Source: Thermoplasmatota archaeon
GTDB taxonomy: Archaea > Thermoplasmatota > Thermoplasmata > Methanomassiliicoccales > Methanomassiliicoccaceae
DNA: 31,367 nucleotides
Assembly (NCBI GenBank): GCA_022709105.1
Contig: JAKIXL010000001.1
Span: 1 to 31,367 of the forward strand
Direction: 5' to 3'
Both the position numbers and the translations under genes were made by a program. The notes under the pieces are model-generated. The model saw only the letters and a program-made list of their open reading frames with translations, was not told where the DNA came from and ran no database searches. Below, piece after piece: positions 1-31,367 of this stretch. Numbering within the stretch: the stretch's first letter is position 1; the number at the start of each line of letters is the position of its first letter.

Positions 1-1
1 G

Positions 2-493
2 CTTAGCGCCTCGTCCGACGCCATCATCGAGGGCATGCTGCGCGACCTGTACGCAAAGAGCGGGTCCAGGGACGGCGCGGACCTCATGCTGTCCGGTTGC
101 TCGCTCTCCAGCTTCTCCGACCGCCGCCACCTGGACCTGTTCCTCAGGCTGATGGACGAGGAGGTGAGGCCGCGCTTCAGCGCCGAGATCGACGAGCCGG
201 TCACCAGCGACATCAAGCGCCTCATCCGCCTGCCGTGGTCGCTGCACGGCAAGACCGGGCTCTGCGTCATCCCGATGGACCGGGAGGAGCTGGACGAGTT
301 CGACCCGCTGCGGGACGCCGTGCCCTCGCTGTACCCGGACCGTCCGGTGGAGGTCTTCGTGCGCCAGCCCTCGGTCGTCGAGATCAAGGGGCGGAGGTTC
401 GAGGTGGACGGCCTGTGCGAGGTGCCAGTATACGCGGCGATGTTCATGATCGGGCGGAGGATGGCCACGCTGGACCTTCCGCCCGAGGGGTGA
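2..493 (+). CDS. priS: DNA primase small (catalytic) subunit PriS, C-terminal part
   Basis: The reading frame is open from the first bases of the window, so the gene is cut at its 5' end and only about the last 163 residues are visible. PriS makes the RNA/DNA primers that PolD extends at the replication fork, as a heterodimer with PriL. The diagnostic stretch is the segment reading VTSDIKRLIRLPWSLHGKTG, which matches the conserved archaeal/eukaryotic PriS motif in which a Ser-Leu-His triplet precedes a Lys-Thr-Gly; the His and Lys contact the nucleotide in this family. The catalytic Asp motifs expected earlier in the protein lie outside the window. The frame ends in TGA. The family call is from motif recognition; the absent N-terminus is the main limit. 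Confidence 0.88.
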   Translation, partial: LSASSDAIIEGMLRDLYAKSGSRDGADLMLSGCSLSSFSDRRHLDLFLRLMDEEVRPRFSAEIDEPVTSDIKRLIRLPWSLHGKTGLCVIPMDREELDEFDPLRDAVPSLYPDRPVEVFVRQPSVVEIKGRRFEVDGLCEVPVYAAMFMIGRRMATLDLPPEG

Positions 494-523
494 GCGTGGA
501 TATCCAGGTGCGCCGTCCAGGAG

Positions 524-538
524 CAAAGATATTTATCT
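524..538 (+). promoter_or_regulatory. Archaeal promoter (box A) of the 566-1372 gene
   Basis: An A/T-rich box reading AAAGATATTTAT sits about 30 bases upstream of the ATG at 566 in an otherwise GC-rich gap. The spacing implies a transcript that begins at or just before the start codon (short leader or leaderless). Confidence 0.55.
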
Positions 539-565
539 ACAAAGAAAAATTTCAACCGGGTTCCT

Positions 566-1372
566 ATGGATCTGGGCAATGCGTTGGAAGGCGGTGTGAG
601 GCTAGCCCATGTGCGCAATACCAAGAGGAACCTCATGATCGTCCAAGTCGTCATAGTCCTCTTCTCAGTGATAGTGCTCGTCTCCATGGGGGGCGAGGTC
701 CAGCTGAAGCCGTTCTACTTCAACGTCGGCGCTGTGCTGTACTTCGTCATCCTTATGGCCCTTGTCGTGGGGGTGGAGGGTTTCTTCTTCACCTACCTGG
801 AGCAATGGTACACCAAGAGCTTCAGCGCCAGGTCCTACATGCTGAAGCGGTCCATTCGCCGCAGCATGATCGTCATCGCCGTCGCTGCGGTGGCGGTGTT
901 CCTGGTGCTCACACCGTTCGTGGCCGATGCCATAGCCAACGCCACCAGCGAGTCGGGGGAGACCTCCACCACCGCGGTGTTCCGCAACCGCGACGCGCTG
1001 GGCCTGACCACGGTGGAGCGCTTAAGGGTGGAGAGCGGCCTTCCGGCAGAGGTCATCATCGTCTCCAAGGTCAACTATCAGCTGTACGCAGGAAACGTCA
1101 ACGACCTGAGGCAGCACTCCGTTCTCACGGCCAACGATGTATCCGCCGGCCTGGACCTTGCGTTCCCCCACACCCCGTTCGGCGAGTATTACATAGTTGT
1201 GAACAGCGAATCTCCGGTCGAGGTGTCCTATACCGCGCACCGGACGCTTTCCCCCACCTTCGTGGCCTTCATCTCCATGTTCGGGACGCTGTTCATCGGT
1301 TTCTACACCGCGTGGATATTGCTGGCCTCGAAGATAAGGAGCAAGTACACCAAGGGCGCGGTCTACCGGTGA
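566..1372 (+). CDS. Unrecognised four-helix membrane protein
   Basis: I do not recognise the family. The 268-residue product has a short basic N-terminus and hydrophobic helices at about residues 23-41, 53-74 and 100-120. A polar segment follows at about 121-227, then a fourth helix at about 228-252 and a basic tail (KIRSKYTKGAVYR). Positive charges on the ends and between helices 2 and 3 suggest both termini are cytoplasmic, with a soluble domain of about 105 residues facing outside. That segment is rich in Ser/Thr/Val and could be a small beta-type domain. No cysteines, catalytic motif or signal peptidase site stand out. The gene has its own box A promoter and its last ten bases overlap the convergent radical SAM gene. 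The start is the first ATG after the promoter. Function unknown. Confidence 0.75.
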   Translation: MDLGNALEGGVRLAHVRNTKRNLMIVQVVIVLFSVIVLVSMGGEVQLKPFYFNVGAVLYFVILMALVVGVEGFFFTYLEQWYTKSFSARSYMLKRSIRRSMIVIAVAAVAVFLVLTPFVADAIANATSESGETSTTAVFRNRDALGLTTVERLRVESGLPAEVIIVSKVNYQLYAGNVNDLRQHSVLTANDVSAGLDLAFPHTPFGEYYIVVNSESPVEVSYTAHRTLSPTFVAFISMFGTLFIGFYTAWILLASKIRSKYTKGAVYR

Positions 1373-2184
1373 AGGGCGCAGCAGGTCCGCCGCTCCATGA
1401 TCTCCAACCCCGATGAGCGCGCCCATCCCACCGTTGCCGGCGCCGGGTTCACGATCCCCGCGCACCCCGCCTCTATGGCCTCGATCTCCGCTCGCGCGCG
1501 GCCGCGGGGCCGCATGCAGCCGAGCAGCACCGGCGCGTCAAGCCTCCGCACAGCGGAGCGGATGAAGCTCACCAGACGGTCCGCGTCCACCGGCCGGACG
1601 CCTGAGCCGGGCGGGGCCATCAGGCCAAGCACGACCAGCGCCTGGATGCGGAAGGAAGAGAGCATGTCCACGGTGTCCCTCTCTCCCCTCTCCGACTGAA
1701 GTCCGACGCATATGTGGGGAGCGAGGGTGCCCGGCGATAGCAGCTCCAGCGTCCGGCGGTAAGCTTCCGGCGCTGCGTTGAGATGCAGCCTCTCGATGAT
1801 GGCGGGACCGTCCTGGAGGACGTCCACGGAGAGGACGTCAGCGCCCGATGCGAGGATCGCCGGAGCAGACGCCTCGTCCACCAGCCCGGGGTGCAGGTTG
1901 ACCGCCAATCTCGTCGAGCTCTTGATCTGCCCCACCGCCCCCAGGAACGGCCCGATGGGCACGCGGCCCTGGGCGTCGCAGCCCCCGCTGAGCAGTAGCC
2001 CGGTGCCTCCGGAGGCCTCGAGCCCGGACGCGACCGACAGCAGTTCCTCCCCCGAGCCCACTCCCCTCATGCCCTTGAGATAGCGCCCCCGGCAATGCTC
2101 GCACCGAAGCTCGCATCGCTCCCCGGTCACCGAGATGGCCGGAAAGTGCTTCCCTGGACGGTAGATGGTCAGGCGACCGGTCAT
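1363..2184 (-). CDS. Radical SAM protein of the biotin synthase-related archaeal group (COG1856-like)
   Basis: The 273-residue protein carries a radical SAM cluster motif C24-xxx-C28-xx-C31 within VTGERCELRCEHCRGRYLKG, which would bind a [4Fe-4S] cluster and cleave S-adenosylmethionine. Further family-like segments are LLLSGGCDAQGRVP, VNLHPGLVD, a VDVLQD strand and APHICVGL, and the C-terminus ends in a Cys-Cys pair (RRTCCALHR). This pattern fits the archaeal biotin synthase-related group; some members are reported to act in a two-protein lipoyl synthase, but I cannot say whether this one does. The frame stays open about 100 codons further upstream, but that extension would overlap the divergent LX gene, has no family similarity and is pure shadow sequence. 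I therefore start at the ATG complementary to 2182-2184. It is divergent from the LX-pfdA-ftsY cluster. Confidence 0.8.
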   Translation of the reverse strand: MTGRLTIYRPGKHFPAISVTGERCELRCEHCRGRYLKGMRGVGSGEELLSVASGLEASGGTGLLLSGGCDAQGRVPIGPFLGAVGQIKSSTRLAVNLHPGLVDEASAPAILASGADVLSVDVLQDGPAIIERLHLNAAPEAYRRTLELLSPGTLAPHICVGLQSERGERDTVDMLSSFRIQALVVLGLMAPPGSGVRPVDADRLVSFIRSAVRRLDAPVLLGCMRPRGRARAEIEAIEAGCAGIVNPAPATVGWARSSGLEIMERRTCCALHR

Positions 2185-2205
2185 GAGACCGCTACATTCT
2201 CCGAT

Positions 2206-2220
2206 ACCAAAAGGTTTATT
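2206..2220 (+). promoter_or_regulatory. Promoter of the rplX-pfdA-ftsY cluster
   Basis: ACCAAAAGGTTTATT precedes the LX start at 2254 by about 38 bases. Counting 26 bases from the box A centre puts the transcript start near 2242, just at a strong purine-rich ribosome binding site (GGGGAGG, 2241-2247). The divergent radical SAM gene must be driven from the same 69-base gap. Confidence 0.5.
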
Positions 2221-2253
2221 GTGGGGATTCCCTTCCGAGGGGGGAGGATTTAT

Positions 2254-2487
2254 ATGAAGGCCTATCGCGCCATAGGTGAGTTCAAGACCGGCAAGTTCAG
2301 CTGGCAAAAGTTCAGCATCGAGGTCGCAGCTGAGAACGAGGCCGGCGTCACCGAGCAGATCTATTCCAACTTGGGCAGCCGCCACAAGCTCAAGCGCCCC
2401 CAGATCAGGATCTCTGAGATCAAGAGCATCACGGGCGACGAGATCACCAACCATGCGGTGAAGTACCTCGCCGAGGGGCATCAATGA
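2254..2487 (+). CDS. rplX: Large ribosomal subunit protein L18a / LX (eL20 family)
   Basis: This 77-residue basic protein matches the archaeal LX (L18a) ribosomal protein, which binds the 50S subunit. Recognisable segments are MKAYRAIGEFKTGKFSWQKF at the N-terminus, then a GVTEQIYSNLGSRHKLKR segment and IRISEIKSI. The full length is normal for archaeal LX. The ATG at 2254 is chosen because a GGGGAGG ribosome binding site lies seven bases upstream and homologues start here; the frame is open further upstream, but that stretch is antisense to the radical SAM gene. Its stop overlaps the prefoldin start (ATGA). The LX-prefoldin alpha-FtsY order is a well-known archaeal cluster linking ribosome, chaperone and membrane targeting. 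Confidence 0.93.
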   Translation: MKAYRAIGEFKTGKFSWQKFSIEVAAENEAGVTEQIYSNLGSRHKLKRPQIRISEIKSITGDEITNHAVKYLAEGHQ

Positions 2488-2906
2488 ACGAGGCGGAGCT
2501 GCGCCAGGCGATGTCCACTCTGGAGGTCTTCCGCGCCCAGCTCGAGAGCATCGCCCAGAACCAGCAGCTGGTCCAGATGTCCCTGGAGGAGCTGGGAAGG
2601 GCCAGGGAGACGCTCGTCCAATACCAGAAGGCCAAGGAAGGGGATGAGCTGCTGGTGCCCATCGGGGGCAGTTCGTTCGTCTTCGCCAAGGTCGCTGGTG
2701 AGACCAAGGCGATCGTGGGCATCGGGACCGGAGTGTCCGTGGAGAAGCCCATCGACGATGCCATCAAGACCATGGACGACCGGGCCGCTGAGCTCATGGA
2801 CTCCATGAAGAAGCTGACGGAGCGCCGCATGGCCATCGAGGAGCAGGCCGCCGCGCTGTCCCAGGCCGTGGACATGGAGCTCCAGGCACTGCAGCGCGGG
2901 CAATGA
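2484..2906 (+). CDS. pfdA: Prefoldin alpha subunit
   Basis: The 140-residue product is the alpha subunit of the hexameric jellyfish-shaped chaperone prefoldin (two alpha, four beta), which captures nascent proteins and passes them to the thermosome. It shows the expected layout: an N-terminal coiled coil (about residues 1-50), a central beta hairpin pair rich in Gly/Val (about 53-90, including PIGGSSFVFAKV and GIGTGVSVEKP), and a second coiled coil (about 91-138). The length is typical. Its start codon overlaps the LX stop in an ATGA, so it is translationally coupled to it. Confidence 0.93.
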   Translation: MNEAELRQAMSTLEVFRAQLESIAQNQQLVQMSLEELGRARETLVQYQKAKEGDELLVPIGGSSFVFAKVAGETKAIVGIGTGVSVEKPIDDAIKTMDDRAAELMDSMKKLTERRMAIEEQAAALSQAVDMELQALQRGQ

Positions 2907-2919
2907 GAGAGGTGAGCGG

Positions 2920-3879
2920 TTGTTCGAGTCGCTTAAGAAGAAGCTCTCCGCGCTGCGGGGAAAGGCGACCGAGGCACCGCCGCCCACTAAGCAGGAGGAG
3001 GTCGCCGCGGCGGCGGCCGCGGTAGGGGACAGCGGCCGCAAGATCGACGAGAGGGAGGTCGACGAGCTGCTCTGGGAACTGGAGCTCGGGCTTTTGGAAT
3101 CGGACGTCGCCCTACCTGTGATCGAGGAGATCAAGAGCGGCGTCAGGGAAGGGCTCGTCGGCAAGCGTGTGGACCGCAAGTTCACCCTGGACAAGGTGGT
3201 CGAGGCGGCCCTGAAGAGCGCCATAGAGAAGGTGCTCAAGAAGAGCGAGTTCGATTTCGACGCCTTCGTCAGGGAGCACCAAAAGCCGGTGGTCATCATG
3301 TTCGTGGGCATCAACGGCACCGGCAAGACGACCGCCATCGCCAAGATATCCAATCGGCTGCAGAAGATGGGGCTGACCACCGTTCTCTCCGCGTCCGATA
3401 CCTTCCGCGCAGGGGCCATCGAACAGCTGAACGTGCACGCCGACCGGCTGGGCACCAAGATCGTGAAGCATCAGTCGGGCGGGGACCCGGCAGCGGTGGC
3501 CTATGACGCGGTGGACCATGCCAAGGCCAAGCGCCGGGACGTCGTGCTCGTGGACACCGCTGGGCGGATGCAGACCAACACCAACCTGATGGACGAGATG
3601 AAGAAGATCAAGCGGGTGGTGAGCCCTCACCTGATCGTCTTCGTCGGTGATTCCCTTGCCGGGAACGATGCCATCGAGCAGGCCGTCGCCTTCAACAAGG
3701 CGGTGGGGATCGACGCCGTCATCCTGACCAAGATCGATACCGATGCCAAGGGCGGCGCGGCTCTCTCCATCGCCAATGCCATCGGGAGACCCATCGCCTT
3801 CCTGTCCACCGGGCAGCAGTACGAGGACATCATCAAGTTCGACAGCCAGTGGATGCTGGATCGGCTGTTCTCGGACTAG
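2920..3879 (+). CDS. ftsY: Signal recognition particle receptor FtsY
   Basis: FtsY is the SRP receptor GTPase; it docks the SRP-ribosome complex at the membrane through a heterodimer with SRP54. The 319-residue protein has an N-terminal charged/Ala-rich segment (about 1-40), a helical N domain with the DELLWELELGLLESDVA segment, and an NG GTPase domain. Motifs seen are the P-loop GINGTGKTT at residues 130-138, DTFRAGA, DTAGR and TKID. The start is a TTG at 2920 preceded by GAGAGGTGAG; no ATG fits the family start. It is the third gene of the LX-pfdA-ftsY cluster, 13 bases after pfdA. The length is that of a short archaeal FtsY. Confidence 0.94.
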   Translation: MFESLKKKLSALRGKATEAPPPTKQEEVAAAAAAVGDSGRKIDEREVDELLWELELGLLESDVALPVIEEIKSGVREGLVGKRVDRKFTLDKVVEAALKSAIEKVLKKSEFDFDAFVREHQKPVVIMFVGINGTGKTTAIAKISNRLQKMGLTTVLSASDTFRAGAIEQLNVHADRLGTKIVKHQSGGDPAAVAYDAVDHAKAKRRDVVLVDTAGRMQTNTNLMDEMKKIKRVVSPHLIVFVGDSLAGNDAIEQAVAFNKAVGIDAVILTKIDTDAKGGAALSIANAIGRPIAFLSTGQQYEDIIKFDSQWMLDRLFSD

Positions 3880-3889
3880 GTGGCCGCCA

Positions 3890-4972
3890 TCATCCTTCGA
3901 TAGGACCGATCGGCTCCGGGCTAAGCGAAACCAGCTGACCGTTGTCCCATGAGGGCCGCAGCCTGCTCCTGCCCTCCCAGCTTCCGTTCTGCAGCACGTA
4001 TGATATCATCAGGCTCAGCCCGATGGACGCCTCGATGTAGGCTACCGCGGTCTTGGCGTCGGGATTGATCTTTCCCCAAGACTGTGCCTCCTCGAAGGTG
4101 CATCCTGACAAGCCGCCCCACTGTGGGGAGTCGGTGGTGATCTGAACGGCATAGGAATGCCCGCCCTTCGGGTGGCCCATGGTGTCAGCGGTCCCCTCCA
4201 TCTGCTGGATGAAGTTCTTGGGCACGCCTCCGCCGATGTAGACGGCGGCGGTGCGCTCGGTCGCGATCTTCAGCTGGGTCAGCTCGTGATTGTCTCGGAT
4301 GGAGTCGATGTGCATGAACTCGCCATAGCTTCTCCCTTCGGAGAGCATCTTATGATAGAACCCTGTGAGCCCGATGCCGATGGAAGAGTCGTTCATGGCC
4401 GGAACGAAGATGGGCACGCCGTACTTTCGGGCATTGTATAGGATCGAGCCCTCATCGGCAACGCTGTCGCCCAACACCTCCATGAACTCACGGCTGGAGT
4501 ATCCCCGAGGCTCCAGCGTTTCAGCGATATCGCCTATCTCGGCGTCCTTTTCGTAGAAGGCGTCCTCATCCACCAGGGTATCGTAGATGCGGTCTATCGC
4601 CAGCTCCTTCAGCATGAGGTCGTCGATGTTGGGCGAGCACTTGTAGTGCCAGTGGCCCCCGGCGTTGAGGTAGTCCTGGTACATTATGGCGCCGGTTGAC
4701 ACGATCGCGTCGACCAGGCCGAAGCGGACCATGTCGGCGAGGACCTTGCGGAGCCCGGCGGCGATGAGCGGGCCGGATATTCCCAGGAAGATGAACGGCC
4801 TTTGCGGGTCCTGCAGCGCGCTCTCATAGACCTGCGCGCAGCTGGCGAGCGCGCGGCTCTGTATAGAGCTGTCCTTGTAGGCATTGACGAGGTCCCTGAC
4901 CGTTATGACCTCCTCAAGGTCGATATGTTCCACTCTGTCGTCCAGGACCGATCTCTTGGTATTGTTGATCAT
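3890..4972 (-). CDS. Deoxyhypusine synthase family protein (probably the DHS-like branch)
   Basis: This 360-residue enzyme belongs to the NAD-dependent deoxyhypusine/homospermidine synthase family. The segment VYIGGGVPKNFIQQ contains the lysine (K252 by my start) that forms the enzyme-imine intermediate, and SWGKI near the C-terminus is a family signature. Between them it reads QITTDSPQWGGLSGCTFEEA. From memory this is typical of the DHS-like group, in contrast to canonical archaeal/eukaryotic DHS with its YAVYVNT and (D/E)GSxSGAxPxEA segments. It could therefore modify eIF5A with aminobutyl from spermidine, or make a polyamine by a related transfer. I chose the ATG complementary to 4970-4972: homology-like sequence starts there, and an AT-rich box (ATAAGAAGG on the plus strand, 5007-5015) lies about 38 bases upstream. 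It converges on ftsY with ten bases between stops. Confidence 0.82.
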   Translation of the reverse strand: MINNTKRSVLDDRVEHIDLEEVITVRDLVNAYKDSSIQSRALASCAQVYESALQDPQRPFIFLGISGPLIAAGLRKVLADMVRFGLVDAIVSTGAIMYQDYLNAGGHWHYKCSPNIDDLMLKELAIDRIYDTLVDEDAFYEKDAEIGDIAETLEPRGYSSREFMEVLGDSVADEGSILYNARKYGVPIFVPAMNDSSIGIGLTGFYHKMLSEGRSYGEFMHIDSIRDNHELTQLKIATERTAAVYIGGGVPKNFIQQMEGTADTMGHPKGGHSYAVQITTDSPQWGGLSGCTFEEAQSWGKINPDAKTAVAYIEASIGLSLMISYVLQNGSWEGRSRLRPSWDNGQLVSLSPEPIGPIEG

Positions 4973-5048
4973 TCTTGAAACACCCGTTAAGGTATCCCCG
5001 AGGACCATAAGAAGGTTTGACCGGAGGCCCCGGTCATCCCGCAATGCA

Positions 5049-6305
5049 TCAGTAGTCGGGTTGGGTCTCCTTGAACGCTCCTGGGTAGCAAAGGTGGGCC
5101 AGCAGGACCGAGAACACCTTGGCGTCGTTGACCAGATTGTCTATGCGGGCATACTCATCGACCTGATGCGCCATCTCGTCCACGGTCTCCCACACATAGG
5201 AGTCCAGGCCTTCCTGGCGGAACCAGTTCGCGCATGTCTGTCCCCCGATCCCCATCATCCGGGGCTGCACCCCGAGGACATGGCGCACCGCCTTGACCAG
5301 GGCCTTGGCGCCCTCCCCGTCGGTCTGCGAGGCCTTCCCGGCAGGATCGACCCGTATGGCCTCGACCTCGATGCTCGCGCCCGAACGCTTCTCGAACACC
5401 TTGCCGATCTCCTTGGCGGCCCTGATGCACTCCTGCGGATCGTAGCGCGGCAGCAGGCGGATGTCGAAGAAGGTGACGTCCTCGCCCGGCACGGTGTTGA
5501 TGTTCTCCACGTTGGCCAGCCGCTTGGTGGGCTCGAAGGTGGAGGTTGAGGGATAGAACAGCTTGTCCTCCCCTGGGAAATGGCCGGCCAGCTGGTCCGC
5601 GAGGAACAGCAGCATCTCCGAACCCACCCGCAGGGCGTTGAGGCCTTTCTTCGGCGTGGAGGCGTGCACCTGCTTCCCCTTCACCGTGATCTTCAGCCAG
5701 ATGATCGATTTCTCCGCCACCTCGATGACCGAGCCGTCCGATTCGCCAGCATCCGGCACATAGAACAGGTCATCCTTCCCGAACAGCCCTTGTCGGATGA
5801 GGTACTTGATGCCAAAGTCGGAGCCGGCCTCCTCGTCGGCTACCACCGCGAGCCCGAGGGTCAGCTCCGGCTCGAGCTTGGTATCGAGGAGCGCCCGCGC
5901 GGCGAACAGCGACGAGATCACGGCCTGCCCGTTGTCCTCCGATCCTCGGCCATACAGCTTTCCGTCCACCACCGTTCCGTCGAAGGGCGGATAGCTCCAG
6001 GCCTTTTCATCGCCCGGGGACACGGTGTCCATGTGGGACACGATCCACACGGTGCGGTCGCTCCTGCCCCTGCGCCTGGCTATGATGCTCGGCCTTATCC
6101 CCGGGGCGACCCGGGGGTCTGGAGCGTTGTGCACCTCCACCTCTTGGAACCCGATGCGGCGCAGCAGGTCCTGGACGAAGAGGGACCGCTCGACCTCTCC
6201 CTGGCCTCCGTTCTCCGGGCCCATGGCCGGGATCCTGAGCATAGCGGTCATCTGCTTGATCATCTCGTCCCGGTATCCGTCCACCGTACTCAGAAGCTCG
6301 TCCAT
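5049..6305 (-). CDS. M20-family metallopeptidase / deacylase
   Basis: A 418-residue zinc-dependent amidohydrolase of the M20 (ArgE/DapE/carboxypeptidase) family. The two-zinc ligand set is visible: H91-x-D93 in VSHMDTVSPGD, D124 in GRGSEDNGQ, the E158-E159 pair with the general base in VVADEEAGSDFG, and D185 in VPDAGESDG. The central dimerisation domain begins around WLKITVKGKQVHAS, where the His is the usual partner-subunit active-site residue. A late His in the last 40 residues (MAHQVDEYA) fits the final ligand. The substrate cannot be read from sequence; DapE-like desuccinylase, acetyl-amino-acid deacetylase or dipeptidase are all possible. The start ATG is preceded by GGTGAG about 12 bases upstream. 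It lies in a minus-strand run with the DHS-like gene and the thiolase. Confidence 0.85.
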   Translation of the reverse strand: MDELLSTVDGYRDEMIKQMTAMLRIPAMGPENGGQGEVERSLFVQDLLRRIGFQEVEVHNAPDPRVAPGIRPSIIARRRGRSDRTVWIVSHMDTVSPGDEKAWSYPPFDGTVVDGKLYGRGSEDNGQAVISSLFAARALLDTKLEPELTLGLAVVADEEAGSDFGIKYLIRQGLFGKDDLFYVPDAGESDGSVIEVAEKSIIWLKITVKGKQVHASTPKKGLNALRVGSEMLLFLADQLAGHFPGEDKLFYPSTSTFEPTKRLANVENINTVPGEDVTFFDIRLLPRYDPQECIRAAKEIGKVFEKRSGASIEVEAIRVDPAGKASQTDGEGAKALVKAVRHVLGVQPRMMGIGGQTCANWFRQEGLDSYVWETVDEMAHQVDEYARIDNLVNDAKVFSVLLAHLCYPGAFKETQPDY

Positions 6306-6394
6306 CGCAGGCAGGTTCTCACCGGGATGGAAATGGACGATATCATCTAAAGCCTATCGCCAGGCGGCGAGGGGGCGCGGCGGGGGCGGAGGGC

Positions 6395-7618
6395 TCATTC
6401 CCGCCGGACGAGCATGGTCACGGCGTTCCCCCCGCCCAGGCAGAGGGTGCACAGGCCGGTTCGCGCGCCGCGGTCCTGAAGCGCGTACAGGAGCGTGGTG
6501 AGCACCCTGGCGCCGCTGGCCCCTATGGGATGGCCCAGAGCGATGGCGCCGCCGTTCACATTGAACTTGGGGTCCGGGACGTTCAGGGCGCGCTTCACCG
6601 CCACCGAGGCCGAGGCGAAGGCCTCATTGTGCTCGAAGAGGTCTATGTCCCCGATGGTCAGGCCGTTCCTCTCCAGAAGCGTCCGGGTGGCGGAGATCGG
6701 TGCCTCCATTATCCACTCTGGCCTCGTCCCTCCGGTGCAGTAGTCCACTATGGTCGCCAGGGGCCTGATGCCGCGCTCCTCGGCATATTCCCTCGAGGCC
6801 ACCACCAGGGCGGCCGCGCCATCGCTGATCTGGGAGGCGTTGCCGGCAGTGACCATGCCGCCTTCCTTGAACGCCGGCCTCAGTTTGGAGAGCGCGTCCA
6901 TGGAGATGTCCGGGCGGATGCCCTCGTCGGCCCGAAACTCTATCTCCTCCTTCTTCGCCTTCATCTTGACGGGCACGATCTCGCGGTCGAAGCGGCCTTC
7001 CTTCTGGGCGGCGGCTGCCTTCACATGGCTCTGGTAGGACAGCTCGTCGGCCTCCTGCCTCGTGACGCTGTGCCGCTCCGCGACGATCTCCGCGGTGTTG
7101 CCCATATGCTGGTCGGTGGTAGCGTCCCACAGCCCATCGCGCACCAGGTGGTCGATGACCTTGTTGTCCCCGAGACGGTATCCGAAGCGGCCTTCCATAA
7201 GGAGGTATGGCGCGGCGCTCATGTTCTCCATGCCTCCGGCCACCACCACATCGTTCTCCCCGGCCCGCACCGACGAGGCCGCCAGCATCACCGCCTTCAG
7301 GCCTGAGCCGCAGACCTTGTTGATGTTCATGGACCCGATCTCCACTGGCAGTCCGGCCCTAAGCGCGGCCTGCCGGGCGGGGTTCTGCCCTACCCCGGCG
7401 GAGAGCACTATGCCCATGATGCATTCCTGCATGTCCTTGGGCTCAAGGGTGGCCCTCTCGATCGCCTCAGCGATGGTTACCGCGCCCATCTGGGGCGCCG
7501 GGTAGTTCTTCAATGTGCCTCCGAACTTGCCGACCGCGGTGCGGGCGGCGCTGATGATGACCGCTTCCTTCAGATTGACCACGCTCCTTTGTCCGATGTT
7601 CCGGGAGCTCTCTCCCAT
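6395..7618 (-). CDS. Acetyl-CoA C-acetyltransferase (bacterial-type thiolase)
   Basis: This full-length 407-residue thiolase condenses or cleaves acetoacetyl-CoA. Catalytic residues are clear: nucleophile C103 in NKVCGSGLKA, H363 in GGAIALGHPIGASGAR and C393 in CLGGGNAV, with NEAFA before them. These motifs are those of the PhaA/AtoB type. The thiolase usually paired with HMG-CoA synthase and a DUF35 protein in archaea is different, and neither partner is present here. It may feed the mevalonate pathway, or fatty- or amino-acid breakdown. The ATG at 7618 lies about 27 bases from a strong box A, suggesting a leaderless mRNA; a GTG 12 codons in is an alternative and would match the usual family start more closely. 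Confidence 0.9.
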   Translation of the reverse strand: MGESSRNIGQRSVVNLKEAVIISAARTAVGKFGGTLKNYPAPQMGAVTIAEAIERATLEPKDMQECIMGIVLSAGVGQNPARQAALRAGLPVEIGSMNINKVCGSGLKAVMLAASSVRAGENDVVVAGGMENMSAAPYLLMEGRFGYRLGDNKVIDHLVRDGLWDATTDQHMGNTAEIVAERHSVTRQEADELSYQSHVKAAAAQKEGRFDREIVPVKMKAKKEEIEFRADEGIRPDISMDALSKLRPAFKEGGMVTAGNASQISDGAAALVVASREYAEERGIRPLATIVDYCTGGTRPEWIMEAPISATRTLLERNGLTIGDIDLFEHNEAFASASVAVKRALNVPDPKFNVNGGAIALGHPIGASGARVLTTLLYALQDRGARTGLCTLCLGGGNAVTMLVRRE

Positions 7619-7637
7619 CCAAGCCGACCAGGGGATT

Positions 7638-7652
7638 GGTGTATAAAAAAAC
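7638..7652 (-). promoter_or_regulatory. Promoter of the thiolase gene
   Basis: On the minus strand the gap between tiaS and the thiolase gene contains GGTTTTTTTATAC, a strong archaeal box A. Its centre lies about 27 bases before the ATG at 7618, consistent with leaderless transcription. The same T-run also follows the tiaS stop and could help terminate that transcript. Confidence 0.6.
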
Positions 7653-7663
7653 CGCCGGTCGCT

Positions 7664-8923
7664 CTATACGGCGATGGTCGAAATCTGGCCCATGCGCTTC
7701 AGCGGCTTTGACAGGTGGCGGAGCTCGCTCACCGCCTCTGCCGGAAGGCCCTTGGTCCCGCACTTGCGGCATCGGTAACCTTGGCCCCGGCCGGCCGACC
7801 CGGTCCTCCGACCGCAGGACGGACACCGGGGGCTCGACCTGACCTCGACACGGGCGAGCGACAGGACGTTGAGCTTCTCGATGTTCATCGTCCTCGGCCG
7901 GTCACGAAGCTCGCCCATTGCCTGGATGCGGTCCCCTGGGCGCAGCATGCGGACCACGTCCCGGAAGCCCTTGGACGGCTCGTAGGCAGCGCAGTCTAGG
8001 TCCCCCACGGCAGTGCCCAGCGAGAATATCACATGCCCGCCGGGGATTGTCCTGGGCATGGACACCACCTCCCCTTCCACCAGGTACGAGGAACTCGGCA
8101 CGAGCGCCTTCCAAGAAGTGACTATGTGATCGTCCGTCCCTTGGTTGGTTATGAACAGCATCCACCGCTCCACTGGCTCCGAGGAGATGGACCGGGCGGC
8201 GTCCATGACCTCAAGTGGGGAGTCCCCACGGACGCCGAAGAGCACCGGACAGTTGGTGTGCGGTACTATTACTGGCCGACCGGCCGACCGATCGTAGTTG
8301 TTGAATGTCGATGGGAAGCGGTCGTCCAGGAGCGCGACGTCATCCTCTGACACCAGCCGGGGAAGGCCCCACCGCTCCCGCTCCCGGTACGCGAGAACCT
8401 CATAGGTGCGGTCCTGCGGCCTCCAGGCGGCCGCCGCCGCGGCGCCGATCAGGCCGCGCCCGGAGTTCATCTCGAAGGTCCTGGCCTCGACCTTCAGGAG
8501 CTCGCGGACCGCTTCCTCCTGATCTATGATCTCGCGGACCGCACGGTAGTACAGATCGGGGGCCGGAGCATTGCGGCCGACCGCCAGTCCAGGGTCCGAA
8601 GAGTCCGTCTGGGACCATCGCTCCACCACCGGCCAGCATCTTGCCATCACCTCGTCCGCGTCCGGCTCCCCTGCCGAGCGGGCGTAGCATACCAGGTCCC
8701 GACCGTCCAGGCGGCCGCACAGGCGCGGCTCTCCGGCCCCCCGGCCGACCCGGATGCATATCGCGCCGTTCCCCCTGGTCTTCCACGGGACCGCCGGGTT
8801 CAGGCGGACCAGCCGAGGCAGGCCGATGAGGTCCCATTCCGCGGTCGCCCTCACCAGTTCTGTGGCCAGAAAGGTGGTGCACATCCAGGTGGACGAATCG
8901 GTGTCGTCGGCGGCGATGAACAT
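7664..8923 (-). CDS. tiaS: tRNA(Ile2) 2-agmatinylcytidine synthetase TiaS
   Basis: TiaS uses ATP and agmatine to convert C34 of the AUA-reading tRNA(Ile) to agmatidine, so that the archaeal tRNA reads AUA and not AUG. The 419-residue protein has the expected order. First is an N-terminal kinase-like catalytic domain starting MFIAADDTDSSTWMCTT, where the DDTDS cluster is the signature. A ferredoxin-like and central domain follows, containing WGLPRLVSEDDVALLDD, FPSTFNNYD and HTNCPVLFGVRGD. Then comes an OB fold (about 275-360). Last is a zinc ribbon with C367/C370 and C385/C388 (CPSC, CRKC). The start is the first ATG, 39 bases after the stop of the upstream OB-fold gene, so the two may be co-transcribed. 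Confidence 0.93.
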   Translation of the reverse strand: MFIAADDTDSSTWMCTTFLATELVRATAEWDLIGLPRLVRLNPAVPWKTRGNGAICIRVGRGAGEPRLCGRLDGRDLVCYARSAGEPDADEVMARCWPVVERWSQTDSSDPGLAVGRNAPAPDLYYRAVREIIDQEEAVRELLKVEARTFEMNSGRGLIGAAAAAAWRPQDRTYEVLAYRERERWGLPRLVSEDDVALLDDRFPSTFNNYDRSAGRPVIVPHTNCPVLFGVRGDSPLEVMDAARSISSEPVERWMLFITNQGTDDHIVTSWKALVPSSSYLVEGEVVSMPRTIPGGHVIFSLGTAVGDLDCAAYEPSKGFRDVVRMLRPGDRIQAMGELRDRPRTMNIEKLNVLSLARVEVRSSPRCPSCGRRTGSAGRGQGYRCRKCGTKGLPAEAVSELRHLSKPLKRMGQISTIAV

Positions 8924-8962
8924 GGGCCCCGGAGGCCCAAAGGGCGGAGGGGTATCAATCCT

Positions 8963-9307
8963 TTACGGTGCTGCGAACGATATCGCGCTCACGAAAAGGA
9001 AGTGGGGATCTTCGGCGGATGGGCGCACGGTCAGCGTCGCCGCGGCCCCGACGGCCGGCGGTACGGGCAGCAGTCCAGAGGAACAGAAGGCGGTGGCCTC
9101 CCCTCCCTCGCCGTCCGCGATCTCCAGAAGGTATCCGCCGGTGCAGTTACGGCATCCGGTGACCACGACCGCCACGGTCGCTTCGCCTTCCAGTTGCCCG
9201 AGGCCGGCCGCCTCCTGCGGTCCGAGACCGGAGAGGGCGGCGAGGGCGAAGACGGACACGGCGGCCAGAAGGAGAAGGGTGAGCGGCCTTGGGGTTTGGA
9301 GCGTCAC
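8963..9307 (-). CDS. Small exported OB-fold-like protein with a CxxC motif
   Basis: I do not recognise a named family. By the chosen GTG start the product has 114 residues: a hydrophobic signal anchor at about 9-26 (PLTLLLLAAVSVFALAALSG), then about 85 residues of alternating beta pattern. That segment contains GCRNCTGGYLLEIADGEGG and later VGAAATLTVRP and FLFVSAISF. The pattern Gly-x-hydrophobic, Leu-x-Asp-Gly, then a late Gly-x-x-hydrophobic strand resembles a small OB fold. Three cysteines (the CxxC and one in AFCSSG) could form a disulfide outside the cell or bind metal. The frame is open further upstream (to 9502), but that part overlaps the divergent gene and its promoter. It lies just upstream of tiaS on the same strand. 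The start is uncertain. Confidence 0.6.
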   Translation of the reverse strand: MTLQTPRPLTLLLLAAVSVFALAALSGLGPQEAAGLGQLEGEATVAVVVTGCRNCTGGYLLEIADGEGGEATAFCSSGLLPVPPAVGAAATLTVRPSAEDPHFLFVSAISFAAP

Positions 9308-9349
9308 GTCCCGCCTTGGCGTTCCAGCGAGTAATAGGTTTTCACTGCA

Positions 9350-9364
9350 TCCATATTTAGAGGA
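9350..9364. promoter_or_regulatory. Divergent promoter region between the OB-fold gene and the 9399 gene
   Basis: CATATTTAGAGG on the plus strand reads CCTCTAAATATG on the minus strand. This is the only AT-rich box in the 91-base gap between two divergent starts and could serve either direction. The distance (about 43-48 bases) suggests short leaders. Confidence 0.4.
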
Positions 9365-9398
9365 TAGTCTTGAATAGGCCGTCGCAGATTCGGCCTGC

Positions 9399-9749
9399 AT
9401 GTCTAAGCCATATACCGTGCAGCACGCGCCGCTCCTATCATTGGCGATCCTCGCGGCGGGCGCGGTCATGCTGATCGTCGGGACCCTCGATCTGCTGGGC
9501 AACTACTTCCTCGAGATCGGGGCCTGGGGATTTTGGCTAGCCGGGATCGGGGGCGTCATGCTCTTGGTGGGGGCTATCTGGTTCGTGAGCTATCGTCTCA
9601 ACGTGCGTAAGTTCAACAAGCTCATGGAAGAGAAGAGCAAGGCCCTCTTTGTCAAGCGGCTAGATGACGTGGAGTACCTGGCATGGAGATTGCCGGTGAG
9701 CTACGAGGACCGCCTGGCGACCAAGAAGAAGGAATTCGGGATCAAATGA
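9399..9749 (+). CDS. Small two-helix membrane protein (tentatively DUF3198-like)
   Basis: This 116-residue protein has two hydrophobic helices, at about residues 11-33 (APLLSLAILAAGAVMLIVG onward) and 43-65. They are followed by a basic, helical cytoplasmic tail with KFNKLMEEKSKALFVKRLDDVEYLAWRLP and a C-terminal KKKEFGIK. The tight two-helix hairpin plus charged tail reminds me of a small archaeal family of unknown function (DUF3198); that assignment is from memory and unchecked. The start is the ATG at 9399; a GTG in the same frame is less likely. It is the only rightward gene between 3.9 and 11.1 kb. No function can be proposed with confidence. Confidence 0.7.
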   Translation: MSKPYTVQHAPLLSLAILAAGAVMLIVGTLDLLGNYFLEIGAWGFWLAGIGGVMLLVGAIWFVSYRLNVRKFNKLMEEKSKALFVKRLDDVEYLAWRLPVSYEDRLATKKKEFGIK

Positions 9750-9762
9750 GGGGAAAGAGGGG

Positions 9763-9785
9763 GACCCCTCCATTTCCATTGGAAC
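9763..9785 (-). other. Inverted origin-recognition-box-like element
   Basis: The minus strand reads TCCAATGGAAATGGAGGGGT inside this interval. It matches the two boxes at 11372 and 11504 in 19 of 20 core positions and lies in the opposite orientation. It sits in the 108-base gap between the 9399 gene and the convergent hflX stop, 1.6 kb from the main origin. The TCC-AATGGAAA dyad and G-tract fit the euryarchaeal ORB consensus known for Orc1/Cdc6. Confidence 0.75.
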
Positions 9786-9857
9786 GGCCGAGCGGTACCG
9801 GGTCTGTTATCAGGTCTGTTCATCCGGGCCCGCGCTGTTCCCCCGAGGCTGGGCGGA

Positions 9858-11123
9858 TCACATCGCCTGGCCGCCCAGGGCCACCACCTGTCTTACTATG
9901 TTGGTGTGGTCCTTCTCCTGGCCGAACAGGTGGACCTCGACCCTATCGCCATATTTCACTTGGACCACCTCGGCATTGGTGTGCAGCCAGGAGAGGAAAG
10001 GTGCCACGCCTTCGCCGTGAGGCAGCTGGAAACGCATCTCCACTGGGTATTGAAAGGTGGCCGCGATCGCGTCGCGGAGAGCGTCCATGCCCTGACCAGT
10101 GAGGGCGGAGACAGTCAGCACCCCGCGTGCCGGTACCAGTTCCGTGGCCAGGTCGGCCTTGGCCTGCATATCGCTGACCAGATCTCTCTTGTTGAGAACA
10201 ATGAGCAGAGATGATGCATCCACCTCAGGGAACAGGATCTCCCGGGACGTCTCCATCTTTCTACGGACCTCTTCCAGGGTGTCCGAGGCGTCGATTATCA
10301 GCAGCACGAGGTCGGCGAAATAGATCTCGTCGACGGTGCTCTTGAAGGACTCGATGAGGAAATGGGGAAGAGCGTCAAGAAAGCCGATGGTGTCGGTGAC
10401 CAGGATCGGCTTGTTCTCCCCCTCCAAACGCCCTATGGTGGTGGTCAGGGTCGAGAACATGCGGTCCTCCACCAGGACCTTCTCTGAGGTGATCGAGTTG
10501 AGGATGGAGGATTTGCCGGCATTTGTATAGCCGGCGAGCGCAACGGTGCTGAACCCTCTTTTTCGGCGTTGTTGGCGGCGGAGCAGGTGATTGATGTCCA
10601 TCCTATGCAGTTCCCCGTCTATCCTGCTGAGCTGTCGTCGGATCAGCTCGTAATAAGCATCGGTCTCATAGGCGCCGCCTCCTAGGAAACCAGGATGCTC
10701 TCCTGTCTTGGCATTGTGTATCCACTCTCGAAGCAGGGGTATCTCGTAGATCAGCTTGGCCCTGAGCACCTGCAGCTTCGATTCGCGGGATGATGCCCGC
10801 TCGGAGAATATATTGAGGACCAGTCGGACGCGGTCGATGCACTCCACTCCCAACTGGCTCTCGAGTAGGTAGTGCTGCGATGGTCTCAGCTCGCCGTTGA
10901 TGATGAGAGCAGATACGGGGGCCATATCCAGTACTTGCTTGACGTCCTTGAGCTTCCCCTTTCCGATGAAGGTTCGGGTGTTCGGGAATCTCCTTCGTTG
11001 GATGATCTCGTATCGCACCTCATAGCCTGCCGAGCGGGCGAGGTCCTCCAGTTCAGAGATATCCTCGTCCAAGGTCACGATAGCGACCAGAGGTCGCCCT
11101 CCCCTTCTAAGGTCGTCCTTCAC
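9858..11123 (-). CDS. hflX: Ribosome-associated GTPase HflX
   Basis: HflX is an OBG-HflX superfamily GTPase that binds the large ribosomal subunit and can split stalled ribosomes. The 421-residue product has the N-terminal nucleotide-binding-like domain (about 1-100, with TFIGKGKLKDVK) and a long coiled helical linker (to about 190). The linker contains GGGAYETDAYYELIRRQL, the family signature. A GTPase domain follows, with P-loop GYTNAGKSS at 198-206, the TTT switch, DTIGF at 244-248 and NKRD at 311-314. A C-terminal domain ends the protein. The start is a GTG complementary to 11121-11123, directly preceded by a purine-rich AAGG repeat that can act as the ribosome binding site. It is transcribed leftward from the origin region. 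Confidence 0.93.
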   Translation of the reverse strand: MKDDLRRGGRPLVAIVTLDEDISELEDLARSAGYEVRYEIIQRRRFPNTRTFIGKGKLKDVKQVLDMAPVSALIINGELRPSQHYLLESQLGVECIDRVRLVLNIFSERASSRESKLQVLRAKLIYEIPLLREWIHNAKTGEHPGFLGGGAYETDAYYELIRRQLSRIDGELHRMDINHLLRRQQRRKRGFSTVALAGYTNAGKSSILNSITSEKVLVEDRMFSTLTTTIGRLEGENKPILVTDTIGFLDALPHFLIESFKSTVDEIYFADLVLLIIDASDTLEEVRRKMETSREILFPEVDASSLLIVLNKRDLVSDMQAKADLATELVPARGVLTVSALTGQGMDALRDAIAATFQYPVEMRFQLPHGEGVAPFLSWLHTNAEVVQVKYGDRVEVHLFGQEKDHTNIVRQVVALGGQAM

Positions 11124-11143
11124 CCTTCCTTCCTTCCTTCCTT
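11124..11143. repeat. Tetranucleotide repeat (CCTT)5 abutting the hflX start codon
   Basis: Five perfect CCTT units on the plus strand (AAGG on the hflX coding strand) end exactly at the base before the hflX GTG. A sixth unit follows after two extra T. On the mRNA they form a run of Shine-Dalgarno-like purines. Confidence 0.85.
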
Positions 11144-11149
11144 TTCCTT

Positions 11150-11165
11150 ACTATATTTAACGTAA
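11150..11165 (-). promoter_or_regulatory. Promoter of hflX
   Basis: The minus strand reads ACGTTAAATATAGTAAGG just upstream of the AAGG repeat, a good box A about 30-35 bases before the GTG. Transcription would start inside or at the end of the repeat. Confidence 0.55.
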
Positions 11166-11371
11166 GTATATTGTCCTTACCCACCTTCACTTTGGCATTA
11201 TCTCTCTCACACCATCGTTTCCGATGTACGTTTCAGATGGATCACATCATCCCGATCGTCTGCACCTGCGCTCAGGTTCGATGCCCTCAAGCGGACCTAT
11301 CCCCTTCTTCGATCGCATGACCAGTGCTCTGCCTGACCTATGTTTCCCGTGGGACCGGTGCGTTTTTATTA

Positions 11372-11401
11372 TCTCCAATGGAAATGAAGGGGTGGGGGTC
11401 T
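11372..11401 (+). other. Origin recognition box 1
   Basis: This box has the core CCAATGGAAATGAAGGGG followed by a G-rich tail ending GGTCT. It matches box 2 at 28 of 30 positions and resembles the euryarchaeal ORB consensus (TCCAGTGGAAAC-AAAGGGG type). It borders the AT-rich tract on the left. Confidence 0.85.
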
Positions 11402-11480
11402 TATGAGATATTTTTTTAAAAAACCAAATATGCTCTGGACATAACTAAAAGAAAAAGTAAATTATATGCCTTCTATATGT
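11402..11480. other. AT-rich tract, probable duplex unwinding element
   Basis: It has runs such as ATATTTTTTTAAAAAACC and AAAAGAAAAAGTAAATTATA, with about one quarter G+C by my count. It lies exactly between the two ORBs. It also contains the candidate box A elements of orc1 (AAATTATATG near 11459 and TTCTATATG near 11471). Confidence 0.7.
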
Positions 11481-11503
11481 GTCCAAGGAAGGGCCCCGGC
11501 CGC

Positions 11504-11533
11504 TCTCCAATGGAAATGAAGGGGTAGCGGTCT
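11504..11533 (+). other. Origin recognition box 2
   Basis: This box has the same core CCAATGGAAATGAAGGGG as box 1, differing at only two of 30 positions. It lies 31 bases before the orc1/cdc6 start, about where transcription of that gene should begin, so initiator binding here could also repress its own gene. Confidence 0.85.
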
Positions 11534-11563
11534 GGGCCATTTTCACATCGACGGGGGAGAGAA

Positions 11564-12799
11564 GTGGACGAAAGCATATTCCAGCCGTACTTGAACGCGA
11601 AGAAGATTTTCCAACGCAATCGAGAGATCCTCCGACCGTCCTATATTCCTGACGAACTCCCCCACCGCAAGGAACAGATCAATCAGCTCGCGTCGATCCT
11701 GGTGACCGCATTGCGCGGCGACCGGCCGTCCAACGTCCTTATCTTCGGTAAGACCGGCACCGGCAAGACCGCATCGGTGAAGTACTTGGGGAAAGAGATC
11801 CAGAAGGCCGACTCCAAGTTCAACCGCGTGACCTACCTGTACATGAACTGCGAGGTCGTCGACACTCAGTATGGCGTTCTCCAGAACATCGGCAACATGT
11901 TCATCGGCGATTTCAATGAGCGCATACCCTTCACCGGATGGAGCACTGAAAGGGTCTACAACATCCTCAGGGAGAAGATCGACGACACCAACAGGGTCGT
12001 GATCCTCGTGCTCGACGAGATAGACAAGCTCGTGTACAAGTCGGGAGACGACGTGCTGTACCACCTGTCCAGGATCAATGATGACCTCCAGCGGGCGAAG
12101 GTATCGCTCATCGGCATCTCCAACGACCTCAAGTTCACAGAGTTCCTCGATCCCCGGGTCAAGAGCCGCCTGGGAGAGGAGAAGATGGTGTTCCCTCCAT
12201 ATAACGCGGAGCAGCTCAAGGACATCCTGAAGCAACGGTCCGACCTGGCGTTCTTCAGCGGCGTCGTCGAGCCTGCGGTGGCGCCGCTTTGCTCGGCCCT
12301 GGCGGCGCAGGAGCACGGGGACGCCCGGCGAGCGCTCGACCTACTAAGGGTGGCGGCCGAGATCGCCGAGCGCAACGGCGACGACAAGGTCACCGAGGCG
12401 CATGTTTACAAGGCCAAGAACAAGATCGAACTGGACTGCGTCACCGAGGCCATACGGACGCTGCCGACGCAGTCGAAGCTGGTCCTCATGAGCATACTTC
12501 TCAACGAGGACCGAGGGGACGGACGGCTGACCACCGGCGATGTCTACGAGACCTACAGGGAGCTGAGCCAGATAATTGGCGTCACCGTGCTCACCCAACG
12601 CCGCGTCACCGACCTCATCTCCGAGCTGGACATGCTCGGCATAATACATGCCAGGGTCAAGTCCTTCGGGCGGGGCGGGCGGACGAAGGAGATAGAGTCC
12701 TCGGTGCCGAGGGTGGAAACGAAGAAGATCCTTGAGGACGACGAGATCCTGCAGGGCATCAGGAACTATCGGCCCAAGAACCAGACGACCCTTATCTGA
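11564..12799 (+). CDS. cdc6: Replication initiator Orc1/Cdc6
   Basis: This AAA+ protein binds origin recognition boxes and loads the MCM helicase. The 411-residue product shows Walker A GKTGTGKT at 62-69, Walker B LVLDEID at 148-154 and a sensor 1 segment GISND. A sensor 2/lid region with ARRALDLLRVAAEIA follows. The C-terminal winged helix has LTTGDVYETY, TQRRVTDLISELDMLG and the wing SFGRGGRTKE, the part that reads the ORB G-tract. The start is a GTG at 11564, with GGGGGAGAG 3-11 bases before it; no better ATG exists. It lies immediately next to the ORBs, the usual arrangement for the Orc1 type that controls the main origin. Confidence 0.95.
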   Translation: MDESIFQPYLNAKKIFQRNREILRPSYIPDELPHRKEQINQLASILVTALRGDRPSNVLIFGKTGTGKTASVKYLGKEIQKADSKFNRVTYLYMNCEVVDTQYGVLQNIGNMFIGDFNERIPFTGWSTERVYNILREKIDDTNRVVILVLDEIDKLVYKSGDDVLYHLSRINDDLQRAKVSLIGISNDLKFTEFLDPRVKSRLGEEKMVFPPYNAEQLKDILKQRSDLAFFSGVVEPAVAPLCSALAAQEHGDARRALDLLRVAAEIAERNGDDKVTEAHVYKAKNKIELDCVTEAIRTLPTQSKLVLMSILLNEDRGDGRLTTGDVYETYRELSQIIGVTVLTQRRVTDLISELDMLGIIHARVKSFGRGGRTKEIESSVPRVETKKILEDDEILQGIRNYRPKNQTTLI

Positions 12800-12817
12800 G
12801 CTTCGTTGCCGGGCCTA

Positions 12818-13696
12818 TCATTCATTGCGCCCGGAGCGTCCCCGCACGACCGCTTGAAGGACGTCGATGGCGATGGGGACGACAATGATCAGGGCGAGCG
12901 CGATCACCAGGTCAACCTTGCTGTTCTCCGGAGTGTAGTCCGGCGCGGTGCCGGTGGCATACAGCTTGATGAGCCCGAACCATGGCAGCTCGCCTCTGGC
13001 CTTGCCAACGATCCACTCGCTCTTTATCGGCTCCCTCATCGAGCCCAGCCATCTCTGGTCGTACTTGCCCAAGAGGGTGCCGTCGACGCCCGTGTAATAG
13101 TTGTTGTCGCCCATGGTGATGAGCCCGCCGTGCGGTTCCCCGGAGTATGCCGGCGATCTCATGTAATCCAGCATGGCCTTTAGGTCGATGATGACGGTCA
13201 CCTTCAGGAACCCGATGCCGTACAGCTCCACGCTGTCCTTAAGGTTCCACCAGGCCCGGTCGCCGCCCGGCACGGACCACATCGATGCCGGCACGTTCGC
13301 CAGCTCAGGAACATCGAACCCACCGCCGGTGGCGTTGTACTCCAGCGCCGCGATTGCTCTATGTATTATCGGCCGGCTCATCCCGCTCTTATGGTATATG
13401 ATGACGTCCCCCGGCTCTCCATACGTCGAATGGCCGGTGGCCACGCCTCTCAGATATGTCACCACCTCATCGGCCGAGCCCACCGACCTCACCATCACTA
13501 TGTCGCCGGTGTCAATTACCCCGATGGAGCTCCGGTCGGAGTGCTGCATGCTCTTCGACTCAACGACCACCATGGGAGGCCACACTCCACTGTAGGCATA
13601 GATGCCCCCCACGAGAACGATGAAAATGACCGGGGCGATGATGAACGGTTTGAGCTTGTACCACCGTCCTTGAGAGCCGCTCTGCCTGGATGGCAC
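12818..13696 (-). CDS. Signal peptidase I, archaeal/ER type (S26B)
   Basis: This membrane serine protease removes signal peptides from exported proteins. With the GTG start chosen the product has 292 residues. The N-terminal helix spans about 16-35 (PFIIAPVIFIVLVGGIYAYSG) and a second hydrophobic helix lies near the C-terminus (about 264-282). Catalytic candidates are S49 in VESKSMQHSD, H112 in RPIIHRAI and D197 in ITMGDNN. A His in place of the bacterial Lys is the S26B feature. The frame is open upstream to 13828, but that part overlaps the divergent dCMP deaminase. The GTG complementary to 13694-13696 lies about 27 bases from a box A, fitting a leaderless message. At roughly 290 residues it is longer than many archaeal homologues, with an insert between H112 and D197. 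Confidence 0.85.
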   Translation of the reverse strand: MPSRQSGSQGRWYKLKPFIIAPVIFIVLVGGIYAYSGVWPPMVVVESKSMQHSDRSSIGVIDTGDIVMVRSVGSADEVVTYLRGVATGHSTYGEPGDVIIYHKSGMSRPIIHRAIAALEYNATGGGFDVPELANVPASMWSVPGGDRAWWNLKDSVELYGIGFLKVTVIIDLKAMLDYMRSPAYSGEPHGGLITMGDNNYYTGVDGTLLGKYDQRWLGSMREPIKSEWIVGKARGELPWFGLIKLYATGTAPDYTPENSKVDLVIALALIIVVPIAIDVLQAVVRGRSGRNE

Positions 13697-13714
13697 GAGG
13701 TCACACAAAGGGGG

Positions 13715-13730
13715 AGATAGTATAATACTC
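13715..13730 (-). promoter_or_regulatory. Promoter of the signal peptidase gene
   Basis: The minus strand reads GAGTATTATACTATCT, a clear box A about 27 bases before the GTG at 13696. This spacing supports that start over the more upstream in-frame ATG. Confidence 0.6.
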
Positions 13731-13781
13731 TTAGCGACCGGGTACCGTACGAACGCTCCCTTAAGGCGGCACAAGTTAGAT

Positions 13782-14276
13782 ATGCCGAAGGACGGATGGA
13801 CGGGCATGGAGCGGCCGGACAACGACACCTACTTCATGAGGATGGCCGAGCTAGTGGCCACCCGTTCCACATGCCTGAGGCGCAACGTAGGAGCGGTGGT
13901 GGTCAAGGAGAAGCGAGTGCTGACCACTGGATACAACGGGGCGCCCAAGGGGCTCAGGCACTGCGGGGAGGTAGGCTGCGTCCGCATGCAGAACCACGTG
14001 GAGTCCGGCACCCGCCACGAGCTGTGCCGGGGGGTCCACGCGGAGCAGAACGCCGTGATCCAAGCGGCCTACTTTGGGGTTAGCATCAAGGACTCTACCA
14101 TTTACACCACCAACTTCCCATGCGTCATGTGCGCCAAGATCCTGGTGAACGCCGGCATCCGCGAGATCGTATACAAGGACGATTACATCGACGAGCTCTC
14201 GAGGAGGGTGCTCGATGAGAGCGGGGTCGTGGTCCGTAGGTTCGGTTCCCGAGCGGCCGAGCGCCCTAACGAGTAA
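13782..14276 (+). CDS. dCMP deaminase (zinc cytidine/deoxycytidylate deaminase family)
   Basis: It converts dCMP to dUMP, the substrate of thymidylate synthase. The 164-residue enzyme has the zinc site HAE at H86-E88 in GVHAEQNAVIQA and the PCxxC motif at C114/C117 in NFPCVMCAKIL. YNGAPKGLRHC and the extra Cys/His-rich loop (CGEVGC, CRGVH) are usual for dCMP rather than cytidine deaminases. The ATG at 13782 is used; a second ATG at 13806 (MERPDNDTYFM) lies nearer the usual family start and cannot be excluded. It is divergent from signal peptidase and lies upstream of the ATP synthase operon, separated by 150 bases with a separate promoter. Confidence 0.92.
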   Translation: MPKDGWTGMERPDNDTYFMRMAELVATRSTCLRRNVGAVVVKEKRVLTTGYNGAPKGLRHCGEVGCVRMQNHVESGTRHELCRGVHAEQNAVIQAAYFGVSIKDSTIYTTNFPCVMCAKILVNAGIREIVYKDDYIDELSRRVLDESGVVVRRFGSRAAERPNE

Positions 14277-14307
14277 ACGGCACTTAATCTGGCAGGGCCC
14301 GCTCGAC

Positions 14308-14324
14308 CGTTTTTATTTTTCCAA
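14308..14324 (+). terminator. T-rich tract after the dCMP deaminase gene
   Basis: CCGTTTTTATTTTTCCA lies 32 bases past the stop. Such T-runs terminate archaeal transcription; it could equally be an additional box A for the ATP synthase operon. Confidence 0.4.
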
Positions 14325-14376
14325 CAACGAGCGGAAACCTGCCTGGAGGGAAGAGGGCCAGCGCCTGATTTCACAA

Positions 14377-14391
14377 CACTTTAAATATCAT
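14377..14391 (+). promoter_or_regulatory. Promoter of the A-type ATP synthase operon
   Basis: ACACTTTAAATATCAT is a strong box A. The implied transcript start near 14412 precedes a CCGGAGAGAG ribosome binding site (14414-14423) and the GTG of atpH at 14428. All nine subunit genes follow without another clear promoter. Confidence 0.6.
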
Positions 14392-14427
14392 GAAACGATA
14401 CTGGAGAAACCTTCCGGAGAGAGTTCT

Positions 14428-14772
14428 GTGGGCAAAGCTGAAACACTTCTCCAAGTAAAAGACGCTGAGGCCAAGGCCAAGCAGACGCTCGAGCAGGCGG
14501 AAGAGAAGCAGAGGAGCATCGTCGCCGCCGCTCGAAGGGAAGCCGTGGACAGGATGCAGAAGGCCGAGCAGGACCTTCGCGCCAAGAACGAGTCCGCCTT
14601 CGCTCAGGAGAGACAGTCGCTATCCGTTCAGAGGGAAGCACTGCTCGCCAAGGGCAGGGACGAGGCTGCCAAGATCGAGGCCAGGGCTAACGATCGGATA
14701 CCCAAGGCAAAGCTCATGATCAAACAAAGCTTCGAGAGGACATTAGATGCTGCTGCCGGAGCCAATGAGTAG
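14428..14772 (+). CDS. atpH: A-type ATP synthase subunit H (peripheral stalk)
   Basis: This 114-residue, almost entirely helical protein has heptad-like charged repeats rich in Ala/Glu/Lys/Arg. It pairs with subunit E as the peripheral stalk joining A1 to membrane subunit I. The GTG at 14428 is chosen because a CCGGAGAGAG site lies upstream and the box A lies at 14377-14391; the frame is open to 14215, but that would place the start before the promoter. It is the first gene of the H-I-K-E-C-F-A-B-D operon and its end overlaps atpI by 26 bases, suggesting coupled translation. Identity rests on position plus coiled-coil character; sequence conservation in H is low. Confidence 0.85.
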   Translation: MGKAETLLQVKDAEAKAKQTLEQAEEKQRSIVAAARREAVDRMQKAEQDLRAKNESAFAQERQSLSVQREALLAKGRDEAAKIEARANDRIPKAKLMIKQSFERTLDAAAGANE

Positions 14773-16798
14773 GATCTTGGTCGTAGGGACCAAGGAAAGG
14801 TTACCAGCCTCCATCGAACTTCTCTATGGGCTCGAGAACGTCCATGTTGTCGACTTCTCCCCCGACGAGGAAGGGTTCACCCTGGGGTCCCCCCTTCCCG
14901 AGGCGTCGGACGCGTCCCGCATGCTCCTGAAGCTGCGATCCATGGAGAAGGACCTCAAGGTCGACGAGGCCAAGTTCGGGAACAAGGTGCCGATCAGCAA
15001 GATCGCGCCAACCATAGATACTACAATAGAGCAGATCGAGGCCGAGATGCACGGGACCATCGCGTCGAAGTCGGCCATGCAGGCCCGCCTCAGCGAGGCC
15101 CAGTCCAAGCTATCCCTTTTACAACCGTTCCGCTCCATCGACCTTGATCTTTCAATGTACAAGGGCTATGGCAGCCTGGACGTGATCGCCGGTCATATCC
15201 ATTCGAACCCCGAAGCCCAGCTGATGGAGGCTCTTGGGGGGGAAGTGGAGACCTTCACCAGTTCCAGTGGAAATTTCATAGTTGTCTTCGTCCCGCTTGC
15301 CAAGGCGGATGAGGCCCAGCGCGTTCTGATACAGAACGGCCTCACCGAGGTGCAGGTGCCTGAGGGAACCGGCAAGCCCGAAAAAATTGCTTCGGAGCTT
15401 GAAGGCGAGATCAGCGCCCTTACCAAGGAGATGGAGGACGTTGAAAAGAACATCGAGCAGCTCCGAGAGAAACATGCCGACTTCATCCTTGCATCAGACG
15501 AGCACCTGAGCATAGTGGTGGAGAAGTCCGAGCTGCCCCTGAGGATGGGGGCATCGGAGCACGCCTTCGTCCTAGAAGCATGGGCCCCGACCGCCGATGT
15601 CGGCAAGGTCCAGAAGGCCTTCAAAGACAAGTTCCAGGACAGCATCCACATCGAGGTCCTTGAGGACCGGTCCCGGGAGGAGGTCCACGAGTCCAAGGAG
15701 GAGATAAGGATGGAGGCCGGGATGACCACCGCTGAGGTGAGCGCGGTGCCCATGTCCCAAGAGACCCCAGTAAAGCTCCAGCACGGCAAGGGAGTGGGCC
15801 GGTTCGAGTTCTTCACCAAGCTGCTCTCAACCCCTCGATACAACGAGATCGATCCCACCATCGCGGTCGCAATATTCTTCCCCATATTCTTTGGCATAAT
15901 GGTCGGCGACGTTGGCTACGGCCTTCCCTTCGCCGTTCTCGGCTATCTAGGTCTGAAGAAGACCAAGAGCAAGGAGTGGAGGGGCATCTCCACCATGTTG
16001 TTCTACGGAGGCTTGGCCTCTATTGTCTTCGGGCTGTTCATGTACGGCGACATGTTGGGCATAGAGTTCAACGCCCCTCATGCCGATGAACTGTCCTGGT
16101 CGGCCCTGTTGGGCGTGGATATCCCCAGGGTCCTCTTCAGCATCGGCGACATCCCGATACAGCTCGGATACCTTACCAAGCTGGGGGACGTCAAGATCCT
16201 TCTGTACCTTACCCTGTGGATCGGCATCGCTCACCTGATCATCGGACTGGCCCTCGGGTTTTACAACATGACCATCCGGCATGGCCTTAAGCATGCGATA
16301 AGCGAGAAGTTCTCATGGATAATGATCATGGTGGGCTTCGCCCTCGTCCTATTGGTCATGGTCGATGTGCTGATCAGAGGTTTCGCTCTGGACTTCACCG
16401 ATATACGCTTCCTTGCCGGCGTGGGCCTGCTGGTGGTAGGCCTGGTCATGGCGGTCAAGGGAGAAGGGGGGAAGGCCCTCGTGGAGCTCCCCGAGGTCAT
16501 GAGCAACGTCCTATCCTATACTAGGCTGGCGGCCATCGGCATGTCCAAGGCGGGCATGGCGCTGGCCTTCAATTTCATAGCCATTGAGATGCTGGCCTCG
16601 GAGGGAGGCATCATGATCATCGTCGGGCTGCTCATCTTCGTGGTGGGACACCTGATGATCTTCGTACTGGCAATCATCTCGGCAGGACTGCATGGCATCA
16701 GGCTGCAGTACGTCGAGCTCTTCAACAAGTTCTACGAAGGGGGCGGGTTGGAGTTCAACCCGCTAAAGATAGAGAGAAAGCACACACTGGAGGAATAA
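14747..16798 (+). CDS. atpI: A-type ATP synthase membrane subunit I (a subunit)
   Basis: Subunit I forms the ion half-channels against the K rotor ring. The 683-residue product has a large soluble N-terminal half (to about 360) with two long coiled coils and alpha/beta lobes. A membrane domain of about seven to eight helices follows, starting at IAVAIFFPIFFGIMVGDVGYG. The essential arginine facing the rotor is R593 in SNVLSYTRLAAIGMSKAG. The GFYNMTIRHG and HGIRLQYVELFNKFYEGGG segments are family hallmarks. I use the ATG at 14747, because many archaeal homologues start with a comparable ML-P-x-M segment and GAGAGG lies seven bases upstream; the ATG at 14765 is the alternative. It overlaps atpH and ends three bases before atpK. 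Confidence 0.94.
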   Translation: MLLPEPMSRILVVGTKERLPASIELLYGLENVHVVDFSPDEEGFTLGSPLPEASDASRMLLKLRSMEKDLKVDEAKFGNKVPISKIAPTIDTTIEQIEAEMHGTIASKSAMQARLSEAQSKLSLLQPFRSIDLDLSMYKGYGSLDVIAGHIHSNPEAQLMEALGGEVETFTSSSGNFIVVFVPLAKADEAQRVLIQNGLTEVQVPEGTGKPEKIASELEGEISALTKEMEDVEKNIEQLREKHADFILASDEHLSIVVEKSELPLRMGASEHAFVLEAWAPTADVGKVQKAFKDKFQDSIHIEVLEDRSREEVHESKEEIRMEAGMTTAEVSAVPMSQETPVKLQHGKGVGRFEFFTKLLSTPRYNEIDPTIAVAIFFPIFFGIMVGDVGYGLPFAVLGYLGLKKTKSKEWRGISTMLFYGGLASIVFGLFMYGDMLGIEFNAPHADELSWSALLGVDIPRVLFSIGDIPIQLGYLTKLGDVKILLYLTLWIGIAHLIIGLALGFYNMTIRHGLKHAISEKFSWIMIMVGFALVLLVMVDVLIRGFALDFTDIRFLAGVGLLVVGLVMAVKGEGGKALVELPEVMSNVLSYTRLAAIGMSKAGMALAFNFIAIEMLASEGGIMIIVGLLIFVVGHLMIFVLAIISAGLHGIRLQYVELFNKFYEGGGLEFNPLKIERKHTLEE

Positions 16799-16801
16799 AA
16801 A

Positions 16802-17026
16802 ATGGCAGACATTGGTAGCGGATTGATTGCGATTGGAGCAGGACTGGCCGTTAGCATCACGGGCATTGCGTCAGCTATCGCCGAGTCGAGCATCGGTGCG
16901 GCCGCGGTCGGCGCCATGGCCGAGGACGACAAGCTCTTTGGTAAGGGCCTTATCCTGACCGTTATCCCTGAGACCATCGTCATCTTCGGTCTGGTCGTAG
17001 CTATCCTGCTCTGGCTAAATATGTGA
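16802..17026 (+). CDS. atpK: A-type ATP synthase rotor subunit K (c subunit)
   Basis: This 74-residue single-hairpin proteolipid builds the membrane rotor ring. Helix 1 spans about 5-38 (GAGLAVSITGIASAIAES and onward), the polar loop reads AEDDKLFG, and helix 2 spans about 47-72. E57 in VIPETIVIFGL is the ion-carrying carboxylate. Unusually, helix 1 also has a glutamate, E28, in SAIAESSIGAAAVG, where I would expect the ion-ligand glutamine of Na+-type rings (AQGSIG-like). Whether the ring binds H+ or Na+ cannot be settled here. One hairpin per subunit is the common archaeal form. It lies between atpI and atpE with a short 25-base gap after it. Confidence 0.95.
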   Translation: MADIGSGLIAIGAGLAVSITGIASAIAESSIGAAAVGAMAEDDKLFGKGLILTVIPETIVIFGLVVAILLWLNM

Positions 17027-17051
17027 GCAGTCCGCGCACAGAGGCTGGCTC

Positions 17052-17609
17052 ATGGCATTGGACAAGGTAGCCGAAGATATCCTGGAGACCGCTAGGAAGG
17101 AAGCCGACCAGCGAATCCAGGAGGCTGAGAAGGAGAGAGCGAAGATCCTCCAGGAAGTCGATCAAAGGATCGAGAAGATGCGTAGATCGGAGGAGAAAGA
17201 GCTCCAGGACGGCCTCATGCGCATGAGGAGGCAGGAACTCTCCAGTGCTGAACTGGAGGCAAAGAAGATCATCCTCAACAAGAGGAAGGACATCCTGAAC
17301 CGGACCTTCGAGGATATGCTCAAGGAGCTGTCCACGATGGGCCCCAACGAGAAGTCCGATCTATACAAGAAGATCCTGGTCGATGGCAAGAGGGCCATAA
17401 ACAGGCCCAAGGTCTTCATCCCCAAGGGCGAGGCCGACCTACTGGCTGGGCTCAGGGGATGCGAGTGCCTGACCGAGATCGATATGAGCTCCGGCCTGAT
17501 CTTGGAGAACGAGGACGGTTCGGTCCGCCTGGACTACCGCTTCGAGACCATCCTGGAGAGCATCTGGGACCGGGACATGAAGAACATCTCGAACATCCTG
17601 TTCGAGTGA
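17052..17609 (+). CDS. atpE: A-type ATP synthase subunit E (peripheral stalk)
   Basis: Partner of H in the peripheral stalk. The 185-residue product has a long N-terminal helix/coiled coil (about residues 5-85, rich in Glu/Lys/Arg: KEADQRIQEAEKERAKILQ). A compact C-terminal alpha/beta domain follows, with PKVFIPKGEADLL, SSGLILENEDGSVRLDYRFE and a final helix ESIWDRDMKNISNILFE. The GGL-like turn followed by DGS and D/N-x-R-F is the usual E-subunit signature for the A-subunit contact. The start is the ATG at 17052. Length is normal for archaea. It precedes atpC by 15 bases. Confidence 0.93.
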   Translation: MALDKVAEDILETARKEADQRIQEAEKERAKILQEVDQRIEKMRRSEEKELQDGLMRMRRQELSSAELEAKKIILNKRKDILNRTFEDMLKELSTMGPNEKSDLYKKILVDGKRAINRPKVFIPKGEADLLAGLRGCECLTEIDMSSGLILENEDGSVRLDYRFETILESIWDRDMKNISNILFE

Positions 17610-17624
17610 GCGTTAGGTGAACAA

Positions 17625-18686
17625 ATGTATAAACTAGGCCGCAAAAAGGGTAACTATCCATATGCCACGGCCAGGGTCAAGGCGAAGAAGGCCCAGCTGC
17701 TGACCAAGGACAACTACCCCAAGTTGATGATGATGGATCTCAACGAGATTGGCAGGTTCATGGGCGAGACGGAATACAAGCAGGAAATGACGGAACTGGC
17801 CTCCAAGTATTCAGGGGTCAACCTCATCGAACTGGGCACCTCCATGAACCTCGCCCGCACGTACCGCAGCATCATCAACTTTTGCGAGGGCGACCTCAGG
17901 ACCATCCTGGCGGCCTATCTGCGCCGGTGGGACTATCAGAACATCAAGACCATCTTGCGCGGCAAGTTCTCCAACGCGAGCCTCGAAGAGATCCAGGAGG
18001 ACCTGGTTCCTGCCGGGAACCTCAGCGAGGAGTATCTTTTATCCTTGGTGGCGCTGGACGGCCCGATGGCGGTCCTGGACGCCGTGCACAGCAAGCAGGA
18101 CATCACCATTCCCGAGGAGGTCCTGTCGAACTACGAGAAGACCGGGAACCTGGCCCCCATCGAGGACTATCTCGACAAGGACTACTATGAGAAGCTGCTG
18201 ATAGCCGTCCCTCCCAAGGGAAAGCCTCGCACGCTCTTCCACCAGTATATCCGAAGGGAGATAGACATCGTCAACCTGCGCACCCTGCTCAAGCTCAAGC
18301 AGGCAGGGCTGAGCATGGAAAAGATCCACCCCTTCTTCATCGAGGGCGGACATGAAATGGACATCAAGGAGCTTACACGGCTGTCCTCGGCCGAGAGCTT
18401 TGAACAAATGCTCGGTGAGCTGTCCAAGCTGAAGTTCTACGAGGACATAAAGGAAGGGCTGGAGACGGCCAAGAGGACCGGCTCCCTCAACGACGTGATG
18501 CTGAGTCTGCAGGCCTATCAGGCCAAGCAGGCGGAGAAGTTCTCCCATCTCTATCCACTGTCGGTCCTTTCCATCATAGACTATGTTATAAGGAAGAAGA
18601 TCGAGGTCGACAACATCCGCATCGTGGCCCGCGGCAAGGCCACCGGGATGGACCACGAGGCGATCAAGAAGCTGCTGGTGATCTGA
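17625..18686 (+). CDS. atpC: A-type ATP synthase subunit C (central stalk socket)
   Basis: Subunit C (homologue of V-ATPase subunit d) is a funnel-shaped helical protein that links the K ring to the central stalk D/F. This 353-residue protein is helical throughout. It has the N-terminal YPYATARVKAKKAQLL segment, the aromatic DLRTILAAYLRRWDYQNIKTI region, REIDIVNLRTLLKLK, and a closing HLYPLSVLSIIDYVIRKKIE stretch followed by NIRIVARGK. These are the conserved repeats of the family. An ATG with GGTGA seven bases upstream gives the start. Its TGA overlaps the atpF ATG by one base. Confidence 0.94.
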   Translation: MYKLGRKKGNYPYATARVKAKKAQLLTKDNYPKLMMMDLNEIGRFMGETEYKQEMTELASKYSGVNLIELGTSMNLARTYRSIINFCEGDLRTILAAYLRRWDYQNIKTILRGKFSNASLEEIQEDLVPAGNLSEEYLLSLVALDGPMAVLDAVHSKQDITIPEEVLSNYEKTGNLAPIEDYLDKDYYEKLLIAVPPKGKPRTLFHQYIRREIDIVNLRTLLKLKQAGLSMEKIHPFFIEGGHEMDIKELTRLSSAESFEQMLGELSKLKFYEDIKEGLETAKRTGSLNDVMLSLQAYQAKQAEKFSHLYPLSVLSIIDYVIRKKIEVDNIRIVARGKATGMDHEAIKKLLVI

Positions 18687-18991
18687 TGGAGTTCGCAGTG
18701 CTAGGAAGCGAGGAGTTCGTGCTGGGCTTCCGCCTTGCCGGCATCCGGCGGGTGTATGCCGTCCGGCCGGCGGAGTACGAGCAGAAGCTGCTGGAACTGG
18801 TGGCGGACCCGTCCATCGGCATATTGGCCATTAATGCCGCTGACCTGTCCGGGACCTCTCCCAACTCCCGCAAGAAGGCGATGGACAGCATCTCCCCGGT
18901 CGTTGTTCCGGTGGGCGGAGAAGAGGGCGACCTGAGAGAGAAGGTGAAGAGGGCGATTGGCGTTGACCTATACAAGACTGAGAGGGATTGA
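18686..18991 (+). CDS. atpF: A-type ATP synthase subunit F (central stalk)
   Basis: A 101-residue Rossmann-like small subunit that sits on the rotating shaft with D. It begins [20 protein letters not shown], the usual start of archaeal F subunits. It continues with [12 protein letters not shown] and [13 protein letters not shown] and ends with an amphipathic helix ([14 protein letters not shown]) thought to regulate rotation. Its start overlaps the atpC stop (TGATG) and its stop lies two bases before the atpA ATG, so it is translated as part of the polycistron. Confidence 0.94.
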
Positions 18992-18993
18992 AA

Positions 18994-20727
18994 ATGGCGA
19001 AGCAAGGTGAGATCTACAGGGTAGCCGGACCGGTGGTGACCGCGATCGGGATCTCCCCCAAGATGTATGACATCATGCAGGTGGGAGAAGAGGGCCTGAT
19101 GGGCGAGGTCATCAAGATCGACGGCGACAAGACCATCATTCAAGTTTACGAAGAGACCTCCGGGCTGAAGCCCGGCGAGAAGGTCATCGATACCGCGCAG
19201 CCTCTGGTGGCCGAGCTGGGCCCCGGTCTGTTGAGCAGCGTGTACGATGGTATCCAGAGACCTCTCCCCGTCCTCATGAAGAGCATGGGCGACTTTATCA
19301 AGAGGGGGGTCAGCGCCCCCGGATTGGACCACACGAAGAAGTGGCACTTCACCCCTACTGCCAAGAAAGGCGACCAAGTGGTCCCCGGAAGCATCATCGG
19401 GACGGTGATGGAGTTCAACATCGTCCACAAGATCATGATCCCGCCTGGGATCAGCGGCACCCTTGACAGCATCACCGAGGGCGACTTCACCGTCGATGAG
19501 ACCATTGCCACCGTGGGCGGGAAGAAGATCACCATGCTGCAGAAGTGGCCAGTACGGTCCGGGAGGCCCTTCGAGAAGAAACTGCTTCCCGACATCCCCC
19601 TTGTCACCGGTCAGCGCGTTCTTGACACCATGTTCCCCCTTCCCATGGGCGGCACCGGGGCCATCCCCGGCGCGTTCGGCACCGGGAAGACCGTCACCCA
19701 GCAGCAGCTTGCAAAATGGTCAGACGCCGAGATCGTCGTGTACATCGGCTGCGGTGAGCGCGGGAACGAGATGACCGAGGTGCTGGCAACCTTCCCGGAA
19801 CTGGAGGACCCCAAGACCGGGGAGCCTCTGATGCAGAGGACCGTGCTGATCGCCAACACATCCAACATGCCCGTGGCCGCCCGTGAGGCGTCCGTCTATA
19901 CCGGCATGACCATTGCGGAGTACTACCGCGACATGGGCTACAACGTCTCGCTGATGGCCGACTCCACATCAAGGTGGGCCGAGGCCATGAGGGAGATCTC
20001 GTCCCGTCTCGAGGAGATGCCTGGCGAGGAAGGCTATCCAGCCTACCTCGCTGCCAGGCTATCGGAGTTCTACGAGAGGTCCGGCCGCGTGGTGGCTCTC
20101 TCCGGAGGGCTGGGCTCCGTCTCCGTCATCGGCGCCGTCAGCCCCCAGGGCAGCGACTTCTCCGAGCCGGTCACGCAGAACACCCTGCGCATCGTCCGCG
20201 TGTTCTGGGCCCTGGACTCCAAGCTTCGCGAGAGGAGGCACTTCCCCGCCATCAACTGGCTCACGTCATACTCGCTCTACACCGGAAACCTCGACGCGTG
20301 GTACAAGGCCAACGTGGCCGAGGACTTCCCCGCCCTGAGGCAGTGGGCCATGGAGGTGCTGCAGAAGGAGGCCGAGCTGCAAGAGATCGTGCAGCTGGTC
20401 GGTTCCGACGCGCTGCCCGACGAGCAGAAGATGGTTCTTGAGGTGGCCAGGATGATCCGCGAGATCTTCCTGCAGCAGAACGCCTACCACAAGGTCGATA
20501 CCTACTGCCCTCTGCCGCGCCAGTACAAGTTCATGAAGCTCATCAGACAGTTCTCCGACCTGTCCAACAGGGCCGTCGAGTCCGACGTTTCCGTCGACTC
20601 CATCGTCGAGCTGCCGGTAAGGAACAGGCTGGCCAAGGCCAAGTACGAGGAGAACATCGACCAGGAACTGGACGCCGTGGGCAAGGAGATGGCCGGCCAG
20701 TTCGAATCCCTGGGGGGTAAGGCATGA
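18994..20727 (+). CDS. atpA: A-type ATP synthase catalytic subunit A
   Basis: The catalytic nucleotide-binding subunit of A1 (three copies). The 577-residue product has an N-terminal beta barrel ([15 protein letters not shown]), the A-type non-homologous insert (about 100-200, [16 protein letters not shown]), the P-loop GAFGTGKT at 226-233 and the catalytic-glutamate motif GERGNE at 254-259. [16 protein letters not shown] and the C-terminal helical domain follow. The P-loop reads GAFG where many archaeal A subunits read GPFG; GAFG is the eukaryotic V-ATPase-like form. I take the ATG at 18994, with GAGAGGG upstream; the TTG two codons earlier is too close to that site. It overlaps atpB (ATGA). 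No intein is present. Confidence 0.95.
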
Positions 20728-22115
20728 GCATCGTATCCAAAGAGTACCGCACAATCTCTCAGATCGCAGGTCCGCTGGTCTTCGTGGAGAAGACCGAGCC
20801 GGTCGGCTATAACGAGCTCGCGACCGTGACCATGCCCGATGGCACCCAGAAGAGGGGCCAGGTGCTGGACACGTCCGGCAAGTACGTCGTCATCCAGGTG
20901 TTCGAAGGCACCGCCGGCGTGGAGCGCGCCGCGGGAGTGAAGTTCCTTGGCGAGACCATGAAGATGCCTGTTTCCCGCGACATGCTGGGCAGGATCCTGG
21001 ACGGCGCCGGCGACCCCATCGACGGCGGCCCGGCCATCACGCCCGAGGACCGTCTGGACATCAACGGGGCGGCGATAAACCCATGGGCCCGTGACGAGCC
21101 CAAGGAGTTCATACAGACCGGCATTTCGACCATCGACGGGATGAACACCCTGGTGCGAGGGCAGAAGCTGCCCATATTCTCCGGGAGCGGCCTGCCCCAC
21201 AACGACATCGCTCTGCAGATCGCCAGGCAGGCCAAGGTGCGCGGCTCCAACGAGGAGTTCGCCGTGGTATTCGCCGCCATGGGCATCACCGCCGAGGAAG
21301 CGCAGTACTTCATGAACGACTTCGAGAGGACCGGCGCTCTGAAGCGGGCGGTCGTGTTCATGAACCTGGCCGATGATCCCGCCATCGAGAGGATCATCAC
21401 CCCGAGACTGGCGCTCACCACCGCTGAGTACCTGGCCTTCGAACTGGACATGCACGTCCTGGTCATCCTGACGGACATCACCAACTATTGCGAGGCGCTG
21501 AGGCAGATCGGCGCTGCCCGTGAGGAAGTGCCCGGCCGCCGCGGCTATCCTGGGTACATGTACACTGACCTGGCGACCCTGTACGAGCGTGCGGGGAGGA
21601 TCAAGGGCAAGAAAGGCTCCATCACCCAGATCCCCATCCTGACGATGCCTGGTGATGACATCACCCATCCCATTCCGGACCTGACGGGATACATCACCGA
21701 GGGTCAGATAGTGGCATCCAGGGAGATCCACCGCGCGGGCATAGTCCCCCCGATCAACGTGGGCGCCTCGCTATCGAGGCTGATGAACGCTGGGATCGGG
21801 CCAGGCCTGACCAGGGAGGACCACAAGGCCGTCTCCGACCAGTGCTATGCCGCCTATGCCGAGGGCCGTGACCTCAGGGGCCTCGTGGCCATCGTGGGGA
21901 AGGAATCGCTCTCCGAGCGCGATCGCAAGTTCCTTGACTTCGCCGATGCCTTCGAGAACCGCTTCGTCCGGCAGGGCCGTGACGAGGACCGCGATATCGA
22001 GACCACCCTCGACCTCGCCTGGGACCTGGTGTCGATGCTGCCGGTGAACCAGCTGTCCAGGATCGATCGGAAGTACATCGAGAAGTACCACCCCGCCTAC
22101 AAAAAGAGTGAGTGA
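20724..22115 (+). CDS. atpB: A-type ATP synthase regulatory subunit B
   Basis: The non-catalytic nucleotide-binding partner of A in the A3B3 hexamer. At 463 residues it has normal length. It starts with a beta barrel ([21 protein letters not shown]) and has the degenerate P-loop region [19 protein letters not shown]. Further segments are [30 protein letters not shown], the [21 protein letters not shown] stretch (split here by its tyrosines) and [20 protein letters not shown]; all are B-type signatures. The C-terminal helical domain follows. The start ATG overlaps the atpA stop. Confidence 0.95.
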
Positions 22116-22117
22116 AG

Positions 22118-22762
22118 ATGCCACGGATGGAGGTCAAGCCAACCCGCTCGGAGCTGCTCGAGGTCAAGAAGAGGATCAAGCTGACAAAGTCAGGGTACAA
22201 GATCCTGAAGATGAAGAGGGACGGCCTCATCATCGAGTTCTTCAAGATCCTTGAGCAGGCCAAGCAGGTCCGTGTGAAGATCGTAAAGGACTACGACGAG
22301 GCCATGGCCAAGATAAACGTGGCCCAGGCCGTCGACGGCGCGATTGCCGTTCAGTCAGCGGCCTTCGCCCTCCGCCTCCATCCGGAGGTGACCCTGCGCT
22401 CAAAGAACATCATGGGCATAGTGGTGCCGGAGATAGAGACGAACTCCATCAAGAGCACTGTGGACCAGCGGGGCTACGGGGTCATCGGAACCTCGACCTA
22501 TATCGACGAGGCCACCGCGGCGTTCGAGAACCTGGTGGAGACCCTGGTGCAGGCGGCTGAGATCGAGACCACGATGAAGAAGCTCCTCGACGAGATCGAG
22601 AAGACCAAGCGGCGAGTCAATGCGCTGGAGTTCAAGGTCATCCCTGAGCTGGAAGAGGCCAAAGCGTTCATCGAGCTGCGCTTGCAGGAGATGGAGAGGG
22701 AGAACACGTTCCGCCTGAAGCGCATCAAGGACAAGGCCGAGGCTAAAGTTGAGGCGGCTTAA
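22118..22762 (+). CDS. atpD: A-type ATP synthase subunit D (central shaft)
   Basis: Subunit D is the coiled-coil rotor shaft that runs through A3B3. With the ATG at 22118 it has 214 residues, beginning MPRMEVKPTRSELLEVKKRI, the conserved start of the family. The N- and C-terminal long helices (about 6-75 and 125-210) pair as an antiparallel coiled coil around a short beta hairpin (about 85-120, with VVPEIETNSIK and RGYGVIGTSTYID). A GTG two codons earlier overlaps the atpB stop and is the alternative. It is the last recognised subunit gene; a 50-residue membrane ORF starts before its stop. Confidence 0.94.
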   Translation: MPRMEVKPTRSELLEVKKRIKLTKSGYKILKMKRDGLIIEFFKILEQAKQVRVKIVKDYDEAMAKINVAQAVDGAIAVQSAAFALRLHPEVTLRSKNIMGIVVPEIETNSIKSTVDQRGYGVIGTSTYIDEATAAFENLVETLVQAAEIETTMKKLLDEIEKTKRRVNALEFKVIPELEEAKAFIELRLQEMERENTFRLKRIKDKAEAKVEAA

Positions 22763-22901
22763 GGACCTCGTCAAACCCTTTCTCGATTTTAATGATCCCC
22801 GAGCCCGGATAATGTTGTTCGGTCTGGCGTGGAAGATCTCCCTGTTCATGCTGGTGCTGGGTTATCTGCTGATAGTGTACTTCCTGTTCTTCGTTCCCTG
22901 A
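22749..22901 (+). CDS. Small membrane protein directly after atpD (50 residues)
   Basis: A short open frame starts with TTG at 22749, overlaps the atpD end by 14 bases and ends in TGA at 22899-22901. The product has an amphipathic, basic N-terminus (RRLKDLVKPFLDFNDPRAR) and one long hydrophobic helix (about residues 22-48, LFGLAWKISLFMLVLGYLL and onward). This design, coupling to atpD by overlap and filling the gap up to the next promoter all favour a real gene. In Methanosarcina an extra small gene, ahaG, occupies this position, but I cannot claim homology. An ATG at 22812 is an alternative start and would leave only the helix (29 residues). The start codon and expression are unproven. Confidence 0.55.
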   Translation: MRRLKDLVKPFLDFNDPRARIMLFGLAWKISLFMLVLGYLLIVYFLFFVP

Positions 22902-22916
22902 AAAGGTTTTTCTTGC
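22902..22916 (+). promoter_or_regulatory. Promoter of the exchanger gene
   Basis: AAAGGTTTTTCTTG lies about 27-30 bases before the ATG at 22938. It may also act as the T-rich stop signal of the ATP synthase transcript. Confidence 0.4.
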
Positions 22917-22937
22917 CCCCGCCCTTATAGCCGCGGC

Positions 22938-23903
22938 ATGGACCTGATGCTGCCGGCGGTCCTCCTCGCAGTGGGAGCCGTTGCCCTGTACCTCGGCTCA
23001 AGGTGGCTGGTGGACGGTGCCGCAGGGCTTGCGCTTCACTACGGGGTCAGGCCGCTCATCGTCGGGCTGACCGTGGTCTCCATCGGAACATCCTCGCCGG
23101 AAGCAGTGCTGGCCGTGGTGTCCACACTGGAAGGGGCCAACGAGATCTCCCTGGGCAATGTCATCGGGGCCAATATCTCCAACGGCGCTCTGGTCCTGGG
23201 CGTCGCCTGCCTCCTGGGGCCGGTGGCCCTAAGGCTGCGGAGCCTTCGCCGGGAGTCCGTCTTCCTGTTGCTCTCCGGCCCCCTGGTCGCCGTTCTGGCC
23301 CTGGACGGCCGCCTGGGCCTTGTCGATGGCATGGTACTGCTCATCACGCTCGTGGTTTTCTTCTACGTGCTGTACACTTCGGCCTGCCGGGGTGAGGAAT
23401 GCGCGGTGGTGGAGGAGGAACTGGAGACCGTGGAGGGGATCAAGCCCCGCCCCGTTCCGATGATTGCCCTTCTTCTTATCGCTGGAACGGTCCTGCTGGC
23501 GCTGGGCGCGGAAGCGGTAGTGGACGGGGCCTCGGGCCTCGCACGTGGGCTGGGGGTCAGCGAGGAGGTCATCGGTCTGACCTTGGTCGGGATAGGGACC
23601 ACGATACCGGAGATCACCGTGACCATCACCGGGTCGAGGAGAGGGCAGTCGGACGTGGTTCTGGGCAACATCATCGGCACAATAATCGCCAACTCGCTCT
23701 TCATCCTCGGTCTCGGCGCCGTTGTGGGCGGCTATGACACCACAGGCTTGGAGACCGCGGTGGGATTGGCGGTAATGATCGCGATGTCGACCATTATAGT
23801 CGTCCTACTTGCCGCGTTCGATCGGGGAGGGAGGCGCATGGGGGCCGCTCTGCTGTCCGCCTATGCCGGGTACATACTTCTGCTCGTAATGCTGTTCGGA
23901 TAG
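22938..23903 (+). CDS. Na+/Ca2+ exchanger-family membrane transporter (CaCA, YrbG-like)
   Basis: A 321-residue integral membrane antiporter with about ten helices and the internal duplication of the CaCA superfamily. The two inverted alpha repeats are visible. The first has GTSSPEAVLAVVSTLEG then GNVIGANISN (about residues 53-86). The second has GIGTTIPEITVTITGSRRG then GNIIGTIIANS (about 217-252). The Glu in each repeat, together with the Asn/Ser residues, forms the cation site. An acidic cytoplasmic loop (EECAVVEEELETVEGIK) separates the halves. It probably exports Ca2+ in exchange for Na+ or H+. It ends one base before the convergent DP1 stop. The first ATG after the promoter is used. Confidence 0.88.
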   Translation: MDLMLPAVLLAVGAVALYLGSRWLVDGAAGLALHYGVRPLIVGLTVVSIGTSSPEAVLAVVSTLEGANEISLGNVIGANISNGALVLGVACLLGPVALRLRSLRRESVFLLLSGPLVAVLALDGRLGLVDGMVLLITLVVFFYVLYTSACRGEECAVVEEELETVEGIKPRPVPMIALLLIAGTVLLALGAEAVVDGASGLARGLGVSEEVIGLTLVGIGTTIPEITVTITGSRRGQSDVVLGNIIGTIIANSLFILGLGAVVGGYDTTGLETAVGLAVMIAMSTIIVVLLAAFDRGGRRMGAALLSAYAGYILLLVMLFG

Positions 23904-23904
23904 A

Positions 23905-25347
23905 TCAATTGAAGTCGAGCATCCTGGTCTCCCCGGTTCCCAGATGAACGATGGGGAGCTTGGCCGGGTCAGGATTGAAGTTGTGCATCTTCTGGAAGGG
24001 GGTCTGGTCCTGCCACGTGGAGGCGCAGATCAGCCTCACTCCTCGGTACTCGCCGATACCAGCGCCATGCACATGGCCGGTGATGAAGATGTCAGGCACC
24101 TCATCGATGACCAGGAAGTCCTCCTTCTCCGGCGCCAGCGGCGTCCGTCCTCCATAGATGGGGGCCATGTGGCGGCGCTTGAGCATCTCCTTCATGGCCT
24201 CCATGGGATTGTTGTAGCTCAGTCCCTGAACGCTCCCGATCCAATCGTCCAAGCTTCGCCCGTGATAGGACAGGATCTTCCGTCCCTCTATCTCCAGGTA
24301 GCAGGGGTTGCCGATCAGGGAGATCGAGGAATCAAAGAGCTTGGCGATGTCCTTGGGGAAGGTTGGCTGAGGCTCGGCGGGCCTCACAGCGTCGTGGTTG
24401 CCGGGCTGCACAATGACCCGGATGCCGTCGGGCACCTCCTTAAGGCGGTCGACCAACGACTCGTACTGGGCAAAGATGTCATCGATCTCCAGCTCGTCCT
24501 CCTGGCCCGGGAACACCCCGATGCCGTCGACCACGTCGCCCGGAACGACCAGGTACTGAACCTCGTTCTTGCCCTCGGTCTTGAGCCAGTGGACCATACG
24601 GTCCCAGGGCTTATGGAGGAAGGTGTTCGATCCGACATGCACGTCGGACATGAACGCCACCGAGGTCCAGGAGTCGCTTGGCTGCATCGTCCTCCGGAGA
24701 GGCAGGTCTGGGCGCACCAGCTCGTTCAGCACCACCAGGTCGCCCTTGGTGCTCGTCTTACCCACGATGCCTATGACCTCATCATTGACTATGCTCTCGT
24801 TGATCAGAGGGCTGTCCTTGAGGATGAGCACCGGGCAGCGGCCCTCATCATCCTCCACCTCCAGCAGCTTGTGCCCGTTCTTGGTGGTACGCACCTCGTT
24901 GACCATGGCTATCATCCTCACCTCGCGGTCGAACTTGGTGGCCTTGGGCACCGGGAGGCAGCCGACCAGCTCGCGGCGGGTGGACAGGATCTTCTTGATC
25001 TTCTTGAACCGGTCGTTGAAGTACCGGGCGAAGTCTATGATGTTGCCCTCGCAGGTCGAGTTGCCGGTGATGTCCCGGAGCACGCAGAAGTCTCCGTCGC
25101 CGCGGGGCAGCGGTGCCGGCGGTCCGTTCCGCACCTCCTCCAAGGCCTTGGGAACGATGCGGACGACGGGCGCGTCGGCGTAAGGACGAAGATCGTCCAC
25201 GGTCAGCACCAGAGGTTGCTGCGGCATCGAGGCCAGGGCGGACCGCACGAAGTCAACGGGGTCCGAGCGGGCAAGGACGAGCTCAGCAGCGCTAGGCTCC
25301 AGGAGAACGCCCTCGTTGGCCAAGATGTCTAGAACACGGTCCCTCAT
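23905..25347 (-). CDS. dp1: DNA polymerase D small subunit DP1 (proofreading exonuclease)
   Basis: DP1 is the 3'-5' exonuclease subunit of the euryarchaeal replicative polymerase PolD. The 480-residue protein has an N-terminal helical region, a long linker, an OB fold (about 140-215) and an Mre11-like phosphoesterase domain. Metal ligands are seen in MSDVHVGS (about 233-240), PGDVVDG (about 269-275), QPGNHD, SYHGR and ITGHVHG, so the exonuclease site looks intact. I use the ATG complementary to 25345-25347, because the box A at 25372-25386 places the transcript start near 25353, just before it. Two more upstream ATGs in frame lie before the predicted transcript start. It is divergent from the RNA-binding protein gene. 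Confidence 0.93.
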   Translation of the reverse strand: MRDRVLDILANEGVLLEPSAAELVLARSDPVDFVRSALASMPQQPLVLTVDDLRPYADAPVVRIVPKALEEVRNGPPAPLPRGDGDFCVLRDITGNSTCEGNIIDFARYFNDRFKKIKKILSTRRELVGCLPVPKATKFDREVRMIAMVNEVRTTKNGHKLLEVEDDEGRCPVLILKDSPLINESIVNDEVIGIVGKTSTKGDLVVLNELVRPDLPLRRTMQPSDSWTSVAFMSDVHVGSNTFLHKPWDRMVHWLKTEGKNEVQYLVVPGDVVDGIGVFPGQEDELEIDDIFAQYESLVDRLKEVPDGIRVIVQPGNHDAVRPAEPQPTFPKDIAKLFDSSISLIGNPCYLEIEGRKILSYHGRSLDDWIGSVQGLSYNNPMEAMKEMLKRRHMAPIYGGRTPLAPEKEDFLVIDEVPDIFITGHVHGAGIGEYRGVRLICASTWQDQTPFQKMHNFNPDPAKLPIVHLGTGETRMLDFN

Positions 25348-25371
25348 CCCGGCCACCATTATGAACAGGGT

Positions 25372-25408
25372 AGTAAATATCTTTTCGAGCGACAATCCTT
25401 TATTACGA
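25372..25408. promoter_or_regulatory. Divergent promoters of dp1 and the 25422 gene
   Basis: Leftward, the minus strand reads GAAAAGATATTTACT (25372-25386). Rightward, the plus strand reads ATCCTTTATTACG (about 25395-25407), about 22 bases before the ATG at 25422. Both messages would have very short leaders. Confidence 0.5.
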
Positions 25409-25421
25409 TGAGAAAGATGGC

Positions 25422-25808
25422 ATGAGCATGCTCAAGATCACCGCGGCCGCCTCCTGCTTCCCCACCGAGGACCGTGAAAAGGTCCACAGGGCGATCCTCA
25501 ACATCCTTCCTGACGCCCAGCTCGAGGACGGCGAGAGGAGCGTCACCGGCCGCTCTGGCAGCGGGGACGCGCTGCGCGAGATGATACACGACCAGCACAT
25601 CCGCGACACCGCCCGCTCGGTCATGCTGCGCGGCGTTCAGGGCAGCGCCACGAGGTTCATGCTGAACAAGCAAGCGGCGCTCATGGGCAAAGCGTCCTTC
25701 CTCGATGGTCCCGTGGCCTTAGGTGGGATCGAGGTTACCGTCGAGGCCGACGACATCCAGGACGCGATCGATCATCTGGCGGAGAGCACGGTGGAGGGAC
25801 TGGAATGA
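25422..25808 (+). CDS. Archaeal RNA-binding domain protein (DUF54/COG1325 type)
   Basis: The 128-residue product starts ITAAASCFPTEDREKVHRAI. Further along it has QHIRDTARSVMLRG, FMLNKQAALMGKASFLDG and a final GGIEVTVEADDIQDAIDHLA. These fit the small archaeal family annotated as an RNA-binding or exosome-linked protein; members have an alpha/beta fold and are often found near exosome genes. Its molecular role is not settled. It overlaps the next gene by four bases (ATGA), so the two are translationally coupled. The start is the ATG at 25422; the Met two residues later would serve equally. Confidence 0.75.
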   Translation: MSMLKITAAASCFPTEDREKVHRAILNILPDAQLEDGERSVTGRSGSGDALREMIHDQHIRDTARSVMLRGVQGSATRFMLNKQAALMGKASFLDGPVALGGIEVTVEADDIQDAIDHLAESTVEGLE

Positions 25809-26566
25809 TCGCAGTGTCCTCGCCGGCCTTCTCCGGCATGCCCTTCCACCGAGCGCTGGAGACCATCGCCTCGAACTTCAAGGCCTGGGAGGTGGTTGCA
25901 GAGGGCCGCCACGACCTCAGGACCATCGAGAAGGAGTTCCTCGCTCTCGCGCCGTCCTATGATCTCAAGTACAGCGCCCATGCGCCGATGAGCGACATTA
26001 ACATCGGCTCCCTGAACCCCCGCCTGCGCGAGGCGGCGATGAGCGAGCTGGTGGCCGGCCTGGAGGCCTGCCGGCGCCTGGAAATGGACGTGTACACCGT
26101 GCACCCTTCGTTCCTTACGCCCATCGGGCTCGTGTGCCGCGACAAGGTACTGGAAACCGCAAGGTCCTCGCTGCGCCTCCTTGATGGTCTGTCCGCGGAA
26201 CTCGGCGTCAAGGTGGCCCTGGAGAACATGCCCCGGGGACCGTTCTCCATGGGGACCACCCCTCAGTCGCTGGTGGAGATGGCCGAGGGCACCGGCCTCG
26301 GGTTTTGCCTTGATGTCGGGCACGCCCACACCATGGGGCTCCTCCAGGAGTTCATGGACCTCAAGCACCGCTTGGTCAATCTGCACGTGCATGACAATCG
26401 GGGCGACTACGACGCTCATCTGCCCATCGGGGACGGCACGGTCGACTTCCGCCTCGTGGTAGACGAGCTAGCAGGCTATGGAGGGAGGTTCGTGATCGAG
26501 TCCAGGGGCCTCGAGGACGCGCTGGTCAGCAGGGACCGCCTCGCGGCCATGCTCTCCGGCCGCTAA
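25805..26566 (+). CDS. Xylose isomerase-like TIM barrel (sugar phosphate isomerase/epimerase or endonuclease IV fold)
   Basis: A 253-residue TIM-barrel protein of the AP endonuclease 2 superfamily. The metal-site ladder is visible: the KYSAHAPMSDINIGSL strand, YTVHPS, VALENMPRG (Glu), FCLDVGHAHT (Asp and His), LHVHDNRGDYDAHLPIGDG (His/Asp) and FVIESRG (Glu). These are shared by sugar-phosphate isomerases and endonuclease IV, and sequence alone does not choose between them. Its short length and lack of the extra endonuclease IV loops make an isomerase/epimerase a little more likely. It is co-translated with the RNA-binding gene and its last four bases overlap the convergent protease gene. Confidence 0.82.
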   Translation: MIAVSSPAFSGMPFHRALETIASNFKAWEVVAEGRHDLRTIEKEFLALAPSYDLKYSAHAPMSDINIGSLNPRLREAAMSELVAGLEACRRLEMDVYTVHPSFLTPIGLVCRDKVLETARSSLRLLDGLSAELGVKVALENMPRGPFSMGTTPQSLVEMAEGTGLGFCLDVGHAHTMGLLQEFMDLKHRLVNLHVHDNRGDYDAHLPIGDGTVDFRLVVDELAGYGGRFVIESRGLEDALVSRDRLAAMLSGR

Positions 26567-27897
26567 CGCCTCGCGCCGCACCTCGTGCACACGAGCCGAC
26601 CCTCGGTGTAGGCGGCCTCGCGGTTCCCGCAGTTCTTGCACACGTAGCCTTGAGGGTCCTCGAAACGGACCGCGGGCCCCCCGGCGTAAGGGGCGGGGGG
26701 AACATTAGGCGCCGGGTAGTACATCGCCGCCGGGACAGCGTACAATGGGCTAGGAACGTGGGAAGGACCAGGGCCCTCTCTGGGAACATCGGGCCAGATC
26801 CTCCGGCCTAGAAGCCAGCCCGCCCCCTTGGAGAAGTAAAGAAGCATGTACGGGGCCCCGATCGCCAGCCATACAAGCAGCATCAGGCCGACGGCCGCGG
26901 TCACCAAGAGGTAATCGGGCCATACTTGAAGGGGAACGGTCAGGAAATCGGTGGCGAAGTGGAACATGATGGACGCGTAAAGCCCTAGCTTGAGGTACAG
27001 GTAGGCGAAGGCCAGCCCGGCCGCCGCCGCCGGGAGGATCTTGAACAGGTCCCAGGAGAACATATGCGCGGCGCCGAACATCAAGCTGGAGAAGACCATG
27101 AGGAACGCTTCCTTCCTGCCGATGGCGAAGCCTCCTCCCAGGACATAGTTCGACAGCCTCCTCATCCCTCGCCCCGGGTCCTTCATGCGCAGCAACAGGT
27201 CGATGAGCAGCAGGGGCACGCCAATGAGCAGCACCCGGGACGCGACCTCCTCCCACACCGAGGCATGGGCAAAGCCGTAGATCAGCTGCCACAGCTCCCG
27301 GGTCTCGAACGAGGGCGTGGTGGTCGAGACGCCGAAGGCCTGGATTATGAAATAATAGGCGATGTTGAACGTGAGCACCGCGAACAGCATGGTGGCGGTT
27401 ATGTACAGTGGGCTGTGCCCGCCCTGGGGCTGCCTTACCTGAAGCTCGTCCTTGAGCGCTGGAAGGCTCTTATAGATCAACCATGCGAAGGAGGAGGCGA
27501 TGGCCGCCACCAAGACGATGTAATAAGCGAAGAAGGCGCTCCCGCCCAGTTCGGCGAAGTTGACGATGAACGGCGTGATCACGAAGAGATAGATATGCTT
27601 GTCCAGGTGGGGCCAGACCAGGTCGATGCCCCATACGGCAATGCCAACGTTGAGCGCCATCAGGACGGCGAGGGCGACCGATCCATAGGTCCCGAAGGCC
27701 ATAACTATCTCCCTGGCGGTGTTCAGCCGGGGGGCCGGGGGGAAATAGAAAGGCATCGGCCACGGAGGCATGGTGCCCGTCCTCTGAGGCATACCACAGG
27801 CGGTGCAGAAGTTGGAACCCGGAAGCAGCCGGGTGCCGCAGTTGGAGCAGTACAGGGGCGCACGAGGAGCCTCTGGCTCCGTCCCGTCCGGGCACAT
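26563..27897 (-). CDS. CPBP-family intramembrane protease with zinc ribbons at both ends
   Basis: The 444-residue product combines three parts. An N-terminal zinc ribbon has C17/C20 and C31/C34 (YCSNCG, FCTACG). A membrane core of about eight helices follows (about 63-370). A C-terminal zinc ribbon has C420/C423 and C437/C440 (VCKNCGN, VCTRCG), preceded by a Pro/Tyr/Ala-rich linker (about 375-415). The core carries the CPBP (Rce1-like) motifs EE at 216-217 with R221 (WEEVASR), H278 in FGAAHMF and H313/D317 in FHFATD, so catalysis looks possible. Rce1 cleaves CaaX prenylated proteins; bacterial relatives handle bacteriocins or regulators. The substrate here is unknown. The start ATG lies about 27 bases after a minus-strand box A (GATAGAAATACG). 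Confidence 0.85.
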   Translation of the reverse strand: MCPDGTEPEAPRAPLYCSNCGTRLLPGSNFCTACGMPQRTGTMPPWPMPFYFPPAPRLNTAREIVMAFGTYGSVALAVLMALNVGIAVWGIDLVWPHLDKHIYLFVITPFIVNFAELGGSAFFAYYIVLVAAIASSFAWLIYKSLPALKDELQVRQPQGGHSPLYITATMLFAVLTFNIAYYFIIQAFGVSTTTPSFETRELWQLIYGFAHASVWEEVASRVLLIGVPLLLIDLLLRMKDPGRGMRRLSNYVLGGGFAIGRKEAFLMVFSSLMFGAAHMFSWDLFKILPAAAAGLAFAYLYLKLGLYASIMFHFATDFLTVPLQVWPDYLLVTAAVGLMLLVWLAIGAPYMLLYFSKGAGWLLGRRIWPDVPREGPGPSHVPSPLYAVPAAMYYPAPNVPPAPYAGGPAVRFEDPQGYVCKNCGNREAAYTEGRLVCTRCGARR

Positions 27898-27989
27898 GGC
27901 CGTTCAATGAGCGCCTGCGTATTTCTATCTGTCGCACCCGCTCCTTCCCGCTGGCATCCTCCGGCCCAGCATCCGAGTCGGTCTTGATG

Positions 27990-28008
27990 AAGGCAAAACC
28001 TTTATTGT
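27990..28008 (+). promoter_or_regulatory. Promoter of the 28046 gene
   Basis: GGCAAAACCTTTATTGTCC is a box A with an A-rich BRE, about 45 bases before the ATG. A GAGGAGGG purine stretch follows at 28012-28019. The leader is short. Confidence 0.5.
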
Positions 28009-28045
28009 CCTGAGGAGGGTTCCAATATCCAGACAGGGTGTCAAA

Positions 28046-28297
28046 ATGAGCGATGGCAGCAACGAGCGCAATGTTCAGTTCGAGGTCGTGAACTCCCAGA
28101 GGATACCGTTCGGTAAGAACAACTTCCTGGAGGTTGCGCGCAAGCGAGCGGTCAGCAAGAGCGGCACCACGGAGTTCATCTCGCTGAGCCGCGGATATAC
28201 GATGAAGGACGGCTCCGAGCGCTACAAGTCATCGATAAGCATACCTGATGAGGAAGAGGTCCGCAAGTTCCTAGCGGAACACATACAGAACATCTGA
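28046..28297 (+). CDS. Small conserved-looking protein of unknown function (PC4-like fold possible)
   Basis: An 83-residue charged, soluble protein with alternating strands: NVQFEVVNSQRIPFG, then EVARKRAVSKSGTTEFISLS, then RGYTMKDGSERYKSSISIP, then a C-terminal helix EEEVRKFLAEHIQNI. Strands followed by one helix, with many Lys/Arg on the strands, resemble the PC4/whirly single-stranded DNA-binding architecture. This is a shape argument only and I find no diagnostic motif. It has its own promoter and a short leader; the ATG is preceded by a moderate purine stretch. Its TGA directly abuts the stop of the convergent CYTH gene. Confidence 0.7.
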   Translation: MSDGSNERNVQFEVVNSQRIPFGKNNFLEVARKRAVSKSGTTEFISLSRGYTMKDGSERYKSSISIPDEEEVRKFLAEHIQNI

Positions 28298-28813
28298 TCA
28301 CTTCTCCAGCAAAAGCTCCAGGTAGGACCTTCTCTCCGTTCTTTCCAGTCCCAGTTCGGCCAAGAGGCTGAACAGCATCCGGCGCCCTTCCTCCACAGGG
28401 AGGTCCTGGACCTCCAGCTCCACGAACCCTCCCAGCCCGGAAACGCGGTCCAGGGAGACCTCAATGTTTCCGATCCCGTAGTTGCGGCGCACCTTTCTGA
28501 CCTCGGCCACCGGTCTGAAGCCAAGACGGTCCAGGATGGACATCATCGCGTCAGGCTCCCCGAGGGACATGCCGATCTCCTCCCGCGACTTGGTCCCAGC
28601 ATCGATCTTGGGTCCCTTATAGTGAAGGGTGGCCCTGTTGCCCTCCCTCCTCAGGCGCAGCGCTTCATCCGTCCGTGCGAAGTCGCGGCAAGGATGGGAC
28701 AGGTACAGGTCAGCCTGCGCGGTCTCTCCGCGGAACCCGGCCCCCAGCTCAAGGAGCCGCCTCTCGACGCCGTCAAGGTCCTCGCAGGGGCTCTTGATCT
28801 CGATCTCCATCAT
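28298..28813 (-). CDS. CYTH domain protein (class IV adenylate cyclase CyaB-like)
   Basis: The 171-residue product begins MMEIEIKSPCEDLDGVE, with the ExExK signature strand of CYTH proteins (adenylate cyclase IV and thiamine triphosphatase). Further tunnel residues are RLRREG, LHYKGPKID, EEIGM, KVRRNY, EVSLDRVSGLGGFVELE and the closing YLELLLEK. These line a triphosphate-binding tunnel with metal-binding glutamates. Archaeal members are usually called class IV adenylate cyclases, but some hydrolyse inorganic triphosphate or thiamine triphosphate; activity needs testing. I start at the double Met (28813 or 28810), about 27 bases after a box A (TTTTATTAG); the upstream 17 codons in frame are rejected. 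Confidence 0.85.
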   Translation of the reverse strand: MMEIEIKSPCEDLDGVERRLLELGAGFRGETAQADLYLSHPCRDFARTDEALRLRREGNRATLHYKGPKIDAGTKSREEIGMSLGEPDAMMSILDRLGFRPVAEVRKVRRNYGIGNIEVSLDRVSGLGGFVELEVQDLPVEEGRRMLFSLLAELGLERTERRSYLELLLEK

Positions 28814-28832
28814 ATCCTGTGGAAGGTGATGC

Positions 28833-28847
28833 CAGACTAATAAAACA
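28833..28847 (-). promoter_or_regulatory. Promoter of the CYTH gene
   Basis: The minus strand reads ATTGTTTTATTAGTC, a box A about 27 bases before the double-Met start, giving an essentially leaderless message. Confidence 0.5.
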
Positions 28848-28901
28848 ATGGCATTTCTATTCATGTGGAATTAAAAATTCACTTTATTGAAAATCAGAAG
28901 T

Positions 28902-28917
28902 ATACATATTTATAGAA
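28902..28917 (+). promoter_or_regulatory. Promoter of the pilin-like surface protein gene
   Basis: ATACATATTTATAGAA is a strong box A within an AT-rich stretch (about 28850-28920). The implied leader is about 35 bases and includes a GGTGGTG site before the ATG at 28969. Confidence 0.6.
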
Positions 28918-28968
28918 ACAAAGGGGGTAGACCGATTTGCGCCGGAATATGGGGCCGGTGGTGACTTC

Positions 28969-31367
28969 ATGATAGCCCAAAAGAGAGCTATACCTAATGG
29001 TCGGCCAACAGGCCGGCCGGGCTCGTTCAGCGACCGCTCCCGTGTCCAGGGAACGTTCAGGAAGCGCAAGTGCTGGAGCCGTTATGGTGTCTCCGACATC
29101 ATCGGCAACCTGCTCATCCTGGCGATCACAGTCACCCTGTTCACCGGAGTGCTGTTCTTCGTGACCTCCTTGCCCGGCCCCAGCGAGAAGGTGTACACCG
29201 ACTTCTCCCCCTCCTTGAAGCTGCTAGGGAACTCCGGCAACGACGCCTATATAAACATCACGCACAAGGGCGGGGAGCCTCTATACAAGTATCGGACGCA
29301 CATCTATCTGTTCGTGGACGAGGTCCCCCAGACCCGCAGCATCACCGACGGGAACATAGTCGGGGATTCCTGGCCCACCGGCATGACATGGTCCTATATG
29401 CTCTCTGGGGTCTTGCCGACCACCAAGCTGAGCGTCATGATCGTGGATACCGTGGCCAATACCGTGGTCTACAGTGCCCCGCTCCAGGGTGGGAACCAAG
29501 CGGCGACCACTCTCCCCATAATTGCCGACCGCGGGCTGACCCCGTCCCCCGCCTACGACGGCCGTCCGGTCCGGTTCTATGCTCAGATCAGCGACCCCTA
29601 TGGAAAGCTTGACAACACCAGCGTTTTCGTCAATGCATCGTCCATAGGCCTGTCTCCGGTCCTTCAGCTCACTTACAACTCCTCCCTCAACCTGTACGTT
29701 TCCGAGTACGTCACCGCGAAGCTCGCATGGGACAGGTCCAACGTCCTGGTGTGCGCAAGCGACACCGCCGGCCGGCGGGTCACTCAGATGATGGTGCTGG
29801 AAGTATACGCCGGCACCGGCTCGGGCACCGGACCATACGCGAACTATCCGGACTTCTTCACCAACGGCACATATCCCCCAGATGCATCCGGCGGTGAGGC
29901 CGGCAGCTCGCTCGGGATCACGTTCTACTACATCAAGCGGACCTCCGACGGCACGATCACCAGGAACTTCACGAACTCCGAGGGCGTGACCATCGAGATA
30001 TGGAGCGATACTCTGAACAACGTTGCCGGGCAGAACTCATTCTACCTCTACCACCCTCTGCTGGGAGTGAACCCCATCGCGCCGTCCACGGACACGGCTT
30101 TCAGGATCGGCGAGACGTTCTCGACGTTCCGGCAGTTCCTGTTCAACTTCACCGCTCCTGGCGCCTCCTACCGCTACCCGTTCCAGATCATAGTGAAGGA
30201 CAATCAGGGCAACACCTTCAACGTGGCCGATTACATCAACGTCAATGGCGCGGACTATCCCCAGCTGGAGACGTACGTGGCCAACGGCAACAACCTGGTG
30301 CGCACCACCAGCTTCAACCATACCGACGACCTCTATCTGATAATCCGTACCAAGGACGTTGACAAGTATACTGATACGGTGTACATCAGCGGCATCGAGG
30401 TCGATGATTACACCGGCAGCTACGTCATAATGAAGGCCCCCACCGCTGTGCCGGCCATGGGCCAGGACCCGGCGTACAGCGCGCCGCTATCGTCGCTGTA
30501 CAAGACCAACGGGCTCACCATTTCCAGGTATGGGGAGAACACCAACAACGGCGTGTACACGCTGAGGATCACTCTCAAGGACGCTAATCAGGGATGGTGG
30601 CTCCCCAAGACGAACTCGTATACGCTGAAGATAACGACCTTCTTCGACAGAGGGACCGGCGGAACGATGGGTGAGACCTACAGCATGCTCAGCTGTCAGT
30701 TCACCGTCACCGCGCCGCTAACGACCATGGACGTGGCCGCGGCCATCGGGTCCGGCTCGTTCACCTGGAGCTCCTCCGGGGCGACCTGGCAGAACAACGC
30801 CATCGCCTGGTTCAAAGGCGGCGACAAGTGGAACGAGAAGATAATCGATTCGAACCCCAGCAGCGGCCCCCTGGGCCTGTACCTGGAAGACCTCACCGGT
30901 GACGGCCGAAACGATCTGGTGGTCGGAGCGCAGGACACCTCCAGGGCCAACCTGTTCTGGTATGAGAACTCCAAGAACGACGGCTCGGAATGGAGCAACG
31001 CCAGGCCGATTTCCTACCCCTTCGACGCGCTGCCTGGCCTGCAGGCAGCGTACACCAGCAGCAAGGGCAATATCAATGAGGACGCATCCGTATGGGCAAC
31101 AAGATCAGGAGGTGGCGAGTTCTACTCTGGCTATTATTGCCAGAACGAAATGTGCACCGCCCTGGCGGTCGCCGACCTAAACAATGACGGCTATGCGGAC
31201 GTGGTCGCCAGCTTCATCCACGTGGTGGTCTATACCTCGGCCACCAGCGAAGGGAACGCCAATCCAAGCAACAGCTGGGGCATGTTCTTCAACCGCGGCG
31301 TGTACGTATTCTGGAACGACGGCAGCGACAATTGGGAGATGACCCCCTTATATGGAACTCTGGACTG
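28969..31367 (+). CDS. Pilin-like surface protein with FG-GAP/VCBS-type repeats, 3' end cut by the window
   Basis: The frame is open from the ATG to the window edge: 799 residues without a stop. The N-terminus is a class III (type IV pilin/archaellin-type) signal: a basic stretch ending KRKCWSRYG, followed by VSDIIGNLLILAITVTLFTG, with likely cleavage after G40 and the pilin helix at 42-65. A long secreted region of about 570 residues follows, with Ser/Thr/Asn/Tyr-rich beta sandwich-like segments and several NxT/S glycosylation sequons (NIT, NTS, NAS, NFT). From about residue 640 come DLTGDGRNDLVVG and then (about 734) DLNNDGYADVV, Ca2+-binding FG-GAP/VCBS repeat motifs of beta-propeller blades. 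GGTGGTG lies just upstream of the ATG. It is probably a cell-surface or adhesive filament-associated protein. The rest of the propeller must lie downstream. Confidence 0.85.
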   Translation, partial: MIAQKRAIPNGRPTGRPGSFSDRSRVQGTFRKRKCWSRYGVSDIIGNLLILAITVTLFTGVLFFVTSLPGPSEKVYTDFSPSLKLLGNSGNDAYINITHKGGEPLYKYRTHIYLFVDEVPQTRSITDGNIVGDSWPTGMTWSYMLSGVLPTTKLSVMIVDTVANTVVYSAPLQGGNQAATTLPIIADRGLTPSPAYDGRPVRFYAQISDPYGKLDNTSVFVNASSIGLSPVLQLTYNSSLNLYVSEYVTAKLAWDRSNVLVCASDTAGRRVTQMMVLEVYAGTGSGTGPYANYPDFFTNGTYPPDASGGEAGSSLGITFYYIKRTSDGTITRNFTNSEGVTIEIWSDTLNNVAGQNSFYLYHPLLGVNPIAPSTDTAFRIGETFSTFRQFLFNFTAPGASYRYPFQIIVKDNQGNTFNVADYINVNGADYPQLETYVANGNNLVRTTSFNHTDDLYLIIRTKDVDKYTDTVYISGIEVDDYTGSYVIMKAPTAVPAMGQDPAYSAPLSSLYKTNGLTISRYGENTNNGVYTLRITLKDANQGWWLPKTNSYTLKITTFFDRGTGGTMGETYSMLSCQFTVTAPLTTMDVAAAIGSGSFTWSSSGATWQNNAIAWFKGGDKWNEKIIDSNPSSGPLGLYLEDLTGDGRNDLVVGAQDTSRANLFWYENSKNDGSEWSNARPISYPFDALPGLQAAYTSSKGNINEDASVWATRSGGGEFYSGYYCQNEMCTALAVADLNNDGYADVVASFIHVVVYTSATSEGNANPSNSWGMFFNRGVYVFWNDGSDNWEMTPLYGTLD

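Follow-up and report, generated by a model that had tools for sequence, protein, structure and literature searches.

Origin recognition boxes (ORBs) at the cdc6.1 gene of Methanomassiliicoccales were predicted in 2014 by Borrel et al. (PMC4153887), whose Table 2 has them flanking cdc6.1 in Ca. M. alvus and, for Ca. M. intestinalis, lists two inverted boxes separated by 256 bp; for M. luminyensis the same paper gives only two proximal boxes, which it calls an inverted pair. For ISO4-H5, two ORBs have been placed downstream of cdc6.1 (PMC5011839). At oriC1 of Haloarcula hispanica the loss of either ORB impairs the origin, and the legend describing this origin gives a C-run for one G-string and a G-run for the other (PMC3936714). 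According to a legend in PMC4010727, cdc6 is accompanied at the mapped haloarchaeal oriC1 by genes for a GTP-binding protein and a signal peptidase. Each ORB of Sulfolobus oriC1 binds an Orc1-1 monomer with defined polarity (PMC12141716), and in budding yeast two inverted ORC sites each load one MCM ring, with independently loaded rings being able to move and meet (PMC12440816).

The window that we analysed, a stretch of 31,367 nt from a methane-producing archaeon (Thermoplasmatota) whose relatives place it in Methanomassiliicoccaceae, carries three boxes upstream of a cdc6 gene (Table 1) that, judged from their sequence, are origin recognition boxes of a probable chromosome replication origin. 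A first-pass annotation of this DNA had described two 30-base elements that point the same way, differ at two positions and enclose a 79-base AT-rich tract directly upstream of orc1/cdc6, all of which we could confirm; the core it gave for the two elements is also present, although the identical stretch, which comprises their first 22 nt, is longer than it had stated. These two boxes, ORB2 and ORB3, emerged from the repeat search as a 30-nt unit identical at 28 of 30 positions (93%), on the same strand and at a spacing of 132. All three boxes have the TCCA-GGAAA dyad and the G-tract expected of an ORB, as seen on visual comparison with the consensus that PMC4153887 gives in its Table 2, and the annotation's reading of its elements as ORBs thus agrees with the published consensus for Methanomassiliicoccales and for archaea. 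Its picture of the origin as two same-direction boxes, on the other hand, does not hold, since a third, inverted and conserved box is found 1.6 kb upstream, past the hflX gene. This box, ORB1, lies between two convergent reading frames, an ORF of 116 aa (9399-9749, +) and hflX, and forms with ORB2 an inverted pair that is 1591 bp apart, has its G-tracts facing outward and has hflX between its members.

Table 1. Predicted origin boxes, genes and AT-rich elements at the cdc6 locus (window coordinates)
Feature	Position	Strand	Basis and remarks
ORB1, predicted inverted distal ORB	9756..9784 (core 9764-9783)	-	pattern searches and relatives' alignment; conserved palindromic GGGGTCCCCCTC extension
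hflX (GTPase), enclosed by ORB1 and ORB2	9858..11123	-	TIGR03156, 270 bits against a cut-off of 216.75; GTP-bdg_N, GTP-bdg_M, MMR_HSR1
ORB2, predicted cdc6-proximal partner of ORB1	11372..11401	+	repeat search, pattern and alignment; carries TGGGGGTC extension
AT-rich tract, 79 nt	11402..11480		77.2% AT; A/T run 11410-11423 absent from six aligned close relatives
Probable cdc6 promoter element, A-rich, TATA-like	11452..11466	+	best-conserved ORB2-ORB3 stretch in an alignment of seven
ORB3, predicted second same-direction box	11504..11533	+	repeat search; its end is 30 nt ahead of the cdc6 start codon; presence varies with lineage
orc1/cdc6.1 initiator	11564..12799	+	NF001625 (595 bits, cut-off 501); Cdc6_C, Cdc6_lid

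We rejected chance clustering of the three boxes, given that a degenerate ORB pattern with two mismatches allowed matches the window three times against 0.14 expected, that none of 100 shuffles reached three matches, and that the control scans were near-empty. Repeat and pattern searches found no further ORB copies in the window. The source assembly comprises 1.79 Mb in 319 contigs and is 80% complete, and our whole-genome box searches cover that part alone; within it, the 20-nt core with up to three mismatches recovered ORB2 and ORB3 without mismatch and ORB1 with one, its sole other match being one site with three mismatches on a different contig, and the reversed 20-mer used as a control had no match. 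The pattern search also found no ORB by the second cdc6 paralogue (G000 contig 308). By sequence, the solved chains nearest to the window Orc1 are the Cdc6 homologues 2qby_A (Cdc6 homolog 1), which we take to be a Sulfolobus protein, and 2v1u_A, and the closest named Orc1, 96% identical, is that of Methanomassiliicoccus sp. UBA6 (L007). We note that a Pfam search of the ORF located 3' of cdc6 (12818-13828, -), with E values of up to 1 allowed, gave no match, and that this ORF contains, by eye, an MGDN stretch typical of signal peptidase I.

Motif searches in the cdc6 upstream regions of close relatives found both ORB2 and ORB3 there, and a wider comparison brings out the pair formed by ORB1 and ORB2. 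We gathered 114 loci, comprising the window, 80 loci and 33 stretches from further relatives, and scored them at thresholds of 9 and 13 bits with a 24-position matrix for which 108 different exact-pattern boxes were used. Because these boxes come from the same loci, high scores are in part circular, but position and strand did not enter the matrix; when all loci were scanned in reversed and in complemented form as a control, there was no match at 13 bits and a single one at 9. The hflX gene lies within 3.2 kb upstream of cdc6 in 57 loci, two of which (L019, L025) lack the far side, leaving 55 that could be assessed. In 54 of the 55, a minus-strand box scoring at least 9 bits lies beyond the far end of hflX and no more than 520 nt from it (51 of these boxes reach 13 bits), and all 55 have a plus-strand box between hflX and cdc6 (54 of them with at least 13 bits); both members of the pair reached at least 13 bits in 50 loci, and a plus-strand box occupied the far position past hflX in 0 of 55. 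The distance between ORB1 and ORB2 in hflX-bearing loci ranges from 1280 to 2194 bp, with a median of 1443.5. Exceptions are L023, which is without ORB1, L026, L030 and L035, where ORB1 reaches only 9.0-12.5 bits, and L074, where both boxes are weak and one extends into masked bases. When the window is aligned with eight relatives, ORB1 is nearly invariant together with its GGGGGACCCC extension, and its flanks are variable. As judged by comparison, then, what relatives conserve as a unit is ORB1(-)...ORB2(+), two inverted boxes that face outward and have a gene between them. The extensions of the two boxes, compared in the window at 9756-9768 (left box) and 11391-11399 (right box), are of C-type on the left (GGGGTCCCCC) and G-type on the right (GGGGTGGGGG) in 34 of 35 hflX-bearing loci of the order outside family f2 and its sister lineage; in f2 itself both are G-type in 12 of 13 loci.

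The DNA enclosed by the pair differs among lineages. In L124 (G018) hflX is reversed inside the pair, whose members are 1280 bp apart with ORB2 overlapping the last hflX codons; besides the ORB at the hflX end, another full ORB in G018 lies in the tiaS coding sequence (L124 2831-2849, 5223-5249). L032 and L051, which are without hflX, have inverted pairs 2170 and 1788 bp apart, and in L016 (G007) the pair is separated by 255 bp with an interior of 79% AT, its left and right extension types being those of its family. We sought hflX in 19 genomes at E ≤ 1e-10, a search that recovered both expected positives (G000, G027); at this threshold hflX was not found in G007 or in any of the 16 f2 genomes tested. 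Family f2, which we infer to be Methanomethylophilaceae, accounts for 19 of the 61 genomes, one of hflX type (G047), 14 whose loci were read and four assessed by pattern search. In G047 (locus L037) hflX is still inside the pair, as it is in L029, which is labelled Methanomethylophilaceae, and in all 14 f2 loci read that are without hflX the minus-strand box lies ~277-430 bp upstream of cdc6 and the plus-strand box just past its stop, cdc6 being the enclosed gene. In G051, G029, G023 and G045 the pattern search placed boxes on fitting strands at two contig ends, with the end confirmed for G051. A quick tree of 110 Orc1 proteins shows the cdc6-enclosing state as one change with a branch support of 100, and the hflX-enclosing state occurs on both sides of the midpoint root, which suggests that it is ancestral. 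Since the pair persists across hflX, reversed hflX, cdc6 and 255 bp of AT-rich DNA, it appears that the mirrored pair is kept and its contents change. This arrangement is not universal in the class, in that no inverted pair was assigned in 43 of the 110 tree loci (22 boxless, 10 with plus-strand boxes only, 8 truncated, and 3 that have no ORB1 or do not extend to the far side). We found nothing convincing in the way of ORB-like cores within 700 nt upstream of cdc6 in 28 distant Thermoplasmata loci that are boxless at 13 bits, and those lineages fall outside the conserved-pair claim.

Comparison shows the boxes, the way they point, and that they have persisted as the DNA between them changed. 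We consider it likely that the locus is a cdc6-linked chromosomal origin of the oriC1 type, predicted to consist of the inverted ORB1/ORB2 pair spanning hflX together with an extra promoter-proximal ORB3. At such an origin Orc1 would bind each box with fixed polarity, and the two mirrored boxes would load two MCM rings facing opposite ways, or set them in position, on the intervening DNA; ORB3 may add initiator, or let Orc1 repress its own gene, or both. Given the distance from ORB1 to ORB2, the MCM rings would, by analogy with other systems, need sliding or looping. A tentative extension of this reading is that the origin is split, with mirrored Orc1 sites 1.3-2.2 kb apart each loading one MCM ring and the rings meeting, or being brought together by looping, inside a gene, such that selection would hold the pair in place while its contents are swapped.

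It is conceivable, if unlikely, that the origin proper is instead the compact segment made up of ORB2, the AT-rich DNA and ORB3, with ORB1 as an accessory. This segment directly adjoins cdc6, its boxes are closely spaced (132-147 nt in family members measured), and its gap is AT-rich in the window, where GC content is 0.52-0.67 in 1-kb steps, the whole 102-nt gap has 65% AT and the 79-nt tract ranks second for AT among all 79-mers (the top one, 28836-28914, has 78.5% AT). Across six close relatives the gap has 0.40-0.59 AT, an excess over the locus of 0.00-0.17 compared with 0.21 in the window; L007 still has 0.56 AT against 0.39 for its locus, but the gap of the other five is only 0.00-0.10 above locus AT, and none of the six retains the A/T run. 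The conserved A-rich stretch of the gap, a TATA-like element ~100 nt ahead of the cdc6 start codon, looks like the cdc6 promoter and would probably have that function. With its A/T run absent from relatives and its conserved part resembling a promoter, the tract makes a poor candidate melting element. ORB3 also appears to be optional, since a box at -80 to -45 from cdc6 scoring at least 13 bits is present in 31 of the 55 hflX-bearing loci, a count that is off by a few at most, as the cdc6 start is out of register in L069 and L070. In genera g6 and g13 of family f3 no ORB3 was found even at 9 bits, whereas ORB1 and ORB2 are retained, and 13 f2 loci are without such a direct pair upstream of cdc6. 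As for AT-rich DNA more generally, an AT-rich element flanked directly by the inverted pair is clear in L016; the most AT-rich 60-mer lies inside the pair in 41 of 53 loci, a figure confounded by promoters and terminators, and outside it in the window. A 60-mer of 0.80-0.92 AT, which a terminator may explain, is present just inside ORB1 in eight loci of f3 genus g6. In three f3 genomes (L131, L127, L125), whose loci have 50-55% GC around it, a 60-mer of 88-90% AT lies within the hflX coding region near -1202 from the cdc6 start.

We regard as more doubtful still the idea that ORB1 is a titration or regulatory site, comparable to oriC2D of H. hispanica or to datA, and not a core element of the origin. 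A negative element of this kind is known in haloarchaea, where the ORB-rich oriC2D lies downstream of cdc6E (PMC3936714), and ORB1 is situated away from cdc6 and differs from ORB2 in its extension in 34 of the 35 loci outside f2 and its sister lineage. Titration, however, needs no fixed orientation or place, whereas the strand of ORB1 is kept in 54 of 55 loci and the pair is kept even at a separation of 255 bp. In support of the oriC1-type reading, most boxes are found near the initiator gene: the exact ORB pattern has 116 matches in the 61 genomes, of which 102 are at the cdc6.1 locus (97 within 3 kb of cdc6.1, four at contig ends, and one, G004:C167:13607, that is the ORB1 of G004 and adjoins the end of hflX at a contig break). 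The pattern had no match in 10 of the 61 genomes. Another 14 matches are away from cdc6.1, in G002, G015, G020, G024, G026 (two), G032, G039, G047, G050, G053, G054, G057 and G059, and these could possibly be secondary origins or titration sites.

Weak GC skew is common in archaea, and we therefore count skew as a supporting and not a defining trait of an origin. Sampled in three relatives, GC skew has no inflection at cdc6 (G001 contig 1, 400 of 609 kb; G027, 800 of 1818 kb; G051, 400 of 1461 kb), and the cumulative skew of G027 is flat at cdc6 and peaks near 1.44 Mb. The annotation had gone as far as to call the locus an active origin, which these profiles do not support as stated; among the matches listed for the open-licence PMC literature, no replication data for Methanomassiliicoccales turned up. 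The least probable of the readings is that the boxes are Orc1 operators for cdc6 and hflX, with replication starting elsewhere or being origin-free, as reported for some Thermococcales: ORB3 lies just downstream of the cdc6 TATA-like element, the three relatives sampled have no skew inflection and origin-independent replication has been reported in Thermococcus, but loci without hflX retain both boxes, and ORB1 is no conserved hflX operator because in all 54 loci it lies past the 3' end of hflX, save L124, where it lies before the start of the reversed gene. We likewise rejected an hflX operator or terminator role for ORB1 as such, because hflX is flipped in L124 and the search did not detect it in G007 or in the 16 f2 genomes tested.

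How helicases come to be placed facing in opposite directions at one origin is a central question, and the predicted origin described here offers a natural series in which the pair spans 1.3-2.2 kb including a gene in many relatives and 255 bp in a same-family relative. Such a series would make it possible to test whether paired sites have to be near one another, whether they have to surround the place of melting, or whether they still work when far apart. The findings also correct the annotation of origins in the order, as a search of the gap upstream of cdc6 alone misses half of the pair.

The nearest counterparts are the predictions of PMC4153887, which concern the same order, the same initiator and the same ORB consensus as the window, and the 255-bp pair of L016 resembles the 256-bp pair that this paper gives for Ca. 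M. intestinalis. The box it lists as ORB1 of M. luminyensis is the reverse complement of the ORB3 stretch in L118 (from G009, which appears to be M. luminyensis). As the same stretch can be read on either strand, the dyad is close to symmetrical and direction comes from the G-tract alone; by the G-tract, both M. luminyensis boxes listed there point the same way, unlike their label. The far box past hflX (at -1805 in L118) is missing from the M. luminyensis list, hflX does not occur in the text of PMC4153887, and its Genome replication section does not remark on a gene-enclosing pair. Nor was the far box or such a pair named in any paper found in the open-licence PMC literature, as represented largely by titles and the starts of abstracts. 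ORBs at cdc6.1 in the order were already known, and what appears to be new, from sequence comparison, is that a further box lies beyond hflX and that a pair enclosing a gene is conserved as a unit.

Beyond the order, oriC1 of H. hispanica, with inverted ORBs bearing G-strings beside cdc6, is similar to the arrangement in the window, but its pair directly flanks an AT-rich element whereas the pair in the window encloses a gene (PMC3936714). If its ORBs are numbered from left to right, the wording of the legend implies that the G-strings face outward, matching the polarity of ORB1 and ORB2. The haloarchaeal gene context (PMC4010727) also resembles the order of hflX, cdc6 and the downstream ORF here, although we do not equate its GTP-binding-protein gene with hflX. 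Sulfolobus oriC1 likewise contains an inverted pair, ORB2/ORB3, each member of which is individually needed, but its whole ORB3-DUE-ORB2 region measures 130 bp compared with the 1.28-2.19 kb over which the pair extends here (PMC12141716). In yeast, synthetic ORC sites have been separated by 10-300 bp, with efficiency falling beyond ~90 bp, again well short of the 1.28-2.19 kb here (PMC12440816). Nevertheless, by analogy, it is possible that ORB1 and ORB2 set opposite MCM rings in these archaea in the way that the inverted ORC sites of yeast do.
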